NCBI GenBank assembly: GCA_018064445.1 | Contig: JAGHVE010000161.1 | Span: 1-39,863 of the forward strand | Origin: Candidatus Cacconaster equifaecalis | Lineage (GTDB): Bacteria > Bacteroidota > Bacteroidia > Bacteroidales > UBA932 | Direction: 5' to 3' | DNA: 39,863 nt | Part shown: piece after piece, positions 1-39,863 of the stretch | Position numbering within the stretch: the first letter of the stretch is position 1 | Layout of the letters: each line of letters opens with the position of its first letter | Notes under the pieces: model-generated | The model's database searches: none | What the model saw: only the letters and a program-made list of their open reading frames with translations | What the model was told of the DNA's origin: nothing | Position numbers and translations under genes: made by a program

Positions 1-492
1 TTTCCTGAACAGGTCGTAGGTGTTGACCTGCGTGTCGTGAATTCCGAAAAGGCCGTAGGTGTTTTCCCGGTCAAAATCGGTTATGCCCTTGAACTGCTGC
101 CTCTCCATCATATTGTAATGCTGGATGAGCTCCTTCGTGACGGTGAACTCCTTCTGGCTGTCCTTGCGCCTATTGAAGAACTTGTGAGTGCCTGTCCTGA
201 GGACTTTGGATGCGTGGGACATATTGAAAGCAGGGTTCACGCAGATTTTCCGGAAACCGAACATCTGCTGCGCATACATCCCGCCCATCGAGGTACCGAT
301 AATCAAATCAGGCGCGTTTTCCTGGCAATACTGTTTCAGAAAAGGCAAGGCATCCACGGGATCCACAGGAATATCCGGAGCAAGTACCTCGCATTCAGGC
401 AACAGCCTCCGGAGAGAGTCCACCGTCCCTGACGCGCCTGATGACCCGAATCCGTGAAAATAGATAATTCTCGGCCTGTCTGAAGATTCCAT
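1..492 (-). CDS. YqiA/UPF0227-like alpha/beta hydrolase (esterase), runs off the left edge
   Basis: Reverse-strand translation starts MESSDRPRIIYFHGFGSSGASGTVDSLRRLLPECEVLAPDIPVDPVDALPFLKQYCQENAPDLIIGTSMGGMYAQQM: HGFGSS oxyanion motif and GTSMGG nucleophile elbow. Not in the ORF track because it is truncated. Confidence 0.8.
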   Translation of the reverse strand, partial: MESSDRPRIIYFHGFGSSGASGTVDSLRRLLPECEVLAPDIPVDPVDALPFLKQYCQENAPDLIIGTSMGGMYAQQMFGFRKICVNPAFNMSHASKVLRTGTHKFFNRRKDSQKEFTVTKELIQHYNMMERQQFKGITDFDRENTYGLFGIHDTQVNTYDLFRK

Positions 493-498
493 AGGGAA

Positions 499-515
499 GT
501 GATTCCACAGGGACT
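499..515. repeat. attL: 17-bp direct repeat of the tRNA-Arg 3' end (GTGATTCCACAGGGACT)
   Basis: Exact match to 11321-11337, with an integrase gene immediately inside. Confidence 0.9.
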
Positions 516-611
516 AAAACTCCATAACCCTGCAATTACATTTATTAAACAAAATAGGCAAAAATCGCTGTTTTACTGCGTTTTTGTATAGTGTATTTAT
601 TTGTGTTTTCA

Positions 612-643
612 TTTGGTATAATAGAAAAAAGTGTGTACTTTTG
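612..643 (+). promoter_or_regulatory. Bacteroidota-type promoter for the integrase (TTTG-N20-TACTTTTG)
   Basis: TTTG 612-615, 20-nt spacer, TACTTTTG 636-643, upstream of ATG 693. Confidence 0.65.
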
Positions 644-651
644 TTTTTAGG

Positions 652-676
652 AATACACACAAAAATACACACAAAA
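652..676. repeat. Tandem 12-bp-spaced repeats AATACACACAAAA x2 beside attL
   Basis: Copies at 652-664 and 664-676 between the integrase promoter and its start codon. Confidence 0.7.
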
Positions 677-692
677 TTTCAATTGTTCAATT

Positions 693-2063
693 ATGAAGGT
701 ACAATTCTATTTAGCACCCAAGGTGCATAATGACGGAGAAGCACCGATTCGTGTCTCCGTATCGGTTCACGGAACACGATTATTAACGACTTGCGGAGAA
801 TCTGTCAAACCAGAGTTCTGGGATGATGCAGCAAAGAAGGCTAAATTCCCCAAGGGTGGCACAAATTCACACGGCCTGACGGATAAACAACTCAATGCAC
901 TTCTTCACAAAATCGAAGCGGATTTTGATTCGTATGAGGCCGGACTGCAAGGAGGTTACAAGCCGACCATCGAAGAACTGCGTGACAAGTTGGCTGAATC
1001 CACAGGCACCGGGCGGAAGAAGATTGACAGCAAGAGAGAGAAGGCCGAAAAGATTGCATTAGCCAAGGAAAAGGAGATTCTTCGATTAAAGAGGGTAAGC
1101 GACTATTATCAGAAGTTCTTCACAGAATCGAGCGTCAAGAAGTCGTGGAGTGATGGCACAATAAAGAAGATGGCGAGTTTCGGACAGAAACTTGCAGACT
1201 TCGATTCTTTGACAGATCTCAACAGCGAGGACGGAATAAAGAAGTTTCACGCGAAGTTAAAAGATAGTGGTCTTGCAAATCGCACAATTGAGAAGCAGTT
1301 CAAACTTCTGAAATGGTTTCTCCGTTGGTGCGAGGACAAAGGCTTTATTGATAAAGTCTGCAATTTTTGGCCGACCATTAAAATCGCCCCTAAAGATGTT
1401 ATATTCCTCACGCCCCAAGAACTGATGAAACTTTATTCGTTCCAGATTCCTGACAATGGTACAAAGGTGACACTACACACAGCCGAAGGTGTGGCTTACG
1501 AAAAGGTGGTCGAAGATGCGGGTGCGCTTGAAAGGGTGCGTGATGTTTTTTGCTTTTGTGCGTTCAGTTCCCTTCGATATAGTGATGTTGCAAAACTTCG
1601 GTATTCTGATATAGCCGAGGACGGAATCAAGGTCATTCAGGCAAAGACAGATAAACTTGTAAGAATCGAACTGAATCAGTATAGCAAGGCCATTCTGGAC
1701 AAATACGCAAACTTCAAAAATCCGTTTGGTCTTGCGCTGCCTGTCATTAGCAATCAAAAATATAACGCCTATTTGAAGCCTCTTTGTGAGTTGGCGGAAA
1801 TTAACACTCTTATCAGTCAAACATATTATCGAGCCGGTAAGAAGGTAACGGAGGTTCAACCCAAGTTCAGGCTTGTAGGGACGCACACAGCGCGAAGAAC
1901 ATTTGTTGTTAACGCTTTGAGTTCCGGCATCCCTGCCGAGGTTGTAATGCGATGGACAGGCCATTCTGATTTTCAGTCAATGAAGCCTTATGTCGGAATT
2001 TTGGATTCCGTGAAGGCAGCATCAATGCAGAAGTTTAATGATTTTCTGGAGGGCGAGAAATGA
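693..2063 (+). CDS. Tyrosine recombinase/integrase
   Basis: Catalytic motifs SSLRYSDVAKL (Arg), HTARRTF (HxxR), GHSDFQSMKPYVGI (GH...Y); adjacent to attL. Confidence 0.95.
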   Translation: MKVQFYLAPKVHNDGEAPIRVSVSVHGTRLLTTCGESVKPEFWDDAAKKAKFPKGGTNSHGLTDKQLNALLHKIEADFDSYEAGLQGGYKPTIEELRDKLAESTGTGRKKIDSKREKAEKIALAKEKEILRLKRVSDYYQKFFTESSVKKSWSDGTIKKMASFGQKLADFDSLTDLNSEDGIKKFHAKLKDSGLANRTIEKQFKLLKWFLRWCEDKGFIDKVCNFWPTIKIAPKDVIFLTPQELMKLYSFQIPDNGTKVTLHTAEGVAYEKVVEDAGALERVRDVFCFCAFSSLRYSDVAKLRYSDIAEDGIKVIQAKTDKLVRIELNQYSKAILDKYANFKNPFGLALPVISNQKYNAYLKPLCELAEINTLISQTYYRAGKKVTEVQPKFRLVGTHTARRTFVVNALSSGIPAEVVMRWTGHSDFQSMKPYVGILDSVKAASMQKFNDFLEGEK

Positions 2064-2815
2064 CACTACATATATTCAAATCCATCATAGCAGAAATTTA
2101 TTACTTCTGTGCTGACATTGAAGGGGAAAGAGTTCATATTCCTTATTTTAAGGAGAAAATGAAAGGGTTCACCGAAGTATTAGTCAGAGAATCCAAGGCC
2201 AAGGGGGCAAATCTTCAAGCAGACATTCAGGGGCAGAAGATGTCTCCATATCGTAGTGTTATAGGACAGAGACAGGACTTTAATTCGACACGGTCTTGGT
2301 TTGACGAGGTTAACACTCAAATTCGGGCGATATTAAAGGATTTGAGGGGTGGATGGTATAACTACAAGAGCGAGGACAGGGAGGCTCTAATTTTGGCTTT
2401 AGAAGCCGTAATGAAGCCTTGTAAAGATTTGTCCGAAATATGCACCAAGTCGTTTGATGGTAAGCCGAAGCCTACAACCGTCCGGCAGCTCATATCACAA
2501 ATTCCCGATGATAACAAGCGGGAGTGCGCATTGAAACTTGCAGAGGATTTTCGGAAAGCGGGGTTTCTGGATGAAGATTATTTGTTCACTATCAAAATTG
2601 GTGAAAAGCCTGAAAGGGGTGAGGTATCCAGACGAAATAAAATTGTTGGAGTACTTGGTCACGAATTAGGGAAAGTTTGCGGAAGTATAAAAAAAGTGGC
2701 GGACATTTGGGGGTATCCTGAAAAGAGCATAAATAGGGATTACCAAAAAGCCATCGAGGATATTACAACTCCAAAGATTCTTCGATTAAAATCGATTTTA
2801 GAGGAACACCGATAA
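2060..2815 (+). CDS. Hypothetical protein, translationally coupled (ATGA) to the integrase
   Basis: ORF of 251 aa whose ATG overlaps the integrase stop by 4 bp; element-like codon usage; family not recognised. Confidence 0.75.
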   Translation: MTLHIFKSIIAEIYYFCADIEGERVHIPYFKEKMKGFTEVLVRESKAKGANLQADIQGQKMSPYRSVIGQRQDFNSTRSWFDEVNTQIRAILKDLRGGWYNYKSEDREALILALEAVMKPCKDLSEICTKSFDGKPKPTTVRQLISQIPDDNKRECALKLAEDFRKAGFLDEDYLFTIKIGEKPERGEVSRRNKIVGVLGHELGKVCGSIKKVADIWGYPEKSINRDYQKAIEDITTPKILRLKSILEEHR

Positions 2816-2850
2816 ATTTAACAGAATTAGTCCAAAAAGGGATATTTACT

Positions 2851-2882
2851 AAAGGGGGTAGAAATTTTTCTACCCCTTTTTT
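2851..2882 (+). terminator. Rho-independent terminator-like hairpin
   Basis: GGGGTAGAAA / TTTCTACCCC followed by a T-run. Confidence 0.75.
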
Positions 2883-3020
2883 GTTGGTATTCTGTAAGTT
2901 ACAAAAGCCACAGGGGATATTTGAAGGAAAGCGGAATATCCCTTTGTAACCCATATCAATAGGCTATATCTTGCGGAAAATTTAACGCAAAAAGAATCAC
3001 AAGCAAAAACAAAAAACGAT

Positions 3021-3368
3021 ATGGCAACAACAAATTTTATTGCAACGATGACTGTCAGCGAATTTATTGACAGCCTCAACAAGGCGGGGTTGATTATATG
3101 CAAGGAGCCTCAACCCGAACCCAAAGAAAAGCCTTTGGATTTTTCGGACAGCAGCCGTTTTGGATGCGGACTTCAAGCAATTCAAAATCGGTATGGTGTC
3201 AGCGTTCTGACTGCACAGAGGTATAAGTCTGGGATTCTGTCCCCTGCGGTCTTTCAGGTTTGCCGAGGTGGTAAATTTTACATTGACTATGAGAAGGCGG
3301 ACAAAATCCTCAAGGAGAAAAAGCCAAAGATGTATGATAAAGAAAGACGCTCAACCGTTTCCGATTGA
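3021..3368 (+). CDS. DUF3853/AlpA-like helix-turn-helix DNA-binding protein (possible excisionase/regulator)
   Basis: FGCGLQAIQNRYGVSVLTAQRYKSGILSPAVFQVCRGGKFYIDYEKADKIL resembles MerR/AlpA-type HTH proteins of Bacteroidota elements. Confidence 0.65.
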   Translation: MATTNFIATMTVSEFIDSLNKAGLIICKEPQPEPKEKPLDFSDSSRFGCGLQAIQNRYGVSVLTAQRYKSGILSPAVFQVCRGGKFYIDYEKADKILKEKKPKMYDKERRSTVSD

Positions 3369-3372
3369 GCGT
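3346..3372. repeat. Perfect 9-bp inverted repeat overlapping the stop codon of the DUF3853-like gene
   Basis: GACGCTCAA ... TTGAGCGTC with a 9-nt loop and no clear U-tract. Confidence 0.6.
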
Positions 3373-3498
3373 CCCAAAGGATGGGGTTTGTGGATTGCTC
3401 CACTTTTTTCAATTGTTCATTGAATACACAATGACAAAGATAGCAAAAGTTCAGCAATCTACAAGCCGAGAATGTTTAACAATTAAAATTTTTCAGTT

Positions 3499-4116
3499 AT
3501 GAAAACCGAAATTCAAAAACAATTCGAGGCTGAAATCAAAGACAGACAGCCGGAAATCTCGCTGGAGTATGAGGAAATCTTCGGGGAACTTGAAGTCTGG
3601 ATTTGTGGCGGAAATTCCGCAGGACTTGTTCTTCGCGGTGGCATCGGTCAGGGTAAGACCACAATGCTTCGCGCAATTTGCAAAATTGTAAAGGCGTTCT
3701 GGACGGAGGAAAGGATATTGACTATCCGTCAGGAACTCCGAAACCCCAACATTAAAAGCATAAGAGCAGACGATTTGCTGCATATCGCACACACAGAGGG
3801 GCGCGAGGGTTTGTTCTATGGTGAACACGCCATCGGACAAGCCGGAGTCCTTTTCATTGATGATTTGGGCGGAGAGACGGAAACAGAGATTCGATTCGAG
3901 GGGTGGAATAAGTCTCACGAGGTATATATCCGGGAAACCATCAGACCGTTTGCGGAACTTCTGACAAGAAGATGTGACAACAATTTGCCGACACTTATTT
4001 CAACCCGGCTCGACAAAACCCAAATTATTGAGCGATACGGAGAGAGCGTTTTCGACAGGCTTTTCGGGAGTTGCAATTGGATTAATATGCAGTTTGTTGA
4101 AGGTGGTTACAGATAG
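3499..4116 (+). CDS. DnaC-like AAA ATPase (helicase loader)
   Basis: Walker A GGIGQGKTT, Walker B VLFIDDLGG, and C-terminal IIERYGESVFDRLFG...EGGYR as in DnaC-type loaders. Confidence 0.75.
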   Translation: MKTEIQKQFEAEIKDRQPEISLEYEEIFGELEVWICGGNSAGLVLRGGIGQGKTTMLRAICKIVKAFWTEERILTIRQELRNPNIKSIRADDLLHIAHTEGREGLFYGEHAIGQAGVLFIDDLGGETETEIRFEGWNKSHEVYIRETIRPFAELLTRRCDNNLPTLISTRLDKTQIIERYGESVFDRLFGSCNWINMQFVEGGYR

Positions 4117-4128
4117 GAGGGTGAAGTT

Positions 4129-5091
4129 ATGGCATCAGCAGAAATCATCAACGAAATTCAAGAGGCGATGGAGGCACCAAAGACGGAATGGAAGAAATCC
4201 CTTTTCGACTTTACGGCAACCATCAGTCAGCCAGAGCCGCTTCTTATGTGCGGAGGAACACGGGCGTTAAGTCGTGAAAATCTGTGTATCATCACAGGGA
4301 AACCGAAAGTTTGCAAAAGCACTTTTTTGTCAGCAGCGATGGCAGCCGGACTATCAGCGCGGAATATCTTGAATATGTCTTCACCAAGGCATCGTAAAAT
4401 CATATTAGCCGACACGGAACAAGCCCCATATCACCTCAAAAGCCAATGTGACAGGGTTTTTCGTCTGGCGGAAATCCGACAAGAATTGTCTGACAACTTC
4501 ACCGTTCTGGCACTTCGCCCTTTCACACCACAAGAAAGGTATTCGTTTGTAATGGATGCTATTGAGGAAATTCGCCCTGACATTGTGGCTATTGATGGCG
4601 TTTCAGACCTTCTTTGCGACAGTAACGACTTGAAGGAATCCGAAAACCTTGTTTCGGAACTTCTGGCCGCTTCAAGCAAATATGATTTGGGGGTTATCTC
4701 AATTCTGCACACAACACCCGGACAGAGCAAACTTCGCGGACATTTGGGGAGTTGTCTCGAAAGGAAGGCGGAATCAGTCGTTCTTCTGGAGAAAGAAGGT
4801 CGTGGAATATGTGTCAAGCCGAAGGAGTGTAGAAACCGAGCCTTCACGGAATTTCGGTTTACCCTCAACGATGAAGGAGATCCGGAATATGATTCACAGG
4901 ACGCAGACCTGACTGCACTCGATTGGCTTTTGGCGATAATGGAGAAGGGAAAGGAATATCGACACGGAGAACTCGTTTCGTTACTCATTGAGAAGGGCAT
5001 CCCAGAAGGTTCCGCGAAATCCGGCCTCAAAGCCGGAGAAAACCAGAAACGCATTTTGAGAGTTGGTAGAGGGATATATACACTTCCTTAA
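4129..5091 (+). CDS. RepA/AAA_25-like ATPase (replicative helicase-like)
   Basis: CIITGKPKVCKSTFLSA Walker A, IVAIDGVSDLL Walker B, VISILHTTPGQSKLRGHLGS. Confidence 0.75.
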   Translation: MASAEIINEIQEAMEAPKTEWKKSLFDFTATISQPEPLLMCGGTRALSRENLCIITGKPKVCKSTFLSAAMAAGLSARNILNMSSPRHRKIILADTEQAPYHLKSQCDRVFRLAEIRQELSDNFTVLALRPFTPQERYSFVMDAIEEIRPDIVAIDGVSDLLCDSNDLKESENLVSELLAASSKYDLGVISILHTTPGQSKLRGHLGSCLERKAESVVLLEKEGRGICVKPKECRNRAFTEFRFTLNDEGDPEYDSQDADLTALDWLLAIMEKGKEYRHGELVSLLIEKGIPEGSAKSGLKAGENQKRILRVGRGIYTLP

Positions 5092-5341
5092 ATAGTTGGT
5101 TTAACACGCCCCCCTATATAGGGGGCGGCGTTGATAAACATATATAGATGTTTTTCTATATATAGTACCAACCGACAAACCAACTTTTGTAAATGATTGA
5201 AATTCAACAAGATGGCAACTTGGAAAAAATGCGACCAACTTTTTCGCCAACTTTTTTAACGCGCTGATTATCAATAACATAAGTTTTTACAAAAATTTCA
5301 CCAACTTTTTAACCAACTTTTAACCAACTAACTTTTGAAAA
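5092..5341. repeat. Iteron-like (A)ACCAACTTTT repeat cluster with palindromes; candidate replication origin
   Basis: ACCAACTTTT-like copies near 5177, 5234, 5246, 5300, 5312 and 5323, inverted copy AGTTGGTT at 5094; CCCCCTATATAGGGGG palindrome near 5110-5125; AT-rich CTATATATAG. Confidence 0.7.
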
Positions 5342-6370
5342 ATGGACACCGAAGCAACAATGAGAGCAATTGAAAGCGCAGTCTTTTATAATCCAGAGAC
5401 CGCCACAGGGATTCCGGGTTGGCAGAGGTATGGTGACAGGATGCAGACAAGATTCCGTCCTGATGGCACCGATTCAGGGAGGGCCGACAAGGTTACACTT
5501 CGATTCCGTCCTGAAGGTCTGTATTTGTCATACAACGGAGGTTCATATTGTTCAACTTATATTCGTTCCCTTCTGAAAAAGCGATTCGGTGAAGAATGGA
5601 TTAACACCGTCAAAGGGTTGTATAACATTGACACGGCCTTTACTGAATACTGCGAAGCATATTACAAGCAGCGCACAGAGGGGACGCGCAAGGCAACTGA
5701 TGAAAGGAATCCTGACACCATCCCGGAGAATATAATTGTTCCTACTTACGACACCAACAGACAGGACACCTTGAGGGATTATCTTTCAAGCGTATTCGGA
5801 AAGGATGCAGTCCTTCGGGCGTGGGAACTTTACGGAGTGGGGACAAACATTGAGGCGTGGACTATCTTCTGGCTTTACGACAAAGAAGGCAGATGTCGCG
5901 GGGGAAAGCGGATGATGTATCTTCCAGACGGACACAGGAGCAAAGGCAAAAACGGCATTGTGGCCTGTCATAGTGATTTGATAAAATACGGCAAACTTCC
6001 GAAGGAGTGGAAGTTCAGTTCTTGTTTGTTCGGGGAGCATCTTTTGAAACAATATCCCGAAAAGGTTGTCGGGGTTGTGGAATCCGAAAAGACAGCGATA
6101 ATTTGCTCCATCGTTTATCCGTCAAGTATCTGGATTGCAACAGCGGGACAGAAAATCAACCTCGATAGGGTGAAGTCTGTCCTTCGTGGGCGAAAGGTTG
6201 TTTTGTTTCCTGACGCTGATAGTATTAAGATATGGCAGGAGAAGTTCGATTCGGTTCCGGGATTCACCGTAAACACCATAACTCACGACTACTTCCGCAA
6301 AAAAGGCGAAAATTGGGCGAAATGCGACATCGCGGACATTCTGATACATAATTTATCGTCCAAAGGCTGA
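5342..6370 (+). CDS. DUF6371/Toprim-like primase
   Basis: VVGVVESEKTAIICSIVYPSSIWIATAGQKINLDRVKSVLRGRKVVLFPDAD resembles a Toprim domain (ESEKTA...PDAD). Confidence 0.7.
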   Translation: MDTEATMRAIESAVFYNPETATGIPGWQRYGDRMQTRFRPDGTDSGRADKVTLRFRPEGLYLSYNGGSYCSTYIRSLLKKRFGEEWINTVKGLYNIDTAFTEYCEAYYKQRTEGTRKATDERNPDTIPENIIVPTYDTNRQDTLRDYLSSVFGKDAVLRAWELYGVGTNIEAWTIFWLYDKEGRCRGGKRMMYLPDGHRSKGKNGIVACHSDLIKYGKLPKEWKFSSCLFGEHLLKQYPEKVVGVVESEKTAIICSIVYPSSIWIATAGQKINLDRVKSVLRGRKVVLFPDADSIKIWQEKFDSVPGFTVNTITHDYFRKKGENWAKCDIADILIHNLSSKG

Positions 6371-6429
6371 AAACGCCTAAAATCGGCTTTAAAATCGCAA
6401 ACAAAGATATATAAATTAAAACTTCAATT

Positions 6430-6657
6430 ATGATTACAAAACCAACTGTTTTTAAACCCATTGGGGAGCCGTTCAAACGGCAGGGTACAATGCTTGTCGC
6501 AATCAAGCGGCCAGATGTTCTTCCCCGTGATGCTTGCAAGGGATGCTTCTTCGTAAGAGCCTGTAATGATTCAAACTCTTTGGCCTGTTCGAGTTTCGAC
6601 AGATACGACAAGACTTCCGTCTGGTTCGTTGAGGCTAAAGACGCAAAACAAAAGTAA
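6430..6657 (+). CDS. Small Cys-containing protein
   Basis: 75-aa ORF with CKGCFFVRACNDSNSLACSSFDR; own ribosome-binding context; typical of small proteins in Bacteroidota elements. Confidence 0.6.
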   Translation: MITKPTVFKPIGEPFKRQGTMLVAIKRPDVLPRDACKGCFFVRACNDSNSLACSSFDRYDKTSVWFVEAKDAKQK

Positions 6658-6678
6658 CACACTCAAACACAATTTATT

Positions 6679-6990
6679 ATGAAAACACAAATTGACATTA
6701 GCGCAACAAGTGAATTTCGCAAAGGCGAAGCCACTTTTGCCCGGATTGCTGTCAATCCGAAAACAGGGGTTCAGGCGTGGAGAAGAAACTACATCTTCCA
6801 ACCTTCCCTCGACAGAATCGAAATGATTATCCCGGTGGCGGGTAAGTATTACCCGGAACAAGGTAAGGTGATGCGATCCTTCCCTGACGATGCAAAAGGC
6901 AGAGAGAGGATGGAACACTACCTCGAACACGGATTGCAGGGATGGTTCCCCGGTGATGAGCCTGAAAACCCCCTCGAAGAAGAAGATTAA
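6679..6990 (+). CDS. Hypothetical protein
   Basis: 103-aa ORF in the same operon-like array. Confidence 0.65.
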   Translation: MKTQIDISATSEFRKGEATFARIAVNPKTGVQAWRRNYIFQPSLDRIEMIIPVAGKYYPEQGKVMRSFPDDAKGRERMEHYLEHGLQGWFPGDEPENPLEEED

Positions 6991-7027
6991 CATTCAACTT
7001 ATTTATTAATCTCAAAATCAAAGTATT

Positions 7028-7750
7028 ATGGATAGTGAAATCTTTGAAGCCTTACAGGCTCCCGGCACTTTTGAAAAGACCGACAAGGGCAAAGTGCTTG
7101 TTAAAACCGCTATGATTCAACTTGTTAGAAGCAAGTGTGAATCACTCGACAACCTCCTTGCAAGTATTCCCCAGACACTTGCAAGGTATGAATTGGCTGA
7201 TTACGCGACTGAAGGCGTACAGCGTGAAATCCTGACCGATGGGGCATCAGCCGTTGTTTCCGAAGTAATGAGACGCACCCGGATTGAACTTCGGAAATCT
7301 GGTCTGTTCCCTGCCTTGGTTGAGGAACTCGCAAGACGAAACGCTGACTGCATCAGCCGGAACTTCAGAGACGAAATCAAGAATCTTTGTGACGGTATCA
7401 GGTCGCTTCGTCAATGGCTTTCAGGCCTTGGTATCGTAATCGGGGATGATGATAATTCCCTTTGGTTCAAGAGTGGCAAACTTCGGATTGCTCCGAAGAT
7501 TCTCGAAGGAATCGCCCCTCGGTTCACCATCCCTGTCGGAGACAAGGACTTGAAACTTGTGAAGAAGTTGCGAGAGGTCGCTGACCTTCTGAAAGACATT
7601 CAGAGCGAAGGTATCACCGTTCTGGACACGCAGAGACAGCAGGGGGCAGCAGGGTTGATGATGATTCAGCGCAGCATAGTCTCCCAGATGGTTGAGGCGA
7701 AACTGACAGACGAGGCTGTTCTGACGGAGATAATGAGACAAAGGCGATAA
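7028..7750 (+). CDS. Hypothetical protein
   Basis: 240-aa ORF followed by a strong terminator; no family recognised. Confidence 0.75.
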   Translation: MDSEIFEALQAPGTFEKTDKGKVLVKTAMIQLVRSKCESLDNLLASIPQTLARYELADYATEGVQREILTDGASAVVSEVMRRTRIELRKSGLFPALVEELARRNADCISRNFRDEIKNLCDGIRSLRQWLSGLGIVIGDDDNSLWFKSGKLRIAPKILEGIAPRFTIPVGDKDLKLVKKLREVADLLKDIQSEGITVLDTQRQQGAAGLMMIQRSIVSQMVEAKLTDEAVLTEIMRQRR

Positions 7751-7768
7751 CCTCCGTTCTATCAATGA

Positions 7769-7800
7769 AATAGCAACCCCGCAAAGGTTGCTATTTTTTT
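7769..7800 (+). terminator. Rho-independent terminator
   Basis: AATAGCAACC-CCGCAAA-GGTTGCTATT followed by TTTTT. Confidence 0.9.
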
Positions 7801-7815
7801 GAGGTTCAAGAGTTA

Positions 7816-8200
7816 TTTACACTATTGTTTATACTATTTTTTAACCTTGTAACGCATTGATATACAACAGAAAGGTATTTTTCAAAAGTGTGTTTTTTTT
7901 CGTCAAAAGTGTGTTTTTGGTCTATCCCCATCGCGCACACGCGCGTGAAAACCCTCACGAAATAACAACTCTACCTATCCTTCAAAATCCCTATCCCTCA
8001 ATCACTTGCAACCCATCAACCCTGCATAATATCCACCACGACACCCACCACAACCAGACATAAAATCAAATAATTTACACTATTTTCTTCCGCATTATTC
8101 AACAAATGGCAACAGGAGTTTTCCATCCCTGCCCCTGACAATGAAACCCTTACAGAATCCTTGGCAACAAAGGGAAACTTTTGTTTCCGTAACGCATTGA
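7816..8200. repeat. Non-coding region with duplicated repeat pairs
   Basis: TTTACACTATT at 7816-7826 and 8074-8084; GTAACGCATTGA at 7849-7860 and 8189-8200; TCAAAAGTGTGTTTTT at 7882-7897 and 7903-7918. Confidence 0.7.
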
Positions 8201-8227
8201 GTTACAAGCAATTAAATGAAATTTTTA

Positions 8228-8260
8228 TTTGGAAATATGGTTCCTTATGCCGTATCTTTG
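8228..8260 (+). promoter_or_regulatory. Bacteroidota-type promoter (TTTG-N21-TATCTTTG)
   Basis: TTTG 8228-8231, TATCTTTG 8253-8260, upstream of ATG 8290. Confidence 0.65.
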
Positions 8261-8289
8261 CAGTCGTAAACAAATAAAAACATTGTGCT

Positions 8290-8466
8290 ATGAACAAAGA
8301 GGAATTATTCAAAAAAATCACGGAAATTCAGGACATTATCGTAAGTCTTTACGACAGCGTGAAAACCCCTGTCAATTGTGAGGAGTTATTGATGGCTGCA
8401 AGTGCATTAGTGACCGTCAAAAATGACATAGAAGCCTATTATCGTTTCGTTCCTGAAGGAGTATAG
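8290..8466 (+). CDS. 58-aa hypothetical helical protein
   Basis: MNKEELFKKITEIQDIIVSLYDSVKTPVNCEELLMAASALVTVKNDIEAYYRFVPEGV; below the ORF-track cutoff but has an upstream promoter motif and is followed 4 nt later by the next ORF. Confidence 0.6.
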   Translation: MNKEELFKKITEIQDIIVSLYDSVKTPVNCEELLMAASALVTVKNDIEAYYRFVPEGV

Positions 8467-8470
8467 GCGT

Positions 8471-8701
8471 ATGGAAAAAGAGGAACTGAAGGACACCATC
8501 CCACACGACAGGGCAAAGGATTATCTTATCGTCCTTCTGGAGGCACAGAAGGTTATCACGCAGTTTGCCAACGGATATAAAGCAGCCGATGTGAAGTTTG
8601 ATAGTGGCGAAGCAATCGTCCTTCTTGACGGACTGAATGATATTCGGGCATTTATCGAAGAAGTCACTAAAACCTCGGAAATTGAACTTTTATATTCGTG
8701 A
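8471..8701 (+). CDS. 76-aa hypothetical protein
   Basis: ORF MEKEELKDTIPHDRAKDYLIVLLEAQ..., tightly spaced after the previous small ORF. Confidence 0.6.
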   Translation: MEKEELKDTIPHDRAKDYLIVLLEAQKVITQFANGYKAADVKFDSGEAIVLLDGLNDIRAFIEEVTKTSEIELLYS

Positions 8702-8708
8702 AAGTCAT

Positions 8709-8798
8709 TATCTTTGCCTTCAGAATATGAGTGGTTGATTCTGCCGTGCGGTTTTGTCTTTAAAGCCGACTATTCAGGAATGAATGGCCGGCTTTTTC
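8709..8798 (+). ncRNA. Candidate short transcript unit S1: TATCTTTG + GNRA-loop terminator hairpin
   Basis: TATCTTTG 8709-8716; hairpin AAAGCCGACTATTCA-GGAA-TGAATGGCCGGCTTT (8762-8795) followed by TT; no ORF between. Confidence 0.45.
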
Positions 8799-8820
8799 TT
8801 GGTTGGTGATGGTTCCCGGA

Positions 8821-9261
8821 TTAAATGGGACTATTTTCACTCATTTTTGTTGAGGCTGACATTGTAATCACAGAATTGTTTCCCTTTGAAAGTTTAATGA
8901 CTTCCTGTAAGTATCTGGAACTGGCATATTCGCTTCCGTCTTTCAATGTTCCGTGTATTTCATATTTGACAACAGCCTTTATTGCGCTATCATTGGCCGT
9001 AAAGGTCTTTTCTTGCCCGACTTGTGGATTCTCCCATCGCTTCTGGTCTATCTTGTTGTTATTAGCATCGTATTCGTAAAAGAAAAGAGTTTCCGTCAAG
9101 TGTGCATCATAGGACAATTTTTGTGCTACAACATCGCGGGCGGAATAGCCGTAATAAAGAGAATAGGTTGAGACTTCCTTCTGTTCCATCGGGGTTTCCC
9201 CTTCCTTTGAACACCCGAAGGCGAGAATCGCAACAATGGCGAGAAATAAGATTTTTTTCAT
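8821..9261 (-). CDS. Putative lipoprotein
   Basis: MKKILFLAIVAILAFGCSKEGETP: signal peptide with lipobox-like AFGC; start taken at 9261 rather than the 9438 given in the track. Confidence 0.75.
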   Translation of the reverse strand: MKKILFLAIVAILAFGCSKEGETPMEQKEVSTYSLYYGYSARDVVAQKLSYDAHLTETLFFYEYDANNNKIDQKRWENPQVGQEKTFTANDSAIKAVVKYEIHGTLKDGSEYASSRYLQEVIKLSKGNNSVITMSASTKMSENSPI

Positions 9262-9313
9262 AATGCAAATGTTTTGTAAATGGTTAATAATAAGTGTGTT
9301 ATGTATAAAAATC

Positions 9314-9507
9314 AAAAAAAGCGTGGGTTTTCTTTGTCGCTGATAGAGGTTTTGGCGAAACCCTGACCACGATACAAAGTAAAACCCACGCAGAGCGCAG
9401 GCATTACAACTTGGATCCCCGGTCTTAAAAATCGCCAAATTCCTATCAGGAGATAAAGCCTAATGCTGTATGTCTTGCGCCTGTTCTGGAGGCGCATAGC
9501 AAAATTA
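9314..9507 (-). ncRNA. Candidate structured pseudoknotted RNA (~180 nt) with -7 element and terminator
   Basis: Minus strand: TAATTTTG (9507-9500), 5' hairpin TGCGCCT-N7-AGGCGCA, pairing 9449-9432 with 9358-9340, terminator stem 9391-9374 / 9337-9321, then TTTTTTT. Confidence 0.6.
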
Positions 9508-9563
9508 AGGAAAAGAACTTCAATTTTAAAAAAAAGATTTGATGGTGACGGATAAAATATCAC

Positions 9564-9660
9564 TATCTTTGCCATTGAATCGTTCATCGATTTCTCATAT
9601 TCATAAATGTGCCCGCATTATGCCGGATATTCAGAAATGGATATTCGGCATTTTGTTTTT
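9564..9660 (+). ncRNA. Candidate short transcript unit S2: TATCTTTG + GNRA-loop terminator hairpin
   Basis: TTTG 9538-9541, TATCTTTG 9564-9571; 14-bp hairpin ATGCCGGATATTCA-GAAA-TGGATATTCGGCAT (9620-9651) followed by TTTGTTTTT. Confidence 0.5.
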
Positions 9661-9764
9661 GTCGGTTATAAAATTGGCTTTCAATCACTTACAAGAAGTC
9701 TGTTTATCCTATGAAAATAGGATAATGCAAGTATTTGTATATCAGGCAGTTAGAGAAAATTTTT

Positions 9765-9796
9765 CTTGCATATATGGAATAGCCTCCGTAACTTTG
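9765..9796 (+). promoter_or_regulatory. Promoter of the M41-like gene pair (CTTG-N20-TAACTTTG)
   Basis: CTTG 9765-9768, TAACTTTG 9789-9796, ATG 9818; preceded by the perfect inverted repeat TTATCCTA-N6-TAGGATAA at 9704-9725. Confidence 0.6.
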
Positions 9797-9817
9797 CAGA
9801 AGTAAAATATCAAAATT

Positions 9818-10336
9818 ATGAGAAGTAATAATTATCAGTCCGCCATCCACGAAGCGGCATACCTTTTCGCAAGGTACATTCTATTTAAAAACCTCAACAC
9901 TATTGAGAGCGTCAGTATCTGGAGAAGAAAGGCGCATATCAACTTTGATGCGGATGCGCAACTAAAAGAGTTTCATAAGAGCCGAAACAGGGCGTATGCA
10001 GTAAAGGACTATTGCTGTGACCTTGCCGGAGAGTTTGCAGATGTTTTTGCGGATGAGGACTATCCAAAAAATTGGGAAAATGTCAACGAGGCTAAAAGAC
10101 ATATTACTGAAATGCTCGACCTTTATACTGAAAGAGAGGAAGTCAACAGCCTTGCGGACGAGATTGAGGAACTTGCAAACAATTTCGTTGGTGAGAACTT
10201 CAACACTATTCAATGTATTGCGGATGAGTTGGCAAAAATGTTTAGCGGAACATTGTACCGGAAAGATATTGAGAAAAGATTGGATTGGTGGTTATATGAG
10301 TGCCGTAATGCCATCTATATCCCGAAATTGAATTGA
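9818..10336 (+). CDS. Degenerate M41/FtsH-peptidase-domain-like protein (HEAAY)
   Basis: SAIHEAAYLFARYILF aligns by eye with the M41 HEAGH helix, with the second His replaced by Tyr; C-terminal helices NEAKRHITEMLDLYTEREEVNSLADEIEELANN are M41-like. Confidence 0.6.
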   Translation: MRSNNYQSAIHEAAYLFARYILFKNLNTIESVSIWRRKAHINFDADAQLKEFHKSRNRAYAVKDYCCDLAGEFADVFADEDYPKNWENVNEAKRHITEMLDLYTEREEVNSLADEIEELANNFVGENFNTIQCIADELAKMFSGTLYRKDIEKRLDWWLYECRNAIYIPKLN

Positions 10337-10362
10337 TTTGTAACAGAGATAGGAAAGGGAGT

Positions 10363-10875
10363 ATGAAGATAGGCTTTGAGGAACTGAAGGCTACAATTGC
10401 TCACGAATGGGGGCATTGTCTTATGTATCACCTTCTGGGATATGGAAGATATGTTGAGGACATCGAAATAGAAGCAAACATATCCGGGTTATTCGGTCGC
10501 ACAAGAGTAAACCTTCTTTATGCGGACTGTATCGACATAAATAATCCCGTTGTTCACCTTGTCAATATCCCTGCTCCTGATAACCTTGTGATATTGTATG
10601 CCGGAGTGATTGCGGAAGGAAACCACAAAGGACAAAAGATAAATATCAGCAATACCGATGCGGAAAGAGCCAAAGCATTAGAGCAAAGTAAACGAAAACG
10701 GAGCGAGGCGAGAAAAAGGGCATCAGACCTTCTGGCACCATATTCCGGGGATATTTCAAAACTCGTTGAATTAACACTAAAGAAGGAAGCATATCAGGGG
10801 GAAATCAATTATCTTAAGTTCTACGATAGAATTTTTGCATACGAGGTACGGCAATACCTGAAGGGGATAATCTGA
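10363..10875 (+). CDS. M41/FtsH-peptidase-like zinc metallopeptidase-domain protein (HEWGH), no AAA domain
   Basis: TIAHEWGHCLMYHLLGYG HExxH; VILYAGVIAEGNHKGQKINISNTDAERA resembles M41 AGxxAE...D..xA. ATG 10363 preferred over the TTG 10333 of the track. Confidence 0.65.
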   Translation: MKIGFEELKATIAHEWGHCLMYHLLGYGRYVEDIEIEANISGLFGRTRVNLLYADCIDINNPVVHLVNIPAPDNLVILYAGVIAEGNHKGQKINISNTDAERAKALEQSKRKRSEARKRASDLLAPYSGDISKLVELTLKKEAYQGEINYLKFYDRIFAYEVRQYLKGII

Positions 10876-10931
10876 AAAATTCAAAAAAAAAAATTTTTAG
10901 TGCCTGTAATGGGGGTTGACTTCATTATGAT

Positions 10932-10963
10932 ATAGGGGGGGGGTATGCCCCCTCTATTGTTTT
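10932..10963 (+). terminator. Terminator-like hairpin with a G9 tract
   Basis: ATAGGGGGG / CCCCCTCTAT with loop GGTATG followed by TGTTTT. Confidence 0.6.
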
Positions 10964-10999
10964 CCGTCACCCTTCTGTTCCATTCCGTCACCCTTCTGT
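10962..10999. repeat. 17-bp direct repeats, 21-bp period (TTCCGTCACCCTTCTGT x2)
   Basis: Exact copies at 10962-10978 and 10983-10999. Confidence 0.85.
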
Positions 11000-11067
11000 C
11001 ATGAGTTTTCAGATTCTTCCGGGTACATTCCGACATACATTTTCGCGGAAGTCATTGATTGATAGGG

Positions 11068-11317
11068 TTTTCTTTTATCCGTCCCTATATGGGAAGTTTC
11101 ACCCCAAAGCCACTTCTGGAGCATCAGGGAAGATTCCGATGATATGCTTTCCGACATTGATAGTCTGTCATTCCGTCTCAATCCGTCCGAGGTGACAGAG
11201 AAGGAGCCGGAGTGTGTAACTTTTGCCCCTTTGAGGTTCAAAAAGTGTGCATTAAATCTGTGTACTTTTGGAAATAAAAAATGCAAAAGACTGAAAATCA
11301 GTTCTTTTGCAAAGTGA
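11068..11317 (+). pseudogene. Possible relic 3' coding fragment near attR
   Basis: Frame ending at TGA 11315-11317 reads ...FWSIREDSDDMLSDIDSLSFRLNPSEVTEKEPECVTFAPLRFKKCALNLCTFGNKKCKRLKISSFAK*, protein-like composition but interrupted upstream by TGA TAG near 11062. Confidence 0.25.
11271..11311 (-). terminator. Terminator downstream of tRNA-Arg, located inside the element
   Basis: Minus strand TGCAAAAGAACTGA-TTT-TCAGTCTTTTGCA followed by TTTTTTATTT. Confidence 0.75.
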
Positions 11318-11320
11318 ATT

Positions 11321-11337
11321 GTGATTCCACAGGGACT
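11321..11337. repeat. attR: 17-bp direct repeat inside the tRNA 3' end
   Basis: Exact copy of 499-515. Confidence 0.9.
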
Positions 11338-11395
11338 CGAACCCTGAACCTACAGATTAGAAATCTGTTGCTCTATCCAGTTGAGCTATGGAACC
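11322..11395 (-). tRNA. tRNA-Arg (anticodon TCT), CCA not encoded
   Basis: GGTTCCATAGCTCAACTGGATAGAGCAACAGATTTCTAATCTGTAGGTTCAGGGTTCGAGTCCCTGTGGAATCA; stems pair and loop TTTCTAA gives TCT. Confidence 0.95.
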
Positions 11396-11411
11396 GAAAC
11401 GGTCGGCAAAT

Positions 11412-12290
11412 TTAATCAATATTTTGATTTTTACCAACCTTCCTGTTAAAATACTCTATCAGGGCGACTGCGGCGATTCCGATGACACACCAGACCGCAG
11501 CGGCAAGATAATGAGGTTCGGGCAGGGCCCGGGCAGCCTCGTTGGCCCAGGGCCACACTTTCACCAATGAACCCAGCACAAAGCCCAGCAACACAATCAT
11601 AGTTGCCTTCTGATAATGGTCCAGCAGGTAGTGCAGGAATTTCGAGAATGCCAGAATGCCGACAACGCACCCCGCCCCGAACACCGCCAGAGCCTTTATG
11701 TCGAGCACTGACACGGCATTCATCACATAATCATACTTGCCGAGTATGACAAGTACGAAACTTCCGGATATGCCCGGCAGAATCATCGTGCAGATGGAAA
11801 CCGCTCCGCAAAGGAAAAGGAACCAGTATGCGTCGGGCGTCTCCGTAGGCGAAAGATTGCATACCACCAGTCCCAGCGCGGCACCGATAATAAGGAATAT
11901 GACCTCCTTCACTCCCCAACCCTTGATATCGCGCAGCATCAGAAGTGAAGATGCGATTATCAATCCGAAGAACAGCGCCCATATATGGACGGGATAGTTC
12001 TCAAGAGCGACGGTAACCGCCTTGGCAAGGGAAAAGACGCTGGCAACCACTCCGATGCAGAGCCACAGGAGGAAGGTGCCGTTGACGCATTTCCAGAACT
12101 CACGGAACCGTCCGTGCAGCAGGGCCTTCCATGTGGCCGGCTCCATCACGCTGTCAAGGGCATCCACAATGTCCCTATAAATGCCTGTAATCAGAGCCAT
12201 CGTCCCGCCGGAGACTCCCGGTACAACATTAGCCGCTCCCATGAGAAATCCCTTGAGAGCGACTGTTATGTTCTTGAATATGTTTGCCAT
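11412..12290 (-). CDS. DUF368 family membrane protein (polyprenyl-phosphate translocase family)
   Basis: LKGFLMGAANVVPGVSGGTMALITGIY signature; multiple TM helices; ICTMILPGISGSFVLVILGKYD. Confidence 0.9.
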   Translation of the reverse strand: MANIFKNITVALKGFLMGAANVVPGVSGGTMALITGIYRDIVDALDSVMEPATWKALLHGRFREFWKCVNGTFLLWLCIGVVASVFSLAKAVTVALENYPVHIWALFFGLIIASSLLMLRDIKGWGVKEVIFLIIGAALGLVVCNLSPTETPDAYWFLFLCGAVSICTMILPGISGSFVLVILGKYDYVMNAVSVLDIKALAVFGAGCVVGILAFSKFLHYLLDHYQKATMIVLLGFVLGSLVKVWPWANEAARALPEPHYLAAAVWCVIGIAAVALIEYFNRKVGKNQNID

Positions 12291-12305
12291 AACCGGATGG
12301 AACGG

Positions 12306-15026
12306 TTATGCCTGTTCGTCTTCGATTGCAGCCTGTGCAGCGGCCAGTCTTGCGATAGGCACGCGGAAAGGAGAGCAGGAAACGTAGTTCAGACCGATCT
12401 TGTGGCAGAACTTGACTGAAGCGGGGTCACCGCCGTGCTCACCGCAGATACCGCATTTGAGATGGTCGCGGGTTGCACGTCCTGAATTGACCGCCAGTTC
12501 GACGAGCTTGCCTACGGACTTGGTGTCGAGAGTCTTGAACGGGTCGGCGTCCAGAATCTTGTTGCCAAGGTAGTCACCCATAAAGGTGCTGACGTCATCA
12601 CGGCTGAATCCGAACGTCATCTGAGTGAGGTCATTGGTACCGAATGAGAAGAACTCGGCGGTACGGGCCATACGGTCAGCGGTAAGGGCTGCACGGGGTA
12701 TCTCAATCATAGTACCGAACTTGTAGTCGATTGTTCCGGCCATATTGGCTTCGACTTCGGCCTTGATTTTCTCGCAGATGGCCTTCTGGAAACGAAGTTC
12801 ACGCTCTGAAATGGTGACAGGAATCATAATTTCAGGCTTGGGATCGAAACCTTCCTTCTTCAATTCGAGGGCGGCTGTGAAGATTGCCCTGAACTGTGTC
12901 TCGGAAATCATAGGATATGTGATGTGAAGACGGACTCCACGGTGTCCCATCATAGGGTTGACTTCGTGAAGGGCCTCGCCTCTCTTGTCAATCTCCTTCG
13001 TGCTGATGCCAAGTTCGCTTGCAAGTTCCTGACGTTTGCTTTCACCCTGAGGTACGAACTCGTGCAACGGGGGATCGAGAAGACGGAAGGTGACGGGCTT
13101 GCCGTTCATAACTTTCATTGTGCCTTTTACCGAAGCCTTGATGAACGGTTCGAGTTCCTTGAGGGCCGCACGGCGCTCGTCATCGGTCTTGGAAAGAATC
13201 ATCTTGCGGAGTTTGCTTAGAGGAGTCTCGCTGTTTTTGCCGTAGAACATATGCTCGATACGGAACAGTCCGATTCCCTCTGCGCCGAAGCTGAGGGCTC
13301 TTTCAGTATCCTCAGGTGTATCTGCGTTGGTGCGGACACCCATCCTGCGGAACTTGTCGGCGATGGACATGAACTTGACGAAACGCGGGTTGTCGGAAGC
13401 ATCCATCATATCGATGGCAGTGTCATAGACAGCACCTTTCGCCCCGTTGAGAGAGAAGGTGTCACCTTCGTGATATACCTTATCGTAGCCTGCGAATGAA
13501 ACCTCTTTCTTCTCGAGGTTGACCTTCATATCCTCGCAACCTACGATGCAGCACTTGCCCCAGCCGCGGGCAACAAGAGCCGCGTGCGAGGTCATACCGC
13601 CCTTCTGGGTAAGAATACCGGCAGCGGCACGCATACCTTCGACATCTTCGGGAGAAGTCTCTTCGCGCACGAGGATCACCTTCTTCTTTTCCGCCGCGGC
13701 TTTCACTGCGTCAGCGTTCGTGAAGACGATTGTTCCGACAGCTCCACCGGGAGATGCGGGAAGGCCGTGGGCGACTACCGTCGCATTCTTTTCGGAAGCG
13801 GGGTCGAGGATGGGATGGAGTATTTCGTCAAGCTGGACGGGAGATACTCTCATCACTGCCGTCTTCTCGTCAATCATCTTCTCCTCCAGCATATCCATCG
13901 CCATATTCAGGGCGGCCAGACCTGTGCGCTTGCCGATACGGCACTGGAGCATCCAGAGTTTGCCTTCCTGAATCGTAAATTCGATGTCCTGCATATCGTT
14001 GAAATGCTTCTCAAGAAGAGTACGGATGTCATCCAGTTCCTTGTAAACTGAAGGCATAGCCTCTTCGAGGGACTTCAGATGCTTGTTCTGAGGGCTCTTT
14101 GTGGCGTTGTTGAGCGGGTTGGGGGTACGGATACCGGCAACCACGTCCTCACCCTGTGCATTGATGAGCCACTCGCCGTAGAACTTGTTGTCTCCGTTTG
14201 CAGGGTTACGACTGAAAGCCACACCCGTTGCGGAGGTTTCACCCATATTTCCGAATACCATCGACTGGACGTTCACTGCTGTACCCCAGTCATCGGGAAT
14301 ACCCTCGATCTGACGATATTTGATGGCTCTCTTGCCGTTCCAGGACTTGAACACGCCACCGATTGAACCCCAAAGCTGAGCCTCTGCGGTGTCGGGGAAT
14401 TCCACTCCGAGAACCTCCTTGATACGTACCTTGAAGCGCTCTGCAAGATCCTTCAGTTCGTCCGCGGTAATCTCAGTGTCTGATTTGTATCCCTTGGCTT
14501 CCTTGAGGTCCTCCATCATCTTGTCAAGTTGCTGGCGGATAGCCTTTCCGTCCTCGGGCTCGATACCTTCGGCCTTTTCCATAACGACGTCGGAATACAT
14601 CATTATCAGACGGCGGTATGCATCATATACGAAACGGGGGTTCTGAGTCTTCTCAATCATTCCGGGGATGGTCGCGGAGCAGAGACCGATGTTCAGGATG
14701 GTATCCATCATACCGGGCATTGAACTTCTCGCGCCAGAGCGGCAACTTACAAGAAGGGGATTCCTGGGATCACCGAACTTCTTCCCCATTATCGCTTCCG
14801 TGGCCTTGAGCGCCTCGGCTACGTCATTCTTCAATTCATCGGTATATCCTCCTCCGAGGGCATAATATTCAGTACAGCACTCTGTAGTGATTGTAAAACC
14901 TGCAGGTACCGGGATTCCCAAAGTACACATCTCGGCGAGGTTCGCTCCCTTGCCACCGAGGAGGTTGCGCATCTGGCCGTTGCCTTCCGCATTCTTGCCT
15001 CCAAAACGATAAACTCTTTTCGTCAT
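12306..15026 (-). CDS. ppdK: Pyruvate, phosphate dikinase
   Basis: GGKGANLAEMCTLGIPVPAGFTITTECC, GGMTSHAALVARGWGKCCIVGC (phospho-His), C-terminal FSFGTNDLTQMTFGFSRDD...CGICGEHGGDP. Confidence 0.98.
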   Translation of the reverse strand: MTKRVYRFGGKNAEGNGQMRNLLGGKGANLAEMCTLGIPVPAGFTITTECCTEYYALGGGYTDELKNDVAEALKATEAIMGKKFGDPRNPLLVSCRSGARSSMPGMMDTILNIGLCSATIPGMIEKTQNPRFVYDAYRRLIMMYSDVVMEKAEGIEPEDGKAIRQQLDKMMEDLKEAKGYKSDTEITADELKDLAERFKVRIKEVLGVEFPDTAEAQLWGSIGGVFKSWNGKRAIKYRQIEGIPDDWGTAVNVQSMVFGNMGETSATGVAFSRNPANGDNKFYGEWLINAQGEDVVAGIRTPNPLNNATKSPQNKHLKSLEEAMPSVYKELDDIRTLLEKHFNDMQDIEFTIQEGKLWMLQCRIGKRTGLAALNMAMDMLEEKMIDEKTAVMRVSPVQLDEILHPILDPASEKNATVVAHGLPASPGGAVGTIVFTNADAVKAAAEKKKVILVREETSPEDVEGMRAAAGILTQKGGMTSHAALVARGWGKCCIVGCEDMKVNLEKKEVSFAGYDKVYHEGDTFSLNGAKGAVYDTAIDMMDASDNPRFVKFMSIADKFRRMGVRTNADTPEDTERALSFGAEGIGLFRIEHMFYGKNSETPLSKLRKMILSKTDDERRAALKELEPFIKASVKGTMKVMNGKPVTFRLLDPPLHEFVPQGESKRQELASELGISTKEIDKRGEALHEVNPMMGHRGVRLHITYPMISETQFRAIFTAALELKKEGFDPKPEIMIPVTISERELRFQKAICEKIKAEVEANMAGTIDYKFGTMIEIPRAALTADRMARTAEFFSFGTNDLTQMTFGFSRDDVSTFMGDYLGNKILDADPFKTLDTKSVGKLVELAVNSGRATRDHLKCGICGEHGGDPASVKFCHKIGLNYVSCSPFRVPIARLAAAQAAIEDEQA

Positions 15027-15126
15027 AAAATTCTTCTATTTGTTGATATTATTGTTCCTCAATTTTCACAAACTGCAAATGTATTGATTTTTTTGAAATT
15101 AACGACAAAAAAAGTGGCGCGGAAAT

Positions 15127-15157
15127 TTTGTTCGGTACAAATAAAGTCTTAACTTCG
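15127..15157 (+). promoter_or_regulatory. Promoter TTTG-N19-TAACTTCG
   Basis: Ends 5 nt before ATG 15163. Confidence 0.55.
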
Positions 15158-15162
15158 TAACG

Positions 15163-16326
15163 ATGCCTATGAAGAAAATCAAAATAGCCCTGATCTGGAA
15201 AATCCTGATTGCCTGTTCGCTGGGATATTTTCTCGGCCTGATTCTGCCCGGGCCTGCGGTCAGGATTTTCACCACTTTCAATTACATTTTCTCCGAATAT
15301 ATCGGCTTTATGATACCCCTTATCATCGTCGGTCTTGTCACGCCCGCCATCTGCAGAATGGGGTCAGAAGCCGGGAAGATGCTGCTCTTCACACTCGCTC
15401 TGGCATACTTTTCCAGCGTAATCGCCGGTGTATTCTCCTACAGTGCCAGTTCAAGCCTGTTTCCCGGACTCCTTGACGGCCTGCGGATGAACGTCGAAAA
15501 TCCCGTTGCAGACGAAGTCAAACCGTTCTTCACTCTGGACATACCTGCAATTATGGAGGTTACCACCGCCCTGGTTTTCGCGTTTCTGGTCGGCACATTG
15601 CTCACAGCCATCGACAAGAATCATCTGAAGAATGTCATATACGATTTTGAAGATGTAGTGGCAAAGGCGATTTCGAAGACTCTCATTCCCCTCCTGCCCC
15701 TATATATATTCGGTATCTTTCTCAAGATGACATACACCGGAGAGGCAGTCCCGGTAATGAGGGTTTTTGCAAAAATCATTGTCGTGATTTTTGCGATGAG
15801 CCTCGTCTGGTTGATAGTCCTGTTCTGTGTGTCTTCGCTCATTTCCCACAGGAATCCTTTCAAATGCCTGTTCAGGATGCTTCCGGCATATCTGACCGCC
15901 TTGGGAACATCGAGTAGCGCAGCCACCATTCCGGTTACTCTCTCCTGCGTCCGCAAATGCGGTATCAGCGAGCCGGTGAGCAACTTCTCAGTCCCCTTGT
16001 GCGCCACAATCCATATGCCGGGTTCAATGATGAAAGTGGTGGCATCTGCCGTTGCCATTATGCTGATGCAGGATATGTCCTTTTCCTTTGAACTTCTCCT
16101 TCAGTTCATATTGTTGATGGCCGTTACGGCTGTTGCCGCTCCGGGAGTCCCCGGAGGAATGGTTATGGCGGCATTGGGTGTCCTTGAGGCCGTGCTTGGC
16201 TTCGATGCTTCCTGTCAGGCTCTGACAATCACGCTCTATATCGTTATGGACAGTTTCGGCACAGCCTGCAACGTCACCTCCGACTGCGCAATCGCGATGA
16301 TTGTAGACAAAGTGTTCGGCCGATGA
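15163..16326 (+). CDS. Dicarboxylate/amino acid:cation symporter (SDF family)
   Basis: TALGTSSSAATIPVTLSCVRKCGISEPVSNFSVPLCATIHMPGS and DSFGTACNVTSDCAIAMIVDK. Confidence 0.93.
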   Translation: MPMKKIKIALIWKILIACSLGYFLGLILPGPAVRIFTTFNYIFSEYIGFMIPLIIVGLVTPAICRMGSEAGKMLLFTLALAYFSSVIAGVFSYSASSSLFPGLLDGLRMNVENPVADEVKPFFTLDIPAIMEVTTALVFAFLVGTLLTAIDKNHLKNVIYDFEDVVAKAISKTLIPLLPLYIFGIFLKMTYTGEAVPVMRVFAKIIVVIFAMSLVWLIVLFCVSSLISHRNPFKCLFRMLPAYLTALGTSSSAATIPVTLSCVRKCGISEPVSNFSVPLCATIHMPGSMMKVVASAVAIMLMQDMSFSFELLLQFILLMAVTAVAAPGVPGGMVMAALGVLEAVLGFDASCQALTITLYIVMDSFGTACNVTSDCAIAMIVDKVFGR

Positions 16327-16328
16327 TC

Positions 16329-17006
16329 TTATATGTCCAGAATGTGGAAAGGGTTATAAGAGATATCTTCATCAATGACATCCAGGGCTTCTTTGTTCTT
16401 AAGTACTTTCACGACGTGTTGAGTCAACGGTAAAAGAACGGCTTCATACACCAGTTTAGCCAGTACTTGGCAGACAATCATCAGAACAAGCCTCCGGAAA
16501 CCGACGGCCCAGAATACTATCGGCATAAATATCAATGAATCCGTAAGGTCTCCGGCTATGGATGAGACAATAGCTCTCAGGGGAAAATATCTACCCTTCG
16601 AGGCTCTTTTCATCAGGCTCATCACCGTGGCATTGACCGTTGAACCGGCAAAGAATGCGGCAAAGGATGCCAGAGCGACCTTGATCTCCATCCTGAAGAT
16701 GTAGTTGAAGTGTTCTCCTCCATCCCAGAAACCGGCTCCCGGAATAATGACGACTGCCTGTGCCACGGCGACAACGAAGAAGTTCATCAGGAATGCGACC
16801 CAGATGGAGAAACGCGCCAAGCGATATCCGTATACTTCCGAAATGCAATCGTTGATTATGTATGATACCGGGAAAATGAGGAGGTCTCCCGTGAGGACCA
16901 GCCCCCAGAGTGTAAACACCTTCGTTGTAAACAGGTTGGATGAGATGAGGCATACTGTCATAAGCACGCACATCATCATAAATCTGACGGAAACCTTATG
17001 TTTCAT
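16329..17006 (-). CDS. yhhQ: Queuosine precursor transporter (YhhQ/VUT family)
   Basis: MKHKVSVRFMMMCVLMTVCLISSNLFTTKVF...FPVSYIINDCISEVYGYRLAR...SIAGDLTDSLIFMPIVFW. Start probably 17006 rather than 17066. Confidence 0.85.
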   Translation of the reverse strand: MKHKVSVRFMMMCVLMTVCLISSNLFTTKVFTLWGLVLTGDLLIFPVSYIINDCISEVYGYRLARFSIWVAFLMNFFVVAVAQAVVIIPGAGFWDGGEHFNYIFRMEIKVALASFAAFFAGSTVNATVMSLMKRASKGRYFPLRAIVSSIAGDLTDSLIFMPIVFWAVGFRRLVLMIVCQVLAKLVYEAVLLPLTQHVVKVLKNKEALDVIDEDISYNPFHILDI

Positions 17007-17096
17007 ATCTCCTGCTTTTTTATAAAGGATGACAAACGCATCTCCAAAATCCTCAAAGTCACCCATTTCGACAGGATGTTCATAATGGAGTAGCAG

Positions 17097-17852
17097 TTAC
17101 AGGTCCTGAGGTCTGTCGTGAAGGACGGCCTTGCGGAGTTCGAAGTTCTGACCGAGGTATTTCTTGCGCACTTCGGGATTGTTGGCAAGCTGTTCGGCCG
17201 TTCCGCTCTCAAGAATTGTACCCTCATACAGAAGGTACGCCCTGTCGGTGATGGCCAGTGTCTCGTGGACGTTGTGGTCGGTTATGATTATTCCGATGTT
17301 CTTGGTCTTCAACTTTGCGATGATATGCTGGATATCCTCCACGGCGATGGGGTCCACCCCGGCGAACGGCTCGTCGAGAAGGATGAACTTGGGGTTGATT
17401 GCCAGTGCCCGCGCAATCTCGCATCGGCGGCGTTCTCCTCCCGAGAGCTGGATTCCCAGACTCTTGCGGACTTTCTGAAGTCCGAATTCATCAAGAAGGG
17501 ACTCGAGCCTCTCATATCTGTAATTCCTGTCAAATCCGGCCATCTCCATAACGGACAGTATATTGTTCTCCACGCTCATCGTCCTGAACACGGACGCCTC
17601 CTGTGCCAGATATCCCACTCCCTTCTGAGCCCTGCGGTACATCGGAAGCATCGTTATCTCCTCGTCATCAAGGAAAATCTTCCCTCCGTTCGGCTTTACA
17701 AGGCCCGTAATCATATAGAAACTGGTTGTCTTTCCTGCACCGTTGGGTCCCAGAAGCCCCACAATCTCCCCCTGCTCAACCTCGATTGAGACATCCTTCA
17801 CAACCGTGCGTTTGCCATATTTCTTTACAAGATGTTCACTGTACAGTTTCAT
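17097..17852 (-). CDS. lptB: LPS export ABC transporter ATP-binding protein
   Basis: Walker A GPNGAGKTTSFYMITGL, LSGGERRRCEIARALA, ILLDEPFAGVDPIAVEDI, typical LptB. Confidence 0.96.
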   Translation of the reverse strand: MKLYSEHLVKKYGKRTVVKDVSIEVEQGEIVGLLGPNGAGKTTSFYMITGLVKPNGGKIFLDDEEITMLPMYRRAQKGVGYLAQEASVFRTMSVENNILSVMEMAGFDRNYRYERLESLLDEFGLQKVRKSLGIQLSGGERRRCEIARALAINPKFILLDEPFAGVDPIAVEDIQHIIAKLKTKNIGIIITDHNVHETLAITDRAYLLYEGTILESGTAEQLANNPEVRKKYLGQNFELRKAVLHDRPQDL

Positions 17853-17864
17853 AGTCCAATTCCT

Positions 17865-19532
17865 TTACGATGTCTCCAGTTTGAAATCATCCCTCAAATG
17901 CCTGAATTCCTCTGAATTGCGGTTGAGATAATCCACCTTGTCGGAAGGCATGTGCAGGGCTGCGGCGGTGCTTTCGGTCACTTCAGGAACCGCCACCCTC
18001 AACCTGATGTTCCCGTTGGAGAGCCGGACCCTGAGGAAATTTTCAAGACGATGGAGACAGTTGTGCTCTATCCACTCCTTCTGAGCCTGATTCCCAACCT
18101 CAAAGACAATGTTTGAATCTTCTTCTATCCTGGTCACGGCCTTTGCCAGCGCGGCTGAAAGGCTCGGACGACTTGATTCACTCTTTGCAAGAGCCTCCCA
18201 AGCAGTAGCGAGAGACCCTGCTTCCAAAGGAACGTCCTCTTTCGGAGCCTGTTCCTGTTTCGGTGCCGGTGTCTGCATCGCGGCCTGCTGCATCACAGCC
18301 TTGATGGACAGCCCCGAAATCCCGGCTTTCTTTTCAGGAGCCGCCGCCGGAGCGGGAGCTGAAGCTGGAGCCACAACCTGCTGCTGCGCTGCCACGGGTT
18401 GAATTGCAGGGGCTTTCGCCGCTGAAGAAGAGGCGAACGCACCGCTGAGGGCGCATATCCGCATCAGCGCAAACTCTATGAGCAATCTGGGATTGCCGCT
18501 CTGCCTGTATGCGGCGTCGCAGGCATTGGTAATCTTGAGAGCCTCGAAAAGAAATGCCGGAGTGCATTTTTTGCAATATTCCTCATATTTCGCGACAGCC
18601 GACGGCGAAAGCTCGACCAGAGTCCTGGCGGCCTTGTTGCCGGATATTATCAAATCCCTGAAATGCGAACTGAGCCCGGCCACGAAGCCCTGCGCATTGA
18701 AGCCCTTGGAGAGAATCTCGTCAAGCAGGAGCATCGCCGACGTGTAATCCCCGGCGAGGAAACTGTCAGTCATCCGGAAATAATACTCGTAGTCAAGAAC
18801 GTTCAGATTGCTGATGACCTGTTCGTATGTCACCTTCCTGCCGCAGAATGCGACCGTCTGGTCAAACAGAGTGAGGGCGTCCCTCATCGCGCCGTCGGCT
18901 TTCCGCGCTATCACGTGCATCGCATCCTCGCTGATTTCTATTCCCTCCCCGGCTGCAATGCTTTTCATATTGGTCACCATATCCTCGATGGAGATACGGT
19001 TGAAGTCGTATGTCTGGCAGCGGGAGAGGATGGTGGGAAGAATCTTGTGCTTTTCTGTCGTGGCGAGGATGAATATCGCGTGCGCCGGGGGTTCCTCAAG
19101 AGTCTTGAGAAATGCATTGAATGCGGCCTGGGAGAGCATATGCACCTCATCTATTATATAGACGCTGTACTTTCCGACCTGAGGAGGAATCCTCACCTTC
19201 TCGGTAAGGGCACGGATATCCTCGACCGAATTGTTCGATGCGGCATCGAGTTCGTGGATACTGTAAGACCTGTTCTCGGCGAAAGAGCGGCAGGACTCGC
19301 ACTCCCCGCAGGGTTCTAGGTCCGGCCCCGGATTGGAACAGTTGATTGTCCTGGCAAAAATTCTGGCAGCGCTCGTCTTGCCCACCCCACGGGGGCCGCA
19401 GAACAGATAAGCGTGAGCCAGCTGCCCCCTCTGAATCGAGTTCTTGAGGGTTCTGGCGATTGTCTGCTGTCCGAGCAGCGTTTCAAAACTTGACGGCCTG
19501 TATTTCCTGGCCGAGACTATGAATTGTTCCAT
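17865..19532 (-). CDS. dnaX: DNA polymerase III subunit gamma/tau
   Basis: ARKYRPSSFETLLGQQTIARTLKNSIQRGQLAHAYLFCGPRGVGKTSAARIFAR, Cys zinc site CGECESC. Confidence 0.97.
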   Translation of the reverse strand: MEQFIVSARKYRPSSFETLLGQQTIARTLKNSIQRGQLAHAYLFCGPRGVGKTSAARIFARTINCSNPGPDLEPCGECESCRSFAENRSYSIHELDAASNNSVEDIRALTEKVRIPPQVGKYSVYIIDEVHMLSQAAFNAFLKTLEEPPAHAIFILATTEKHKILPTILSRCQTYDFNRISIEDMVTNMKSIAAGEGIEISEDAMHVIARKADGAMRDALTLFDQTVAFCGRKVTYEQVISNLNVLDYEYYFRMTDSFLAGDYTSAMLLLDEILSKGFNAQGFVAGLSSHFRDLIISGNKAARTLVELSPSAVAKYEEYCKKCTPAFLFEALKITNACDAAYRQSGNPRLLIEFALMRICALSGAFASSSAAKAPAIQPVAAQQQVVAPASAPAPAAAPEKKAGISGLSIKAVMQQAAMQTPAPKQEQAPKEDVPLEAGSLATAWEALAKSESSRPSLSAALAKAVTRIEEDSNIVFEVGNQAQKEWIEHNCLHRLENFLRVRLSNGNIRLRVAVPEVTESTAAALHMPSDKVDYLNRNSEEFRHLRDDFKLETS

Positions 19533-19571
19533 AACTTACAAATATAGTCAAAAAAAGAGTAACTTCGCAGT

Positions 19572-20813
19572 ATGATTTTTACAAAGACATTCGATTGCGG
19601 ATTGAAGATGGTGCTCAAACGGACGCCGTCTCCGGTTTCATACAGCGCGCTGACCATCAAATCGGGTACCAGAAACGAGCCGAAGGGGAAGAGCGGAATC
19701 GCCCATATGACCGAACATATGCTTTTCAAGGGCACTGCCCGCCGCACCCCGCAGGAAATCAGCGACCGCCTGGAACTGCTCGGAGGAGAGTTGAACGCAT
19801 ACACGACCAAGGAGGAGACAGTCATCTATTCCGCCGTACTCAAGGAGGACACGTCAAAAGCCGTGGACCTTATGATGGAGATGGCCTTCACCTCATCGTT
19901 CCTCGAAAATGAACTTGACAAGGAACGCCAGGTCATCATCGATGAAATCAATATGTACAAGGACTCCCCGTCCGACTGCATTTTTGACGATTTCGAAAAA
20001 ATGCTCTATGGAGAGCATCCCCTCGCAAGACCCATATTGGGAAGTGCCGCAAGCCTGAGAAAAATCAGGTCCGCCGACCTGAAGGCATACACGCGGACAA
20101 ACTTCAGGCCGGAGACGATGTGCATCTCCATCACTGGGAACATCACCCAGCAGAGGGCTGAAAAAATCGTCGCCGAATCGATACGGAGATATGTTCCCGA
20201 CGGGTATGAACCGTCACCGGCAGTCTCTCCGGCCCTGGAAGGGGGCAGCCTCTCGGCGGGCACTGCGTTCATCAGCGAAATATCCAAGAAGAACCATCAG
20301 ACCAACTGCATAATCGGCGCCTCCGCCTATTCCTATTATGATGAGGACAGGCTGACGCTGATTCTGCTCTCCAATATGCTCGGAGGCCCAGCCACGAACT
20401 CCATCCTCAACCAGCTGCTGAGAGAAAAGAACGCGCTTGTCTATACCGTGGAATCGATATATGTCCCGTTCGCCGACACCGGGTCGATGCTCATCTACTT
20501 CGGATGCGAAAAGCAGAACACCGAAAAATGCCTTGAACTGATTTACGGAGAACTGGAGAAACTGCGGTCCACCCCCGTGCCGGACAAGAAACTGGCCGCC
20601 GCAAAAAAACAGCTTCTGGGACAGCTTGCAATATCTTCCGACAACGGAGAAGCACAGGCTCTGGCCATCGGGAAGAGTATGACGGTATTCGGGCGCATAA
20701 TGCCGGACGAGGAGGTACGCTCGAAAATCAATGCCATCTCCGCAGATCGGCTTCAGAATGCGGCCCGGACTCTGTTCTCTCCGGAGAGGCTGTCCAGACT
20801 CATATACAAATAG
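19572..20813 (+). CDS. M16 family zinc peptidase
   Basis: HMTEHMLFKGTARRTPQEISDRLELLGGELNAYTTKEET (HxxEH), typical M16 spacing. Confidence 0.94.
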   Translation: MIFTKTFDCGLKMVLKRTPSPVSYSALTIKSGTRNEPKGKSGIAHMTEHMLFKGTARRTPQEISDRLELLGGELNAYTTKEETVIYSAVLKEDTSKAVDLMMEMAFTSSFLENELDKERQVIIDEINMYKDSPSDCIFDDFEKMLYGEHPLARPILGSAASLRKIRSADLKAYTRTNFRPETMCISITGNITQQRAEKIVAESIRRYVPDGYEPSPAVSPALEGGSLSAGTAFISEISKKNHQTNCIIGASAYSYYDEDRLTLILLSNMLGGPATNSILNQLLREKNALVYTVESIYVPFADTGSMLIYFGCEKQNTEKCLELIYGELEKLRSTPVPDKKLAAAKKQLLGQLAISSDNGEAQALAIGKSMTVFGRIMPDEEVRSKINAISADRLQNAARTLFSPERLSRLIYK

Positions 20814-20815
20814 CA

Positions 20816-21445
20816 ATGGACGCTCTCGACAGATATCTGGCGGAAAATTCCACCCCGGTCTCCCCTGCTCTCGACTGGCTGGAAAGGCAGACTCACCTCC
20901 GGACCAACCACGCAAGGATGCTGTCGGGGCGGCAGGTGGGAGCACTGCTCCACCACATCACTCTTATGCTGGCCCCCTCACGTGTTCTGGAACTCGGCGT
21001 CTTTACCGGATACTCATCCATCTGCATTGCCTCCGCCCTCAGGGAAGGGGCCCTGCTGGATTCCATCGAAATCAACGACGAACTCGAAGACCTTATCAGG
21101 GAGGGTTTTGCCCGGGCAGGCGTCTCGGAGAGAATCAACCTGATTTTCGGAGATGCCGGAGCCCTCATCCCGGGACTTGACGCAACCTACGACCTCGCAT
21201 ACATCGACGCCAACAAGAGGGAGTACGCACTGTACTACAGCGAAGTGATTGACAAGGTCCGCAGCGGCGGCTACATAATTGCCGACAATGTTCTGTGGGA
21301 CGGGAAAGTTTATGAGGAATGCGGGGCCCGCGACCCCCAGACACAGGGGATAGAGGAATTCAACCGCATCGTCGCAGAAGACGACCGCGTCGAAAACTTC
21401 ATTCTTCCCCTGCGGGACGGACTGAACATCATACGAAAAAAATGA
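20816..21445 (+). CDS. SAM-dependent O-methyltransferase (class I, COMT-like)
   Basis: VLELGVFTGYSSICIASAL, DLAYIDANKREYALYYSEVIDKVRSGGYIIADNVLWDGKV. Confidence 0.93.
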   Translation: MDALDRYLAENSTPVSPALDWLERQTHLRTNHARMLSGRQVGALLHHITLMLAPSRVLELGVFTGYSSICIASALREGALLDSIEINDELEDLIREGFARAGVSERINLIFGDAGALIPGLDATYDLAYIDANKREYALYYSEVIDKVRSGGYIIADNVLWDGKVYEECGARDPQTQGIEEFNRIVAEDDRVENFILPLRDGLNIIRKK

Positions 21446-21483
21446 TTACATTTGTTTGATAATCTGATATAACCACACACATT

Positions 21484-23427
21484 ATGGCCAATACTACAGG
21501 ATACAAATGGAAATACAGCTCCCTCGGAGGAGCGGTCCGCATTGCCGTGGAAAGCGGAGAAGACATCGCCCACCTTGGCGAACTCGACCAGAAACTTTGG
21601 ACAGTGCTCAGTTGTCCCACGACCGGCCTGGAATTCAACCGGAGGTTTATGGAGATTCTGGATACGGACAATGACGGAAAGATAAGAATCAACGAAGTCA
21701 TCGCCGCTTCGAATTGGATCACGTCCGTACTGAAAAACCCCGACAGACTGCTTGACGACAATCCGGAAATCGGTATTGATGAAATCAACTCCGACAATCC
21801 CGAAGGAGCGGAGCTTGCCCGGGCCGCAAGAAAGATGCTGGAGTCCCTGTCGAAGGACAAATCGTCAATCTGCGACGCAGACGTTCAGGAATATATCGCC
21901 GGCATAGACCTCAAATGCGCTGCGGTGAAGGAGGCCGCCATCAAGAAGGAGACACTCAACGCCCCTTACGCCGAAAAAAGTGATGATGCCGCCGCGGCAT
22001 TCCAGGCCATCCGCGGAAAGGTTGACGACTTTTTCGTAAGGTGCAACCTGGTTCAGTTCGACGCCGACTGCAACGGAGTTCTTGACGTATCCGTCGACAG
22101 CATAGCCGCAATCAGCGGAGAGAATCTCTCCGGTTGTGCCGACAAGATTGCGGTCCAACCCATCGCAAGGCCCTCTGAAAAGTTGGAACTACCTCTCCTT
22201 CAAGGCATCAACCCTTCCTGGAAAGCGGCTTTCGAATCTTTCAGGACTCTGGTCCTTGACGAGGAGTTCCCCGGAGCAGCCTCAATCACGGAGGAGCAGT
22301 GGAAATCCGTTTCAGAGAAAATTGACTCATACACCTCACGCAAGGCCGAAATCGCGGCGGCAAGCGCCGAAGTCCTTGACGGCTCCCTGGCTGAAGAGCG
22401 TGCGTTCATAGCCCCTCTGGAAAAATTCGTCCTGCTCACCGCGCATCTTTACACCTTCCTGAACAACTACGTGTCCCTGAAAGACTTCTACCGTAAAATC
22501 CGCCCCGCAATCTTCCAATCCGGAGTCCTTTTCATAGACCAGCGGGCCTGCGAGCTTTGCGTGAAGGTCGCGGATATGGGCAAGCACGCCGATATGGCCA
22601 ATCTCAGCGGAATGTTCCTGATATACTGTGACTGTGTCTCCAAAGTCAAGGGAGAGACCATCAAGATTGTCGCGGTGATGACTGAAGGCAACATAAACCG
22701 GATCAGGGTCGGCACCAATGCCGTCTATTATGACAGGGACGGCCTTGACTGGGACGCCACCGTCACGAAAATCGTGGAGAATCCCATCAGCATACGTCAG
22801 GCTATGTGGAGTCCGTACCGAAGGTTCTTCAACTGGTGTGAAAGCCAGATCAACAAGTTCGCCGCGAACAAGGAGAGCAAGAGTTTCGACAATCTGACCT
22901 CCGCCGCGACGGATTCGTCCGCACAGGTGGCCTCCGCAGAAGGCCAGAAAGCAGATGGCGGAAAGAAGCAGGCCTTTGACATCGCCAAGTTCTGCGGCAT
23001 CTTTGCAGCCATCGGCATGGCTTTGGGCTACATCGGCTCATTCCTTGTGGCAGCGCTGACAAAGTTCTTGAAACTCTCCTGGTGGCAGATGCCTCTCTCC
23101 ATCCTGGCGATAATGCTTCTGATTTCCGGACCTTCGATGATTATTGCATATCTCAAGCTGCGTAAGAGAAATCTGGGGCCCGTCCTCAATGCCAACGGAT
23201 GGGCCATCAACTCCACTGCGATTGTCAACACCAAGTTCGGAGCCAGCCTGACAAAGACGGCACACTATCCCAAACTCAATCTGTATGACCCCTACGCGCT
23301 GAAGAAAGTTCCCGCCTGGAAGAAGTGGTTCTGGGGAATTCTCATAGTGATTGTTGTCGCTTTTGCCGTTCTATTCTTCACCGGATCGCTGGAATGCATC
23401 TTCCCCGGTTGCAAGTTGGGCAACTAG
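21484..23427 (+). CDS. EF-hand-containing membrane protein of unknown function
   Basis: DTDNDGKIRINE canonical EF-hand loop, degenerate DADCNGVLDVSV, three hydrophobic C-terminal segments. Confidence 0.8.
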   Translation: MANTTGYKWKYSSLGGAVRIAVESGEDIAHLGELDQKLWTVLSCPTTGLEFNRRFMEILDTDNDGKIRINEVIAASNWITSVLKNPDRLLDDNPEIGIDEINSDNPEGAELARAARKMLESLSKDKSSICDADVQEYIAGIDLKCAAVKEAAIKKETLNAPYAEKSDDAAAAFQAIRGKVDDFFVRCNLVQFDADCNGVLDVSVDSIAAISGENLSGCADKIAVQPIARPSEKLELPLLQGINPSWKAAFESFRTLVLDEEFPGAASITEEQWKSVSEKIDSYTSRKAEIAAASAEVLDGSLAEERAFIAPLEKFVLLTAHLYTFLNNYVSLKDFYRKIRPAIFQSGVLFIDQRACELCVKVADMGKHADMANLSGMFLIYCDCVSKVKGETIKIVAVMTEGNINRIRVGTNAVYYDRDGLDWDATVTKIVENPISIRQAMWSPYRRFFNWCESQINKFAANKESKSFDNLTSAATDSSAQVASAEGQKADGGKKQAFDIAKFCGIFAAIGMALGYIGSFLVAALTKFLKLSWWQMPLSILAIMLLISGPSMIIAYLKLRKRNLGPVLNANGWAINSTAIVNTKFGASLTKTAHYPKLNLYDPYALKKVPAWKKWFWGILIVIVVAFAVLFFTGSLECIFPGCKLGN

Positions 23428-23450
23428 AATTTCAAAACATATCTCAAGCC

Positions 23451-23488
23451 ACAGGAGGCCGGGAAATTTCCCGACCTCCTGTGTTTTT
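23451..23488 (+). terminator. Terminator of the EF-hand gene
   Basis: ACAGGAGGCCGGGAA ATTT-type hairpin with CCCGACCTCCTGT then TTTTT. Confidence 0.8.
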
Positions 23489-23507
23489 GCGCCGGTTGAT
23501 AAAATTG

Positions 23508-23560
23508 TGGAAAAAAATGTAAAAATTTGGAAGAAAGTGGAAAAAATAATACTACCTTTG
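23508..23560 (+). promoter_or_regulatory. Candidate MraZ operator (10-bp phased TGGAA repeats) overlapping the mraZ promoter
   Basis: TGGAAAAAAA TGTAAAAATT TGGAAGAAAG TGGAAAAAAT (23508-23547); TTTG 23526-23529 and TACCTTTG 23553-23560. Confidence 0.6.
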
Positions 23561-23598
23561 TGTTGCATATCACAATCACGATACATTATTCGAAGGCA

Positions 23599-24039
23599 AT
23601 GTTCATCGGCTGTTACAAAGCTAAAGTTGACGACAAGGGGAGACTGATTCTCCCCTCCGCCTTCAAATGTGCGCTTGGAGAGGGTGCGGACCTCAGGTTC
23701 GTGGTCAAGAAATCCCTCTTCTCCCCTTGCCTTGAGATGTATGCCTATGCGCAATGGGAAGCCGAGAGCGAGGAAGTCAGGAAGAAGCTCAACTTCTTCA
23801 ACAAGGAGCACGCGCAATTCTGGCGCGAGTATATGCGCGACACCGCCGTCGTAGAACCCGACGGCAAACTCGGAAGGGTGACAATTCCCAAGGAATTGAT
23901 GGCTCAGGCCGGAATAGGGAAAGAGGTCATTTTTGCGGGCAACAATCACATCATCGAAGTCTGGTCGAAAGACATATATGAATCATCCAGGTTGAGCAGC
24001 GAAAACTTCGTGGCTCTGGCTGAGAAGATTTTAGGATAG
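23599..24039 (+). CDS. mraZ: Transcriptional regulator MraZ
   Basis: MFIGCYKAKVDDKGRLILPSAFK ... GKLGRVTIPKELMAQAGIGKEVIFAGNNHIIEVW; start at the internal ATG 23599. Confidence 0.95.
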   Translation: MFIGCYKAKVDDKGRLILPSAFKCALGEGADLRFVVKKSLFSPCLEMYAYAQWEAESEEVRKKLNFFNKEHAQFWREYMRDTAVVEPDGKLGRVTIPKELMAQAGIGKEVIFAGNNHIIEVWSKDIYESSRLSSENFVALAEKILG

Positions 24040-24050
24040 GAGGGGCCCGA

Positions 24051-24953
24051 ATGTCAACCTATCACACCCCTGTCCTGCTGAGCCAAAGCGTTTCAGCATT
24101 GACCGTCCGAAGCAATGGCGTATATGTTGACGCCACCTTCGGAGGAGGAGGACACAGCGCCGCAATTCTGTCAAGACTGGGAGGCGAAGGGAGGCTTGTG
24201 ATTTTCGATCAGGACGAGGATGCGCTGAAGAACGCCCCGGACGACAGAAGGGTCATCCCCGTACACGGAAACTTCAGATTCATACACAATTATCTGAAGT
24301 TCAACGGCTACGGAAAAGTTGACGGGATTTTGGCGGATCTTGGGGTATCCTCCCACCAGTTTGACACTGGGGAAAGGGGGTTTTCCTTCAGATTTGACGC
24401 TCCGCTCGATATGAGGATGAACACGCGGGGCGGCAAAAACGCAGAAGACATTGTGAACGGATACAGCGAAGATCAATTGGACGACATTCTCCATCTGTAC
24501 GGCGAAGTGGAAGGCAGCAGGAAGGTTGCACGCCTCATCTGTCAGGCAAGGGAGGTTTCGCCCATACATACGACCGGAGATCTCGACAAAGCCATCGAAG
24601 CCGTTGTCCCCAAGGCTGGAAGAAGCAAATATCTCGCTAAAGTCTATCAGGCTCTCAGAATAGAGGTCAATCACGAGATGGCCTCTCTCTGCGGACTGAT
24701 GCAGGGGGGCTGCAAATCACTGAAGCCGGGCGGCATATTTGCCGTAATAACGTATCATTCGCTGGAAGACAGGATTGTCAAGAATTTTTTCAAGGCCGGA
24801 AACGCCGAAGGCCTTGTGGAGAGAGATATCAGGGGCCGGGGCGGTTCCCCCTACCGTATGGTGAACAGAAAACCTGTCGTTCCCGATGAGGAGGAGATTT
24901 TGAATAACCCCAGAGCCCGCAGCGCGAAACTCAGAGTGGCACAGAAGATATGA
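24051..24953 (+). CDS. rsmH: 16S rRNA m4C1402 methyltransferase
   Basis: YHTPVLLSQSVSAL, VDATFGGGGHSAAIL, GILADLGVSSHQFD, ITYHSLEDRIVKNFF. Confidence 0.98.
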   Translation: MSTYHTPVLLSQSVSALTVRSNGVYVDATFGGGGHSAAILSRLGGEGRLVIFDQDEDALKNAPDDRRVIPVHGNFRFIHNYLKFNGYGKVDGILADLGVSSHQFDTGERGFSFRFDAPLDMRMNTRGGKNAEDIVNGYSEDQLDDILHLYGEVEGSRKVARLICQAREVSPIHTTGDLDKAIEAVVPKAGRSKYLAKVYQALRIEVNHEMASLCGLMQGGCKSLKPGGIFAVITYHSLEDRIVKNFFKAGNAEGLVERDIRGRGGSPYRMVNRKPVVPDEEEILNNPRARSAKLRVAQKI

Positions 24954-25312
24954 AGAAACCTGATATCAGGAAATGGGCGGCAAAAGGCATCAACCGGTTG
25001 GGCAAGGTGCTCAGCGGTGATGTCGTGCTCAAATTGGGGCTTGACAAGTCTCTCGGTCTCGTCTGCTACATATTCCTGCTGATAAGCGCGCTGATTGCCT
25101 GGAGTCTGACCGTCGAGAACGATATGGTGAAAATCAAGAACAACGAAAGGAAACTTGAAGAACTCAGGATACATTACCACCAAACCGAACTCAACTATAT
25201 CGGAATGGACAGCCGTTCAACCGTAAACAGAATGCTGGAGAGTTACAGTTCAAAACTGAAGGCACCGGCCTGCCCTCCCAAAAGAATCGTAATCAAAAAA
25301 GAGGAAGAATGA
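24950..25312 (+). CDS. ftsL: FtsL-like cell division protein
   Basis: Single TM plus short coiled coil in the canonical rsmH-ftsI position; ATGA overlap both sides. Confidence 0.8.
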   Translation: MKKPDIRKWAAKGINRLGKVLSGDVVLKLGLDKSLGLVCYIFLLISALIAWSLTVENDMVKIKNNERKLEELRIHYHQTELNYIGMDSRSTVNRMLESYSSKLKAPACPPKRIVIKKEEE

Positions 25313-27315
25313 GAGCGAATCTGAGAGCATTGGGCATATCGTACGTGACAGTCATTCTTCTGGCCATCGGTTCCGTGGCCAAGATAATCGATTTGCAGTT
25401 CGTGAACAAACCCACGGACCGAAGTCTCGTGAAGAAGACTCTCGACACCCTTGTCCTCGAATGCACGAGAGGCAGCATCATTGCTTCCGACGGCAGGTAT
25501 CTGGCTTTCTCCATTCCCGAATACCGCCTCGCCTTCGACCCCAGACAATCCGAAGACACCCTTTTCCAGAACAACGTGGACGAACTTTCCAAATGCCTCT
25601 CAGATTTCTACAAGGACAAGAAGGCATCCGAGTACAGACGGATGCTTGTGGAAGCAAGGGCCGCGGGAAAAAGGTTCCTGTATGTGAACAAGAGGCTTCT
25701 GACCTATCAGCAGATGAAAGAGGTTTCGCAGTTCCCCCTGTTCAGGGCCGGACAGCGCCGGGGCGGAGTCCAGTTCGAGAAGGTGGACCATCGGACCTAC
25801 CCTTACGGCAGGCTCGGATTCAGGACACTGGGTTATCTCAAGGACAGGACCCAAAAGCCCAACGTGGGGATTGAAGGATTCTGTGACAGCATCCTCCGTG
25901 GGAAAGACGGGATGCGGCCCATCAGACTCACCGAAGGCAACAACTGGATTGTCGACCTGGAGCGCGAGACCATTCTTCCCGTCAACGGAACCGACGTACA
26001 GATTACCATCGATGTCGATATGCAGGACATCGCCCAGACAGCCCTGATGAAGACTCTCAACAAAACCAATGAGCTCCACGCCGGTACAGTCGTGCTCATG
26101 GAGGTTGCAACCGGTGAAATCAAGGCGATGGTCAATCTTGAAAAAGACGGCAAGGGCGGATTCGATGAGACCATGAATTATGCCATCGGCAGAAAGGGTG
26201 AGCCGGGATCGGTATTCAAGGCAGCCACGTTGACCTGTATGATTGAAGAGCAAAATCTGGACATTAATGACGAAGTCCCCGCCCGCGTAAACTGGAACTA
26301 CGGCAAACGCGTTTTCACGGACCATTATCTGGACAAATACGGCTCCACCATCACTGTGAGAAGAGGCTTTGAAATATCTTCCAACAACGTCTTCAGGATG
26401 CTGGCGGCAAGATATTACAGTGCGGACCCGGACCGGTTCATGGACTATCTGACCAACACTCTCCACATCACCAAGGACTTCCCCTTCGAGTTGAAAGGAT
26501 TCAACCACGCCAACATCAAGTCAACCAAGAACAGGTCGTGGAGTCCTGCCGACCTGCCTCAAATCGGTATGGGATACACTGTCGAAATCACTCCCCTGCA
26601 TACTTTGAATTTCTATAACGCTCTGGCCAACAACGGAGTGATGGTACGCCCCCACCTGATCAGGAATTATCAGAAGGACGGGACCATCATACAGGAATTC
26701 CCTCCCGAAGTTCTGGCGACCGTATGCAAACCGGAAACGGCGGCAATGGTAAGAGAGGCTATGCGCGGGGTTGTCGAGCACGAGGGGGGAACCGGATACT
26801 GGGTATTCAAGGGCTGTCCCGTCAACGTTGCCGGCAAAACCGGCACTGCACGTATAGTATTCCCGGGCACCGGGTCGTATCAGGACCGCCAGGGCAGGAA
26901 AATGCACCAGGCTACATTTGTGGGCATATTTCCATACGAAGCCCCGAAATACAGCATGATTGCGGTGGTCTATTCGGAACCGACACACGCAAATTTCTAC
27001 GGAGCCACCTGGTGCGGCCCTGTCTTCCGCGAAATAGCGGAGCAGGTCTATGCATCATCCACCAACTGGTTCGCCCCAATGGAAGAGAAGGCGGTTCTTC
27101 AAGCGCCTGCAAAAGAGACCTGCATTGACAAGACGGAATGCGGAATTCCCGATGTCCACGGACTCGGGCTGAAGGACGCCTTGTCCATTCTGGAGAAAGA
27201 AGGGTACAACGTTCTATGCTCAGGCAAGGGCAAGGTGACAAAACAGGTGCTGAAGGACAGCACTTCCAATACAATAATATTGACATTGAGCGAAAATGGA
27301 AGCAAAGATTCTTGA
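25309..27315 (+). CDS. ftsI: Penicillin-binding protein (FtsI/SpoVD-like) with C-terminal PASTA domain
   Basis: GEPGSVFKAAT (SxxK), SSNNVF (SxN), AGKTGTARIV (KTG), C-terminal PDVHGLGLKDALSILEKEGYNV. Confidence 0.95.
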   Translation: MRANLRALGISYVTVILLAIGSVAKIIDLQFVNKPTDRSLVKKTLDTLVLECTRGSIIASDGRYLAFSIPEYRLAFDPRQSEDTLFQNNVDELSKCLSDFYKDKKASEYRRMLVEARAAGKRFLYVNKRLLTYQQMKEVSQFPLFRAGQRRGGVQFEKVDHRTYPYGRLGFRTLGYLKDRTQKPNVGIEGFCDSILRGKDGMRPIRLTEGNNWIVDLERETILPVNGTDVQITIDVDMQDIAQTALMKTLNKTNELHAGTVVLMEVATGEIKAMVNLEKDGKGGFDETMNYAIGRKGEPGSVFKAATLTCMIEEQNLDINDEVPARVNWNYGKRVFTDHYLDKYGSTITVRRGFEISSNNVFRMLAARYYSADPDRFMDYLTNTLHITKDFPFELKGFNHANIKSTKNRSWSPADLPQIGMGYTVEITPLHTLNFYNALANNGVMVRPHLIRNYQKDGTIIQEFPPEVLATVCKPETAAMVREAMRGVVEHEGGTGYWVFKGCPVNVAGKTGTARIVFPGTGSYQDRQGRKMHQATFVGIFPYEAPKYSMIAVVYSEPTHANFYGATWCGPVFREIAEQVYASSTNWFAPMEEKAVLQAPAKETCIDKTECGIPDVHGLGLKDALSILEKEGYNVLCSGKGKVTKQVLKDSTSNTIILTLSENGSKDS

Positions 27316-28762
27316 CATACTTGCAGGCATTGATACGGTAGCCGTGAAGGGGTCTCTTGAAGCGGAGGTGTCCGGAATAACTTTCGATTCCCGCAAATGC
27401 ACCCCCGGGATGCTGTTCGTTGCGATAAGGGGCGTTGAGGCTGACGGCCACAAATATATCGGGACCGCCGCCGGAAACGGGGCCGCTGCAGTAATCTGCG
27501 AAGAAGAGCCTGCCGAGCCGCTTCCCGGCTTCTGCACCCTCATCGTTGTCAAGGACAGCCGCAGCGCTCTCGCTCTTGCGGCATCCAACTTCTTCGGAAA
27601 CCCTTCATCCAAGCTCAATCTGGTGGGCATCACCGGTACCAACGGCAAGACCACTACAGTGACGCTTCTCTACAATCTCTTTATGAGACTGGGATATTGT
27701 TGCGGACTGATCTCCACAATAGAAAATTACATAGGCACGGAGAGAAGGGAGGCCGACCACACCACCCCGGACCCCGTAAGCCTCAACAGCCTGCTCGCCG
27801 AAATGGTGGAAAAAGGTTGCGGATACTGTTTTATGGAAGTCAGCTCACATTCCATTGACCAGCAGAGAATTGCCGGATTGCAGTTCGCAGGCGGCATATT
27901 TTCCAATCTGACGCACGATCATCTTGATTATCACAAGACATTCGAAGCATATCGCGACTGCAAGAAGAGGTTTTTCGACGACCTCCCGGCCGGAGCCTTC
28001 GCAATCAGCAATATCGACGACCGGAACGGAAGCCTGATGCTTCAGAACACCAGGGCGAGGAAGATCACCTGCTCCTGCCGGACATTGGCCGATTTCAATT
28101 GCAAGATAATAGAGGAAAGCATAGAGGGGATGGAGATTGAGATGGACGGCAAACGACTTTGGAGCCGTTTCATCGGAGCCCACAATGCTTACAATCTCCT
28201 GGCCGTGTACAGCGCTGCCGTGATGCTGGGAGCGGAGAAGGAGGACATTCTGGTCAATATGAGCGCACTCGGTCCGGTTTCGGGGCGTCTTGAGTGTTTG
28301 CGGGGAGGGAAAGACATAACGGCGGTTGTGGATTACGCCCATACGCCGGATGCTCTTGAGAATGTCTTGAAGACCCTCCGTGACACCTGTCGGGAAAGGG
28401 AGCTTATCTGCGTCTTCGGATGCGGAGGAAACCGGGACAAGACCAAACGTCCTGAAATGGGAGCAATCGCAGTCAGGTATGCCGACCGCGTGGTGGTCAC
28501 GTCCGACAACCCCAGATTTGAGGAGCCGGAAGCCATAATTGCCGACATAAAGACGGGTCTTGACACGAAGGGCCGAGCAAAAGCCATTTTCATCACGGAC
28601 AGAAGAGAAGCCATCCGCACCGCGATAATGACGGCACCGGTAGGAGCCGTGATTCTGGTGGCAGGCAAGGGGCACGAAGATTATCAGATCATCGGAGGAA
28701 ACAAAAGCCACTTCAGTGACAGGGAGGCAATTGATGAAACGTTTAAAGAATTAAGTCTGTAG
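27296..28762 (+). CDS. murE: UDP-MurNAc-tripeptide synthetase
   Basis: GITGTNGKTTTVTLLYNL, HLDYHKTFEAYRDCKKRFF, DNPRFEEPEAIIADI. Confidence 0.97.
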   Translation: MEAKILDILAGIDTVAVKGSLEAEVSGITFDSRKCTPGMLFVAIRGVEADGHKYIGTAAGNGAAAVICEEEPAEPLPGFCTLIVVKDSRSALALAASNFFGNPSSKLNLVGITGTNGKTTTVTLLYNLFMRLGYCCGLISTIENYIGTERREADHTTPDPVSLNSLLAEMVEKGCGYCFMEVSSHSIDQQRIAGLQFAGGIFSNLTHDHLDYHKTFEAYRDCKKRFFDDLPAGAFAISNIDDRNGSLMLQNTRARKITCSCRTLADFNCKIIEESIEGMEIEMDGKRLWSRFIGAHNAYNLLAVYSAAVMLGAEKEDILVNMSALGPVSGRLECLRGGKDITAVVDYAHTPDALENVLKTLRDTCRERELICVFGCGGNRDKTKRPEMGAIAVRYADRVVVTSDNPRFEEPEAIIADIKTGLDTKGRAKAIFITDRREAIRTAIMTAPVGAVILVAGKGHEDYQIIGGNKSHFSDREAIDETFKELSL

Positions 28763-28765
28763 AAT

Positions 28766-29956
28766 ATGCTTTACCATCTGTTTGAATATCTGAAAGGATT
28801 GGGATATGACTTTCCCGGCATCGGCCTGATGCAATACATCAGCTTCCGAAGCCTGTGCTGCGCCGTCTTCGCCATCCTGTCCGCCTGGCTGTTGGGAAAC
28901 AAGACCATCAATTACCTGAGGAAGAGACAAATTGGTGAAACCGTACGTGACCTCGGACTTGAAGGTGAATTGCAAAAAAAGGGCACACCTACGATGGGCG
29001 GGGTGATAATCATAATTTCGGTGCTGATTCCCACACTGCTGTTCTGCGACCTTTCCAACACGAATATCATACTTCTCACTGTCACTACAATATGGCTTGG
29101 ACTGCTGGGATTTGCCGATGACTATATCAAGGTTTTCAAAAAGAACAAGGACGGACTCAGTCCGAAAGCCAAACTCGTTGCTCAGCTGGCCCTTGGCCTT
29201 GTCGTCGGGGCCACCCTGTATCTGACTTCCGAGCAGGGAATCAGTTACAGCCACACCACAATACCTTTTTTCAAAGGCAACGAGTTTGACTACAAATGGC
29301 TTATTCCGGGAAGCGGACCGATAGTGCGGGCATTGCAGGGAGTCCTGTATGTGCTGATAATCGCCTTCATAATCACGGCGTGCTCCAACGGCACGAATCT
29401 GGCCGACGGAATGGACGGCCTCACCACAGGAGTGAGCGCGGTTGTCGGAGCGTCTCTCGGTATTCTGGCCTACCTGTCAGGTCATACCGGAATTGCGGAA
29501 TACCTGAACATAATGCACCTGCCGGATGTCGGCGAGGTTACGGTATTCAGCGTCGCCTTCGTGGGAGCCTTGCTCGGTTTTCTATGGTACAATTGCTTCC
29601 CCGCCCAGATATTTATGGGTGACACGGGCAGCCTTGCTCTGGGAGGCATTATCGCAGTGATGGCAGTACTCATCAGGAAAGAGCTTCTCCTGCCTATCCT
29701 GTGCGGCATTTTTCTGGTTGAGAGTCTCTCCGTAATGGCCCAGAGAGTCTATTTCAAATACACGAAGAAGAAGACAGGGACAGGTGTCAGAATTTTCAGG
29801 ATGGCTCCCCTGCACCACCATTATCAAAAAGAAAATCCGGATGCTCTCCTTCAGCATCCCAAAAAGATACAGCCGGAAAACAGAATCGTAGTGCGGTTCT
29901 GGATAGTTTCCATATTGCTTGCAGTATTCACAATCGTTACACTTAAGATACGATGA
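28766..29956 (+). CDS. mraY: Phospho-MurNAc-pentapeptide-transferase
   Basis: KKGTPTMGGVIII, FADDYIKV, NGTNLADGMDGL, MGDTGSLALGG, APLHHHYQ. Confidence 0.98.
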   Translation: MLYHLFEYLKGLGYDFPGIGLMQYISFRSLCCAVFAILSAWLLGNKTINYLRKRQIGETVRDLGLEGELQKKGTPTMGGVIIIISVLIPTLLFCDLSNTNIILLTVTTIWLGLLGFADDYIKVFKKNKDGLSPKAKLVAQLALGLVVGATLYLTSEQGISYSHTTIPFFKGNEFDYKWLIPGSGPIVRALQGVLYVLIIAFIITACSNGTNLADGMDGLTTGVSAVVGASLGILAYLSGHTGIAEYLNIMHLPDVGEVTVFSVAFVGALLGFLWYNCFPAQIFMGDTGSLALGGIIAVMAVLIRKELLLPILCGIFLVESLSVMAQRVYFKYTKKKTGTGVRIFRMAPLHHHYQKENPDALLQHPKKIQPENRIVVRFWIVSILLAVFTIVTLKIR

Positions 29957-31284
29957 ACAAAAGAGTTGTCATTCTTGGAGGCGGTGAAAGCGGCGTCGGG
30001 GCCGCGGTCCTCTCAAAGGTCAAGGGATTTGACACGTTCCTTACAGATAGCGGGCATCTGAAGGAAGAATACAAGAACACACTGGACGAATGGAAAATAC
30101 CATTCGAAGAGGGCGGGCACACCGAGGCGCTGGTACTTAACGCCGACCTTGTAATCAAAAGCCCCGGAATCCCGGAGACAGCTCCCCTTGTCAAGGCATT
30201 GCGTGACAAGGAAATCTCCGTCATATCAGAAATCGAGTTCGCGGGATACTATGATACCGCCAGAAAAATCTGCATCACCGGAAGCAACGGCAAGACGACA
30301 ACCACCTCCCTCATATATTATCTGCTGAAGAATGCGGGGTTGGACGTCGGTCTCGGAGGAAACATCGGGCAGAGTTACGCCTATCAGGTCGCGACCTGCA
30401 AACACGACATATATGTTTTGGAACTTAGCAGTTTCCAACTGGACGGAATGTACGATTTCAAGGCCGACATCGCAGTGCTGATGAACATCACTCCGGATCA
30501 TCTTGACCGTTATGACCACTGCTTTCAGAATTACATAAACGCGAAGTTCAGGATTACCCGCAATATGAATCCGGACGACTGTTTCATCTTCTGTTCTGAT
30601 GACGAAGTCACAATCGGGGAACTTCAGAAAATCGTTGTCAAGGCAAAAATGCTTCCCTTCAGTCAGACGGGAAAGGTTACCGACGGTGCTTACGTGGAAG
30701 ACGGGGTGATGCACGTTTCCTACGAAGGGGACTGTTTCGATATGTTTGTAAGTGACCTGTCCCTCAAGGGCCGTCACAACGTTTACAACTCGATGGCGGC
30801 GGCCATTGCCGGAAAGGTGATGAACGTTTCCAATGAATCCATCCGCCAGAGTCTCACCACCTTTCAGGGAGTCGAGCACCGTATGGAAAAGGTTCTCTCC
30901 GTCGGCGGCGTCCTGTATATCAACGACTCGAAGGCAACCAACGTCAACTCGACCTGGTATGCTCTCGAAAGTATGACCTCCCCCACCATCCTGATACTCG
31001 GGGGTACTGACAAAGGCAATGATTACCAACCGATAGCGGACCTTGTCAGGGAGAAGGTCAAGGCAATCGTATGCCTCGGGACGGACAACCGCAAGATTAT
31101 GGATTTCTTCGGGGACAAGGTCGTCGCCCAGACAAGCAGCGCGGCCGAATGTGTCGCCAAATGCGCCGAACTGGCCAGCGAAGGAGATACCGTGCTTCTG
31201 AGCCCCTGCTGTGCATCATTTGACCTTTTCAAGAACTACGAGGACAGGGGAAGACAATTCAAGGAGGCCGTAAGGAAACTGTAA
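29953..31284 (+). CDS. murD: UDP-MurNAc-L-alanine--D-glutamate ligase
   Basis: CITGSNGKTTTTSLIYYLL, ITPDHLDRY, NDSKATNVNSTWYAL. Confidence 0.97.
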   Translation: MNKRVVILGGGESGVGAAVLSKVKGFDTFLTDSGHLKEEYKNTLDEWKIPFEEGGHTEALVLNADLVIKSPGIPETAPLVKALRDKEISVISEIEFAGYYDTARKICITGSNGKTTTTSLIYYLLKNAGLDVGLGGNIGQSYAYQVATCKHDIYVLELSSFQLDGMYDFKADIAVLMNITPDHLDRYDHCFQNYINAKFRITRNMNPDDCFIFCSDDEVTIGELQKIVVKAKMLPFSQTGKVTDGAYVEDGVMHVSYEGDCFDMFVSDLSLKGRHNVYNSMAAAIAGKVMNVSNESIRQSLTTFQGVEHRMEKVLSVGGVLYINDSKATNVNSTWYALESMTSPTILILGGTDKGNDYQPIADLVREKVKAIVCLGTDNRKIMDFFGDKVVAQTSSAAECVAKCAELASEGDTVLLSPCCASFDLFKNYEDRGRQFKEAVRKL

Positions 31285-31293
31285 GGCAACGCT

Positions 31294-32541
31294 ATGGGAG
31301 CATTCAGCATAAAGGGAGACAAGGTGATCTGGATGACAGTCGTGATGTTCGCGCTGATCTCCGTTGTCGCCGTCTTTTCATCAAGCAGTTTTCTTGCCAG
31401 TTCCCAGGGCACGTCAAAACTTGTTATCTTCCTGGAACAGATAAAATCCGTCCTTGTCGGATTGAGCGCCCTTTTCATATGCTACCTCATTCCGATGAGA
31501 TGGTACAGGAATCTGGCATTCGTCTATTTCGGCATCTGCGTGGCAATGCTGCTGATGCTCTATATCCCTCCTTTTCAGGCAAGAATCAACGGAGCCGTGA
31601 GGGGAATCAAGATTGCATCCCATACAATCCAACCTTTCGAGTTTGCAAAAGTAGGTATGGTGCTCTACCTCGCCCGTGCAATTGAGAAATGGGAGGACAG
31701 CCTCGACACCTACAAGGATTTCTTTCTCAAGATTGCCCTTCCGATATTCGCCGTATGCGGCCTGATCGTCTCGAACAGCGTTTCCTCCACTCTTCTGGTG
31801 GGTGGCATCAGTATGCTTGTGCTTATCTTTATGGAAATCAGATGGAAATATATCTTCGCGATGATGGGCGTGATTCTTTTGGCGGGAGGATTGATGTACG
31901 GAATTTACACCGTGGCATTCAAGGGCAGCCAGGAAAAGCTCGACACTCCCGTCGGCAAGATTTTCAACCGCTTCGGCACTGTCGAAAGCCGATTTGAGAG
32001 TTTCAGGACAGATGAGGAGGAAGAGGTTGACAAAGAGAGCAAGCGACAGAGCGAGAATGCGATGGTAGCCATTTCCGAAGGAGGTCTTTTCGGCAAGGGT
32101 CCCGGCAACAGCACACAGAGATATTCGCTTTCAATGGCGTTTTCGGACTTCATCTTCGCATTCATAGTGGAAGAATACGGACTTATGGGGGGAAGCCTGA
32201 TCATCGCTCTTTACATAGTCCTGCTGTTCCGATGCATACGGCTGACCACACGTTGCAAGACGAGTTTCACCTCCGCATTAGTGACAGGTCTTGCCTATAT
32301 GATAATCGTACAGGCATTCATCCATATTCTGGTCAACGTCAGACTGATTCCGATAACCGGGCAGACACTTCCTCTGGTCAGCCACGGAGGTACCGCCTAT
32401 CTTGCGATGAGCGGGGCTGTGGGGATAATCCTTTCCGTGAACAAACAACTTGACAAGCAGGATATGATGGAGGCTTCACGACTGAGCGTAGAAAACCAAC
32501 AGATAGGAAACAATGAAATCAAACCCGAAGATAATAATTAG
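31294..32541 (+). CDS. ftsW: FtsW/RodA-family lipid II polymerase
   Basis: SEDS topology; PIPITGQTLPLVSHGGTAYL-type motif; dcw position. Confidence 0.94.
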   Translation: MGAFSIKGDKVIWMTVVMFALISVVAVFSSSSFLASSQGTSKLVIFLEQIKSVLVGLSALFICYLIPMRWYRNLAFVYFGICVAMLLMLYIPPFQARINGAVRGIKIASHTIQPFEFAKVGMVLYLARAIEKWEDSLDTYKDFFLKIALPIFAVCGLIVSNSVSSTLLVGGISMLVLIFMEIRWKYIFAMMGVILLAGGLMYGIYTVAFKGSQEKLDTPVGKIFNRFGTVESRFESFRTDEEEEVDKESKRQSENAMVAISEGGLFGKGPGNSTQRYSLSMAFSDFIFAFIVEEYGLMGGSLIIALYIVLLFRCIRLTTRCKTSFTSALVTGLAYMIIVQAFIHILVNVRLIPITGQTLPLVSHGGTAYLAMSGAVGIILSVNKQLDKQDMMEASRLSVENQQIGNNEIKPEDNN

Positions 32542-33622
32542 CGGCGGCGGTACCGGAGGACATATTTTCCCGGCAATATCCATTGCCGGAGCCATCCGTA
32601 AAGCGTGCCCCGATGCAGAGATACTGTTCGTGGGGGCAGCCGGAAAAATGGAGATGGAGAAGGTTCCGGCAGCCGGTTACAGGATAATCGGACTCCCCGT
32701 AGCGGGGCTCAGGAGAAGTCTGAGTCCGAGTAATCTTCTGTTGCCGTTCAAGGTGCTTTCAAGCCTGCGCAAGGCAAGGAAAATCATCAGGGATTTCAAT
32801 CCCGACGTTGCTGTGGGTGTGGGAGGATATGCAAGCGCCCCTCTCTTATGGGCCGCCTCCTCAATGGGAATCCCCTGTCTGATACAAGAACAGAACTCAT
32901 ACGCGGGACTTACCAACAGAATTCTTTCCAGACGGGCGAAGAGAATCTGCACTGCTTACGAAGGTATGGAAAAGTTCTTCCCGGAGCAGAAAATAATCCT
33001 GACAGGCAACCCCATCCGGGGAGAAATCGGGAAGACCACTCCGGAGAGCAGAAAGGAAGGACGTGAATTTTACGGCCTGAATCCTGAAAAGTCAACCGTG
33101 TTCGTGGTCGGAGGAAGCCTTGGTTGCCGCACTCTCAATGAAGTGATGAAATCCTTCATCGAGAACGGTGGAGACAGGAAACCTTTCCAGATAATCTGGC
33201 AATGCGGGAAATTTTACAAGGAAGAGATTGACGAATTCCTTTCCCGCCACGAGGCATCCAACGTTTTCTGTACGGATTTCATAAAGAGGATGGATCTGGC
33301 CTACGCCGCATCCGATCTTGTCGTCTCCAGAGCGGGCGCGGGAACAATCTCCGAACTTTGTTGTGCGGGGAAAGCGACAATTTTCGTACCTTCACCGATG
33401 GTTGCAGAAGATCATCAGACGCATAACGCGATGGCTCTGGTGAAAAAGGATGCAGCCGTAATGGTCAGGGATGCCGAGGCACGGGAGAAACTGATGTCGG
33501 TTGTCGAAGATATAGCGTCAAACCAGGCAAAGATAGCGTCGCTCGAACACAATATACTCAGTCTGGGGAAGGCGGACGCAGCCGAAAAAATCGCAGATGA
33601 AGTAATTAAACTTATAAGATAA
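32513..33622 (+). CDS. murG: UDP-GlcNAc:lipid I GlcNAc transferase
   Basis: ISGGGTGGHIFPAISIA, QEQNSYAGLTNR, SRAGAGTISEL. Confidence 0.97.
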   Translation: MKSNPKIIISGGGTGGHIFPAISIAGAIRKACPDAEILFVGAAGKMEMEKVPAAGYRIIGLPVAGLRRSLSPSNLLLPFKVLSSLRKARKIIRDFNPDVAVGVGGYASAPLLWAASSMGIPCLIQEQNSYAGLTNRILSRRAKRICTAYEGMEKFFPEQKIILTGNPIRGEIGKTTPESRKEGREFYGLNPEKSTVFVVGGSLGCRTLNEVMKSFIENGGDRKPFQIIWQCGKFYKEEIDEFLSRHEASNVFCTDFIKRMDLAYAASDLVVSRAGAGTISELCCAGKATIFVPSPMVAEDHQTHNAMALVKKDAAVMVRDAEAREKLMSVVEDIASNQAKIASLEHNILSLGKADAAEKIADEVIKLIR

Positions 33623-34980
33623 TGGATTTCAAGAATGTTTATCTGATTGGAATCGGGGGAATCGGAATGAGCGCCCTCGCACGGTATTTCAACAACAAGG
33701 GACTACACGTATCGGGATACGACCGTACGCCGTCCACTCTGACAAGGGAACTTGAGGCAGAAGGCATTAGAATCCACTACGAAAGCAATATATCGGAAAT
33801 CCCGGGAGACATTCCGGGGACATTTGTAATTTACACGCCGGCCATCCCGGAAAATTTCGAGGAGATGGCATATATCAAGGGTCAGGGATACCGCTATTGC
33901 AAACGGTCACGCGCCTTGGGTGAGATAGCCCGCGGACAGGAGTGTCTGGCTGTTTCCGGGACACACGGCAAGACAACCACAAGCACACTGCTTGCGCACA
34001 TCCTGACTCAAAGCGGAGAAGGGTGCAATGCATTTCTGGGAGGTATCTCCAAAAACTATGAGAGCAACCTGTTACTGAGCAAGAATCAGGTGATTGTCGC
34101 CGAAGCCGATGAATTCGACAGGTCTTTTCTTCAGCTGTTCCCGAAACTGGCGCTGATAACGGCAACGGATGCTGACCATCTCGACATATACAACGATCAT
34201 CAGCAGGTTATCGAGGCATTCCAGACATTCGCTTCCCAGGTTGACATCTCGGGAGCTCTGGTCGTCAAGCAGGGAATAAAGCTAAATCTGGCCAATGTGG
34301 AAGCCAGGGTCTATCGTTACTCATACAACACGCCCTGTGATTTCTATGCAACGGACATAACCCCTATAGAGGAAGGCAGGTTTGAATTCACAATCATTCA
34401 TCCGGCCGGCAGAATCGAACATTGCACCGTAGGTGTTCCCGGATGGGTGAATGTGGAGAATGCCGTGGGGGCCTGCGCTCTGGCTCTTCTGCACGGAGTC
34501 GCTCCGGTCAGGATAAGAGAAGCGCTCGCCACTTTCAAAGGAGTCCGCAGAAGATTCGACATCAGAGTGAAGGAAGGAGGCGCGGCATACGTGGATGACT
34601 ACGCACACCACCCTGCGGAACTGGCCGCCTCCATCAGCTCCATACGCAACATCTTCCCGGGCAAGAAGATATGCGGCATATTCCAACCGCACCTGTACAC
34701 CAGAACCAGGGATTTTGCTGACGGATTCGCGGAATCGTTGAGCAAACTGGACATATTGGGGCTTCTCCCCATTTATCCGGCAAGGGAAGAGCCGATTGAG
34801 GGTGTCACATCGGAAATGATTTTCAGGAAAGTGACCATAGAGGACAAACATCTCATAGAAAAAGAGGAAATAACCGACTTTGTCCGCAAACATCGCGACT
34901 GCTGTATTGTCACGCTTGGCGCAGGGGACATTGACAGATTTGTCGGACCGATTGAAGAATGCTTAAAAGAACAATCATAA
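33622..34980 (+). CDS. murC: UDP-MurNAc--L-alanine ligase
   Basis: IGIGGIGMSALARYF, VSGTHGKTTTSTLLAHIL, VDDYAHHPAELAASI. Confidence 0.97.
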   Translation: MDFKNVYLIGIGGIGMSALARYFNNKGLHVSGYDRTPSTLTRELEAEGIRIHYESNISEIPGDIPGTFVIYTPAIPENFEEMAYIKGQGYRYCKRSRALGEIARGQECLAVSGTHGKTTTSTLLAHILTQSGEGCNAFLGGISKNYESNLLLSKNQVIVAEADEFDRSFLQLFPKLALITATDADHLDIYNDHQQVIEAFQTFASQVDISGALVVKQGIKLNLANVEARVYRYSYNTPCDFYATDITPIEEGRFEFTIIHPAGRIEHCTVGVPGWVNVENAVGACALALLHGVAPVRIREALATFKGVRRRFDIRVKEGGAAYVDDYAHHPAELAASISSIRNIFPGKKICGIFQPHLYTRTRDFADGFAESLSKLDILGLLPIYPAREEPIEGVTSEMIFRKVTIEDKHLIEKEEITDFVRKHRDCCIVTLGAGDIDRFVGPIEECLKEQS

Positions 34981-35726
34981 CATCCATTCTCTGCGTATTT
35001 GCAGGAGGTCTGCTGGGCTCATATTTCTTTTTTGTCGGCAGACTTGCCGCGGAGCGCTCCGCACAGGAGATTTGCCGCGGCGTAAAGGTCGTTGTGCTCG
35101 ATTCACTGGAGAACTCGCTCATAAGCGCGGACGAAGTGAAAGAAAGGCTGGCAGACTGGAATTTTTCCGGCAGATGTGACAACATAAATTTATACGAAAT
35201 CGAAACGGCCGTCCGTTCTTTTGGCGAAGTGGCTGATGCCCAGGTGTTCAGAAGAGACAGAAATAATATAGAAATAGATCTCGCGCAGAGGAAGCCCGCT
35301 GTCCGTTTCATCAAGGGCGGAACAAGCCACTATGCCGATTGCAATGGTTATCTGTTCCCTGTATATCATTTCACGGACGTCCCTGTCGTTACCGGATTCC
35401 TGCCCTTTGACGCGGACCCGTCATACAAGGGGCCTCTTGCCGGAGAAGAGCGGGATTGGATCAACGGCATTCTTTCTCTGACGGAATTCATTTCCGGGCA
35501 CAAATATTGGGAATCGGTGACGCAGCAGATTGACATTGCCGGAAACGGGGACATCCTCCTATATTTGAAATCCGGCAGTGAAGTCATAATTTTCGGTGAT
35601 GCCGCCGGCATTGAGGAGAAGTTCAGAAAGTTGGAGGCATACTACCGCAACATCGTGCCCTCCGGCGGCGACAGAAAATACTCTATCGTAAATCTCAAAT
35701 TCGACAATCAAATAATATGTAAATAA
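34959..35726 (+). CDS. ftsQ: FtsQ/DivIB-like cell division protein
   Basis: N-terminal TM, POTRA-like region, position between murC and ftsA. Confidence 0.85.
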   Translation: MLKRTIITSILCVFAGGLLGSYFFFVGRLAAERSAQEICRGVKVVVLDSLENSLISADEVKERLADWNFSGRCDNINLYEIETAVRSFGEVADAQVFRRDRNNIEIDLAQRKPAVRFIKGGTSHYADCNGYLFPVYHFTDVPVVTGFLPFDADPSYKGPLAGEERDWINGILSLTEFISGHKYWESVTQQIDIAGNGDILLYLKSGSEVIIFGDAAGIEEKFRKLEAYYRNIVPSGGDRKYSIVNLKFDNQIICK

Positions 35727-35727
35727 T

Positions 35728-37170
35728 ATGGGCAAACACATCACAGCAATCGACTTGGGCTCTTCCAAGATAGCTCTCGCAACGGGGTGCAGCACCGATT
35801 CCGGCATCCGGATTGTCAGTTACCACGAAGTCCCTTCCGCAGGAATCAGAAACGGGGAAATCATCAACATCTTCCACGTTGAGCAAGCCGTTTCGAAACT
35901 TATTGAAAAAGCGGAGAAAGACCTTGATGAGCAAATTGGCGAAGTCATCCTCAACATCGGAGGCAAGTTCCTTCACAGGGAAAATCAATCTTTTTCCGTT
36001 CACCGTCCCAATCCGATGCAGTTCATAACTGCAGAGGAGATAGAGTCTCTGACCAAGGCAAGGAGCAATACCAGAAATGCATCAGGTGAAATTCTGCTGG
36101 AGGCATCCCCCATCAAATATACGATAGACGAATATGTGGGCATTCCCTACGGGGAAGCGGTCGGAATGTCGGGCAATGACATTGAAGCCGAGTTTCTTAT
36201 GGTTTTCGGGAAGGAAACTCTGCTGAATTACCGCCGTCAGATTATGGACAACTGCAATCTCGCGATCAAAAAGGCCATTCTCTCCCCCATTGCCGCCGCC
36301 CGCGCCGTACTGACAGAGACAGAACTGGAGAACGGTGTGGTACTTGTGGATATAGGAAAGGGAACTACGGAAATTGTAATGATAAAGGACAGTACCGTTC
36401 TGGATGTGGCAAGCATTCCCTTTGCCGGAGATTCCATAACCAACGATATCAAAAACGTGGCGAACGTCACCTACAAATGCGCGGAAGAAATCAAGATTCA
36501 GAGGGGTAACTGCTGTCCGGAAATCGTACCTGAGAATTCCCGTCTGGTAATCAAGAGTCAGGAAGGCATTGTTGAGGGCGAGGTTGACCTGAACCTGATG
36601 ACCAACGTGATAGAAGACCGCCTCATCGAGATATTCGAGGCAGTGCGCCATATTATTGACAATAGCAGGTGGTCGGGCAAACTGGCTTCCGGAGTAGTCG
36701 TAACGGGTGGTACAGCCTATCTCGAAAACATCAGGCAACTTGCCCAGGCTATGCTCGGCAGGAACGTAAGACTTGCGGCTCCTCGCACGGCGATAGCAAG
36801 CGACAGTGTCGAAGCGGCATTCGACTCCTATTCTTCCGTCGCTGTCGGACTGGTTCTGGAAGGCTTTGAAAGAAGGCTCTCCCATACCGGTGAAATGTCA
36901 GCCTCAAAGCCAAAGGCAGGATATCAGGGGCAGAAAGGATTCGGGACTCTGTTCGATGATGACGAAAGGACTAGGAAGGAAGATGCAAAGAGACTGAAAG
37001 AAAAAGAGAAGGCGGAAAAGGAGGCCGCCAAAGAAGCCGCCAAGGAAGCGAAGAAAAAACAGAAAGAGGAAGAAGAAAGAATAAAAAGAGAGAAGAAGGA
37101 AGCCGAAAAGAACAGCCGTGGAGGCGGATTTTTCGGTCAATTATTTGGTAACACGGACGATAACGCATAA
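35728..37170 (+). CDS. ftsA: FtsA with a charged KE-rich C-terminal extension
   Basis: TAIDLGSSKIALATG, VVLVDIGKGTTEIVMIKD, VVVTGGTAYLENI; tail ending GGGFFGQLFGNTDDNA. Confidence 0.96.
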   Translation: MGKHITAIDLGSSKIALATGCSTDSGIRIVSYHEVPSAGIRNGEIINIFHVEQAVSKLIEKAEKDLDEQIGEVILNIGGKFLHRENQSFSVHRPNPMQFITAEEIESLTKARSNTRNASGEILLEASPIKYTIDEYVGIPYGEAVGMSGNDIEAEFLMVFGKETLLNYRRQIMDNCNLAIKKAILSPIAAARAVLTETELENGVVLVDIGKGTTEIVMIKDSTVLDVASIPFAGDSITNDIKNVANVTYKCAEEIKIQRGNCCPEIVPENSRLVIKSQEGIVEGEVDLNLMTNVIEDRLIEIFEAVRHIIDNSRWSGKLASGVVVTGGTAYLENIRQLAQAMLGRNVRLAAPRTAIASDSVEAAFDSYSSVAVGLVLEGFERRLSHTGEMSASKPKAGYQGQKGFGTLFDDDERTRKEDAKRLKEKEKAEKEAAKEAAKEAKKKQKEEEERIKREKKEAEKNSRGGGFFGQLFGNTDDNA

Positions 37171-37181
37171 ATCTTACAGCA

Positions 37182-38492
37182 ATGGACAAGGATCTTATAC
37201 CTAACAACTGGGAAAAACGAGGCAATATCATCTCTGTCATCGGCGTGGGCGGCGGTGGCAATAATGCGGTCAACCATATGTTCAACGAAGGTATGGAAGA
37301 CATAGATTTTATTGTCTGCAATACTGATATGAGGGCTCTTGAGATGAGCCCTGTCCCTTTCAAGATACAACTCGGCCCCCTCACGACGAAAGGTCTGGGA
37401 GCCGGCACCGATTTCAACGTCGGACGCAAGGCCGCTCTTGAATCCATTGAGGAGATTCGCTCGGCACTGGGCCCCGACACCGAAATGGTCTTCGTCACCT
37501 GCGGAATGGGGGGCGGAACAGGCACCGGTGCAGCCCCCATCGTTGCCCAGACCGCAAAGGAAAAGGGTCTGCTCACAGTAGGTGTGGTTACCATTCCCTT
37601 CAGAGATGAAGGAGAGGAAGCTCTTTATCGCGCCATACAGGGAATAAAGGAACTGACGAAAAACGTTGACTGTATCCTTATAATCGACAACCAGAAACTG
37701 TATCAGCTCCACGGGGATCTGGACGTATTCAACGCATTCCCCAAAGCGGATGACGTGCTGGCTACGGCCGTAAAGAGCATTGCCGAAATCATCACCTGCG
37801 GAGGCTACATCAACGTCGACTTCGCCGACGTGAAGAAGGTTATGCAGAACAGCGGAGTGGCGCTGATGGGCATCGGAGAGGCATCCGGACCGAACAGGGC
37901 CGAAACAGCCGTGAATATGGCATTCCACTCCCCTCTTCTCAACAACCTGGACCTGAGCAACGTCCGCAACGCTTTGGTCAACATAACCAGCAGTGACGGG
38001 GAAAACGCGCTCACGATGTCCGAGATGGCCCAGATAATGGACTATACAAAGAAATACACGGGCACCGTCATCAACTTCAAGCGCGGTATTGTCAAGAAGC
38101 AGGATATGGGTGACAAGGTAAGCGTCACAATCATAGCCACAGGTTTCGATATGGCGCAACTTCCCGTCATCGATGAGCCTGTATCCGCCCGCGGAAACAG
38201 AGTGGAGATTACTCTCGGCGGAGACAACAGCCATATTCTCAAACACGGGACTCCTTATGTCGCATCGAAAGAGATACGAATCACCCGACAGAGAAGCGCA
38301 GGAACGCCTGTCCTGCTGACCGAGACCCCGCATCTGATTGCGGAGCTGGAGGACGAGCCGTCCTACTACAGAAGAGAAAGGTTATTGGCCGAGCAGGAGA
38401 AAGCCGCCGCTGCCGCCGCTGCCAACGCCGCCGCCGCTGCCGCTGCCGCAAACGCAGCCGTTCCTCCGGAGAGCGGTCAGGAAGGCGCCTGA
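37182..38492 (+). CDS. ftsZ: FtsZ with an Ala-rich C-terminal extension
   Basis: VIGVGGGGNNAVNHM, GMGGGTGTGAAPIVA tubulin signature; tail EQEKAAAAAAANAAAAAAAANAAVPPESGQEGA. Confidence 0.98.
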   Translation: MDKDLIPNNWEKRGNIISVIGVGGGGNNAVNHMFNEGMEDIDFIVCNTDMRALEMSPVPFKIQLGPLTTKGLGAGTDFNVGRKAALESIEEIRSALGPDTEMVFVTCGMGGGTGTGAAPIVAQTAKEKGLLTVGVVTIPFRDEGEEALYRAIQGIKELTKNVDCILIIDNQKLYQLHGDLDVFNAFPKADDVLATAVKSIAEIITCGGYINVDFADVKKVMQNSGVALMGIGEASGPNRAETAVNMAFHSPLLNNLDLSNVRNALVNITSSDGENALTMSEMAQIMDYTKKYTGTVINFKRGIVKKQDMGDKVSVTIIATGFDMAQLPVIDEPVSARGNRVEITLGGDNSHILKHGTPYVASKEIRITRQRSAGTPVLLTETPHLIAELEDEPSYYRRERLLAEQEKAAAAAAANAAAAAAAANAAVPPESGQEGA

Positions 38493-39269
38493 ACCTAGAG
38501 CCAGACCCAGGTCCCTTGCAATGGATCTGATATAGGTTCCCTTGCTGCATCTGATTCTGACAACGGCCCACGGGCGCTGTCCGTCGGTGTCACCGCTGAC
38601 GTGATAATTATGAATATTCCTTACTGCCGCCAGATCTGACTTGTCTTTTCCGGCGGCGGTTTCTTTTCCTCCGTCCCGGGCATCTCCCGCCGGATGGAAT
38701 TCCAGAAGTTCTATTTCGTCTATCCGGATTGTGGAGGTGCTCAGTTCCACCGGCTGACCGGTTCTGGCATATTCGTATGCCCTCATACCGCCGACCATCT
38801 TTGCGGAGAACATCGGAGGGACCTGCTGCTGCTCCCCCAGGAAACCGGAGAGTGCCTCCCTTACGGAATCCTCAGTTATGTGCTCAAAGGGGAAACATTT
38901 GTCCACCGGTTGCTCAAGATCGAAGGAGGGGGTTGTCGCCCCGAATTCAAAGGTGGCGGTATATATCTTGTCGTGAGCCTGGAACTGTTCGGCCTTCTTT
39001 GTGGCATTTCCGGCGCATACGATGAGCAGCCCCGTGGCCAGAGGGTCGAGCGTCCCGGCGTGACCGACTTTCATCTTCTTGAGATTGAAATGTTTCTGAA
39101 GCTGGAACTTCACCTTGCGGACCACGTCGGCGGAGGTCCACCGGTACGGCTTGTCTATCGGCAGAACTATCCCCTCGGGATAATCCTCCAATGACCGGGA
39201 TGGAAGTTTCTCCGCAAAAAATTGCGACAGGTCCTCCTCTATCGGGCAGTCATACAGAATCTCCATCAT
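38382..39269 (-). CDS. truB: tRNA pseudouridine-55 synthase TruB, 3' end antisense to ftsZ
   Basis: DKPYRWTSADVVRKVK, KVGHAGTLDPLATGLLIVC, IRCSKGTYIRSIARDLG; non-canonical Gly/Ser tail. Confidence 0.95.
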   Translation of the reverse strand: MMEILYDCPIEEDLSQFFAEKLPSRSLEDYPEGIVLPIDKPYRWTSADVVRKVKFQLQKHFNLKKMKVGHAGTLDPLATGLLIVCAGNATKKAEQFQAHDKIYTATFEFGATTPSFDLEQPVDKCFPFEHITEDSVREALSGFLGEQQQVPPMFSAKMVGGMRAYEYARTGQPVELSTSTIRIDEIELLEFHPAGDARDGGKETAAGKDKSDLAAVRNIHNYHVSGDTDGQRPWAVVRIRCSKGTYIRSIARDLGLALGSGAFLTALRRNGCVCGSGSGGGVGSGGSGGFLLLGQ

Positions 39270-39280
39270 CCCTGAAAGAA

Positions 39281-39709
39281 TTACCGTATCTTGTCGATGC
39301 GGCGCTGATGCCGACCTCCCTCGAACCCGGTTTCAAGCCACATTTTCACGCAGGCTTTTGCCATCACCAGGGAGATGAACCTGGCCGGCAGAGCGAGTAC
39401 GTTGGCATCATTGTGAGCCTTCACCAGACGGGCCGTCTCCCTGTTCCAGGCGAGTCCCGCCCTTATTCCGGGACAGTGATTCAGAGTGATCGCCATTCCG
39501 TTGCCCGTCCCGCAAAGGGCTATCCCCTTCTCCACCATACCCTTTGAAATCCCTTCGGCCAGAGCATTGGCAAAATCGGGATAATCCACGCTCTGAGTTC
39601 CTTCGTACGTTCCGAAATCGACGACATCGTATCCCCTTCTCACAAGATAGAGAGAGATTTCCGCCTTATACAAGGCACCTGCGTGATCTGAAGCTATTCC
39701 TATCGTCAT
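39281..39709 (-). CDS. rpiB: Ribose-5-phosphate isomerase B
   Basis: IGIASDHAGALYKAEI, GIALCGTGNGMAITLNHCPGIRAGLAWNRETA RLVKAHNDANVLALPARF. Confidence 0.95.
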   Translation of the reverse strand: MTIGIASDHAGALYKAEISLYLVRRGYDVVDFGTYEGTQSVDYPDFANALAEGISKGMVEKGIALCGTGNGMAITLNHCPGIRAGLAWNRETARLVKAHNDANVLALPARFISLVMAKACVKMWLETGFEGGRHQRRIDKIR

Positions 39710-39710
39710 A

Positions 39711-39863
39711 TCAGGCCAGTTTGGAAACAGCGGTATCTATTCTGCGCAAGGTTTCTTCCTTCCCGAAAAGGGCCATCATATCCGCTACACCGGGGCCTTT
39801 GGAAACTCCTACAAGGAAGAGCCGTAGGGAGTTCATAACCTTTCCCATAGGCCACTGGTTGGA
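39711..39863 (-). CDS. gltX: Glutamyl-tRNA synthetase C-terminus, partial
   Basis: Reverse translation NQWPMGKVMNSLRLFLVGVSKGPGVADMMALFGKEETLRRIDTAVSKLA*. Confidence 0.88.
   Translation of the reverse strand, partial: SNQWPMGKVMNSLRLFLVGVSKGPGVADMMALFGKEETLRRIDTAVSKLA

Follow-up and report, generated by a model that had tools for sequence, protein, structure and literature searches.

Members of the Bacteroidota are major inhabitants of the human gut, and, to our knowledge, few regulatory RNA classes are known in this phylum. Among the described systems, the small RNA FopS carries a 5' single-stranded seed stretch (R1) and a terminator, acts in trans, and has a structure deposited in Rfam (PMC11697453). 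Flavo-1 (RF01705) is a widespread Bacteroidetes motif that sometimes lies in leaders (PMC9723704). HMP2_4205 is a 132-bp palindromic Bacteroidetes candidate with a predicted intrinsic terminator (Fremin and Bhatt 2021, PMC8040213); that study assigns it no mechanism and places the candidate near TPR genes.

The window considered here is a 39,863-nucleotide stretch of Candidatus Cacconaster equifaecalis (contig JAGHVE010000161.1). On its minus strand lies an RNA that quite probably serves as 5' leader to the gene downstream and belongs to a family, spread across the phylum and not previously described, of conditional terminators that act in cis.

The RNA in the window and the element that carries it

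The features of the locus are listed below, those of the RNA as read from the sequence and with what is known of each in the family.

9475-9314, minus strand: the RNA family member
9507-9500, minus strand: -7-like promoter element TAATTTTG
9496-9490 with 9482-9476, minus strand: 5' hairpin TGCGCCT/AGGCGCA
9466-9461 with 9406-9401, minus strand: helix D, 5' strand GCATTA; GCRUU/AAYGC is recurrent in the family
9454-9450 with 9419-9415, minus strand: possible helix F, from pairing in 98 sequences
9449-9432 with 9358-9340, minus strand: helix B, both parts, CTGATAGGAATTTGGCGA with TCGCCAAAACCTCTATCAG, 7 + 8 bp around a GAA/ACCT internal loop
9449-9443 with 9346-9340, minus strand: helix B2, CTGATAG/CTATCAG, from covariation
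9442-9440, minus strand: GAA, 5' side of the internal loop, AA invariant
9350-9347, minus strand: ACCT, facing side of the internal loop, near-invariant
9439-9432 with 9358-9351, minus strand: helix B1, TTTGGCGA/TCGCCAAA, from covariation
9362-9360 with 9350-9348, minus strand: hairpin GGT/ACC, with the B1 3' strand in its loop
9424-9421 with 9368-9365, minus strand: helix C1, GACC/GGTC, from covariation across the family; the register in the window copy is our own pairing and differs from the covariance-model alignment
9413-9410 with 9379-9375, minus strand: helix C2, CAAG/CTTTG with one bulge, AAUAAG/CUUAUU in homologues
9402-9396 with 9390-9384, minus strand: hairpin E (putative antiterminator), 5' strand GCCTGCG, a conserved pairing
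9390-9385, minus strand: shared strand CGTGGG, serving E as its 3' side and terminator A as its 5' side, able to pair with both
9391-9374 with 9337-9321, minus strand: terminator A, GCGTGGGTTTTACTTTGT/ACAAAGAAAACCCACGC, 17 bp with one bulged A
9320-9314, minus strand: terminator U-run, seven T
8821-9261, minus strand: 146-aa lipoprotein-like ORF (MKKILFLAIVAILAFGCSKE...), from the ORF listing
499-11342, no strand assigned: integrated mobile element of about 10.8 kb carrying the RNA, from att-like repeats and an integrase
693-2063: tyrosine integrase, within the integrated element

The first-pass annotation had placed TAATTTTG, the 5' hairpin and the arms of B and A, and all of them lie where it put them. 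Its pairing of 15 of about 18 positions in B corresponds to the 7 + 8 bp around the internal loop and is backed by covariation; its 17-bp stem and U-run are likewise found, and the lipoprotein start codon that it put at about 50 nt lies at 9261, 52 nt from the U-run end. The 7-bp hairpin is present at its coordinates but is private to the window copy, without a counterpart in the homologues. The 194-nt RNA folds more stably than 200 of 200 dinucleotide shuffles (z -3.4).

The att-like direct repeats are 22 nt long and 91% identical (499-520 and 11321-11342), the second lying at a tRNA 3' end, and they bracket the RNA in keeping with its earlier label as element cargo. The 146-aa lipoprotein-like gene matched no known family. 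BLASTN with the window RNA found no copy in the 20 same-genus genomes listed, which fits arrival of the RNA with the element, BLASTN being insensitive here.

A diverged family and its spread

BLASTN over 395 Bacteroidales genomes returned weak matches of which most were chance and five were real diverged relatives, with 70-75% identity over part of the RNA. The window RNA gave no BLASTN match in phage and plasmid collections, and two sequence patterns searched in viral contigs gave none. The sequence is too diverged for such searches, and only a covariance model uncovers the family. Such a model, built from six sequences (the window copy and the five relatives), matched 163 of the 395 Bacteroidales species genomes and 35 of 300 genomes sampled over the whole phylum. 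The blastn search of Bacteroidota that had been proposed at first pass yielded homologues, and the covariance model extended the family beyond the scope of that proposal, in which the size of the family, helices C1, C2 and D/F, and the GGY/RCC hairpin had gone unnoticed.

Copy number varies, with 26, 19, 8, 6, 3, and 1 copies in six genomes scored more fully and one copy in the genome of the window. A gapped DNA pattern marked at least 118 stretches in species genomes; among the pattern loci listed, most of those in species genomes and three of three in viral contigs were confirmed by the covariance model. Confirmed carriers include Flavobacterium, Pedobacter, Leeuwenhoekiella, Segatella copri, Chitinophagales, and Fibrobacter MAGs, and BLASTN with other members matched plasmid records of Chryseobacterium, Rhizosphaericola, Phocaeicola, and Parabacteroides. 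The three contigs listed as viral come from IMG/VR (L246, L247, and L248) and may be phages or misassigned elements.

Contigs often end at the RNA or close to it, a pattern that similar copies could produce by breaking assemblies; this is seen in many short contigs and in copies L065 and L108-L121 of genome G361. In the same genome, several copies stand upstream of BspA-like LRR genes that are paralogous and alike at their 5' ends. A group II intron domain 5 (L003:1915-1989, minus strand) is found upstream of the RNA in one homologue, at a distance of about 250 nt.

Covarying scaffold and competing stems

Covariation was assessed by a tree-aware G-test with average-product correction, in which the null was generated by re-placing column changes on a FastTree tree, on an alignment of 98 sequences with less than 90% identity. 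The alignment behind most counts was fitted to the structure of the model, and two checks used MAFFT alignments. The test returned 17 column pairs at E<0.05, all in B2, B1, or C1 and 94-100% paired. Six of the seven B2 pairs are significant, with 96-100% pairing and up to six pair types; B1 has six significant pairs, and C1 has five, 94-100% paired across the family. Because the first alignment had been fitted to the model, the test was repeated on 87 sequences aligned by MAFFT without regard to structure, where 12 pairs pass, all in B2 or in B1 with its one-pair extension. Cells changed on both sides number 837, against 238 in shuffles, and the signal collapses when columns are slid by 1-3. 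In the first MAFFT alignment, of six sequences, both partners had changed in 17 of 34 pairs, a count reached by none of 500 shuffles, and the signal was lost once partners were slid. Covariation proves that the B helix is real.

In alignment A4, 588 of 588 B1 cells are Watson-Crick, with zero G-U and zero mismatches, and the other helices differ in this respect; such a helix suggests a strict geometric constraint, for example a kissing or tertiary contact. The small GGY/RCC hairpin around the B1 3' strand is present in 97 of 98 sequences. In the internal loop between B2 and B1, positions 9441 and 9440 are A in 98 of 98 sequences, and the ACCU opposite GAA is 96-100% identical in the same number. 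The B2 arms themselves are diverse: the 15 paralogues of one genome have 14 distinct B2 5' arms, which pair with their own partners at 0.98 and with those of the others at 0.60.

The terminator behaves differently from the scaffold. Covariation in both helices had been proposed as a check at first pass; B covaries, but A, which crosses B2, B1, and C1, is conserved and nearly invariant. A further property of A had been missed, namely that its 5' strand is an equally conserved partner of an upstream strand, with which it forms hairpin E. The strand CGUGGG pairs backwards with GCYYACG (E) and forwards with CCCACG (A). In 98 diverged sequences, the seven pairs of E are 92-100% paired and the core pairs of A are 87-100% paired, while the shared strand is 94-98% identical at every position; a run of at least four T residues is found in 94 of 98 homologues. 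Since CGUGGG is common to both, E and A are mutually exclusive, in the manner of a transcription attenuator: a terminator and an antiterminator share a strand, both are conserved, and a U-run is present. Being conserved rather than covarying, E and A rest on conservation and a bias towards G-U, with 160 G-U against 1 A-C cells in E and 62 against 2 in A. This excess argues that the structure acts as RNA on the minus strand.

Other helices overlap these stems. C2 is 85-98% paired in homologues and competes with the inner part of A. Helix D, with five pairs at 53-86% in the 98 sequences, overlaps E and is hence an alternative to it; helix F is 59-86% paired with several pair types and alone is not significant. 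In copies L111, L113, L115, L117, and L119 of G361, GGGACUU occurs about 40-60 nt past the terminator, and its pairing with AAGUCCC in the terminator 3' strand is a possible further alternative stem in this subset.

Nested folding of the homologues favors the antiterminated form by a median of 7.2 kcal/mol, a rough value in which the crossing state is not scored; as nested folding cannot score B, C1, and A together, these energies are one-sided. Of 95 transcripts truncated 10 nt ahead of the A 3' strand, 91 are predicted to form E and all 95 to form B2. The unconstrained minimum-energy fold of the window copy contains A, unlike that of most homologues, on account of its 17-bp A stem.

An improbable alternative is a static pseudoknot, in which B, C1, and A would form together as a constitutive attenuator or as a processing or stability element that does not switch. 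This is the topology proposed in the first-pass annotation, which is partly supported: B covaries, and the conserved terminator stem A would cross it. With linkers of 12-14 nt, as estimated by us from column spacing, A could coexist sterically with B and C1. It leaves unexplained, however, why GCYYACG and CGUGGG pair at 92-100% with frequent G-U exchange; with E and A as alternatives, the word pseudoknot covers at most one of two states.

Gene context, proposed mechanism, and known systems

The RNA holds a similar position relative to genes at most loci. At about 120 of them, the end of the model is followed by a same-strand ORF at a median of 56 nt (IQR 47-87); no ORF of at least 60 aa lies within 250 nt at 22 of about 140 loci, some of which are contig ends. 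In database plasmid records, the annotated CDS begins 42 nt (Chryseobacterium sp. JJR-5R) and 57 nt (Parabacteroides distasonis) past the match. The Bacteroidota -7 motif TAnnTTTG occurs upstream of the RNA, no more than 110 nt away, at 45 of 69 loci, and the 60-nt spacer holds it at 2 of 70, the shuffle expectation being about 9% in 130 nt. By motif and position, then, the RNA has the features of a cis-regulatory leader: a close same-strand gene, a promoter motif upstream, and almost none between. Of the two roles initially offered, free sRNA or conditional-terminator leader, it is the leader that this context upholds.

A free sRNA acting in trans, about 160-190 nt long, with its own terminator and preceding genes by chance, is accordingly an unlikely account. 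The promoter-like motif and intrinsic terminator would suit it, and Bacteroides does have multicopy sRNA families, FopS among them (PMC11697453), yet the like spacing at about 120 loci, the near-absence of the motif from the spacer, the pairing of the hypervariable arms within their own molecule (B2 own 0.99 versus cross 0.53), and the lack of an obvious conserved single-stranded seed all stand against it. An attC-like recombination site, folded as single-stranded DNA and moving accessory genes as cassettes, would account for a long imperfect hairpin, for accessory genes downstream (surface proteins, restriction-modification, LytTR), and for copies carried by plasmids and a mobile element, but is rejected as highly improbable on the G-U excess over A-C of 222 to 3 in E and A, which points to RNA, with the promoter motif and U-run of the copies and their place before the gene, whereas attC sites come after theirs, also against it.

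The genes behind the leader are diverse. Signal-like N-termini, called by a simple hydrophobicity rule of our own, are present in 90 of 118 downstream proteins, against 220 of 654 other ORFs of the same loci, an enrichment for exported proteins. In a Pfam search of 100 downstream proteins, no family exceeded four occurrences (BspA-type LRR 4, LytTR 4, VWA 3, GmrSD and type III restriction-modification one each), and across the first 21 loci no protein family recurred downstream as often as three times. The downstream genes are mutually unrelated, with no common function that would name a signal. Inspection by eye for a leader peptide showed no start codon at a constant place. Small LytTR-like regulators lie downstream of the RNA in several genomes, including Segatella copri, at loci L041, L042, L137, and L172; a link of these regulators to a signalling pathway is possible.

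The best reading of the RNA is an orphan riboswitch-like or protein-sensing conditional-terminator leader, here within a tRNA-integrated element. Transcription would start upstream of the RNA, and the upstream strands of B2, B1, and C1, as their covariation indicates, would pair with downstream strands inside the span of the terminator stem to form a scaffold. If CGUGGG pairs backwards with GCYYACG, in E extended by C2, the terminator 3' strand would be left free and transcription would read through; if it pairs forwards with CCCACG, terminator A would form ahead of the U-run and transcription would stop. What tips the balance may be a signal that the scaffold senses, with the invariant AA/ACCU loop beside B1 as a conceivable site. 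While the conservation of both pairings is observed, switching between them is the proposal, and we infer that termination occurs, that it is regulated, and in which direction. We lean weakly towards a leader that would be ON by default and switched off, since the nested model favors read-through in most homologues. As a ligand, c-di-GMP is unlikely because GGDEF is far rarer than the RNA across Bacteroidales genomes (19 of 395 versus 163 of 395).

The genes preceded by the RNA include those for surface lipoproteins, BspA-like repeat proteins, LytTR regulators, and restriction-modification. A broader proposal, which we put forward tentatively, is a riboswitch-like class general to the Bacteroidota, through which one second messenger or RNA-binding protein might control up to dozens of accessory and surface genes per cell; it would travel on mobile elements as a finished unit of promoter and switch, each copy keeping its own pairing arms so that copies do not cross-pair. 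Once found, the signal would open a regulon common to the whole phylum and provide a switch that can be tested in isolates from the gut and the environment.

The absence of the RNA from Rfam, left open at first pass, was checked by cmscan of the window and a dozen homologue loci against Rfam 15, which placed no family over the RNA; the tested members differ in this from Flavo-1 (RF01705). Text searches of the literature for a published description returned just the HMP2_4205 candidate (PMC8040213) and other families. By its published description, HMP2_4205 fits the RNA in length and character; part of the family may already have been detected there without being named. Novelty is claimed for the family with respect to Rfam 15 and the literature searched. 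The FopS and GibS sRNAs (PMC11697453) are likewise multicopy in Bacteroidales, with a promoter and an intrinsic terminator; the RNA falls outside that group, having a structured 5' part and no Rfam match, although the FopS structure is deposited there. In the HMP-PP/thiS riboswitch (PMC6478431), the terminator stem appears to be part of the sensing structure, a likeness by idea only, and its gene association appears to differ from that of the RNA. From transcription-terminating riboswitches and protein-sensed attenuators the RNA differs in that its downstream genes are mutually unrelated, in its occurrence in the Bacteroidota and a few Fibrobacter MAGs, and in matching nothing in Rfam 15. It shares with them the place in a 5' leader, the complex conserved fold, the gene shortly downstream, a terminator and an antiterminator with a common strand, and invariant internal-loop nucleotides.

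Follow-up and report, generated by a model that had tools for sequence, protein, structure and literature searches.

The DNA analysed here, a window of 39,863 nt, contains an integrative element of about 10.8 kb that is bounded by 17-bp direct repeats (GTGATTCCACAGGGACT). The left copy, the attL core (499-515), is an exact match to the right copy, the attR core (11321-11337), and the identity extends no further. The attR core covers the 3' end of a minus-strand tRNA-Arg(tct) gene (11321-11395, ARAGORN), the integration target. Two plus-strand open reading frames, referred to as P1 (9818-10336, 172 aa) and P2 (10363-10875, 170 aa), form the final cargo of the element, next to attR on its tRNA-Arg side. 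The first-pass annotation of this DNA had placed both frames at these positions and the pair beside attR; the frames are recovered as described, and the two repeat copies, the second lying over the tRNA-Arg 3' end, confirm the location.

P1 and P2 are encoded on the same strand and are separated by 26 nt. The motif TAACTTTG (9789-9796, plus strand), located 21 bp 5' of the P1 start codon, conforms to TAnnTTTG, the promoter consensus of the Bacteroidetes -7 type; two TAnnTTTG motifs are found in 9439-9817 compared with 0.29 expected (P 0.03). A promoter common to both genes, as suggested previously, is supported by this motif. Downstream of P2, an RNA fold of 10870-10960 contains a strong, terminator-like G/C-rich hairpin on the plus strand (~10932-10957). 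Based on the short intergenic gap, the upstream TAnnTTTG motif and the hairpins flanking the genes on both sides, P1 and P2 look like one compact, self-contained two-gene transcription unit. For P2, an alternative start is listed at TTG 10333, with ATG 10363, preceded by AGGAAAGG, being the more likely start codon; SAIHEAAYLFARY is present for P1 and ATIAHEWGHCLMY for P2. A second promoter-like sequence, TATCTTTG, is located further upstream of P1 at 9564, and just 3' of it a long near-perfect hairpin (9615-9656) is followed by a T-rich stretch. Together, these two features could possibly give rise to a short transcript or an attenuator before P1. That P1 and P2 are halves of a frameshifted single gene was rejected, as each possesses its own full-length M41-like pattern.

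Other plus-strand genes of the element are those encoding a tyrosine recombinase (integrase; 693-2063, phrog_1 integrase, E 9.5e-34), a small DUF3853 protein (3021-3368, PF12964, E 2.1e-5) that may be excisionase- or HTH-like, a DnaC-like helicase loader ATPase (3499-4116, phrog_50, E 6e-13), an AAA_25 (RepA-like) ATPase (4129-5091, PF13481, E 3e-6) and a DUF6371 protein (5342-6370, PF19898, E 8.7e-40), possibly primase/toprim-like. Further cargo includes two tandem small ORFs that match no family (8290-8466, 58 aa; 8471-8701, 76 aa). A small predicted lipoprotein (MKKILFLAIVAILAFGCSKEG...) is encoded on the minus strand (8821-9261), pointing away from P1 and P2, and is not matched by Pfam. 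Using the DUF6371 protein as a query, related elements could be located: DUF6371 relatives are present in six of the 39 other genomes of the genus, at 34-51 percent identity over the aligned part, with no P1 or P2 relatives near any of the six. Behind the DUF6371 gene, one related element (L040, 9584-17099) carries SspB-SspC-SspD-PbeA phosphorothioation defence genes and another (L038) type I restriction-modification genes. Because related elements carry known defence systems, a defensive role of the P1/P2 cargo is plausible; this link to defence is formed by two related elements only. In a PADLOC search, P1 gave a best E value of 0.004 and P2 no match, and no curated defence model was matched.

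Zinc binding in M41 peptidases involves both histidines of the HExxH motif and one acidic residue. In bacterial FtsH, crystallography has identified the third zinc ligand as an aspartate. In a review, the third M41 ligand is given as glutamic acid (PMC8197885). P2 keeps His14, Glu15 and His18 in its HEWGH motif (residues 14-18, nt 10402-10416), and its Asp99 (in SNTDAER, nt 10657) falls into the third-ligand column of the alignment, where AGVIAE followed by SNTDAERA of P2 aligns with GGRxAE...NDLER of FtsH. In P1, the second histidine is replaced by tyrosine (HEAAY, nt 9848-9862) and a gap or valine is found at the aspartate column. The HExxH motif and AGVIAE...D..A segment of P2, as well as the lost second zinc histidine of P1, had been pointed out from the sequence alone; both observations stand and are extended by Asp99 as a candidate third ligand in P2 and by the absence of the third-ligand aspartate in P1. 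Judged from these positions, P2 has the look of an intact enzyme and P1 that of a degenerate one, with the motif assignments drawn from one P1 and one P2 sequence for which homologues were not found.

Known family libraries (Pfam, PHROGs, NCBIfam and PADLOC) were matched only below threshold by P1 and P2, the Pfam M41 model remained unmatched by both even at E 10, and a PF01434 search of this genome gave no match, the gathering score being reached by neither protein. Two M41 profiles were used, one consisting of 46 FtsH peptidase domains from related genomes (profile 1) and one in which these 46 domains were combined with four plasmid M41 proteins (profile 2). With profile 1, P1 scores 4.4 bits, a value that 16-19 of 5000 shuffles also reach; P2 scores 6.0 bits, equalled by four of 5000 full shuffles and by 35 of 5000 when the HExxH region was kept fixed. 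Profile 2 yields 10.6 bits for P1 (0/3000 composition shuffles, both full and motif-fixed) and 9.2 bits for P2 (0/3000 full, 55/3000 motif-fixed), a result that is partly exploratory since its plasmid domains were introduced only once profile 1 had been tested. Only four of 653 real protein segments score equally high on the M41 profile, three of them being fragments of FtsH and the fourth an M78 peptidase. Semi-global profile alignment gives z values of 3.3 for P1 and 2.3 for P2; here, 8-16 of 250 shuffles are as good as P2, and P1 does better than P2. The P2 signal beyond the HExxH helix is weak. Matches between the two proteins and M41 domains are collinear and comprise the HExxH helix, a short strand, an A/G-G motif (AE or AD), a D-x-E-R-A segment and the C-terminal helices, with identity to FtsH domains in the alignment being very low (13-29 percent). 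The M41-type helix and C-terminal helices proposed for both proteins in the first-pass annotation are thus borne out by a collinear, above-chance, though subthreshold, profile signal. Based on these comparisons, P2 is probably related to M41, and for P1 such a relationship appears reasonably likely. AlphaFold, run on single sequences since there were no homologues to align, gave models of very low confidence (pLDDT 36.7 for P2 and 39.3 for P1).

The HExxH helix of P2 could also be read as that of an M78 (ImmA/IrrE-like) peptidase, which would cleave a repressor of the element as in Gram-positive ICEs. The sequence TIAHEWGHCL does resemble an M78 helix and an ExEAN motif is found ~20 residues downstream; however, 234 of 3000 shuffles score as well as P2 on an M78 profile, rising to 2799 of 3000 when the motif is fixed, and PF06114 is unmatched, making this assignment very improbable. 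Assignment to M50B was rejected because membrane segments are lacking: the only match is a weak one to PF13398 (E 0.009), and hydropathy is too low for several membrane helices around HExxH. Neither protein contains a transmembrane stretch, the maximum 19-residue hydropathy being 0.7 and 1.4 for the two proteins. As expected from the first reading of the sequence, an AAA module is likewise missing from both, in keeping with lengths of 170-172 aa and the absence of AAA matches.

A separate question is whether P1 belongs with P2 at all. P2 might be the only metallopeptidase of the pair, M41-like or from another HExxH clan, and P1 an unrelated helical protein with a chance resemblance to M41 in its HEAAY and C-terminal helices. 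The best P1 match is to helical segments, weak P1 matches to unrelated helical families are found, and BLASTP detects no match between P1 and P2 (E 30), which also excludes a recent duplication. Against this, none of 3000 shuffles reaches the P1 score on profile 2, and P1 exceeds P2 in the semi-global test; we consider an unrelated P1 unlikely, if still worth weighing.

P1 and P2 are orphans, that is, almost unique genes. Relatives of P1 were not detected in 399 genomes of the family and 197 of the order, nor in viral contigs, phages and plasmids, beyond weak chance-like matches. For P2, searches of 393 order genomes, viral contigs, phages and plasmids returned no relatives, 399 family genomes returned a single spurious match, and a short-word pattern scan of 85,000 species genomes, suited to close relatives only, was likewise negative. 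Searching 110 family and 109 order genomes with the M41 profiles revealed, besides P1 and P2, only FtsH and unrelated fragments; FtsH itself turned up in almost all of the related genomes covered. A number of individual candidates were discarded. A short frame from the profile searches (G041) proved to be a frame-broken FtsH, and three weak whole-genome matches (L002, L004, L005) are unrelated long ORFs. The family phrog_26665 (E 0.011 to P2) has other matches that are not peptidases, the phage match ATCEA85 lies inside a far larger protein and was judged to be due to chance, and matches to RipA in a PDB sequence search were also attributed to chance. Since both proteins are orphans, much of the cargo of gut-type Bacteroidales elements would appear to escape current family libraries.

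We infer that P1 and P2 are soluble proteins related to the FtsH peptidase (M41) domain, from which they have diverged strongly, and that they are expressed together as cargo. P2 would act as a zinc endopeptidase with His14, His18 and Asp99 as ligands and Glu15 as the catalytic residue. As no unfoldase is attached, P2 would be expected to work without one of its own, cutting a specific exposed substrate. P1 would be a non-catalytic paralogue that joins P2 and provides recognition or restraint, a part played by pseudo-subunits of other proteases. The most likely benefit would be protection of the element or its host, whether by warding off phages or a rival element or by controlling the element. 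As a whole, this model of a P2 endopeptidase with a non-catalytic P1 partner, serving as two-gene cargo that protects the element or its host, is put forward tentatively and may well be wrong in part. The narrower proposal of a regulated, AAA-free heteromeric M41 protease, composed of an active and a pseudo subunit and acting as anti-phage or anti-competitor cargo of a tRNA-integrated element, is doubtful in our view. Parts of this proposal, which goes back to the earlier reading of the locus, do hold, specifically, the M41 signal, a complete P2 next to a degenerate P1, their apparent organization as one unit and their position next to an att site, where relatives of the element carry defence systems; P1-P2 interaction, P2 activity and a defence function would come in addition, as predictions of the model.

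The arrangement of two small adjoining genes on a mobile element, with the degenerate one first, is also what would be seen if P2 were an M41-like toxic peptidase and P1 a dedicated inhibitor or antitoxin acting as a domain mimic, the two forming an addiction module that retains the element. Known toxin-antitoxin families, however, match neither protein, and a homologous pair was not found elsewhere in the genomes searched; such a module seems rather unlikely. It could further be suggested that P1 and P2 join or block the peptidase ring of the host FtsH, thus shifting host degradation to the benefit of the element. The resemblance is to the peptidase domain of FtsH itself, an enzyme encoded in nearly all related genomes, but identities of 13-29 percent make mixed assembly uncertain and both the membrane anchor and the AAA docking segment are absent, so that interference with host FtsH is quite unlikely. 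Should the model of a P2 endopeptidase with a non-catalytic P1 partner be correct, the FtsH peptidase domain would have been freed from its motor and would act as an active/inactive pair on mobile DNA, and the two genes would be a candidate new protease-based defence or addiction module. To our knowledge, regulation of M41 proteolysis by such an active/inactive pair is not known in bacteria.

Compared with the FtsH M41 domain (PF01434), P1 and P2 share the order of an HExxH helix, an IxxVxI-like strand, an A/G-G-x-x-A-E/D motif and C-terminal helices, and P2 additionally shares the (N)D-x-E-R-A segment. In contrast to P1 and P2, which are shorter and fall below the Pfam threshold, FtsH carries an AAA module and a transmembrane part, and P1 further differs from it in lacking two ligand positions. 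Pseudo-subunits are established in proteolytic complexes, examples being ClpR and chloroplast FtsHi (PMC8197885). In the chloroplast FtsH12/FtsHi complexes, active and inactive M41 subunits cooperate, as proposed here for P2 and P1; unlike these, FtsH12/FtsHi are full-length AAA proteins in plant membranes with the AAA part doing the work (PMC8197885).

A scan of plasmids with the FtsH M41 domain identified AAA-less M41 proteins in Vibrio and split AAA/M41 genes in Pseudorhizobium. The Vibrio proteins, encoded on IncC-type plasmids (WP_017190392.1 and WP_305803697.1; 358-359 residues, annotated as hypothetical; L098, 1479-2558, and L099, 1494-2570), resemble the pair in being M41 proteins without AAA on mobile DNA, but differ in possessing N-terminal hydrophobic segments and a clear Pfam M41 match and in being single genes. 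From such annotated plasmid records it follows that the AAA-less M41 state is already known. An M41-like second gene is not found beside the plasmid M41 genes in the stretches listed. AAA-less M41 proteins therefore have a precedent on plasmids, while an active/pseudo M41-like pair without AAA is a new variant. In the split FtsH-like pair of plasmid NT26_p1, consisting of an AAA gene and WP_065814610.1, M41 is likewise found on its own polypeptide, but the partner gene encodes an AAA ATPase and part of the AAA lid is retained in the M41 gene, whereas P1 and P2 would be two M41-like partners with no adjacent AAA gene. On NT26_p1, a conjugative plasmid of Pseudorhizobium (L097, 1-2579), the AAA and M41 genes overlap.
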